From: a virus
DNA length: 29,889 nucleotides
Reading direction: 5' to 3' (one strand)
IMG/VR virus record: IMGVR_UViG_3300025674_000248
Coordinates: 1-29,889 of that record
Below are positions 1 through 29,889 of this stretch, one piece after another (within the stretch, counting starts at the first letter, position 1; every line of letters begins with the position of its first letter). The position numbers were made by a program, and so were the translations under genes. The notes beneath the pieces were generated by a model. It was not told the DNA's origin. It saw nothing but the letters and a program-made list of their open reading frames with translations, and made no database searches.

Positions 1-446
1 TAACAGACGCATTTGCCGGAGATAGCGAGGCTGCGCAGCGCAAGGCGTTTAACATCAAAAAGGCGGCAAGCATAGCACTCGCAACGATTGAAACAATACA
101 GGCAGCGCAGAGCGCGTATGCTTCTCAAATGGCAATACCTACACCCGACGCGCCAATTCGCGCAGCGATAGCGGCTGGCATTGCCGTAGCTTCAGGACTT
201 GCACGAGTGGCAGCAATAGCTAAAACAAAATTTGAATCAACAGGAACAACGGCAACAGGCGGAGGCGGAGGAGGCCGAGGATTGCAAGGCCCCAATTCAC
301 CAGGTCAGGCCAATATGTTACCGGTAACTGGGGAAAGTGTGTTGCGAAAGCCAGAAATGGACACTAAAGTTGTGGTGGTTGAATCGGATATTACCAACGT
401 CCAAAGCAGAGTTAACGTAATTGAAAACCAAGCAAAAGTAAGATGA
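1..446 (+). CDS. Tail tape measure protein, C-terminal fragment
   Basis: The reading frame is open from base 3, so only the last 147 codons are present and the start lies outside the window. The fragment begins with a charged stretch, followed by a long Ala/Ile-rich amphipathic helical segment (ALATIETIQAAQSAYAS, then repeated AA/IAAGIAVASG). It then has a poly-Gly run (GGGGGGRG) and a polar C-terminal tail. Ala-rich helices just before a Gly-rich linker are typical of the C-terminus of tape measure proteins, which set siphovirus tail length inside the tail tube. The last bases overlap the start of the next gene (ATGA). It is followed by a prohead protease rather than tail-tip genes, which is an unusual order. 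The assignment rests on composition and family resemblance, not on a catalytic motif. Confidence 0.7.
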   Translation, partial: TDAFAGDSEAAQRKAFNIKKAASIALATIETIQAAQSAYASQMAIPTPDAPIRAAIAAGIAVASGLARVAAIAKTKFESTGTTATGGGGGGRGLQGPNSPGQANMLPVTGESVLRKPEMDTKVVVVESDITNVQSRVNVIENQAKVR

Positions 447-1024
447 ACGAAAATGTGAAAATAGTCGAGCTTGTTATTGACGAAGAGACAGGCGTGGATG
501 CGGTAGCCTTAGTAGATCGGCCTGCCATTGAAAGAGAATGGTTGGCATTTAACGAAGAGGGAACGTATAAGTTCAAAGTAGAGAACGAAGAAAGGAGAAT
601 CGTTAGCGGTCCGTTAATGGTTGCCGACCTTCCTATCTATAGGGTGGATCAATACGGTGGTGAGTATTACGCTATCTTCAGGAAGGACACTATCGAAAAG
701 ATAGTACACAAGTTTATGCAGGAGGGCAGGACAAACGCTGTAAACCTAATGCACGAATCCAGTATGATACCAGAGGGCGTGTATATGTTTGAATCGTTTA
801 TTATTGATTCGTCCAGAGGGATAAACACTCCGGACGGCTTTAAGGCTTTACCAGACGGTTCATGGTTCGGTAGTTACAAGGTAGAGAATGACGAGGTATG
901 GCAGCAAGTAAAGGAAGGAACATTCAAAGGGTTCAGCGTAGAGGGAATGTTCAAACCATTGGACAAAGGGGAGAAGCCCACAGATCTTGTGGATGCTATC
1001 ATTGAAATCATAAACGGAAAGTGA
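443..1024 (+). CDS. XkdF-type prohead serine protease
   Basis: This 193-residue protein resembles the XkdF/S78-like phage proteases that trim the scaffold and capsid proteins during head maturation. Visible signatures are the block around His104 (AVNLMHE), the strand ESFIIDSSRG at about 118-126, and the block around Ser165 (FKGFSVEG). His104 and Ser165 are the likely catalytic pair by family analogy. The ATG overlaps the tape-measure stop codon, implying translational coupling. The next plus-strand gene is the scaffold, the expected neighbour of a prohead protease, but an antisense homing endonuclease gene now separates them. The 3' end overlaps the end of that antisense gene by 17 bases. Confidence 0.8.
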   Translation: MNENVKIVELVIDEETGVDAVALVDRPAIEREWLAFNEEGTYKFKVENEERRIVSGPLMVADLPIYRVDQYGGEYYAIFRKDTIEKIVHKFMQEGRTNAVNLMHESSMIPEGVYMFESFIIDSSRGINTPDGFKALPDGSWFGSYKVENDEVWQQVKEGTFKGFSVEGMFKPLDKGEKPTDLVDAIIEIINGK

Positions 1025-1589
1025 GTTGACCTTGTGGGGGTTCTATTTCGTTAATTAGGGCGAACTCTCCGTAGTGTTTAAGGGCTGCTTCGTTGTAACA
1101 TTGGGCTGCTTCTTCTTCGAAGGTGAATATACCTAAGTATTTTTTTTTGCCGTTTATTTGTATTTGAGCCTTCCACTTTTTAGCTCCCTTACACCAATTA
1201 ACACCTTTGTATTTTGATGAACTTCCGTGATAAGACTTACAATTCATCATGTTTTGTTGGTTAGTAACTACCCTAAGATTTAACTTAATATTTAGAAGCC
1301 CTGACCACTTCAATTCAGGATATTGCTTGTCAAATTCGTCTCCGTTTAATATGTGGTCTGTTACCATTCCTTTTGGGGTTTGCATCAAATACCCATGCAT
1401 GCTAATATAACGAGTAGACCGCTTTCCGCAGGGCTTATAGTAGGTTTCAGCCCTTGCTGCATAAACATTTCCTATACTCTTGTCCTTTCGCTTTTTAACA
1501 TAAGCACACCACTTCCATTCCATAAGATGGTCGTAGTCCTCATCGTCTACATAAGTAAAGAATCCTTGTGTTAGTTCGATCTTTTTCAT
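1008..1589 (-). CDS. HNH homing endonuclease with AP2 DNA-binding domain
   Basis: This is a free-standing selfish endonuclease of 193 residues. The N-terminal part carries an HNH-like core: TDHILNGD with Asp78-His79, then NLRVVTNQQNMMN at about 104-116. About 20 residues separate the two halves, longer than the usual spacing. Residues about 125-180 form an AP2/ERF-like domain (YKGVNW, KKWKAQIQ, KKYLGIFTFEEEAAQCYNEA), which such enzymes use for target binding. It is the only minus-strand gene in the morphogenesis region, lies between protease and scaffold, and has its own host-type promoter at 1607-1637. This points to recent insertion. Its 3' end overlaps the protease gene by 17 bases, so the insertion may have replaced the original end of that gene. 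Confidence 0.88.
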   Translation of the reverse strand: MKKIELTQGFFTYVDDEDYDHLMEWKWCAYVKKRKDKSIGNVYAARAETYYKPCGKRSTRYISMHGYLMQTPKGMVTDHILNGDEFDKQYPELKWSGLLNIKLNLRVVTNQQNMMNCKSYHGSSSKYKGVNWCKGAKKWKAQIQINGKKKYLGIFTFEEEAAQCYNEAALKHYGEFALINEIEPPQGQLTFRL

Positions 1590-1606
1590 AGTGTATTATT
1601 TGGCTA

Positions 1607-1637
1607 CTAATATACAAAGTTTCTTAATCAATACAAA
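1607..1637 (-). promoter_or_regulatory. Host-type Bacteroidetes promoter of the HNH/AP2 gene
   Basis: On the minus strand TTTG (1637-1634) is followed by exactly 19 bases and then TATATTAG (1614-1607). The known Bacteroidetes primary-sigma consensus is TTTG, about 19-21 bases, then TAnnTTTG, so this differs at one -7 position. The predicted transcript starts about 10 bases before the ATG at 1589. Confidence 0.6.
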
Positions 1638-1644
1638 CCATTTT

Positions 1645-1672
1645 CAACACCCCTTAATTTTGCGTATTTATA
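1645..1672 (+). promoter_or_regulatory. Putative phage late promoter, copy 1 (scaffold/capsid cassette)
   Basis: CAAC (1645-1648), 16 bases, then TATTTATA (1665-1672). It shares spacing and both boxes with the copies at 4059, 22512 and 25133. The scaffold ATG lies 14 bases downstream. It sits back-to-back with the host-type promoter of the antisense HNH gene. A TAnnTTTG-like octamer (TAATTTTG, 1655-1662) lies inside the spacer but has no TTTG at the right distance, so I favour the phage-type element. Confidence 0.6.
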
Positions 1673-1686
1673 ATAAAGTATTAAGC

Positions 1687-2481
1687 ATGAATCTAACTGC
1701 ACGACTATTTAATTTTATTACTTCCCAAGTAAAGGAGAAGTTTGCGGAAGCCACGCTTGACGATGGCTCCTTAATTAATTTTGAACCAGCCTTTGAGGTA
1801 GGCGCGGAAGCCATGCGAGTAACAGAGAATGGTTTTGAGCCGCTTGCCGATGGTGATTATATCACTTCAGAAGGGCAGCCGTTTACGGTTCTTTCTGGTC
1901 AGGTGGCAAGCATAGAAGCTGCTGAAGAAGAAGAAATGAACAGCGACAAGTTCATGGAACAGGCTGTACTTTCTGACGGCACAATGGTAGAAGCCAACCC
2001 ATCACTTTCGGAAGGTGCGCAGCTTGTTGTAATGACACCAGAGGGTAACGCCCCTGCACCGGATGGAGACCACCAACTGGAGGATGGCAGAATAGTTACA
2101 ACCGTTGGCGGTGTAATTACTTCAATCGCAAGTCCTGAAGAAGCTGAAGAAGAAGAAGAAGTAATGGAAGAAAAGCGTAACCCTAAGACAATAATCGAAA
2201 GGACTGAAGTCGAAAGCAAATTCGCGGAGGCCAACAACAAGATCGAAGAACTGACGAAAGCACTTGAATCGGCTACTGAAAAGATAGCAGAGTTTGAAAA
2301 GTCGAAGTTAGAAACCGAAGAAATGAACAAGGCATTGGCTGAAATGATAGAGGGCTTTAAGGAGACTCCCAAAGATCAGCCAAAGGAAAAGACGAACGCA
2401 AACCCATCAAAGACTGATGACAGGATTTTTGAGTTCGCACAGAGATTAAAAAGCATGAAAACCAAAACCAAAAACAAATAA
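1687..2481 (+). CDS. Capsid scaffolding protein with duplicated N-terminal beta domain
   Basis: I take the ATG at 1687 rather than an upstream in-frame ATG at 1591, because the upstream part spans the HNH promoter and the conserved late element. The 264-residue product has two related segments of about 60 residues (FAEATLDDGS...DGDYITSEGQPF and MEQAVLSDGT...DGDHQLEDGR). Each is followed by an acidic Glu-rich stretch. A long coiled coil follows (about 165-225: VESKFAEANNKIEEL, TEKIAEFEKSKLETEE) and then a basic C-terminus ending MKTKTKNK. Coiled coil plus basic tail, with the protease upstream and the capsid gene 3 bases downstream, fits a scaffold that is cleaved and lost during maturation. 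The duplicated domain has no function I can name. Confidence 0.75.
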   Translation: MNLTARLFNFITSQVKEKFAEATLDDGSLINFEPAFEVGAEAMRVTENGFEPLADGDYITSEGQPFTVLSGQVASIEAAEEEEMNSDKFMEQAVLSDGTMVEANPSLSEGAQLVVMTPEGNAPAPDGDHQLEDGRIVTTVGGVITSIASPEEAEEEEEVMEEKRNPKTIIERTEVESKFAEANNKIEELTKALESATEKIAEFEKSKLETEEMNKALAEMIEGFKETPKDQPKEKTNANPSKTDDRIFEFAQRLKSMKTKTKNK

Positions 2482-2484
2482 ATC

Positions 2485-3408
2485 ATGGCAAGTTCATACA
2501 ATGTATCTGCTCTAACTAACTACGTCGATCAGACGTCAGAGGAGCTAATCACCAAAGCGGTTATCGGAAATGAAACCGCAGCGTTCCTGACACCGTTTCC
2601 TGGTGTTAAATTTCAGAAAGCATTACAGCTTCTTGATGTAGATGTTATTCCACAAGACTTGGGTTGTGCATTTACCCCAACTGGAAGCACTACATTCACG
2701 CAGCGTGTAATGTCTGTATCTGATGTTAACTTCCATATCGAATGGTGTCCAAAAGATTTGGAAACAAAGTGGACGCAAGTTCTCCTTTCTCCAGGTCAGA
2801 AGTATTCTGATGCTGATGTTCCTGCTGCTATCATTGATGAATTGATGATGCAGGTTAACCGTCGCTTGGAAGTAGCTGATTGGAATGGTAACACTTCAAG
2901 CGGTAATGCATACATCAACAACTACGATGGTCTTATTAAGCTGATTGAAGCTGATGGTACTTATGCTTCACCAACTGGTTCAGGCTCTACTGCGTTTACT
3001 GAAGCAAACGCTCGTACAATCATGAAGAACAGCTTGGTTGCTATCCCTGCTGCTTTGAAGGGAGATCCATCATTCCAATTCTATTGCGGATATGACTTCT
3101 TCCAAATCTATAAGAACAAGATCGCTGCTGACAATTTGTTCAATCCTCCTGCTGAAGGTAACGAGTGGGTAATCAACATTGAGAACTCTCCTGTAACTAT
3201 GAAAGCAGTACACGGTCTTGATGGTACAGATAAGATCTTCGGATTCCGTTCTTCTAACGTATTCTTGGGAATGGATGAGATCGCTGATCTTGGAAACATC
3301 GAATTGTGGTATTCGCAGGATGACAGAAAAGTGAAGTTTGCACTTGATATGAAGCGCGGTGTGCAGTTCGCTTACGGTTCTGAAATCGTTAGATTCTCTG
3401 CGGCATAA
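2485..3408 (+). CDS. Major capsid protein (HK97 fold)
   Basis: This 307-residue protein is the probable shell subunit. It has no cysteine-rich or membrane segments and a mixed alpha/beta composition. Its ending (FGFRSSNVFLGMDEI, DDRKVKFALDMKRG, then a hydrophobic strand to the C-terminus) is characteristic of the A-domain and P-domain closing strand in Bacteroidetes phage capsid proteins. It starts 3 bases after the scaffold stop codon, and protease-scaffold-capsid is the canonical head order. Codon use looks more regular than in its neighbours (many GCT, GGT and CCT codons), as expected for a very highly expressed gene. A GC-rich hairpin follows the stop codon. Confidence 0.85.
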   Translation: MASSYNVSALTNYVDQTSEELITKAVIGNETAAFLTPFPGVKFQKALQLLDVDVIPQDLGCAFTPTGSTTFTQRVMSVSDVNFHIEWCPKDLETKWTQVLLSPGQKYSDADVPAAIIDELMMQVNRRLEVADWNGNTSSGNAYINNYDGLIKLIEADGTYASPTGSGSTAFTEANARTIMKNSLVAIPAALKGDPSFQFYCGYDFFQIYKNKIAADNLFNPPAEGNEWVINIENSPVTMKAVHGLDGTDKIFGFRSSNVFLGMDEIADLGNIELWYSQDDRKVKFALDMKRGVQFAYGSEIVRFSAA

Positions 3409-3417
3409 TAACAATAA

Positions 3418-3441
3418 AGGGGGAGGGTAATACCTCCCCTT
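3418..3441 (+). terminator. Hairpin after the capsid gene (weak terminator or mRNA stabiliser)
   Basis: GGGGAGG (3420-3426) pairs perfectly with CCTCCCC (3433-3439) around loop GTAATA. The stem extends by G-T and A-T to 9 base pairs. Only two consecutive Ts follow (TTAATT), so full termination is unlikely. It may cap the abundant capsid message or lower expression of the next gene, which has its own strong Shine-Dalgarno. Confidence 0.55.
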
Positions 3442-3461
3442 AATTAAAAGGAGGAAAATAT

Positions 3462-3986
3462 ATGGCTTGTGCATTGACATCAGATATTAGTTTAGGTTGC
3501 CGCGATTCAAAGGGCGGTATCAAAACTATTTATGTAACGGAGTTGGCTAATAAGTCAACACTATCGGCTAACGCCTCCGGTGTTATTACTACGTTTACCC
3601 TTGCTACCAGTACGGAGTTCTTTACTTACAACTTAGAAAAGGAACACGCATCACTTACAGAAACTACTGCATACGCGCCTGAAAATGGTACTGTATTCAG
3701 CGAGCAGACATTAACTTTTACCCTTCACAAACTTCAAACTACACTTAGACAAGAATTGAGTTTGTTGATTCAAAACAGGGTTATGGTTATTGTTCTTGAT
3801 CGTAACGGTAAGTATTGGTTGCTTGGTAAGAACAACGGAATGGACGTGACCAATATCGAGAGTTTGACTGGTCAGGCTTTTGGTGATAACAACGGATATA
3901 ACTTGACTTTGGTAGGACGTGAGGAAGATATGATACAAGAGGTTGATGCTTCTTTGATCGCTACGCTTACTGCTCCTGCATCCTAA
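3462..3986 (+). CDS. Virion structural protein, probable major tail tube protein
   Basis: The 174-residue product is beta-rich. Its central block (LTFTLHKLQTTLRQEL, then NRVMVIVLDRNGKYWLLGK) is followed by FGDNNGYNLTLVGREE and a short C-terminal strand. This layout resembles tail tube proteins of Bacteroidetes siphoviruses, but position directly after the capsid gene also fits a head decoration protein. Translation is favoured by an unusually good Shine-Dalgarno, AAAAGGAGG at 3446-3454, 7 bases before the ATG. It is the last gene before a perfect intrinsic terminator, so it closes the capsid cassette. Confidence 0.55.
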   Translation: MACALTSDISLGCRDSKGGIKTIYVTELANKSTLSANASGVITTFTLATSTEFFTYNLEKEHASLTETTAYAPENGTVFSEQTLTFTLHKLQTTLRQELSLLIQNRVMVIVLDRNGKYWLLGKNNGMDVTNIESLTGQAFGDNNGYNLTLVGREEDMIQEVDASLIATLTAPAS

Positions 3987-4025
3987 CGTATGCGCTTACC
4001 CATAGCGAAAAAATATGGGCTTTGT

Positions 4026-4052
4026 AAAAAGGGGCAGGGATGCCCCTTTTTC
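4026..4052 (+). terminator. Perfect rho-independent terminator ending the capsid cassette
   Basis: An 11-bp perfect stem, AAAAAGGGGCA (4026-4036) with TGCCCCTTTTT (4041-4051), encloses the tetraloop GGGA. The 3' arm ends in five Ts, and the A-tract on the 5' side makes it potentially bidirectional. It lies 7 bases before the late element at 4059. Confidence 0.9.
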
Positions 4053-4058
4053 TATTCT

Positions 4059-4086
4059 CAACAAATCGGTAAATCTTATACTTATA
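4059..4086 (+). promoter_or_regulatory. Putative phage late promoter, copy 2 (portal/neck/lysis cassette)
   Basis: CAAC (4059-4062), 16 bases, TACTTATA (4079-4086). The first eight bases, CAACAAAT, are identical to those of the copies at 22512 and 25133. The ATG follows after one base. It is placed directly after an intrinsic terminator, as expected for a fresh transcription start. Confidence 0.65.
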
Positions 4087-4087
4087 T

Positions 4088-4273
4088 ATGATGATACGAA
4101 AAGAACTAATAGGAACAAGTATCTACGTTAAGAAATTAGACCGTGAGGTTTTGATTTCGGAGGATAATGTAGAATTGTTAAAGGCATTAAAAATAGATTG
4201 CTTTGGTAAAGATAGCACAAGGACAAGCGAGTACGGTAGTCGTAACCGCAAGCGAAAGAAAAACGATCAGTAG
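4088..4273 (+). CDS. Small basic conserved phage protein
   Basis: A 61-residue protein with two tandem start codons (4088 and 4091). The N-terminal 40 residues look folded (RKELIGTSIYVKKLDREVL, then SEDNVELLKAL). The C-terminus is a highly basic Arg/Lys tail (SRNRKRKKND). The last 71 bases overlap the next gene in another frame, so the basic tail may partly be a by-product of that overlap. It is the first gene after the late element and probably a minor structural or assembly factor, but I do not recognise a function. Confidence 0.6.
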   Translation: MMIRKELIGTSIYVKKLDREVLISEDNVELLKALKIDCFGKDSTRTSEYGSRNRKRKKNDQ

Positions 4274-4619
4274 TCCGTACTGGCTATTGGCGTTTACTTC
4301 GGAGGTTACTAACGAAACGAATACGTGTATCTGCGCGAATACTTCAGGGTATATTGATAGATACGACAAGTTCACCGTAACCGAATCGGGATCGGAGGAC
4401 AGAGTAAACGGCACGTTAGAATTGAAGCCTGAAGGGATATGGACATTGAAGGTTTACGAACAGTCAAGTAGTTCTAACCTTGATCCGGCAAATGCCACGT
4501 TATGCCACACCGAAAAGGTCAAAGTGATAGGCAAGACACAACAGTACACAAGTGATGATACATACACTACCGGAAACATTAGAGTAAAAGTGTGGAACGG
4601 TTCAACAGTTGAAGGATGA
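4203..4619 (+). CDS. Beta-rich virion-associated protein
   Basis: The reading frame has a stop at 4194 and no ATG at the beginning, so translation most likely starts at TTG 4203. The resulting N-terminus (VKIAQGQASTVVVTASE) matches the pattern of proteins I associate with Bacteroidetes phage structural regions. The 138 residues are mostly strands and turns: SPYWLLAFTSEVTNE, YDKFTVTESG, GTLELKPEGIWTLKVYEQ, SSNLDPANATL. This suggests an immunoglobulin-like or similar beta-sandwich fold. It overlaps the upstream gene by 71 bases and the portal start by 4 bases. Decoration or neck role is inferred from position only. Confidence 0.65.
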   Translation: MVKIAQGQASTVVVTASERKTISSPYWLLAFTSEVTNETNTCICANTSGYIDRYDKFTVTESGSEDRVNGTLELKPEGIWTLKVYEQSSSSNLDPANATLCHTEKVKVIGKTQQYTSDDTYTTGNIRVKVWNGSTVEG

Positions 4620-6436
4620 TTAAGATTAGTGATAACCAGTTTTTACTTAACTTTTCGGCCTACACCGAAACGCCGCAATTCATTCCTAACAAGAGAAAGG
4701 ACTATGTGGAGTATGGCCCAAAGAATGACTATCCGCAATACTTGGATAAGTTATTTTATGAATCCGCAAATCACGGATCTGTAGTTCGGTCAAAGGTAGA
4801 TTTTATTTGCGGTCAAGGGTGGAAGGTCAACACACAAATAACCACTACCGAACAGCAAGTATTACTTCAAAAAAGAATCGGGAAGGTCAATTCATTTTAT
4901 GAATCGTTAGACGACTTGACTAAGTATCTTGTAAACGACTGGAAAAGATACGGATGGTTCGCTATTCAGGTTATAGAAACTTTGTCTGGCGAAAAGTATT
5001 TGTACCACATTCCGGTATGGAAACTAAGGTATCACAAGGACGGTCAAAGCATTGCTTACTGTGATGATTGGTCCGTAAGAAAACCAGAGGAACACGAATC
5101 ATTTCAGATATTTCCTTTTTATTCGAAGCACAAAAAACAGGAAAATAGTATCTATATCCATAAGGATATGTGCGAAGGAAATTTTTATCCCTATCCCGAA
5201 TACCAAGCTGCCATCAACTGGATTGATGCCGACAGGAACATCGGACGGTTCACGAGCAACTCGATTGAAAACGGTTTTCACGGTGGGTACTTGATCAATT
5301 TTGTAAACGGTGTTCCATCGGTGGATGAGATGGAGGATATAGAAGCAAGGGTAAAGGAGAAACTAAGCGGAGCGGATGGGGAAAGGATAATGATAAACTT
5401 TTCCGATGGTGCAGATCGAAAAGCCGAAGTAGTACCATTGACACCACCAGATTTACATTCTGTGTTTATTGCTTTGAGAGATACGGTACAAAGCCAAATC
5501 TTCACGGCACACAGGGTTGATCCTGTATTGATGGGGGTGAAGACCGAAGGGCAATTAGGAGGAAGGACTGAAGTAATTGAAAAGACCGAGTGGCTAACGA
5601 ATACTTATGTTCGGCCAAACCAGAAGGTGTTGGAAGATGTGTTCAATTTCCTTTACAACACGGATGCGTTAAAAATTGAACTTCTTAAACCAATAGGCCG
5701 CGAGATGTCGGAGGGGTTGATGGAAAAATATCTTACACCGGATGAGGTTAGAGCATTTTACGGATATGAGCCAACGGCACAAAAAGAGGCAATGGCTGCT
5801 TGTTGTTTCAACGAAACATTTAGCATCCCTGAAGATATGGGAACGCCTGTTGAGTTGGTGGAGGTTCTTTTTGCGGAGGAAGTAAAGATCATTGATGAAG
5901 AAGGACAATTCAGGGCGGACATCAACGAAGATAGGCTACGTCAAAACTTTGCGGAGTTCACCGATCTTCAGAAGTCCATATTAGCCATTTACAAGGACAA
6001 TCCTGACATTCTTTTGGGCGAGGTAGCAGATGCGTTGGACAAGGAGTTAAAAGTGGTTGAAAACGCCGTTAAACAGATGCAGGAGAGGGGGGCGGTAGAG
6101 ATAACTGAAGATGGTCGTGTAAAGATCAAAAGAGAAAAGACTATCGAAAGGGAACTGGAGGAAGAAATTACGGTAATGTATCGGTACGTTAAAAGAGCAG
6201 ATGCACCACCGTTAAAGACTGAATCAAGGGATTTCTGTAAGACAATGGAGACCTTTACACGGTCAAGGCTTTTGACAAGGGATGAAATTGATAGGTTGAA
6301 CAACCAGACAAATGATCCGAAAGTTAGGGACGTATGGACGCATAGAGGGGGATGGTACACCAACCCAACCACGAAAAGAAGCGTACCGTTTTGCAGACAT
6401 ATTTGGGAATCAGTAGTTGTAAGAATCAAGAAATGA
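4616..6436 (+). CDS. Portal protein with C-terminal winged-helix and Cys/His extensions
   Basis: This 606-residue protein is the probable head vertex portal through which DNA is packaged. Residues 1 to about 430 show the portal pattern: FIPNKRKDYVEYGPKNDYPQ, an aromatic clip region, the helical segment SVFIALRDTVQSQIFTAHRV, then DPVLMGVKTEGQLGGRTEV. Two additions follow. Residues about 446-500 look like a winged helix-turn-helix (QKSILAIYKDNPDILLGEVA, VVENAVKQMQERGAV). Residues about 538-606 form a Cys/His-containing module (RDFCKTMETF, HRGGWYTNPTTKR, PFCRHIW) resembling the C-terminal segment of minor head proteins. The start overlaps the upstream stop codon and the end overlaps the connector start (ATGA). 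Confidence 0.82.
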   Translation: MIKISDNQFLLNFSAYTETPQFIPNKRKDYVEYGPKNDYPQYLDKLFYESANHGSVVRSKVDFICGQGWKVNTQITTTEQQVLLQKRIGKVNSFYESLDDLTKYLVNDWKRYGWFAIQVIETLSGEKYLYHIPVWKLRYHKDGQSIAYCDDWSVRKPEEHESFQIFPFYSKHKKQENSIYIHKDMCEGNFYPYPEYQAAINWIDADRNIGRFTSNSIENGFHGGYLINFVNGVPSVDEMEDIEARVKEKLSGADGERIMINFSDGADRKAEVVPLTPPDLHSVFIALRDTVQSQIFTAHRVDPVLMGVKTEGQLGGRTEVIEKTEWLTNTYVRPNQKVLEDVFNFLYNTDALKIELLKPIGREMSEGLMEKYLTPDEVRAFYGYEPTAQKEAMAACCFNETFSIPEDMGTPVELVEVLFAEEVKIIDEEGQFRADINEDRLRQNFAEFTDLQKSILAIYKDNPDILLGEVADALDKELKVVENAVKQMQERGAVEITEDGRVKIKREKTIERELEEEITVMYRYVKRADAPPLKTESRDFCKTMETFTRSRLLTRDEIDRLNNQTNDPKVRDVWTHRGGWYTNPTTKRSVPFCRHIWESVVVRIKK

Positions 6437-7011
6437 GCAGAATACTATTTATAGACGAAACGTACCTGAAGGAAACTTCGGTAATAGACGACAATGTGGA
6501 TATGAAGGTTGTGAACCCGACTATTGACGAGTGCCAAGATTATTACATTCATCCGGTGTTGGGTACGGATTTATTTGAAGATATTAAGACTTCAATAGAT
6601 AACAATTCGGTTTCTGCTGCTTACCAGACTTTGCTTAATAATTACATCCGTCCGGCATTGTCCAAATGGGTACAATATGAGTTAATGATAAATAATAGGA
6701 TCAAGGTAAGGAACAACGTAACCGGAATACCTACGGCGGATAATATGCAAATCCCTGACATTTCAGAAATGAAATTTTACATGGACAGGATCAAGTCAAA
6801 GGCCGAATGGTACAGCCAACGAATTACTAACTTTCTGTGCGAGTATGAAACGGACTATCCTAAATATACAAGCAACTCTGACGGTGATGATATTTACCCA
6901 AGCCAGACAAGCTACCAAACAGGGATGGTTCTACCTAATTACCGACCAATTCCAAAAGGCTTAAAAGTAGATTATGGCGATAAAAAAGGATGGCGAAACC
7001 TCAACTCGTAA
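6433..7011 (+). CDS. Head-tail connector (adaptor) protein
   Basis: I place the start at ATG 6433, which overlaps the portal stop (ATGA), rather than at an upstream in-frame ATG inside the portal gene. The 192-residue product is mainly helical. It begins MSRILFIDETYLKETS and contains VVNPTIDECQDYYIHPVLG, NNYIRPALSKWVQYELM and FYMDRIKSKAEWYSQRI. This helical pattern directly after a portal gene is typical of the gp6/gp15-like connectors that dock under the portal ring, and similar proteins are common in Bacteroidetes phages. The C-terminal tail is Pro/Tyr-rich and probably unstructured. Confidence 0.72.
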   Translation: MSRILFIDETYLKETSVIDDNVDMKVVNPTIDECQDYYIHPVLGTDLFEDIKTSIDNNSVSAAYQTLLNNYIRPALSKWVQYELMINNRIKVRNNVTGIPTADNMQIPDISEMKFYMDRIKSKAEWYSQRITNFLCEYETDYPKYTSNSDGDDIYPSQTSYQTGMVLPNYRPIPKGLKVDYGDKKGWRNLNS

Positions 7012-7108
7012 GCGAGTATTTAAGAAGGGGATAGACAAAAAAATACAGAAGTTTTTGCATGAGAACGTACAACCAAATAATAACGGTACTAAACGACTTC
7101 GCAACTAA
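6974..7108 (+). CDS. Possible small basic protein overlapping two neck genes
   Basis: A 44-codon frame (ATG 6974, stop 7106-7108) bridges the 47-base gap between the connector and the next gene and overlaps both. The product is very basic (RKRVFKKGIDKKIQKFL) with a helical centre and a polar Asn-rich end. The frame has no independent homology that I recognise. It could be a real small neck factor or a chance frame. The start of the following gene at 7059 lies inside it. Confidence 0.3.
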   Translation: MAIKKDGETSTRKRVFKKGIDKKIQKFLHENVQPNNNGTKRLRN

Positions 7109-9293
7109 CCACTTACAGGTTAATTCGTTTTTTCGTGGTAACGTCAATGAGATAGGGTTTAATAACGAAACGTACAAGTCATTCAATTACCCTATCATGT
7201 GGGTACAGGATGGCACGGAAACGATCTCTGACAAAGATGCGGTTATTAGTTTTGAGATTCTTTTATTAGACATAGAATTTCCCGATCATAAAACACAGCA
7301 GGAGATTCTATCTGACATGAGGGAGGTGGCGTTAGACCTTGCCTCTTACCTGTACGACATCAACAAAACTGCGGACTTTGAATTTACCATAGACAGAAAT
7401 ATCAGCTTACAACCGTTTAAGGAAACCTACGAAGATAATCTAACCGGATGGTTAATAACTGTACCGATTAGGCAGACGTTTGTTTATGATCGCTGCCAGA
7501 TACCATTAAGCGGTGCAACTGGAACTGGAGAGAGTAATGTTACTATTTATGATACAGATGGTGTTACGATATTGACTACTGTTCCTTGTGGTGGCAGATA
7601 TACGGTATCTGCATCTGGACCATGTTTGGATGCTACTGCTGTTTTGAAAAATACTGACGATACTGTTTTGTCAAGCACGGACATTCCAAGCGGCACAAGT
7701 GCGGATATTCAAGCACCGGATGCTTCGTGGACATTAGAGAACACGTTGGCAACTGAAATAGATACAGGGAGTATTCCAAGCGGCGATAGTGATGTAATTG
7801 TTGCACCAAACGAAACTATCAATGTTGTAGATCAAAACGATGTATTGCAGCAGACATTAACCTTTCCTGTTTACGAGAACCAACAAATAGACATAAGCAC
7901 TTATTGTGATGATGCTACTGCTGTTTTGAAAAATACGGATGGCACTACACTAAGTACAACGAATATACCAAGCGGAACAAGCGATGACATCATTGCGCCA
8001 GATGCAACTTGGGAACTTCAAAATACTGACGGCACACAACTTTCAACTGGTGGCATCGCAAGCGGTAGCAATGACACCATTATTGCACCAGATTCGACAT
8101 TCAGCATTAACGGCACACAAGTGGCCACAATACCAAGCGGAGATAGCGATTCGATTCAGGTTAGAAAAGAATCGGGCAGCGATCAAATAGGCAGCTTGCA
8201 AGGGCAGCATTGGAGGGTTGATGATAGTGTGATTACCTTAAAAGATACTGCTAACAATACGCTATCCACTACGAATGTTCCTGCTACTGAAACGCAAGAT
8301 ATTACTGCCCCAGATGGAACGGTAAACGTAAACAAATCTGATAGCACTTTAATTAGTGCACAAACCGTACTATCAAATGGTACTACTAATTACAACGTGG
8401 CTGATAGTACGGCGGTGCTAAAAGATACGGCAGGGGTAACATTAAGCACAACGTCAATTAAAGCAACGGATAGCGAAGATATTACAGCACCTGATGCTAA
8501 TGTAGAAAACAGCGATGCGAGTTATGCAGATACGATTGAAAGCGGTAGCACGTTGGTTGTGCCTGACTCTGATATAAACGTTAATAGTTCGTTGGAAGGT
8601 ACGGTTGTCAGCATCAAAACGATTGACATAAATTTAACGGATGGGGCAAGCACGGTAACGCCAACGTCTGTATCTGTAAGCGGCAATGTGGTAGATATTG
8701 AAGTGCCTGCTGCTTCTGCTCCAGTTGGTGCTACGCTGATGAAAACAGGACAAACTACTTCGTATAGAACTGGCGATGATGGGGATTTGGAGGCAGGCAG
8801 AGCAACGGACTTTTTAACTTTAGCAAGCAATAACCCCTTTGGTAATACAGATAGATTTACGGATGAATTAGGGGGTACGGCTTATACCAATGATATAGTA
8901 ATTGATTGGAGTACGTTTGATGGTTCGACTGTTTTGGGGTGGCGAAAAGCTACTAATGGAACTAATATAAACTGGAACAATGCGATTGATGGGGCTTTAT
9001 TAGTAAGTATTGGAACATTTACAAGCGGATGGAAATTGCCTAATTTTCAAGAAATGTCAAGTTTATATAATGCTGAAAATAATATGTTTGGCAATAGTGG
9101 TCCGTCCCCTTGGACAAGCGTAATTGCAAGCGGTAGCTTATGGACATCCACCACCCCTTATAGCAGCACGGCAACAGCGTTACGTTTGAATGTTGGATTA
9201 GGAGACTTTTCCAGATCGGGAAAGACCACGTCATCACTACATTTTTATATGCCCTGCCGAATTTTCACAGTAACAGGAACAACTTTATCATAA
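7059..9293 (+). CDS. Tail-completion-like protein fused to repeat fibre and lectin-like tip
   Basis: A 744-residue three-part protein. Residues 1 to about 145 look like a neck or tail-completion protein (helix YNQIITVLNDFATNH, strands YPIMWVQDG and AVISFEILLLDIEF, helix EVALDLASYLYDI, strand GWLITVPIRQTF). Residues about 160-555 consist of Ser/Thr/Asp-rich repeats with the recurring pieces TAVLKNTDGT and IPSGTSxDIxAPDA. Residues about 560-744 form a DUF1566/C-type-lectin-like domain (TGQTTSY, DDGDLEAGR, NPFGNTDRFTDELGG, DIVIDW, LWTSTTP, YMPCRIFT). The tip is duplicated in the gene at 9528. The fusion suggests a fibre attached at the neck or portal end that binds the cell surface or a glycan. 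No active site is visible. Confidence 0.7.
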   Translation: MRTYNQIITVLNDFATNHLQVNSFFRGNVNEIGFNNETYKSFNYPIMWVQDGTETISDKDAVISFEILLLDIEFPDHKTQQEILSDMREVALDLASYLYDINKTADFEFTIDRNISLQPFKETYEDNLTGWLITVPIRQTFVYDRCQIPLSGATGTGESNVTIYDTDGVTILTTVPCGGRYTVSASGPCLDATAVLKNTDDTVLSSTDIPSGTSADIQAPDASWTLENTLATEIDTGSIPSGDSDVIVAPNETINVVDQNDVLQQTLTFPVYENQQIDISTYCDDATAVLKNTDGTTLSTTNIPSGTSDDIIAPDATWELQNTDGTQLSTGGIASGSNDTIIAPDSTFSINGTQVATIPSGDSDSIQVRKESGSDQIGSLQGQHWRVDDSVITLKDTANNTLSTTNVPATETQDITAPDGTVNVNKSDSTLISAQTVLSNGTTNYNVADSTAVLKDTAGVTLSTTSIKATDSEDITAPDANVENSDASYADTIESGSTLVVPDSDINVNSSLEGTVVSIKTIDINLTDGASTVTPTSVSVSGNVVDIEVPAASAPVGATLMKTGQTTSYRTGDDGDLEAGRATDFLTLASNNPFGNTDRFTDELGGTAYTNDIVIDWSTFDGSTVLGWRKATNGTNINWNNAIDGALLVSIGTFTSGWKLPNFQEMSSLYNAENNMFGNSGPSPWTSVIASGSLWTSTTPYSSTATALRLNVGLGDFSRSGKTTSSLHFYMPCRIFTVTGTTLS
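7629..8580 (+). repeat. Degenerate fibre repeats inside the neck-fibre gene
   Basis: Imperfect repeats are visible in both DNA and protein. The block beginning GATGCTACTGCTGTTTTGAA occurs at 7630 and again near 7911. A related version (ACGGCGGTGCTAAAAGATAC) lies near 8410. The peptide pattern I-x-SG-x-S-x-x-I-x-APD recurs about eight times with changing residues between. Such repeats usually form a beta-rich shaft and can expand or contract by recombination. Confidence 0.7.
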
Positions 9294-9294
9294 T

Positions 9295-9528
9295 ATGAAA
9301 TACAAATTTGAACAATTCAAAGTAGAGATAGTAAACCCAACGGTAACGGTTGACATGAATACCATTCGGGATAAAGCTATTGACAAACTTTTGAGCGTAG
9401 ATATTATATTAACAACCAACACGGCTTCCTTTGGTGTAACTGCTGAAGATATGCCATACAACCCAACGTGGGAGGATGACATGGTTGCGGCAATGGTAAG
9501 TAATTGGCTTGTGCAATTTGAAGTATAA
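9295..9528 (+). CDS. Small partner protein A of the lectin-like fibre cassette
   Basis: A 77-residue protein starting one base after the fibre stop codon. It reads VEIVNPTVTVDMNTIRDKAI near the start and ends PTWEDDMVAAMVSNWLVQFEV. The protein encoded at 10142 has the same pattern (TIINPEIEV, GTWEDEDVQVSIINY). The two small genes each follow a lectin-like gene, so they look like products of one duplication. Role unknown: an assembly chaperone for the fibre or a second structural subunit are both possible. The stop codon overlaps the next ATG by one base (TAATG). Confidence 0.65.
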   Translation: MKYKFEQFKVEIVNPTVTVDMNTIRDKAIDKLLSVDIILTTNTASFGVTAEDMPYNPTWEDDMVAAMVSNWLVQFEV

Positions 9529-10145
9529 TGGCGGTTACGATAAAAATAAATCCATGCCCTGAAAGGTATAACTCTGCTAACCCTTACAAGACTGGACAAA
9601 CCACATCGTATGTAAGCAACGATGATGGCGATTTAGAACGTGGCAGAGGTTCGGACTTTACCACGCTTGACTTTAACAATCCATTCGGAAACACCAATAG
9701 ATTCACCGACACGTTGGGCGGTCAGACGTATGCGAATGATATTGTTATTGATTGGGCGACTACTAACTATATAGCGGAAACAGTTATCGGTTGGTATCGG
9801 GTAGTTCAGGGTGGTGCAGGAGTTAATTGGTCAACGGCAATGAGCGGACAACCGTACACGGTGGGGAGTTATAATGATTGGTACATACCTAATGAAAGGG
9901 AACTAACTACTATTATAAACTTAGGGTTAACAGAGGTGTTGAATTATTCGCCTTTTTCTCTTAACTCTACCACTTCAGGGAATGGTATATGGACATCTAC
10001 CACAAACGCCGGAAACACGGTTAATGCGTACAGGGTTGTGCTTCAATCTTCTGTTTTTCCTAACATGAGCGCACAGCCAAAAGTAACAGCTTCATTGAAC
10101 TACATTCTTCTACGTTACTTCACCTTTTCAGAATTAGGACTATGA
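9528..10145 (+). CDS. Second lectin-like (DUF1566-type) tip protein
   Basis: This 205-residue protein is a paralogue of the C-terminal third of the gene at 7059. Shared pieces occur in the same order: TGQTTSY, DDGDLERGR, NPFGNTNRFTDTLGG, NDIVIDWAT, GWYRV, VNWSTAMSG, and a Trp-Thr-Ser-Thr block (IWTSTTN). It lacks the repeat shaft and neck domain and has only about 20 residues before the domain. The fold is the one used by phage receptor-binding and variable proteins. It is translationally coupled to the genes on both sides. It is a likely surface-exposed adhesin with the target unknown. Confidence 0.68.
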   Translation: MAVTIKINPCPERYNSANPYKTGQTTSYVSNDDGDLERGRGSDFTTLDFNNPFGNTNRFTDTLGGQTYANDIVIDWATTNYIAETVIGWYRVVQGGAGVNWSTAMSGQPYTVGSYNDWYIPNERELTTIINLGLTEVLNYSPFSLNSTTSGNGIWTSTTNAGNTVNAYRVVLQSSVFPNMSAQPKVTASLNYILLRYFTFSELGL

Positions 10146-10384
10146 TACCAATTAACAATACATTTGAAGTTGACACCCATCCTGGCGTTACGATCATTAA
10201 CCCCGAAATCGAGGTAATTCAAACCATTGACAAACCACAGGATAAAGTATTTATTCCTTGTGTCATTATCCATGCGCCAAACATTAAAATATATCACATA
10301 TTATCGCCACAGCCGTACGTCAATGGAACGTGGGAGGATGAGGACGTACAGGTTTCTATAATAAATTACTTTACGGAATTATGA
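10142..10384 (+). CDS. Small partner protein B of the lectin-like fibre cassette
   Basis: An 80-residue protein starting on an ATGA overlap with the second tip gene. It carries TIINPEIEV near the N-terminus and YVNGTWEDEDVQVSIINYF at the C-terminus, the same two signatures as the 77-residue protein at 9295. The middle is divergent (KVFIPCVIIHAPNIKIYHIL). The pairing of each tip gene with one such small gene argues that the two products work together. Function is not known to me. Confidence 0.62.
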   Translation: MIPINNTFEVDTHPGVTIINPEIEVIQTIDKPQDKVFIPCVIIHAPNIKIYHILSPQPYVNGTWEDEDVQVSIINYFTEL

Positions 10385-10548
10385 AAGATCACCCTGAATT
10401 TTTAGGCCTACCGGCTGCCGTTGTTGGCGCGGCAGCAAAGTATATGGAATGGCTATCTGATGTTGGCCAAATAATTGCAATATGGCTCGGCTGCGGTGTT
10501 GCCTTTGTTACGCTTATCATCAAGATTAAACAGCTACGAAAAAAATGA
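10381..10548 (+). CDS. Small single-span membrane protein, holin-like candidate
   Basis: A 55-residue frame starts on an ATGA overlap with the upstream gene and ends on an ATGA overlap with the next, so it fits the operon exactly. The sequence has a short polar start (MKDHPEFLGLP), an Ala-rich helix, then one clear membrane span (about 30-47: IIAIWLGCGVAFVTLII) and a basic tail (KIKQLRKK). Size, single span, charged C-terminus and place just before lysis genes suggest a holin or antiholin. Confidence that it is a real gene is higher than confidence in its role. Confidence 0.6.
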   Translation: MKDHPEFLGLPAAVVGAAAKYMEWLSDVGQIIAIWLGCGVAFVTLIIKIKQLRKK

Positions 10549-10751
10549 GTAACATATACGATTTTGTTGGCGGCAGAAAGATGTTTGTTGCGTACTTACT
10601 GTTCGTACTTTCAGGGGCTTTGTGGTTTTTTAACAGAGAAATAACAGCAGATCAGTTGTTTCGATTTTGGGAGTTCATTACATTAACTCTCGTAATAGGC
10701 AATGTTGCCTCTAAATTTAGCGAAAATGCTAAAAGAAATCAGCCGGAATAG
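10545..10751 (+). CDS. Small two-span membrane protein, putative holin
   Basis: A 68-residue protein with two hydrophobic segments, about 14-28 (FVAYLLFVLSGALWF) and about 41-57 (FWEFITLTLVIGNVA), separated by a short polar turn (NREITADQLFR). The C-terminus is charged (KFSENAKRNQPE). Two spans and small size fit a holin that would form the membrane lesion releasing the amidase encoded downstream. It is coupled to the upstream single-span protein, and the two could act as a pair. Some phage holins look quite different, so this rests on topology and position only. Confidence 0.55.
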   Translation: MSNIYDFVGGRKMFVAYLLFVLSGALWFFNREITADQLFRFWEFITLTLVIGNVASKFSENAKRNQPE

Positions 10752-11592
10752 CCACATCTTTGAGAAGAAATGTAGCAGTGCTTACAATACTCAAAAGGTC
10801 ATGCTGCTGTCTGATCTTCATTGGGATAACCCAAAATGTGATCGGGAACTTTTACGCACACACCTTGAACTGGCAAAAGCCGAAGGGGCAAGAATCCATT
10901 TGAACGGTGATACGTTTTGCTTGATGCAGGGAAAGTATGATCCACGCAAGAGCAAAGAATCAATTAGACCAGAGCATAACGTCAATAACTATTTGGATGC
11001 AATCATTGAAGATGCGGCTAACTGGTTCTCACCGTATGCAGAATATATTGATGTTGTGGGGTACGGAAACCACGAAACGAATATCATTAAACGTCAGGAA
11101 ACCGATCCCCTTCAGAGGTTCGTTGACAGGCTTAATTTAGTTGCCAAACCTGAAAGTCCGGTAATGACTGGCGGTTATGGTGGTTGGTATTGTATTAGAT
11201 TTTGTTGGGGCGAAAAAACAACTGCGATTTATAAACTTAAATACTTTCACGGCTCCGGTGGTGGTGGAATAGTAACGCGTGGCGAGATCAATCTTACAAG
11301 GGCATTGCAGATGTTCGGTGGTTTCGATTGTTTTACCATGGGCCATATCCACGAGAATAAAGAAACCGTATTTACCAGGGAGGCATTTGATGCTAAAAAA
11401 TGCAGGAGTACATATAAAGATATTCTTTTACTTGTAACCGGAACGTATAAAGAAGAATACGATGAGGGATATATGGGTTGGCACGTTGAGCGTGGCGCAC
11501 CGGCCAAACCGTTGGGGGGTCGTATGCTTGAAATCAACGCACACAGGACAAGGGTTGCAATTAACGTAACAGCTAAATCTTACAGATTATGA
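10726..11592 (+). CDS. Calcineurin-like metallophosphoesterase
   Basis: With the start at ATG 10726 (26-base overlap with the upstream gene) the product has 288 residues. ATG 10801 is a possible later start but lies only five codons before the first metal motif. All metallophosphoesterase motifs are present in order: Asp30-x-His32 (LLSDLHWD), Gly61-Asp62 (LNGDTF), Gly-Asn-His-Glu 114-117 (YGNHET), His175 (YFHGSG) and Gly-His-x-His 206-209 (MGHIHE). The enzyme should hydrolyse a phosphomonoester or phosphodiester using two metal ions, but the substrate cannot be read from sequence. Its place between holin-like and amidase genes is odd. A role in DNA ends, nucleotide signals or the envelope is possible. 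Confidence 0.85.
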   Translation: MLKEISRNSHIFEKKCSSAYNTQKVMLLSDLHWDNPKCDRELLRTHLELAKAEGARIHLNGDTFCLMQGKYDPRKSKESIRPEHNVNNYLDAIIEDAANWFSPYAEYIDVVGYGNHETNIIKRQETDPLQRFVDRLNLVAKPESPVMTGGYGGWYCIRFCWGEKTTAIYKLKYFHGSGGGGIVTRGEINLTRALQMFGGFDCFTMGHIHENKETVFTREAFDAKKCRSTYKDILLLVTGTYKEEYDEGYMGWHVERGAPAKPLGGRMLEINAHRTRVAINVTAKSYRL

Positions 11593-12017
11593 ACTACAAA
11601 TACTTCATCGTTCATTGTGCTGCAACAAAACCAAGCATGGATATAGATTGGACTTGGATTGATAGGGTACACAAAAAAAGAGGATGGTCGGGAATAGGCT
11701 ATAATTTCTTTATCAAAAGGGATGGCACTATTCAGGAGGGGCGACCGTTGGGAACGGTGGGCGCACACACGATAGGAAGGAACCATGATGGTATCGGGGT
11801 ATGCTTTGCCGGAGGCATAGACGAGAATGGAAAGGGTGAAGATAACGTAACGGTGGATCAGATGCGGTCTATCCTATCTTTATTTGAACAGATGAAAGAG
11901 AAATATCCTGGACTTCGGATAGGCGGCCACAGAGATTTTAACAGAACCGGATGTCCGAACTTATCCATTCAGGACTATGCGAGAAAACACGGAATAAAGG
12001 AGGAAGATATATGGTAA
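11589..12017 (+). CDS. Endolysin: N-acetylmuramoyl-L-alanine amidase (T7 lysozyme type)
   Basis: A 142-residue single-domain amidase that cleaves the bond between muramic acid and the stem peptide of peptidoglycan at lysis. Likely zinc ligands are His9 (FIVHCAAT), His114 (IGGHRDFN) and Cys122 (TGCPN). Tyr38 (GIGYNFFI) corresponds to the conserved Tyr of the T7 enzyme. The position of the T7 catalytic Lys appears to be Thr120 here. There is no signal peptide, so release through a holin is expected. ATGA overlap with the phosphoesterase gene. Confidence 0.9.
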   Translation: MNYKYFIVHCAATKPSMDIDWTWIDRVHKKRGWSGIGYNFFIKRDGTIQEGRPLGTVGAHTIGRNHDGIGVCFAGGIDENGKGEDNVTVDQMRSILSLFEQMKEKYPGLRIGGHRDFNRTGCPNLSIQDYARKHGIKEEDIW

Positions 12018-12313
12018 GCTACAAGGCTGCATTAAACGCGTTACAAGCCGTTATTATCTTCGTGGTGGTATTCTATATCTTTAATAACGAAAGATCGCAC
12101 AGAAGCGAATTAAAGGCCATGAAAAGAGAAGTGGAGTTCTATCGTTCTGCCGCTATTGGATTGGAGGTTGAGGTTGATCGATTAAGGGAAAACGTAAAAC
12201 AAAGGGATAAACTATTAAACCAAGTGCATGAAAACATTGAAAGCAATCGGCTTGTTATTCGCCATGCTGACGCTCGGCAACTTGACAGCCTCATCACAGT
12301 CTATCTCCGGTGA
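12011..12313 (+). CDS. Inner-membrane spanin-like protein (Rz-like)
   Basis: I choose ATG 12011 because a strong Shine-Dalgarno (AAAGGAGG, about 7 bases before it) points to it. The 100-residue product has one N-terminal membrane span (about 9-24: ALQAVIIFVVVFYIF) followed by a long coiled coil (ELKAMKREVEFYRSAA, LEVEVDRLRENVKQRDK). This is the layout of Rz-type inner-membrane spanins. The start overlaps the end of the amidase gene, and an overlapping second gene begins inside it in another frame, as for lambda Rz/Rz1. Confidence 0.65.
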   Translation: MVSYKAALNALQAVIIFVVVFYIFNNERSHRSELKAMKREVEFYRSAAIGLEVEVDRLRENVKQRDKLLNQVHENIESNRLVIRHADARQLDSLITVYLR

Positions 12314-12581
12314 TACGGTATGTATCAAACGTGATCGCGCTATAAGGTGCGTAGAGTGTCTAATGAACAAACCTCTGAAAGATTCGGTCATTACCCTTCA
12401 GGGGTTGCAGATTAGAGATTTATCCGAAGGTTTACAAAAGCAAACAAGGGCAACTGAATTAACACAGATAGCCCTTGAAAGTGAGCAGGAGTTACACGCT
12501 ATAACCAAAAGAAAAAGATGGTGGTGGTTAGGTGGTGGGTTACTTGGTGGAGTTATTGTCGGTGTGGCTATACGCAACTAA
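12228..12581 (+). CDS. Overlapping spanin-partner-like protein with signal peptide and C-terminal membrane span
   Basis: A 117-residue protein whose first 86 bases overlap the Rz-like gene in another frame. It begins with a signal peptide (MKTLKAIGLLFAMLTLGNL, then ASSQS). There is no lipobox cysteine at the expected place, so it is not a classical Rz1 lipoprotein. A polar middle with Cys32, Cys41 and Cys44 leads to a helical segment and then a Trp/Gly-rich span (WWWLGGGLLGGVIVGVA). Signal peptide plus second hydrophobic anchor could still bridge the envelope together with the Rz-like protein. It is the last gene before the terminator at 12644. Confidence 0.6.
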   Translation: MKTLKAIGLLFAMLTLGNLTASSQSISGDTVCIKRDRAIRCVECLMNKPLKDSVITLQGLQIRDLSEGLQKQTRATELTQIALESEQELHAITKRKRWWWLGGGLLGGVIVGVAIRN

Positions 12582-12842
12582 ACTGCGTCTATCCCTTAGT
12601 TAATGCGCCAATGAAGGTCAGTTATTTATTTATTCCGCCATTACTTGCCAATTTAGAGAGTATTGGCGAGTTTTTTTGATAGGCGCACTAACCATATACC
12701 TCCCCTTGTCGCCAATCACTTTTCCCAAAAGTCTTGTTTATTCATATCTTTTAGGTAAGGTTCAACCTGACATTTACTACAATTTTGTAAGGTCATAGCC
12801 TGACGATTTATTTATCTTTTATTTGTACGTGTTTTTCTGATT
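12582..12842 (+). other. Convergent intergenic region rich in inverted repeats
   Basis: No gene is visible between the end of the plus-strand lysis genes and the end of the minus-strand operon. The region holds the terminator at 12644. A longer-range pairing encloses it: TTAG/TGCGCC (12596-12599, 12604-12609) with GGCGCACTAA (12682-12691). Further right are a palindrome AGGTTCAACCT (12758-12768) and an adjacent dyad TGAC/TTAC with GTAA/GTCA (12768-12795). I see no clear intrinsic terminator for the minus-strand operon. Confidence 0.5.
12644..12677 (+). terminator. Intrinsic terminator of the late/lysis operon
   Basis: CTTGCCAAT (12644-12652) pairs with ATTGGCGAG (12662-12670) through nine pairs including one G-T. 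The loop is TTAGAGAGT and the stem is followed by seven Ts (12671-12677). It is the first strong terminator downstream of the element at 4059, so a single transcript of about 8.6 kb is possible. Confidence 0.85.
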
Positions 12843-13133
12843 TTATAACCGTTCATCTTGTAATTGATAACCGTTAATGACATCGCGCAGTTTGCTGATC
12901 TCATCGCGCTGACGTTCATTCTCTATCCTTAGATTTACCTTTTCCTGTTCCAGTTCTTTCAGGTAGTCGAACAAAAGGTTGCTGTGTTCACGGTGTACTC
13001 TTTCCAGTTCAGCTTCTAAAGCAACTGCACGTTCCAAAGGCATATCTGCCTCCGCTACTCGGTAGGTCATTAGATTGCCGCGCCAACAAGCGTAATAATT
13101 AGATAGGCTGCTGATGATTTGATTGATGTTCAT
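12843..13133 (-). CDS. Small coiled-coil protein at the end of the early operon
   Basis: A 96-residue protein with a short N-terminal region containing YACWRGN. It then has one long charged coiled coil (about 32-88: LERAVALEAELERVHREH, LKELEQEKVNLRIENERQ, ISKLRDVING). I do not recognise the family. It is separated from the upstream gene by 31 bases and has its own possible -7 element at 13149-13156. Its start region (AAACTAAACACC just before ATG) belongs to a recurring initiation motif in this operon. Oligomerisation through the coiled coil is likely. Confidence 0.6.
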   Translation of the reverse strand: MNINQIISSLSNYYACWRGNLMTYRVAEADMPLERAVALEAELERVHREHSNLLFDYLKELEQEKVNLRIENERQRDEISKLRDVINGYQLQDERL

Positions 13134-13148
13134 GGTGTTTAGTTTTTA

Positions 13149-13156
13149 CAAATATA
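13149..13156 (-). promoter_or_regulatory. Possible -7 element for the last minus-strand gene
   Basis: TATATTTG on the minus strand matches TAnnTTTG exactly and ends 16 bases before the ATG at 13133. No TTTG or TTG is found at the usual distance upstream, so it is only a candidate. Confidence 0.35.
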
Positions 13157-13164
13157 CAAATAAT

Positions 13165-13830
13165 TTATATTCCCCGACGTTCCATTTCGTCAGTCAACAC
13201 TTTTATCATGTCGTCATCTGTGAACATCCGGCTAAGGAACTGGCCTCTTAGATTAAGAATTTCCGCATCGGTGAAGTATTCCAGATTTTCCTGAATGTAT
13301 TTACAAAGCGTTTCGTAACCTTCCTGTTTTTTGGCTTCACGGTTTCTAATTTCTTCTTTCTTTTCTTCTTCTATGGATTCCTTCAAAACGTCCGATACCG
13401 TTTTCCCATAGTAAACAGAATTTTCATCAGTACATTTTGCATCCAAATAGTTTACTCTTTTGTCTTTATACTGGCTGTTCTCTTTGATTATGGCTTGTTC
13501 AAGTGCTTCGTACTTCTTATCTAAATACTCTCCCCACCATGTGCCCAAAGTGGCTGAATCTAACTTGCCGTAGGCTTTACCGAATCGTCCTGCGTGAATC
13601 ATCTTACAGAACACAATCAGATCCTCTGGGCTTTCACCGTCGAACATTTCGGTAATTGATCCGACAAACAAGGCTATGGATTCTTCTTCCGCCATTGTGG
13701 CAAGTCTTTTGAACATTAGTGCATGAAGCATCTTTTTAGTTGCTTTCATTCCCTCTCTTTGCACTACCGAACTAATTTTTTCGGCTTGCATTAACTTGGC
13801 TAATGCGTTGTTTTGTTTTACGATTTCCAT
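13165..13830 (-). CDS. Early-operon protein of unknown function
   Basis: A 221-residue, largely helical protein. The central block (ALMFKRLATMAEEE, then DLIVFCKMIHAGRFGKAYGK, SATLGTWWGEYLDKKYEALE) looks globular and conserved. It is followed by a strongly charged helix (LKESIEEEKKEEIRNREAKK). I recall similar sequences near replication genes of Bacteroidetes mobile elements but cannot name a function. The ATG overlaps the upstream stop (TAATG), placing it in the same transcript as the DnaA-like gene, so a replication accessory role is plausible but unproven. Confidence 0.65.
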   Translation of the reverse strand: MEIVKQNNALAKLMQAEKISSVVQREGMKATKKMLHALMFKRLATMAEEESIALFVGSITEMFDGESPEDLIVFCKMIHAGRFGKAYGKLDSATLGTWWGEYLDKKYEALEQAIIKENSQYKDKRVNYLDAKCTDENSVYYGKTVSDVLKESIEEEKKEEIRNREAKKQEGYETLCKYIQENLEYFTDAEILNLRGQFLSRMFTDDDMIKVLTDEMERRGI

Positions 13831-14228
13831 TAGTCTAATAATTCGTCAATGTTTGTCTTGCGTTTTACTGTGTTCCTTGCTTGGTTCACTACCGAGTTAA
13901 ACCGTGAGTTAACCATGCAGACCTCCCAATTCTCTTTTAGCCATTTGTCTTGATAGGCTATTTGAATAAATACTTTTGTAGCTTCGATAACATCTGATTG
14001 CTTGTTCGAGTTCTTTATCTCAAAATCCATCTTTTTAAGTAATTGCTTGGCGCATCCTGCGTCTTTGGCTGTCCAGTAATATGTCAGGTCATTTGACATG
14101 CAAAAGTCCTCCCAAGCCTTTCTAAAATCGTTTACCCTTGATTCTGATTTAGACCGCTTGCGAATCTCTTTGTCAATATCAGATCGCATTCGTTTCAGTT
14201 GTTCGATAGTAAGTTGGTGGTAGTCCAT
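13830..14228 (-). CDS. Early-operon protein, possible replication accessory factor
   Basis: A 132-residue helical protein. It starts MDYHQLTIEQLKRMRSDIDK, has a basic linker, then TYYWTAKDAGCAKQLLKKMDF and a C-terminal block DKWLKENWEVCMVNSRFNSV. The WTAKDAGxAKQLLKK pattern recurs in small Bacteroidetes phage proteins found near replication genes, though I cannot assign a biochemical role. It overlaps the DnaA-domain gene by 50 bases and is coupled to the next gene by a one-base overlap. Confidence 0.65.
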   Translation of the reverse strand: MDYHQLTIEQLKRMRSDIDKEIRKRSKSESRVNDFRKAWEDFCMSNDLTYYWTAKDAGCAKQLLKKMDFEIKNSNKQSDVIEATKVFIQIAYQDKWLKENWEVCMVNSRFNSVVNQARNTVKRKTNIDELLD

Positions 14229-14607
14229 TGCTCAATATGCTTTTGATTTGGTACACTTGCTTGCTTATTTTTTTATCGTTGGTGCATAGCATTTCGATTG
14301 TTCGTTTGCCATGCGTAACTGTTGAATGGTCTTTCTCAAAGAACTCCCCGATCTTTAATACTGTATGTCCGTATTGGTAAGCGAAATACATAACCATCTG
14401 ACGAGCTTCTACTATTTGCCTGAACCTGACATTCTTTTTCATATCCTTAATAGGTATTTGAGTAACCGATTCTACGACTTCAGCTATCTCATTGATCGGT
14501 ATTTTTCTGTACTTCTCTTTGATTGCGCTTTCTTTTATGTACGGCGACTTGTTGATCTTCGCATCTTGCACTCGTATTGGCAAGCCTAAAAATACTTCTG
14601 GTTTCAT
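14179..14607 (-). CDS. Stand-alone DnaA domain IV-like DNA-binding protein
   Basis: The 142-residue protein contains the C-terminal DNA-binding domain of DnaA, the bacterial replication initiator, without the AAA+ ATPase. Residues about 61-104 show it: RFRQIVEARQMVMYFAYQYG, then IGEFFEKDHSTVTHGKRTI. The DHSTVTHGKRTI block (93-104) matches the DnaA signature DHTTVxHAxxxI that contacts the DnaA box. The first 55 residues are basic and unassigned. It probably binds a phage origin or competes for host DnaA sites. Start and stop overlap its neighbours (ATGA upstream). Confidence 0.82.
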   Translation of the reverse strand: MKPEVFLGLPIRVQDAKINKSPYIKESAIKEKYRKIPINEIAEVVESVTQIPIKDMKKNVRFRQIVEARQMVMYFAYQYGHTVLKIGEFFEKDHSTVTHGKRTIEMLCTNDKKISKQVYQIKSILSNGLPPTYYRTTETNAI

Positions 14608-14960
14608 TCTATCTTATTTTTGTAGTGGTTGATAATCTTTTCCATTTCGATTTTGTAAAATTCGTCAAACGTAATTGATAAATGTTCATGATTTGCTTTC
14701 CAAACCAAGTAGAACACACTTCTTAATCGTTGAGAACTGGACTTCTTTTGATCGTATAGGTCAATATCAATGTTGTCTAATTCGTCAACCTCTGGCGGTT
14801 GTTCTCCTGTTCTGAAGTAAACTATTCCGAATTGGTCTAACATCGAATCCACGTTCATAAGATCGTTGGTGTTGGCTTCTTGGGTGGTAAAAGTTAACCG
14901 GAGGCTTTTGTCTTTCAACCTCCGGTAGCCTGTTAATATAGCTGCTTTAACTATTTTCAT
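14604..14960 (-). CDS. Conserved early phage protein of unknown function
   Basis: A 118-residue protein with a beta-rich N-terminus (AILTGYRRLKDKSLRLTFTT) and an acidic middle (EVDELDNIDIDLYDQ). The helical C-terminus reads SQRLRSVFYLVWKANHEH and FDEFYKIEMEKIINHYKNK. The combination of KDKSLRLTF and FDEFYxxxMEKII is one I associate with small proteins common in Bacteroidetes phage replication regions. No enzymatic motif is visible. It overlaps the DnaA-domain gene by four bases. Confidence 0.65.
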   Translation of the reverse strand: MKIVKAAILTGYRRLKDKSLRLTFTTQEANTNDLMNVDSMLDQFGIVYFRTGEQPPEVDELDNIDIDLYDQKKSSSQRLRSVFYLVWKANHEHLSITFDEFYKIEMEKIINHYKNKIE

Positions 14961-14999
14961 AACAAAGGAAAAACAGTAGTATAAAAAAAACGATTTCCA

Positions 15000-15392
15000 T
15001 TACTGCTTGGTCATTACCCAGTTATATATTTGCTCGGCAAACTTCAATACCGTTTCTTCCGATGCCTGACGTTCCTGGTAAAACTGACACGCGGAACTAA
15101 CTGAAGATTGTGCCACAATTAGTTTTTGTCTTGATGGGTCCTCCTTAGAAAACGACTTGCCACGATCACGGCTAAAAGCGTCAGCCTTTGGCTTGCCTAC
15201 TTTTCCTTTGTTATTTCCGTGCTTGTCTTGTCCGGTTACTTCAAAGTCCACATCATCGCCTACATTAAAAGGTAGTTCTTTCATGTGGTTGGCATTGAAC
15301 TGCGTACCGTCCTCCATTTCGTAGGAATGTTCATAATACGTTTTGTCGTTGAACTCGAATGTTCTGTTAAAGGAAACTGATTTGATTTTCAT
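15000..15392 (-). CDS. Possible single-stranded-DNA-binding-like early protein
   Basis: A 130-residue protein. The first 60 residues are beta-rich (KIKSVSFNRTFEFNDKTYYE, then LPFNVGDDVDFEVTG) and could form an OB-like barrel. A Lys/Gly-rich linker (KHGNNKGKVGKPKAD) follows. The helical C-terminus reads DPSRQKLIVAQSSVSSACQF and LKFAEQIYNWV. Proteins of this layout are frequent in Bacteroidetes phage early regions and are sometimes called ssDNA-binding. The evidence here is fold impression and context only, and a different nucleic-acid-binding role is possible. Confidence 0.6.
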   Translation of the reverse strand: MKIKSVSFNRTFEFNDKTYYEHSYEMEDGTQFNANHMKELPFNVGDDVDFEVTGQDKHGNNKGKVGKPKADAFSRDRGKSFSKEDPSRQKLIVAQSSVSSACQFYQERQASEETVLKFAEQIYNWVMTKQ

Positions 15393-15414
15393 ATTTATAT
15401 AATTTGGTTACTGA

Positions 15415-15696
15415 TTAAAATCCCTGCATCGAACCACCGAAGCGAAATTCGTCGATGGCTTGCCGATCTCTGGCGTATGTTTCTGATGGTTCGCCCACGC
15501 ACTCAATTTTGTGGATGAGAACAAAATACTTATTGCGAACTGCATAGTATTCATCTTTTATATCTTGCAGTTCCCTTTGTTTTTCCTTTTCCATATCGCG
15601 TAGTGTCCATAGATACTGATCTACCTCTATGCTTAAGGCTTGCATTTCATCTTTTGATGGCAGCCCTTTGGTCATTTCAATTATTCTTTCTAACAT
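15415..15696 (-). CDS. Small coiled-coil early protein
   Basis: A 93-residue mostly helical protein (LPSKDEMQALSIEVDQYLW, RDMEKEKQRELQDIKDEYYA) with a short polar, Gly-ending C-terminus (FRFGGSMQGF). I do not recognise a family. The start overlaps the end of the upstream gene by 7 bases, which supports it being a genuine member of the operon. Confidence 0.55.
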   Translation of the reverse strand: MLERIIEMTKGLPSKDEMQALSIEVDQYLWTLRDMEKEKQRELQDIKDEYYAVRNKYFVLIHKIECVGEPSETYARDRQAIDEFRFGGSMQGF

Positions 15697-15944
15697 GATT
15701 GTAAGATTTTACCGTCAATCGAACATCGCAATTTAAGATAGGTATCACCGTTTTTCAGGAGTGCCTTTTGATCGTGGTAGGATATTACTTTCCACTTCAC
15801 TCCGTCTATTCTTATTTCACTACCGACTTCAATAGGTGGTATAATACCGTCTATTTTCATTGATAGGTTAGACCGTTCTCTTTTGATGTAGGTAAGCCAT
15901 TCCTTAAATGAATGTACTGGGTTAGTTGGGTAGGTTGTTTTCAT
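15690..15944 (-). CDS. Small early protein of unknown function
   Basis: An 84-residue protein with a helical N-terminus (VHSFKEWLTYIKRERSNLSM) and a compact beta-rich C-terminal half (IEVGSEIRIDGVKWKVISYH, then DTYLKLRCSIDGKIL). That half resembles a small SH3- or Tudor-like barrel by strand pattern only. The start region is one of the AAACACG-ATG sites of this operon. No catalytic residues are apparent. It could be a host-takeover protein, as is common for first genes of early operons. Confidence 0.55.
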   Translation of the reverse strand: MKTTYPTNPVHSFKEWLTYIKRERSNLSMKIDGIIPPIEVGSEIRIDGVKWKVISYHDQKALLKNGDTYLKLRCSIDGKILQSC

Positions 15945-15963
15945 CGTGTTTGGTTTTACTTAT

Positions 15964-16467
15964 TCATTTAACTTGATCCACAATGTATAACCATCTTCCA
16001 AAGTAAGAACTATCATTCACTACATTTGCAAGTTCCCACAATGAACCCTTCTCCTGCATTTCGGCAAGTTCATCTACTAATGGTCGAATATTGTAGTACC
16101 TTAGATCATTTTCGTAGCTATGGTCTCCTAATTGAAATACCAATTCGTGTCCCCTGTAAATACCCTCTCCCACATACCAACTTATATCTTCGCCACATTC
16201 TTGTAATTCTGCAATATGAGCGTCATTGTACACCCAATTATCATCATCTTCTTCAAGGCACCAGTCATATAATTGTTGTTCTGCTTCTTCCTTACTTTCA
16301 AAAACTTGTAGCAAACCACGTGTATCGTGCATATCTCTGTGGTATTGAGATGGTATTGATGATTGATAGTAACTATCACCAGACTTAATGGCTATCCAAA
16401 TGTGGTTAGGCACTAATATATTTTCACCGTCTTTTGTAGTAAATGTTGTTTTTTCTTTTTGTGTCAT
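15964..16467 (-). CDS. First protein of the early minus-strand operon, unknown function
   Basis: I place the start at 16467, giving 167 residues. An upstream in-frame ATG at 16494 lies inside the promoter, and the chosen ATG has the operon's AAACACG initiation motif. The protein is very acidic with many Trp/Tyr (CLEEDDDNWVYNDAHIAEL, EDISWYVGEGIYRGHELVFQ, SYFGRWLYIVDQVK). The segment after residue 10 has strands with VPNHIWIAIKSGD. Acidic, DNA-mimic-like early proteins often block host defences or transcription, but this is only a suggestion from composition and position. Confidence 0.6.
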   Translation of the reverse strand: MTQKEKTTFTTKDGENILVPNHIWIAIKSGDSYYQSSIPSQYHRDMHDTRGLLQVFESKEEAEQQLYDWCLEEDDDNWVYNDAHIAELQECGEDISWYVGEGIYRGHELVFQLGDHSYENDLRYYNIRPLVDELAEMQEKGSLWELANVVNDSSYFGRWLYIVDQVK

Positions 16468-16491
16468 CGTGTTTGATTTTTGATTACACCA

Positions 16492-16521
16492 CAAACATAC
16501 AAAGTTTTTTTATTCACACAA
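16492..16521 (-). promoter_or_regulatory. Early leftward promoter of host type
   Basis: On the minus strand TTG (16521-16519) is followed by 19 bases and TATGTTTG (16499-16492), a full match to TAnnTTTG. A second TTG lies directly before the first. The A/T-rich tract upstream may act as an UP-like element. The predicted start is about 18 bases before the ATG at 16467. Confidence 0.75.
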
Positions 16522-16546
16522 CAAAAAAAGTTAATTTTTTTTTCAT

Positions 16547-16554
16547 TATGTTTG
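16547..16554 (+). promoter_or_regulatory. -7 element of the rightward HTH gene
   Basis: TATGTTTG matches TAnnTTTG exactly and ends 23 bases before the ATG at 16578. A good TTTG is missing at the usual distance; only an A/T tract is there. The promoter may be weak or activator-dependent. It overlaps the dyad at 16550-16569. Confidence 0.5.
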
Positions 16555-16569
16555 CTTGAACATTCAAAC
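16550..16569 (+). promoter_or_regulatory. Candidate operator dyad for the HTH protein
   Basis: The 20-base sequence has the symmetric form GTTTG-N2-TG-N2-CA-N2-CAAAC, with 7 of 10 possible pairs matching. It covers the end of the -7 element and the predicted start of the HTH transcript, the expected place for autorepression by a dimeric Cro-like protein. Confidence 0.45.
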
Positions 16570-16577
16570 TAATAGAC

Positions 16578-16775
16578 ATGAAAGAGTATTTCAAAGAGAA
16601 GAAAATACGCCAGACAAAGGTAGCGGAGGTGTTGGGCATTAGTAAGGTATCGGTATCAAGTAAGGTAAACGGTCAACAGCCCTGGAAGTTGGCAGAGTTA
16701 AAAAAGCTATCCGAGCATTTGAACGTACCTATCTGCGAAGTGGTAGAAGTGGCTATCGAACATGAAACAGCGTAA
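16578..16775 (+). CDS. Cro/C1-type small HTH regulator
   Basis: A 65-residue XRE-family protein that is essentially one helix-turn-helix domain. The core is RQTKVAEVLGISKVSVSSKVNGQ (about 11-33), followed by PWKLAELKKLSEHLNVPICE. There is no oligomerisation domain beyond the fold, as in Cro. It is divergent from the early minus-strand operon across a control region that contains both promoters and a dyad, so it probably sets the early transcriptional switch. No integrase is seen in this window, so a lysogenic role cannot be claimed. It overlaps the next gene by 14 bases. Confidence 0.8.
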   Translation: MKEYFKEKKIRQTKVAEVLGISKVSVSSKVNGQQPWKLAELKKLSEHLNVPICEVVEVAIEHETA

Positions 16776-16983
16776 AGCGCGTTTGATTTTGAAATTACCT
16801 GAACTAAAAGAACGCCTAAAGGACGTACAGGGGGAGGCAAGGATAGGGGAGTTATATATTCCTGACCTTAGACGGACCATTGACAGTCTTATTAAGGTAC
16901 TGGAATCAAATCCAGGCAACAAGGCATACATGGGTTACTATGTTACTTTGAAAAAAATTTTCGACCATGTGCAACCTTTGTAA
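16762..16983 (+). CDS. Small helical protein coupled to the HTH gene
   Basis: A 73-residue basic protein starting inside the HTH gene (14-base overlap in another frame). It has two helical stretches (KLPELKERLKDVQGEARIGE and PDLRRTIDSLIKVLES) and then GNKAYMGYYVTLKKIF. No motif is recognised. Coupling suggests it could modulate the HTH protein, for example as an anti-repressor or co-regulator. The gene ends 13 bases before the next possible -7 element. Confidence 0.5.
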   Translation: MKQRKARLILKLPELKERLKDVQGEARIGELYIPDLRRTIDSLIKVLESNPGNKAYMGYYVTLKKIFDHVQPL

Positions 16984-17011
16984 AGAATTATGCGTTATGT
17001 TTGTATAATCG

Positions 17012-17090
17012 AAGGGTGACAACTTCAAAGAAAACTTTTTAACGGTTTGCCGAGTAGGTATGTCACCCACCGAAAGGCAGACTTTTTTTT
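17012..17090 (+). ncRNA. Candidate small RNA with two crossing stems
   Basis: Just after TATGTTTG/TATAATCG elements, GGGTGACA (17014-17021) pairs perfectly with TGTCACCC (17061-17068). GTTTGCC (17045-17051) pairs with GGCAGAC (17076-17082), followed by TTTTTTTT (17083-17090). The two stems cross, so they form either a pseudoknot or alternative structures. It may simply be a regulated terminator of the HTH operon. It is not a tRNA, as it has no T-arm. Confidence 0.4.
17045..17090 (+). terminator. Intrinsic terminator after the HTH operon
   Basis: A seven-pair stem (one G-T) GTTTGCC/GGCAGAC is followed immediately by eight Ts. The 24-base loop is long and contains the 3' arm of another stem, which could switch termination on or off. 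Confidence 0.6.
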
Positions 17091-17233
17091 GTTTGTCAAA
17101 CTTCAATCACCTAATAAAGTTGGAAGATTGTTGGATCAGGTAAATAGCCGTATGGCGGTGGAAGTACTAACGCCTGGTTCGGCACCGAAGTTGCAATGTC
17201 CTAACGGAACTCATCTGACGGAATGTTAGCGTT

Positions 17234-17280
17234 GTTAACGTGGTTGGTGGTTTGGTGGCTTTGCCACTAACTACGTTGAC
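17234..17280 (+). other. Strong 17-bp RNA hairpin
   Basis: The arms 17234-17250 and 17264-17280 pair at all 17 positions, three of them G-T. The loop is 13 bases. Within it, GTGGC-TTT-GCCAC offers a competing inner stem. No T-run follows, so it is not a terminator. It lies 70 bases before the ninG-like start. Confidence 0.55.
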
Positions 17281-17349
17281 TTACGAGCCTTCAGAATCTA
17301 TCTTCTGGAATGTCAAACATCTATACTAAAAACATTGTATATTCGTACT

Positions 17350-17961
17350 ATGGCACTAAAAAAACGAAAGTGTAAAGTATGTAAGACGGAGTTCAAACAA
17401 ACTCGACCATTGCAAACAGTATGCTCGTGGACTTGTGCTACCCAATTTGCTAAAAAGAAGGAACAGGAAAAACGCAAGGCGGAAACCCAAAGGATGAAGG
17501 AGGATCTGAAAACTTATGGCGATTGGTTAAGGAATTTGCAGGTTTTGGTTAACCGTATAGTTCGGGTAATAGACTATGGCAGTCCGTGTATGAGTTGCGG
17601 AAAGGTTGGTGGTAAAGCACAGGCAGGACACTATCATAGTGTAGGATCAAACCCACAACTAAGATTTCACTTTATGAATATATGGCTTCAGGACTACCGA
17701 TGTAATGTAGAATTGTCTGCCAACATTCCAGGATATAACAAAGGGCTGTTTGATTCCTTTGGAAAGGAAACAAAAGAGTTTATAGAATTCGGATTGACTG
17801 AAAGGTATCAGTCTAATAAATGGCAGCTTTACGAAATTAAGGACGCTATTAAGGAGTGCAAAAAGATTCTAAAGGAACTTTCCAAAGACAAAATCTACAC
17901 AATAGAGGAAAGGTACACTTTACGCAATGAGTTCAACAAAAGGCTTGGACTTTACAAATAA
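17350..17961 (+). CDS. ninG: NinG-type recombination protein
   Basis: With ATG 17350 the product has 203 residues. An in-frame TTG five codons upstream is less likely. The N-terminus is a zinc-binding four-Cys cluster (KCKVCKTEF: Cys8, Cys11; VCSWTCATQFA: Cys25, Cys29). A basic helix rich in Lys/Gln follows, and then the NinG core: VNRIVRVIDYGSPCMSCG, QAGHYHSVGSNPQLRFHFMN and YRCNVELSANIPGYNKGLFD. In lambda, NinG (Rap) helps resolve recombination intermediates. The TATATTCG element ending 4 bases before the ATG could make this message leaderless. Confidence 0.85.
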   Translation: MALKKRKCKVCKTEFKQTRPLQTVCSWTCATQFAKKKEQEKRKAETQRMKEDLKTYGDWLRNLQVLVNRIVRVIDYGSPCMSCGKVGGKAQAGHYHSVGSNPQLRFHFMNIWLQDYRCNVELSANIPGYNKGLFDSFGKETKEFIEFGLTERYQSNKWQLYEIKDAIKECKKILKELSKDKIYTIEERYTLRNEFNKRLGLYK

Positions 17962-17974
17962 ATGTTTATATTGC
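17945..17974 (+). promoter_or_regulatory. Weak host-type promoter candidate for the second HNH gene
   Basis: TTG (17945-17947), 19 bases, then TATATTGC (17967-17974), with two mismatches to TAnnTTTG. The spacing equals that of the other host-type promoters in the window, and the ATG lies 16 bases downstream. Confidence 0.3.
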
Positions 17975-17990
17975 AGTAAATAATTGCAAC

Positions 17991-18650
17991 ATGGACAAAA
18001 GACTAAAGATTCATCCTGGTCAACGCTTTAACGATTTGACAGTAGTGAAGGAAATGAACCCAAAGAAACTTCCTTCAGGACAGACAAACAGAGTTTTTCT
18101 GATGAGGTGCAAATGCGGAAAAGAGAAAGAGATTAGATTGGTTCACTTTGTTCGTGGAAGAATAAAAAGCTGTGGCTGTTCAATGGCCGGCAAAACCGGA
18201 ACAGGAGTGTTTGATGAGAAAAGGGAAAGAATAGCGAAGGTATGGAGGCAGATGAATAACAGATGCAACGAAGGATGGATAGAAAGCCACTTGTATTACG
18301 ATAAAGGAATAAGGGTTTGCAATCAATGGGCTAATGATTTTTGGGAGTTTTATAAATGGGCATTAGCGAATGGGTATAAGAAAGGGCTTCACATTGATAG
18401 GATAGACAACTCAAATGGCTACTATCCGGAGAATTGCAGATGGGTAACACCAATGGAAAACGCAAACAACAGAGACAACACAATGTTCGTTAACTACAAT
18501 GGCAGGAAGGTAGCCTTTCAAAACCTGATAAGAGAAAAAGGTTTGGACAGCAACAAGGGTGCAATTTTAGGAAGGATAAAGAGGGGTTGGTCAGTAGAGG
18601 AGGCATTTGACAAGCCTATAAGGAAAGGAAATTACAACAGGGCGCATTAA
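17991..18650 (+). CDS. Free-standing HNH homing endonuclease
   Basis: A 219-residue endonuclease of the family with an N-terminal zinc ribbon and a C-terminal nuclease-like core. Cys40/Cys42 (RCKCGKEKE) and Cys61/Cys63 (KSCGC) form the ribbon. His134-x-Asp136 (LHIDRIDN) and YYPENCRWVTPMENANNR (144-161) form the HNH-type core. A C-terminal helix-turn-helix-like segment (KVAFQNLIREKG, GWSVEEAFDKP) probably contributes to DNA recognition. It stands between the ninG-like gene and the sigma operon promoter and looks like a mobile insertion. It is a different subfamily from the antisense HNH/AP2 gene at 1008, so two independent invasions are likely. Confidence 0.85.
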   Translation: MDKRLKIHPGQRFNDLTVVKEMNPKKLPSGQTNRVFLMRCKCGKEKEIRLVHFVRGRIKSCGCSMAGKTGTGVFDEKRERIAKVWRQMNNRCNEGWIESHLYYDKGIRVCNQWANDFWEFYKWALANGYKKGLHIDRIDNSNGYYPENCRWVTPMENANNRDNTMFVNYNGRKVAFQNLIREKGLDSNKGAILGRIKRGWSVEEAFDKPIRKGNYNRAH

Positions 18651-18676
18651 AGAATTATTAACAAAGTATAAAAGAC

Positions 18677-18707
18677 TTTGCAAGGGATTGGAAAAGGGGT
18701 AATTTAG
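18677..18707 (+). promoter_or_regulatory. Host-type promoter of the sigma-factor operon
   Basis: TTTG (18677-18680), exactly 19 bases, then TAATTTAG (18700-18707), one mismatch from TAnnTTTG. The predicted transcript starts near 18712, about 70 bases before the sigma start codon, and so runs through the terminator at 18733. Confidence 0.6.
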
Positions 18708-18732
18708 CATCTGTTCATAGTGTTTAGTTTAC

Positions 18733-18772
18733 AAAGAGGGGGAGAAATAGACTGTGTTCTCCCTCTTTTTTT
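18733..18772 (+). terminator. Intrinsic terminator in the leader of the sigma operon (attenuator candidate)
   Basis: AAAGA and GGGAGAA (18733-18746, with a two-G bulge) pair with TTCTCCC and TCTTT (18757-18769). Seven Ts run to 18772. It lies between the promoter at 18677 and the GTG at 18786, with only 13 bases between its end and the coding start. Confidence 0.75.
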
Positions 18773-18785
18773 AACAAGCCTATAA

Positions 18786-19235
18786 GTGAATGACGAACTA
18801 CAAAATACAGATTTCTGGGTGAACATTTGCCTGACATTTACGAATGATCCGGTACTGGCAAGAGATTTGTGGCAGGAGGTTGTGTGTGATCTATGGAACA
18901 AAAAGCAGGACAACGCAAAGGGATATATCTACCGAACAATATATCTAAAGTGGAACGACAAGCATCAACGGTTCAAAAATAAGTTTCAGACCAGATATTC
19001 AATAGACGATTATATTATACCTGAAAAGGAAGATGTGATTGATTTAACCGACGAACACATGAAAAGGTTGGTATCTTCAGCATTGGACAATTACGACGAC
19101 TTAGACGCTGCATTACTGGAGTGCCATGCCAACGGAATGAGTTTGCGAGATATGGCAGAGAAGATAGGGTGCCATTATTCGACATTAAGTTACCGCATAA
19201 AAAAGACAAAAGATGACATCAAACGAAATCTTTAG
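18786..19235 (+). CDS. Phage-encoded ECF-like RNA polymerase sigma factor
   Basis: A 149-residue two-domain protein starting at GTG 18786 (the ATG four bases later is out of frame). The N-terminal half resembles sigma region 2: LARDLWQEVVCDLWNK at about 24-39 corresponds to the core-binding helix. AKGYIYRTIYLKWNDKHQR (about 44-62) corresponds to the -10 recognition helix. The C-terminal half resembles region 4 with a helix-turn-helix: LDAALLECHANGMSLRDMAE, then GCHYSTLSYRIKKTKDDI. Length and two-domain layout match ECF sigma factors. It should direct host RNA polymerase to phage promoters; the CAAC-N16-TACTTATA elements are the natural candidates. The end overlaps the next gene by 23 bases. 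Confidence 0.75.
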   Translation: MNDELQNTDFWVNICLTFTNDPVLARDLWQEVVCDLWNKKQDNAKGYIYRTIYLKWNDKHQRFKNKFQTRYSIDDYIIPEKEDVIDLTDEHMKRLVSSALDNYDDLDAALLECHANGMSLRDMAEKIGCHYSTLSYRIKKTKDDIKRNL

Positions 19236-19455
19236 GATTATTGCGGTAGGTTGTGGGGTGTATGTTTGGCTGCTGACACCGATAGCCTATAAGTTAAAAC
19301 GATGGCTAAAAGGCAAAAGGCTAAAGGCATGGCTGTATAATTTACCGTACTGTGAGAAGTGTTTGGCTTTCTGGTCAGGGTTGATAATCACAGGGCGGTT
19401 AGATATGGCTGTGGTTACGGTTGTGTTTACTAAATTGATATTGAGATATGTTTAG
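19213..19455 (+). CDS. Small membrane protein with a CxxC motif
   Basis: An 80-residue protein with hydrophobic segments at about 6-24 (FRIIAVGCGVYVWLLTPIA) and about 50-75. A basic loop (KLKRWLKGKRLKAWL) leads into the motif PYCEKCLAFWSGLII. CxxCLxFWxG in a small membrane protein is a pattern I know from small phage membrane proteins of unknown function (DUF1360-like). It is coupled to the sigma gene by a 23-base overlap. A membrane-anchored partner for the downstream glycosyltransferases is conceivable, but nothing in the sequence proves it. Confidence 0.6.
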   Translation: MTSNEIFRIIAVGCGVYVWLLTPIAYKLKRWLKGKRLKAWLYNLPYCEKCLAFWSGLIITGRLDMAVVTVVFTKLILRYV

Positions 19456-19732
19456 CGACAAAGAAAGGGAGATCATTGAAAGATGGTCCAGAACGAATGT
19501 ATTAGGGTTTACGGATATTGAACCCATGCAGCAATTAAGCGAGAGGTTGAACATCGGGGTTTTTAATGCAGGGTGCAACGCTTGTGTAAGGAAAAGAATG
19601 TCCACGTTAGTTGAAATTTTACAGAATGAGCCAGATACTAATAGTAGCGTCGGAGGACGGAGTAGCGTATCACAGGATATTAGCACCAATTCTGAACCTA
19701 AACGCAGACGTAAGCCACGTTCCAACGCTTGA
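19448..19732 (+). CDS. Small Cys-containing protein, unknown function
   Basis: A 94-residue protein. The N-terminal 60 residues look folded (SDKEREIIERWSRTNVLGFT, then GVFNAGCNACVRKRMSTLVE). The C-terminal 30 residues are Ser/Asn/Arg-rich and probably disordered. This disordered part overlaps the first 107 bases of the glycosyltransferase gene in another frame, so its sequence may be dictated by that overlap. The start overlaps the upstream gene by 8 bases. No function recognised. Confidence 0.55.
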   Translation: MFSDKEREIIERWSRTNVLGFTDIEPMQQLSERLNIGVFNAGCNACVRKRMSTLVEILQNEPDTNSSVGGRSSVSQDISTNSEPKRRRKPRSNA

Positions 19733-20633
19733 TATTAAGGACGACTTGGTAGAGTTATTTTCCAAGTTTGATACCTTATTTTTAAGCAGGATTCTTTCGG
19801 CTGACGAGAATCAGTTTGAAAAAATATACACTGCAATTCAGGAAACTGGCATCAAGTTAGTAGTGGACATTGATGACTATTGGTCATTACCACCGCAGCA
19901 CGGTCTTTACAAGTGGTACAAACAAAACAAAATCACATACAAGATTGCCCAGACGTTACGATTAGCCGATATGGTTATTACTACACACGGACGACTGGCC
20001 AACAAGGTTCGGGAATTAGGAGTTAAGGAAATAGTGATTTGCCCAAACGCTATTAACTTGGATCACGAACAATGGAAAGAGCCAGAATACGATCGTGCGC
20101 GGTTCACGGTAGGATGGGCAGGCAGTTCACATCATGTCATGGATCTGAACATGGTTAGGAGTTCGTTCATTCAGTTGGTAGATAAGGAGGTGGGTATTGT
20201 TTTCGGAGGGTACAAAGAGGGCTATCCGCAGAACTATTTTGAGTACATATTATCGGCCAACGGCAAGAACCCAAACTATAAAAGGATTCACGCTATGGAC
20301 GTATGGAACTACGGACGTATGTATGACTATATGGATGTATCTATTGCACCTTTGAAAAAAGACGATTTTAATATGATGAAGTCTGAACTGAAAGCTGTTG
20401 AAGCAGGGGTAAAGGGTTGTGGGTTCATAGCATCAAACATTCATCCATATACATTGATTTGTGATTCCACCAACTCAATACTGGTGGACAAGCCGAATGA
20501 CTTTTACAGGGCTATAATGAAGTACAAAAACGACCCTGAAATGTTGAAATCTCACCGTGAGAAATTAAAACAAGATATAAAGGAAAAGCGTAACTTAACA
20601 GAAATCAATAAGATAAGGGAGGAAATCTTATGA
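19626..20633 (+). CDS. GT-B fold glycosyltransferase (GT4-like)
   Basis: With ATG 19626 the product has 335 residues (a TTG five codons earlier is less likely). The N-terminal Rossmann half starts SQILIVASEDGVAYHRILAP and includes VVDIDDYWSLPP and LADMVITTHGRLANKVREL. The C-terminal half has FTVGWAGSSHHVMDLNMV, VWNYGRMYDYMDVSIAPL and KSELKAVEAGVKGCGFIAS. The ExxxxxxxE-type pair near 253-260 corresponds to the donor-binding motif of GT4 enzymes. It should transfer a sugar from a nucleotide donor, but the acceptor is unknown. It is the first of four adjacent genes typical of surface-polysaccharide loci rather than phages. Confidence 0.8.
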   Translation: MSQILIVASEDGVAYHRILAPILNLNADVSHVPTLDIKDDLVELFSKFDTLFLSRILSADENQFEKIYTAIQETGIKLVVDIDDYWSLPPQHGLYKWYKQNKITYKIAQTLRLADMVITTHGRLANKVRELGVKEIVICPNAINLDHEQWKEPEYDRARFTVGWAGSSHHVMDLNMVRSSFIQLVDKEVGIVFGGYKEGYPQNYFEYILSANGKNPNYKRIHAMDVWNYGRMYDYMDVSIAPLKKDDFNMMKSELKAVEAGVKGCGFIASNIHPYTLICDSTNSILVDKPNDFYRAIMKYKNDPEMLKSHREKLKQDIKEKRNLTEINKIREEIL

Positions 20634-21190
20634 TACACAAAACCTCTATAATATATCCGAATGTAACGATTGAGGACAATGTGTATATAGGACCTTATTG
20701 TATAATTGGTGCGCCTGCCGAGAGTAAAAGTTACACAGGCGAGGGCGAGGGGGTAGTTATCAAGTCAGGCACAAAGATACACGGCCACGTTACGATTGAT
20801 TCAGGAACGGAACGCCCCACAAAGATAGGCCACAATGCGTATATTATGAAAGGCGCACACATAGGCCACGATGTAGTGATTCACGACGATGTAACTATTG
20901 CTTGTCATTCGTTGGTAGGTGGACACGTTACTATTCAGGACGGTGCAAATTTGGGGTTAGGTTCTATCATTCATCAAAGACAGATAATAGGGGCTTATGC
21001 TTTTGTTGGGGCAGGGGCGGTTGTAACAAAGGGTGCGTATGTAAAGCCTGGAACTGTATTTGTGGGAAGTCCGGCACGGTACATCAAGTACAATTATTTC
21101 GGAATGGAAAGAGCAGGCATCACGGATAGTGTTCTTGAAAAGTACGAATCACTATACAACATGATGAGGTATGAAGGGCTGCGTGGTTAG
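20630..21190 (+). CDS. LpxA-like left-handed beta-helix acyltransferase
   Basis: A 186-residue hexapeptide-repeat protein that should form a trimeric left-handed beta-helix. The repeats run from IIYPNVTIEDNVYIGPYCII to about residue 150, and a short helical tail follows (DSVLEKYESLYNMM). The active-site region resembles LpxA: GAHIGHD (His77, His80), GGHVTIQD (His99) and IIHQ (His115). Their spacings (3, 19, 16) equal those of E. coli LpxA His122, His125, His144 and His160, where His125 is the catalytic base. LpxA is about 260 residues with a larger C-terminal domain, so this is a shortened relative. It could acylate or acetylate a nucleotide sugar or a glycan. ATGA overlap upstream. Confidence 0.82.
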   Translation: MIHKTSIIYPNVTIEDNVYIGPYCIIGAPAESKSYTGEGEGVVIKSGTKIHGHVTIDSGTERPTKIGHNAYIMKGAHIGHDVVIHDDVTIACHSLVGGHVTIQDGANLGLGSIIHQRQIIGAYAFVGAGAVVTKGAYVKPGTVFVGSPARYIKYNYFGMERAGITDSVLEKYESLYNMMRYEGLRG

Positions 21191-21779
21191 TGCGATGTAT
21201 GGCCGTCATGCTACGGTAAAGACGTTTTTTGAGCGTTTGAAACTTCCGGTAGTAATGTCGGTATCTACCTCTGAAGATAGTGTATTCGCAAGGGCATACA
21301 CCGACAAGGTTATTGAATTAGAAAATAACCCACTTGGAAGGAAATGGAATGACACGATTAAGTATGCTTATGATCTGGGCTTTGATTATTTTATCATGTT
21401 AGGCTCTGACGACTGGATGACATTACCGACCTACCTATTTATTAAAGACCAGATTAAGCACCACGACTTAATCGGATTTGAAGATATTTATTTTGAGCAG
21501 GAAGGTGATTGTTATTACTGGGGTGGCTATCAAGATCAGCGCAGGGGTGAACCTGGAGGCGCAGGCAGAACTATAACAAGAAAGGGAATAGAGAAATTAT
21601 ATTTTAACGTATGGGAGAACGCAGGCCAAAGGGGGCTTGATGGGTATTTTTGGGCAAGGTCTGGGCATCTAAACAGAAAGGTATTCAACCTGAAAAAAGA
21701 GGGTTTATACTTAGCAGACATCAAAGACGGCAAGGGGCTAACTCCATTGAAGTCTATACAGCATATACAGAAGTTATGA
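21171..21779 (+). CDS. GT-A-like glycosyltransferase, short
   Basis: A 202-residue protein with a GT-A-like core. The start reads MKGCVVSAMYGRHATVKTFF. FDYFIMLGSDDWMTLPTYLF (about 71-90) places Asp-Asp at the position of the metal-binding DxD motif. GGAGRTITRKGIEKLYFNVW and RGLDGYFWARSGHL follow, the latter a plausible acceptor-loop and catalytic-acid region. It is shorter than most GT2 enzymes. It overlaps the acyltransferase gene by 20 bases and the next glycosyltransferase by 4, so the cassette is translated as a block. Confidence 0.7.
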   Translation: MKGCVVSAMYGRHATVKTFFERLKLPVVMSVSTSEDSVFARAYTDKVIELENNPLGRKWNDTIKYAYDLGFDYFIMLGSDDWMTLPTYLFIKDQIKHHDLIGFEDIYFEQEGDCYYWGGYQDQRRGEPGGAGRTITRKGIEKLYFNVWENAGQRGLDGYFWARSGHLNRKVFNLKKEGLYLADIKDGKGLTPLKSIQHIQKL

Positions 21780-22510
21780 AAATAGCTTACATAATGAACA
21801 CCCTAAACAGGGGTATGATAACGCCAAACGTAACAGAGGCCAACGTAAAAAACGCAGGGTATGATATTGATTCGTTCTACATAACAGATCAAGGCTCAAC
21901 TGACATGGTGAAGGATTGGGTAGCTGAATACGCAACGATAGCGCATTTATACGATAGGAACATTGGCAACCCACAAGCCTTGAACCAGATGGCAGAACTG
22001 GCATCTAAACACAACAACGACATTATTCTGATAATGGGTAATGATATTGAGATGCCAAAGAATTGGTTAAAGCAAGCTGTAGAGGTTTTGAAGTATGCCG
22101 AAACCGGAATAGTAGGATGGTCATGGAGAGGATACCAAAACGAGCCAGTAGAATACTACGGTCATAAGGTAGTTAAAGATTCAAAGATTTTCGGCTGTTG
22201 GGCTATGCGAGCAGACACATGGCGGACGGTTGGGTACTTTTCAGAGTTCTCAAAATATGGGATATGGGATAGCGACTACAACACCCGAACACAATTTGCA
22301 GGGTATTCTAACTTTTATCTGTATGGATTGCACTCAAAACACTTGGTTAACGATGTAGAACACCAAACAGAATACCGTCTAATTAAGAACGAAGAAATGC
22401 GAAAGGCTGCTGCTAAATACCAAGCCATGCTACCACGATATTCAAAGGATTGTTTCTACGTTGACAAATGGCAGAACCTGAAATGCAAAACCGTCGTAAT
22501 GGAGGTCTAA
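21776..22510 (+). CDS. GT2-family glycosyltransferase (GT-A fold)
   Basis: I choose ATG 21776, which overlaps the upstream stop (ATGA), rather than an upstream in-frame ATG inside the preceding gene. The 244-residue product shows GT2 signatures: MKIAYIMNTLNRG, then FYITDQGSTDMVKDWVAEYA, then YDRNIGNPQALNQMAELASK and IILIMGNDIEMPKNWLKQAV, with Asn-Asp-Ile-Glu as the DxD-like metal site. IFGCWAMRADTWRTVGYFSE and YGIWDSDYN form the acceptor side. It is the last gene of the sigma/glycan operon; the late element at 22512 begins right after its stop codon. Confidence 0.8.
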   Translation: MKIAYIMNTLNRGMITPNVTEANVKNAGYDIDSFYITDQGSTDMVKDWVAEYATIAHLYDRNIGNPQALNQMAELASKHNNDIILIMGNDIEMPKNWLKQAVEVLKYAETGIVGWSWRGYQNEPVEYYGHKVVKDSKIFGCWAMRADTWRTVGYFSEFSKYGIWDSDYNTRTQFAGYSNFYLYGLHSKHLVNDVEHQTEYRLIKNEEMRKAAAKYQAMLPRYSKDCFYVDKWQNLKCKTVVMEV

Positions 22511-22511
22511 T

Positions 22512-22539
22512 CAACAAATGAAGATTTTTTATACTTATA
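22512..22539 (+). promoter_or_regulatory. Putative phage late promoter, copy 3 (terminase cassette)
   Basis: CAAC (22512-22515), 16 bases, TACTTATA (22532-22539), with ATG one base later at 22541. It starts two bases after the last glycosyltransferase stop codon, so it marks an operon boundary. Confidence 0.65.
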
Positions 22540-22540
22540 C

Positions 22541-22789
22541 ATGGATGGCAACGAACTCGAAGATCAAACGGACATATCCTTCCTCCAAGTCATGGGAGAG
22601 GACCAATCTATCTTCCCTGCCGGAACATTGGTGCAAAACATCATCACACCAATATCACTACAGATCGAAATCGTCAATGGGTGTTATGAGGAGATGGACG
22701 GAGATGGTGATATGGAAGTGCTATTGGGTTACATCTTTGATGAGATAGACGACGATGACGGATTTGAAGTAGTGTTCTCACTAAACTAA
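22541..22789 (+). CDS. Small acidic protein upstream of terminase
   Basis: An 82-residue, strongly acidic protein (MDGNELEDQTDISFLQVMGE; CYEEMDGDGDMEVLLGYIFD; EIDDDDGFEVVFSLN). The start at 22541 is supported by its placement one base after the conserved late element, as for the gene at 4088. No known domain is recognised. Position directly before the terminase genes suggests a packaging or head role, but a regulatory function is equally possible. Six bases separate it from the next gene. Confidence 0.55.
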   Translation: MDGNELEDQTDISFLQVMGEDQSIFPAGTLVQNIITPISLQIEIVNGCYEEMDGDGDMEVLLGYIFDEIDDDDGFEVVFSLN

Positions 22790-22795
22790 AGGACT

Positions 22796-23260
22796 ATGGC
22801 AAAAGGGAAAGACGAAAAAGGAAGGTTCACCATCGGACATCTATGGTCTATTGGTAACAACGGAGGACGGCCAGCCAAGTACGAAACACCGGAAGCCCTG
22901 CACCAAGCAATAGGACAGTACCTTGAATGGGAAGAAAAAACATCAAAGGGAAAGTACACCCTTGAAGGGGCTGCACTATTTTTGGGGTTTGCAAGCATCC
23001 AGTCTATGTATGACTACGAAAAAAGAGATGCCAAGTTTTCTTATATAATCAACAGATACCGACTATTCCTAACGCATTACCACGCTCAAAGGCTAACATG
23101 GGCAGGCAGTTATCAGGGTTCGGCTTTCTGGTTAAAGAACTTCGGAGGGTACAAAGAGGAACAGACGGTGAACCAAAATCAAAAGATAGTAGCAAAGTAT
23201 GGAGATAACGATGTACCAACCTCACGCGAAACAGGCGGAGATACACCGAGCGATCAATAA
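22796..23260 (+). CDS. terS: Terminase small subunit
   Basis: A 154-residue protein that should recognise phage DNA for packaging. It has a basic, Gly-rich start (DEKGRFTIGHLWSIGNNGGR) and then PAKYETPEALHQAIGQYLEW. The DNA-binding core reads YTLEGAALFLGFASIQSMYD, followed by KFSYIINRYRLFLTHYHAQR and SAFWLKNFGGYKEEQTV. The arrangement of a GFxSxQSxYDYE helix-turn-helix and a C-terminal FWLKNFG is the pattern of P22 gp3-like terminase small subunits. The last 62 bases overlap the large-subunit gene. Confidence 0.82.
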   Translation: MAKGKDEKGRFTIGHLWSIGNNGGRPAKYETPEALHQAIGQYLEWEEKTSKGKYTLEGAALFLGFASIQSMYDYEKRDAKFSYIINRYRLFLTHYHAQRLTWAGSYQGSAFWLKNFGGYKEEQTVNQNQKIVAKYGDNDVPTSRETGGDTPSDQ

Positions 23261-24377
23261 GGGAAGGGAGAAGTATTACACATTATGTATAGGCAGGCAG
23301 TTTGGCAAGTCCGTATTGGCCGAGAATCAAGCTGTAGATTGGATGGTCAACAAAGGATGGCATGGTGCATGGGTATCACCAACGTACAGACAAGCCAAGA
23401 AGGTAGCCGATGAGATGGATAGTATGTTTGAAGGACTATTTAATTACAACCGTACTGAAATGGTTATGCGCGTTCCTTCAGGTGGTTCAATTCAATTCTT
23501 TTCCTCCGAGCGTTACGACAACATAAGGGGGTTCACCTTTGATTTTCTGATAGTAGATGAGGCAGCGTTTCAAGCTGAAGAAGCATGGACTGAAGTGCTA
23601 AGGGCAACTGTATTGGTACACGGCAAAAAGGTGCTATTCGTATCTACACCCAAAGGAAAAAACTGGTTTCACAATATGTTCCAACTTGACGGCGTAAACC
23701 CTGCTTACAGATCGTTTAAGTTCACTTCGTATGACAATCCAATGATTGATCCCAAAGAGATCGATGGAGCAAAAGAAACGCTACCGGATCATGTTTTCAG
23801 GCAGGAGTATTTAGCGGAGTTTTTAGACGGCAATGGAAGCCTATTTGGCAGAATGAAATTCTACACACCCACCGAGAAAACAAAAACATTTTTCGGCGTT
23901 GACGTTGGAAGGGCGAATGATTATACTGTTTTGACTATATTAAACGAGAATGGCGAGATGGTTTTCTGCGATAGGTGGAGGCATGACAGTTGGGAGTTGA
24001 TTAAGAAAAGGGTGGCCGATAAGATAAACGAGTACGGTGCTATCGGACTGGTGGAGGTAAACAGTATTGGTGATCCATTTCTGGAGGACTTGCGGAAGTT
24101 GGTCAAGCAGGCCGAACCATTTCAGACCACGAACAAAACCAAGCAGGATATAATAGAGGGGTTGATAGTGGCGTGTGAGAATGGGGAAACGTCATGCTTG
24201 GATATTGACTGGCTAAGAAAAGAATTAGAGGTATTTGAATGGGAATACCTGCCAAAGACAAGAAGTGTGCGCTATTCTGCTCCGTCAGGCTTCCACGACG
24301 ACGGTGTAATGAGTTACGCTATTGCTTACCATGCTATGAAAAATCTAAAAATGAAAGGAGTTTATTATGTCCGTTAA
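23199..24377 (+). CDS. terL: Terminase large subunit
   Basis: A 392-residue packaging motor with both ATPase and nuclease. ATPase: Walker A GRQFGKS at 32-38, Walker B IVDE with Asp120-Glu121, and coupling motif FVSTPKG with Ser149-Thr150. Nuclease of the RNase H fold: Asp235 (FFGVDVGRAN), Glu286 or Asp292 (LVEVNSIGDP) and Asp367-Asp368 (FHDDGVMSYAIA). The ATG at 23199 is used; a second in-frame ATG lies four codons later. It is a short terminase but appears complete. The end overlaps the tail chaperone start by 11 bases. The portal gene lies far away at 4616, so the packaging genes are split. Confidence 0.93.
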   Translation: MEITMYQPHAKQAEIHRAINKGREKYYTLCIGRQFGKSVLAENQAVDWMVNKGWHGAWVSPTYRQAKKVADEMDSMFEGLFNYNRTEMVMRVPSGGSIQFFSSERYDNIRGFTFDFLIVDEAAFQAEEAWTEVLRATVLVHGKKVLFVSTPKGKNWFHNMFQLDGVNPAYRSFKFTSYDNPMIDPKEIDGAKETLPDHVFRQEYLAEFLDGNGSLFGRMKFYTPTEKTKTFFGVDVGRANDYTVLTILNENGEMVFCDRWRHDSWELIKKRVADKINEYGAIGLVEVNSIGDPFLEDLRKLVKQAEPFQTTNKTKQDIIEGLIVACENGETSCLDIDWLRKELEVFEWEYLPKTRSVRYSAPSGFHDDGVMSYAIAYHAMKNLKMKGVYYVR

Positions 24378-25127
24378 TTGGTCAAAAGTTACGTTAGAAC
24401 AGTTCACGCAGTTGCGCGAAGCCTTGCACATGGAGGACAAGGTAGATAAGATGGTCCATGTCCTGAAAGTAATGGAGGGCAAAGAGTACGATTCTATTAT
24501 GACGATAGACCTGGACAAGCTGCGAAAGGATGCCGACAAATGGCTTCCACTATTAGAAACTACACCGGAGGGAAAACTAAGGGAAAGGGTAAACATTAAC
24601 GGACGGTGGTATCGGTTTATCTTAAACATCAACAAACTATCCGCAGGGCAGTATATTGATGTGATGGAGTTCCTAAAAAGGGCAGGAGGCAATGAGGACA
24701 AGGTGTACCAGTATTTGCCTGACATCTTAGCTTCGATTTGTGTGCGGACCAAAAAGAAGTGGAGAAGGTGGAAGGATGAAAATTACCAACAATCTGACGA
24801 GATTAAGGAGGACATGAAGCAGTTACCGATGGATTTTGTATATCCGTTGTCTGCTTTTTTTTTGAATCTTTGGACGCTTTTAATGTTAGAATTAGCCCGA
24901 TCTTCAACAGGCCGTCTGCGGGAGGCTATAGCTACAGTAGAGGATTTACTGAAAAGTGGGGATGGGTTATCACCCTCGACGCTCTCGCAGGCTCAGACGT
25001 TAATAGATGGGATCAAGTTACAGGCTGGCCAGTTGGAAAATTCATCAACGCTATTAGTTTCTTCCAAGACAAACAGGAGGAAGAGAAAAGAATCCAAGAT
25101 CAAATAAACGCTAAATATCGTAAATAG
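24367..25127 (+). CDS. Tail assembly chaperone with programmed -1 frameshift
   Basis: The zero-frame product runs from ATG 24367 (Shine-Dalgarno AAAGGAG upstream) to a stop at 25107, 246 residues. At a run of nine Ts (24855-24863) a -1 slip continues into a second frame ending at 25127, giving about 253 residues. That frame carries FTEKWGWVITLDALAGSDV, RWDQVTGWPVGKFINAISFF and QDKQEEEKRIQDQ, which I recognise as the conserved C-terminus in Bacteroidetes phage proteins of this type. The zero-frame ending is Ser/Lys-rich and less convincing. The N-terminal part (TLEQFTQLREALH, WYRFILNINKLSAGQYIDVM) is shared. Frameshifted chaperones guide tail tube assembly around the tape measure. A sequencing error in the T run is the alternative. 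Confidence 0.75.
24855..24863 (+). other. T9 slippery site for -1 frameshifting
   Basis: Nine consecutive Ts lie in the zero-frame context GCT TTT TTT TTG. Slipping back one base re-pairs fully on T. Zero frame then reads L-N-L-W-T and the -1 frame reads F-E-S-L-D-A-F. No stop codon lies nearby in either frame. Confidence 0.65.
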
Positions 25128-25131
25128 CGTT
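25107..25131 (+). other. Hairpin at the end of the chaperone gene
   Basis: AACGCTA (25107-25113) pairs perfectly with TAGCGTT (25125-25131) around an 11-base loop. It covers both stop codons of the frameshift gene and ends one base before the late element at 25133. There is no T-run, so it may protect or process the 3' end of the terminase transcript rather than terminate it. Confidence 0.45.
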
Positions 25132-25132
25132 C

Positions 25133-25160
25133 CAACAAATCACGTTTTTGTGTACTTATA
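25133..25160 (+). promoter_or_regulatory. Putative phage late promoter, copy 4 (tail cassette)
   Basis: CAAC (25133-25136), 16 bases, TACTTATA (25153-25160), ATG three bases later at 25164. The first eight bases (CAACAAAT) are identical to copies 2 and 3, while the spacer differs almost completely, so it is the two boxes that are conserved. Confidence 0.65.
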
Positions 25161-25163
25161 TGT

Positions 25164-25745
25164 ATGGGAGTGGTTCAAGACTTTGACAACAAGTTTAACT
25201 TACCGTTGCAAAAAACGGTGGAGTACACTACGGACACTTCGGATGCACACCCTATTACTGCCTTGCTTCAGGAGTATGGGGATATGTGGGTTAAGTGCTT
25301 ACAATCCAACATCGACAAAAAGCAACTGATGTCCTCTGGTCAGTTAAGACAATCCATTAAATACGATCCACGCATAGCAAGGGGGAAGGTATTTGTTTTG
25401 AAGCTATTGATAGCGGACTACTATAAGTATGTAGATCAAGGCGTCAAGGGGGCTGTATCTTCTGCCAAAGCCCCTAACTCACCTTTTAAGTACGGAAGTG
25501 GCAAGGGCAAGAAAGGAGGCCTAAGAGAAGGGATGATAAAGTGGGTAAGGGAGAAAGGGTTGGGTGGATTAAGAGGGGATGCAAATTTAGAATCGTTAGC
25601 AGGATATTTAGCCTACAAGATTTACATGGAAGGTAAAGAGCCAACTTACTTCTATTCCGATTGCATTACAGAGGAAAGCGTGAACGAACTAAGGCAGAAG
25701 TTGGCGCAGCAAGTGAAACAAGATATGATTAACCTATGGCGATAA
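25164..25745 (+). CDS. Tail-associated protein, possibly HK97 gp10-like
   Basis: A 193-residue protein at the head of the tail cassette. Recognisable pieces are LMSSGQLRQSIKYDP, LIADYYKYVDQGVKG, SPFKYGSG, REGMIKWVREKGLGG and LAYKIYMEGKEPTYFYSD. The order (SGxLRxSI, YxxYVDxG, a basic Gly/Lys loop, a late aromatic segment) resembles HK97 gp10-like neck proteins, but position after the tail chaperone suits a tail component. The start is supported by its closeness to the conserved late element. The last 10 bases overlap the next gene. Confidence 0.55.
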   Translation: MGVVQDFDNKFNLPLQKTVEYTTDTSDAHPITALLQEYGDMWVKCLQSNIDKKQLMSSGQLRQSIKYDPRIARGKVFVLKLLIADYYKYVDQGVKGAVSSAKAPNSPFKYGSGKGKKGGLREGMIKWVREKGLGGLRGDANLESLAGYLAYKIYMEGKEPTYFYSDCITEESVNELRQKLAQQVKQDMINLWR

Positions 25746-26983
25746 CTATTAACGATCAGCCCGATACATTCACTCCGGTGTACAATCCGGTGGTATTTAC
25801 GTTGGATTCAACCAACAATACCCAGACCAATTTTAAGTATGTGGTAGATGTTTACATGGAGGGTTCAGTAAGCTACGATAGGCGGTTTCTTATTCCTGCA
25901 GATCCCAACAACGGCTACGGCAAGATAGACCTTTCACGGTATTTGAAAAGCAAGGTTACAGGCGTGGACATTTCCATAAGTGCCACCCATGTGGAGGAAA
26001 TGCCGAACAGCATTAAAAAGTTAAAGGTGAAAGTTGGCGAACAGTTTGGAACTACTCCAGGAACTACTGCGGATTTGGCAACGTCCAATGATTTTTATGT
26101 ATTCAATGGGGCGGTGAAGTTTAAGGATTTCGTAAGCTGGGATTCGGGTAACTATCTATTGGCCGGAACGGGTGACAAGTTTCTCACGAATGCACCAACT
26201 ACCCAAAGGATCGCAAGCGGTGAAGATGCTTTTTTGAGTGCTATTGTCAATACTGCTGGTGCTGCATATTATGTGATTGTGCGGACGTTTGACGATGTAG
26301 ATGCCAATGGCAATCTGATAGGCCAGTATGATATTGCTTATGACGGTCAGGCGTTGGCGAATACGGCGGATAGAATGTTTATCACTCCTGCTGGATGGAA
26401 CTTAAACGATATAGCCGCAGGCGACATAACGGTAACGAGTGGGGCATTGCCGATATTGGATGCTGATGTCAAGAGTTATCTGGTAGTAGTAACCACATCA
26501 ACAGGCATCACACAGCTACGATCTGAAGTAAAATACTTCAATGTCATAAATAGGGATTGCCGTCATTCGGGCAACCAGTTCAGGCTGCACTATCTTAATA
26601 GATTAGGGGGCTATGATTCCTTTACGTTTGAATTGGTAAACAAGTACAACATATCAAAGGAGGTGAGCGAGTTCAGAAGGGAGAGGGGCGTATGGTCTGG
26701 CACGTCTTATGACTTTGATAGAAAGACACCCCAACGTGCAGCATTTCATACCCAGACACAAACCAGATACAGGCTTACAAGTAATTGGGTAACAAAAGCC
26801 GAATACGATGCCTTAGAAGAGTTATTTGATAGCCCAGAGGCATACTATGTGGATGGCTCGGAGTTAGTGTTTTGTAGGGTGGTAAATACCAATTATGAGG
26901 AAAAGTTAGAAGCATCGGACAAGCTATTTAACGTGGAGATGGAAATAGAGGTAACTTATACAGATGACAGACAAGGATGGTAA
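25736..26983 (+). CDS. Beta-rich tail protein, probable distal tail/baseplate component
   Basis: A 415-residue protein dominated by beta strands. Near the start it has QPDTFTPVYNPVVFTLDSTN and KYVVDVYMEGSVSYDRRFLI with KIDLSRYLKSKV. In the middle it has FNVINRDCRHSGNQFRLHYL and RLGGYDSFTFELVNKYNISK. The end reads VNTNYEEKLEASDKLFNVEM. The motif RLHYLNRLGGYDSFTF, a strand pair after a Cys, is one I know from Bacteroidetes siphovirus tail proteins encoded between terminase and fibre genes. A role at the tail tip is inferred from order; no enzymatic motif is seen. It overlaps the next gene by 7 bases. Confidence 0.6.
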   Translation: MAITINDQPDTFTPVYNPVVFTLDSTNNTQTNFKYVVDVYMEGSVSYDRRFLIPADPNNGYGKIDLSRYLKSKVTGVDISISATHVEEMPNSIKKLKVKVGEQFGTTPGTTADLATSNDFYVFNGAVKFKDFVSWDSGNYLLAGTGDKFLTNAPTTQRIASGEDAFLSAIVNTAGAAYYVIVRTFDDVDANGNLIGQYDIAYDGQALANTADRMFITPAGWNLNDIAAGDITVTSGALPILDADVKSYLVVVTTSTGITQLRSEVKYFNVINRDCRHSGNQFRLHYLNRLGGYDSFTFELVNKYNISKEVSEFRRERGVWSGTSYDFDRKTPQRAAFHTQTQTRYRLTSNWVTKAEYDALEELFDSPEAYYVDGSELVFCRVVNTNYEEKLEASDKLFNVEMEIEVTYTDDRQGW

Positions 26984-29889
26984 CAGGACTATACATAGCA
27001 GGCACAAAGGTAGATTTGACGGAGGACGTTCCGGTATCGTTAAATTTTTCTATTGCCGATATTCGGGAACCACAGAACCGACAGAACAGCTATTCCAAGA
27101 CGATCACTATCCCATCCACAAAGGTAACGGATGAGGTATTTACTCACTTGTTTGAAATCAATGCTGACGGTGGGTATAACGCAAAAGTCAAGGCTGAAGC
27201 GGAGTTCTATGTAAATGACATTCTCCAATTCAAAGGCTATGCACAGTTGAAGTCTATCAGACAAACCAATTACCGGAAGATCAGTTACGATGTAGTTATA
27301 GCCGGTGAGATAATGGACTTGTACGGTTCAATAGGCAACGGACTTCTGGAAGATCTGGATTTGTCCGACCTCAACCACACATGGGATTTAACCACCATTG
27401 AGAACAGTTGGACGGCCACGACCGGAGAGGGTTACGTTTATCCTATGATTGATAACGGATATTCCTCAAATCGCTATTCGTGGGAAATGGGGTGGTTTCG
27501 TCCTGCGGTATATGTAAAGGAGTATGTAGATAGGATATTCTCTGCTACTGGCTTTAATTACGATTCGGACTTTTTCAACTCTGCAAGGTTCAAAAGTCTG
27601 ATTATTCCATTCAACCGCAACCGGATGGAGTTGAGCGCAGCCCAAGTATTAGAAAGGCAGTTCAGGGTATCAAGGGAAAGTACAGTACAAACCGACATTT
27701 TAACCCAGACTGGTTTCGATTCTGCAAACATTGATAACACGCCTGTAGATTTTAACGATGATTCTACTGGCTTAAACTTTAATACCAACGGCCAGTTCGA
27801 TTTGACTTTAGATTATTGGGAAGTTGACTATACAGGAAGGTATGATTTGAACGGTTTATTTTATTTGGGTATGACATGGACAGTAACAAGTCCAGATGGC
27901 GGATCAACGTACAAGCCTACCACCTACATAAGTGCCAACCCTATCATTGAAAAGTCCACAGATAGCGGTGCAACATGGAGTATAATAAGCATGACGCAAA
28001 CTTGCGCGATAAATGCTGACACGGCATTTGCTTCGACCTACACGACAAGCGCAACACCTACATATCCTGATGATGATTTTTTAGTTGATTTACAAGGAGG
28101 CGCACCACCACCGAGAAACTTTAATCCCCCAAATAGTGTATTTGTAACGGCACAAAATATATTCTTATCTGCAGGGGATAGGGTAAGGGTAAGGATAAGA
28201 ACAACGGCACGACGAAGTTACGACTACTTTACCGACGGTTCATTTGTTACGGTGAACTCCATACCAAACGGCCATGCCATGCAGTTCTACGATGTGGCTA
28301 CCCCTTCCACATTAAAGACTGGAACTTACGATTTAAGGATATTGACAGGAAGCTATTTATTGAACAAAATAGACAATCAAGGGCTTTATTCTGGGAACAC
28401 GGTTGACATGGCTACGGTCATTCCACAAAAGATTCGGCAAGCTGACTTTTTGACATCTTTAATCAGAATGTTCAATCTGTACGTTCAACAAACAGGCGAC
28501 AAGACGTACAAGATCGAACCGCGCGATGACTTTTATTTACAACCATTACAAGCCAACAAAGAGGACTGGACATACAAGTTGGACAACGATAGCGAGATGG
28601 AGATTATTCCTGTAGGTGCGTTGGACGTGGGGCAATTTAGATACCGATACAAAGAGGACAAAGATTACTACAATGAAAAGTATTTAGCCGAAGAAGGGGA
28701 AATCTACGGCGAAAAGATAGAGTATGTAGATACAGACTTCTACAAAGAGGAGAAACTAACGGAAGTCATATTTAGCCCAACTCCACTAAACGACGGCGGT
28801 ACAGGCGATGTGGTGCTTTCCACGATCATAAAGTCCGATGGTCAGACGGTTTCACCATACACAGGGAACATCAGGATTTTAATATGGGGCGGATTGGTTC
28901 AGGCTCAACAGGGAATTTTAATTACAGACGTGGTAACTGGCAGCACATTGAACATAACCGAGTACCCCTATGCCGGACACTTAGATCACCCATATACACC
29001 GACGTTTGATTTGTCGTGGGATGTGCCGTTAAAGGTTTACTACAAGCCTACCTTCCAAGCGTTACAATATACTAATGCCAATCTTTACAATGAATACTAC
29101 CGAAAGTTTATTGACGAGATTACAGACCAAAATAGCAAGGTAGTAAAGGCGTGGTTTTGGTTGGAGCCTGACGACATCGAGCAGCTATCCTTCAGGAAGC
29201 TGTATTATTTTAAGGATGCGTTTTTTAGACTGCATAGGGTATATGATTACGATCCTGTTAACCCTTCAATTACCCAATGTGAGTTCCTAAAGATCAAAGA
29301 GGGTACAGCTTTCCAAAGTTTGCAGACTGATCTGGAGGGGGCGTATAATGGCAATGTAGATTTCGTAGAACCAAAGGTAACTGGTGGTGATATACCAAGA
29401 GATGGTAATAGCTACGATGCGAACAGATCGATAAGTGTGTACGGCAATAACAACCAAATAGCACCAAGCGCACGGCAATCAACTATTGTAGGAGATGGCA
29501 ATATAATAGGAGCAGAGAGTGAAAGGATAATGATTACCGGAAACAACAACGTGATTTTCGGAGGGGTGAGCGATGTTACTTTAATCAACACTAACAACAA
29601 AGAGGTAATTGATTCTGGAGTTACCTACATCAACGGCAAATTGATAAACGGCAGTACCGCTGTAGAAACGGTTACTTCCAACAGAACGCTGCCAGAGTTT
29701 AAGATGGCATACCACTTTGATTGTTCTGGCGGCAATATAACATTGACTTTACCAAGTGTGAGCAATCCTGAATTGATAGGTAACTGGACATTTGTAAAGA
29801 AGATAGACGCGTCGGCAAACACCTTGACGGTAAGCCCAGCAGGAGGCAAGAAAATCGACGGTGCAGCTACAAAAGTTTACGACGCCCAA
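26977..29889 (+). CDS. Large tail-tip/fibre protein, 3' truncated by the window
   Basis: The frame is open from ATG 26977 to the last base, 971 codons without a stop, so the C-terminus is missing. The N-terminal 250 residues (MVTGLYIAGTKVDLTEDVPV, QNRQNSYSKTITIPSTKVT, YNAKVKAEAEFYVNDILQFK) look like a beta-sandwich baseplate hub. The segment near 480-520 (IPQKIRQADFLTSLIRMFNL, GDKTYKIEPRDDFY) resembles tail-associated hub proteins. From about 795 it becomes Asn/Gly/Ile-rich with short repeats (SISVYGNNNQIAPSARQSTI, GDGNIIG, ITGNNNVIFGG), typical of a beta-roll fibre. Then comes a beta-rich block ending NTLTVSPAGGKKIDG. It probably joins tail tip and host-contact fibre in one chain. Confidence 0.72.
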   Translation, partial: MVTGLYIAGTKVDLTEDVPVSLNFSIADIREPQNRQNSYSKTITIPSTKVTDEVFTHLFEINADGGYNAKVKAEAEFYVNDILQFKGYAQLKSIRQTNYRKISYDVVIAGEIMDLYGSIGNGLLEDLDLSDLNHTWDLTTIENSWTATTGEGYVYPMIDNGYSSNRYSWEMGWFRPAVYVKEYVDRIFSATGFNYDSDFFNSARFKSLIIPFNRNRMELSAAQVLERQFRVSRESTVQTDILTQTGFDSANIDNTPVDFNDDSTGLNFNTNGQFDLTLDYWEVDYTGRYDLNGLFYLGMTWTVTSPDGGSTYKPTTYISANPIIEKSTDSGATWSIISMTQTCAINADTAFASTYTTSATPTYPDDDFLVDLQGGAPPPRNFNPPNSVFVTAQNIFLSAGDRVRVRIRTTARRSYDYFTDGSFVTVNSIPNGHAMQFYDVATPSTLKTGTYDLRILTGSYLLNKIDNQGLYSGNTVDMATVIPQKIRQADFLTSLIRMFNLYVQQTGDKTYKIEPRDDFYLQPLQANKEDWTYKLDNDSEMEIIPVGALDVGQFRYRYKEDKDYYNEKYLAEEGEIYGEKIEYVDTDFYKEEKLTEVIFSPTPLNDGGTGDVVLSTIIKSDGQTVSPYTGNIRILIWGGLVQAQQGILITDVVTGSTLNITEYPYAGHLDHPYTPTFDLSWDVPLKVYYKPTFQALQYTNANLYNEYYRKFIDEITDQNSKVVKAWFWLEPDDIEQLSFRKLYYFKDAFFRLHRVYDYDPVNPSITQCEFLKIKEGTAFQSLQTDLEGAYNGNVDFVEPKVTGGDIPRDGNSYDANRSISVYGNNNQIAPSARQSTIVGDGNIIGAESERIMITGNNNVIFGGVSDVTLINTNNKEVIDSGVTYINGKLINGSTAVETVTSNRTLPEFKMAYHFDCSGGNITLTLPSVSNPELIGNWTFVKKIDASANTLTVSPAGGKKIDGAATKVYDAQ

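Follow-up and report, generated by a model that had tools for sequence, protein, structure and literature searches.

What is the function of the 149-residue protein encoded at positions 18786–19235 of this virus record, and is it the reader of an element repeated in front of the late genes? The window, meaning the whole stretch of DNA analysed here, is a 29.9 kb (29,889 nt) virus record, circularly permuted relative to a related contig (L004). Its ends (positions 1 and 29889) lie inside the tail/tape-measure region and are both bridged by a 91%-identical contig (IMGVR 3300025057_000063), which indicates a permuted record with ~2 kb missing. Our analysis suggests, with a probability of roughly 0.8, that the protein is an ECF-like sigma factor that directs the host core polymerase to four late promoters, three of them predicted to give leaderless or nearly leaderless mRNAs.

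Domain structure and placement of the 149-residue protein

The open reading frame lies on the plus strand, starts with GTG immediately behind an in-frame TAA, encodes 149 residues and ends, with its stop codon counted in, at 19235. Its matches consist of a region-2-like segment (residues 12–56) and a region-4-like segment (residues 109–142), with no other domain. The NCBIfam sigma70-ECF model matches residues 9–149 with E=2.9e-10; its score of 40.0 bits lies slightly below the curated cut-off (42.9). The PHROG sigma factor family matches with E=7e-7. A profile built from ten viral-contig homologues and compared with the PDB places ECF sigma factors first, with both domains covered: RpoE of 9n9q (1.3e-6), a SigH/SigE chimera (3.9e-5) and SigW (3.6e-4). 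An AlphaFold model (pLDDT 72, pTM 0.47) shows two domains and a floppy linker, with eight helices arranged as two four-helix domains, sigma2 at residues ~8–67 and sigma4 at ~89–148, flanking a low-confidence linker (71–86). The leading PDB matches of this model in Foldseek are ECF sigma factors, its C-terminal domain superposes at 1.8 Å on region 4 of E. coli sigmaE bound to −35 DNA, and among its best viral matches in BFVD are named phage ECF sigma factors, including that of the phiEco32-like phage GAP52.

The protein could instead be a sigma-derived regulator, for example a DNA-binding repressor that has retained the sigma4 helix-turn-helix. Such a reading draws on the low pTM of the model and on the weak Pfam scores, in which the region 2 and r4_2 matches are sub-threshold and generic helix-turn-helix families outscore the sigma families; the full two-domain match, the PDB matches spanning both domains and a D-L-x-x-E motif that is invariant in an alignment of ten diverse homologues speak against it, and we regard it as highly improbable.

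The sigma gene is placed after the early/recombination block, in which NinG lies at 17335–17961, and before the terminase genes (22796–24377). The original prediction had described a protein with region-2-like and region-4-like domains and nothing else, located between the early/recombination region and the late cassettes; both descriptions hold, and the structure comparison proposed there as a check against ECF families returned a sigma fold, the absence of which would have spoken against the assignment.

Directly upstream, a hairpin with a T run resembling an intrinsic terminator (AAAGAGGGGGAGAA...UUCUCCCUCUUUUUUU, 18732–18773, plus strand) ends ~12 nt 5' of the sigma start codon. Although the hairpin is strong, its z-score of −1.43 is modest. 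It is also poorly conserved, the one relative with a structure at the equivalent place (G012) carrying a different long hairpin that lacks the T run; for these reasons we claim no attenuation mechanism. A 19-nt repeat (TGTTCATGGTGTTTAGTTT, 84–95% identity) occurs at 13127–13145, 15938–15956 and 18712–18730. On the minus strand it covers the start codons of the early genes at 13133 and 15944, and its third copy precedes the sigma gene. Another early gene (14179–14607, minus strand) codes for a protein with the C-terminal domain of DnaA, which binds DNA (Pfam E=7e-17).

Late elements of the window and their predicted start-site register

The repeated late element with ECF-like spacing noted in the original prediction was recovered here in two forms. 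CAACAAAT-N12-TACTTATA occurs in three exact copies, at 4059, 22512 and 25133, and the window contains exactly four copies of AAC-N17-AYTTATA (1646, 4060, 22513 and 25134), all of them on the plus strand and 5' of late or structural genes, against a chance expectation of 0.23 and with 0/100 shuffles reaching four copies. A general sigma-70 (−35/−10) promoter scan of the window gave no excess over shuffles. Matches to CAACAAAT-N12-TACTTATA elsewhere in viral contigs (72 stretches) mostly do not precede an ATG and, near-identical relatives excepted, look like chance, which restricts the exact promoter to the lineage of the window.

We refer to the four predicted promoters, all on the plus strand, as E1 to E4. 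E1 (4059–4086) is preceded by a terminator-like hairpin and lies 1 nt before the ATG at 4088, 5' of a pre-portal gene and the portal gene. E2 (22512–22539), 1 nt before the ATG at 22541, heads the terminase cassette, the small and large subunit genes being the first functionally identified late genes after it, and E3 (25133–25160), 3 nt before the ATG at 25164, heads the tail genes. The weaker E4 (AAC-N17-ATTTATA, 1646–1672) lies 14 nt before the ATG at 1687. Just ahead of E4, an AP2-domain endonuclease-like gene (1008–1589, minus strand) forms an opposite-strand insert within the late operon, a place at which the operon would require a fresh promoter.

In three of the four copies the −10 box thus ends 1–3 nt before the start codon, a point absent from the original prediction. 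In the 91%-identical relative, E3 is identical over its full length despite changes on either side, and synonymous changes set in at the codons immediately behind the ATG at 25164, which supports this start codon, 3 nt behind the element. E2 of the same relative has a one-base shift within the −10 box, with its distance to the ATG kept.

The early genes of the window, by contrast with the late elements, carry a host-type TAnnTTTG box, as in the −7 box (TATGTTTG, 16547–16554, plus strand) of the early gene at 16578. The distance from this box to the ATG is mostly 15–25 nt, and only 4 nt in two of seven matched cases. These boxes, and the relation to Nonlabens phage P12024S described below, point to a member of the Bacteroidota as the probable host. 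The −7 box of Flavobacterium johnsoniae spans −12 to −5 (PMC6847099), and placing TATACTTA and TGTACTTA in this register predicts start sites at 4089 for E1, 22542 for E2 and 25163 for E3, none more than 1 nt away from the first base of the respective ATG. With start sites at these positions, late mRNAs from E1–E3 should be leaderless or nearly so.

The published hallmarks of ECF sigma factors are a protein made of sigma2 and sigma4 only, a linker under 50 residues, AAC in the −35 box and CGT in the −10 box, together with a co-transcribed cognate anti-sigma factor and positive autoregulation (PMC8103513). The 149-residue protein has the two domains and the short linker, and AAC is present in the −35 box of all four candidate promoters, where its link to the protein is one of association. 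The −10 box of the window has ACT or ATT in place of CGT, and none of the four elements lies 5' of the sigma gene. On account of these two departures, we describe the protein as a two-domain sigma-70-family factor that is ECF-like and assign it to no ECF group.

Sigma genes and late elements in related phages

Contigs near-identical to the window phage add little to the comparison. A portal-alignment scan returned 469 related stretches. We took 20 large, distantly related contigs from it in full, and 19 of them carry one sigma-like ORF each (~158–167 residues, E of 1.2e-26 or lower), in a first-round search built from five seeds, three of which came from those same contigs; the twentieth begins downstream of the sigma locus. 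In IMG/VR, a further scan with a query of one group gave at least 310 sigma homologues. Two matches were set aside: the first viral-contig match (L001, 33% over residues 86–148), which is spurious and lies within a 284-residue protein, and the result of a genome-contig scan with a two-sequence sigma alignment, which gave only alphaproteobacterial matches (Microvirga, Roseivivax) and is uninformative on hosts.

The isolate P12024S (NC_018271) is related to the window phage through its portal (26% identity) and major capsid (21%) proteins. Just upstream of its terminase lies gp33, a sigma-like gene annotated simply as 'containing Sigma-70 region 2', whose product matches the 149-residue protein with 24% identity (pairwise E=5e-8). 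Seven copies of AAC-N16/17-CGTTA directly precede the ATGs of late genes in this phage; the N17 form alone occurs nine times genome-wide against 1.4 expected, and six of the nine are copies before late genes. By its sequence, this element reads as a textbook ECF promoter. Its CGT −10 box is also found in two of the three G003 copies.

In an unbiased, ungapped pairwise comparison of 45-nt upstream windows against 20 shuffles, late-gene pairs rank first and above the shuffles in the window phage, P12024S, G012 (32/34 positions) and G003 (26/34). Within single AT-rich genomes (G008, G010, G017, G019), the same comparison gave no repeated element above shuffles, and hence the case in these lineages is built on orthologous positions. 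Across eight genomes, the AAC trinucleotide peaks at −32 and −30 from the start codon, with counts of 12 and 10 where ~4 is usual. At the orthologous site before the portal region (18 start-codon-aligned, partly redundant sequences), a terminator-like T run is followed by a −35 area rich in A and then by a −10 box of the TTTATA type, which in most of the 18 lies 2–4 nt before ATG or GTG. Sigma-bearing relatives have a common architecture of AAC, a 16–17-nt spacer and a −10 box, most plainly in P12024S, in sequences that are specific to each lineage and with spacers that also vary.

Elements so close to start codons might be translation-initiation or RNA-processing signals, or operators for another phage regulator, and the AT-rich relatives are AT-rich just 5' of the ATG in any case. 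Yet the −35 block lies ~28–32 nt upstream, the spacer is fixed in length while variable in sequence, the leader of E4 is longer, and the orthologous site directly follows a T-rich tail resembling a terminator, a position from which transcription has to begin anew. We therefore consider a non-promoter role very unlikely and continue with the reading as promoters.

Four Bacteroidota phages without the sigma gene (lotta8-1, P12002S, P2559S and part of phi14:2) have no late-strand repeat above shuffles. Of these, the Winoviridae phage lotta8-1, found through its small terminase, lacks the sigma gene and served as a negative control. On the minus, early strand of the Polaribacter phage P12002S (L298), an upstream element is repeated above shuffles (26–27 of 34 positions); these repeats are perhaps host-type promoters.

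The late elements might also be read by a host primary or ECF sigma factor, the phage protein serving other promoters or shutting off the host. The TATACTTA and TATATTTA boxes are only 1–2 bases off TAnnTTTG, so that this part of the −10 box resembles a degenerate host box and counts against our main reading, and flavobacteria own several ECF sigma factors, the host motif assigned to these having the same CGT −10 box as P12024S (PMC9723704). On the other side, good TAnnTTTG early promoters with longer leaders are kept in the same genomes, the late elements share AAC at N16–17 and differ by phage lineage, with CGTTA and not TTTG in P12024S, and the four same-phylum phages without the sigma gene have no such late-strand elements. 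Recognition by a host sigma factor is thus unlikely. The sigma gene and late elements of this architecture co-occur across lineages, and the originally predicted reading of the late element by the phage sigma factor gains support from this comparison of carriers and non-carriers.

The genes behind the sigma gene recur as well. Overlapping its 3' end, a gene at 19213–19455 (plus strand) encodes a hydrophobic, two-TM-like protein with a PYCEKCLAFW motif, for which we found no Pfam, PHROG or anti-sigma family match, followed by a gene for a small CxxC protein (GCNACVRKRM, 19448–19732, plus strand), with WCxxC counterparts following in other lineages. Genes for two-TM-like proteins with PxCxxC(L/M)xxW and for CxxC proteins also lie behind the sigma gene in G003, G008, G010, G012, G017 and G019, and neither counterpart is present behind the sigma gene of P12024S. 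These products, which gave no Pfam and no useful PHROG match, are candidates for a membrane anti-sigma factor, or they may be unrelated proteins. Between sigma and terminase, at 19611–22510, the window also has glycosyltransferase-like and LpxA-like acyltransferase genes, possibly for modification of surface sugars by the phage; an LpxA-like gene likewise follows sigma in G003, G017 and G019.

A proposed late switch and its relation to known systems

In the mechanism that we propose, host polymerase would first produce the early mRNAs, with the sigma message among them in the early or middle phase, an order suggested by the position of the sigma gene, which comes first among the genes separating the early region from the first late promoter. 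The phage sigma factor would then bind and take over host core RNA polymerase, with sigma4 reading the AAC −35 box and sigma2 the A(C/T)TTATA −10 box across a 17-nt spacer, and the new holoenzyme would start late transcription at E2 (terminase), E3 (tail), and E4 and E1 (head).

In phiEco32 (gp36) and phage 7-11, phage-encoded sigma factors of this kind are already known to serve late promoters of their own (PMC4331800, PMC4281155). These systems and the window have in common an ECF-like phage sigma factor, few conserved phage-specific middle or late promoters and host-type early promoters, a likeness that we do not take as orthology. The phiEco32 promoter is a single extended −10 element (tAATGTATAtA) located 6–8 nt before the start site (PMC4281155), whereas the element of the window has two boxes, AAC-N17-AYTTATA, and abuts the start codon; the partner protein in phiEco32 is an RNA-polymerase inhibitor. 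P12024S gp33 is closer, being homologous, in the same place before the terminase and accompanied by late elements of the same architecture, and differs in the CGTTA −10 box and the missing two-TM partner gene. Among solved structures, the best match by sequence is RpoE from the RNA-guided transcription complex 9n9q, a longer protein (261 residues) that belongs to another system of control.

The mechanism type is therefore already known from phiEco32 gp36, and its two-box, start-codon-abutting version in another phage group is new and widespread. In the literature searched, with subscription journals mostly outside it, we found no late-promoter system for Bacteroidota phages and no account of the present one, nor, with the P12024S genome announcement outside it, a promoter analysis of that phage. 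Leaderless mRNAs are rare in this phylum. Leaderless genes make up 2.4% in the sole signal-bearing genome of 37 Bacteroidetes/Chlorobi (PMC3160421) and 5.5% in F. psychrophilum (PMC9723704), and leaders under 10 nt make up 3.7% in B. thetaiotaomicron (PMC7366714).

We tentatively extend the proposal to a wide family of Bacteroidota phages, represented by the sigma homologues above, in which an ECF-like switch might lead from leadered early to leaderless late mRNAs, possibly with a membrane CxxC partner. For phages of the Bacteroidota, the analysis offers a candidate late-expression system whose promoter can be tested, together with its sigma factor and with P12024S as an isolate suited to such tests. 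As sigma and promoter sequences vary by lineage while the architecture stays constant, these phages form a natural set for studying sequence choice by small sigma factors. If the late mRNAs are leaderless, the phage relies on a translation route that few host mRNAs use, and the system could supply orthogonal expression parts for Bacteroidota.
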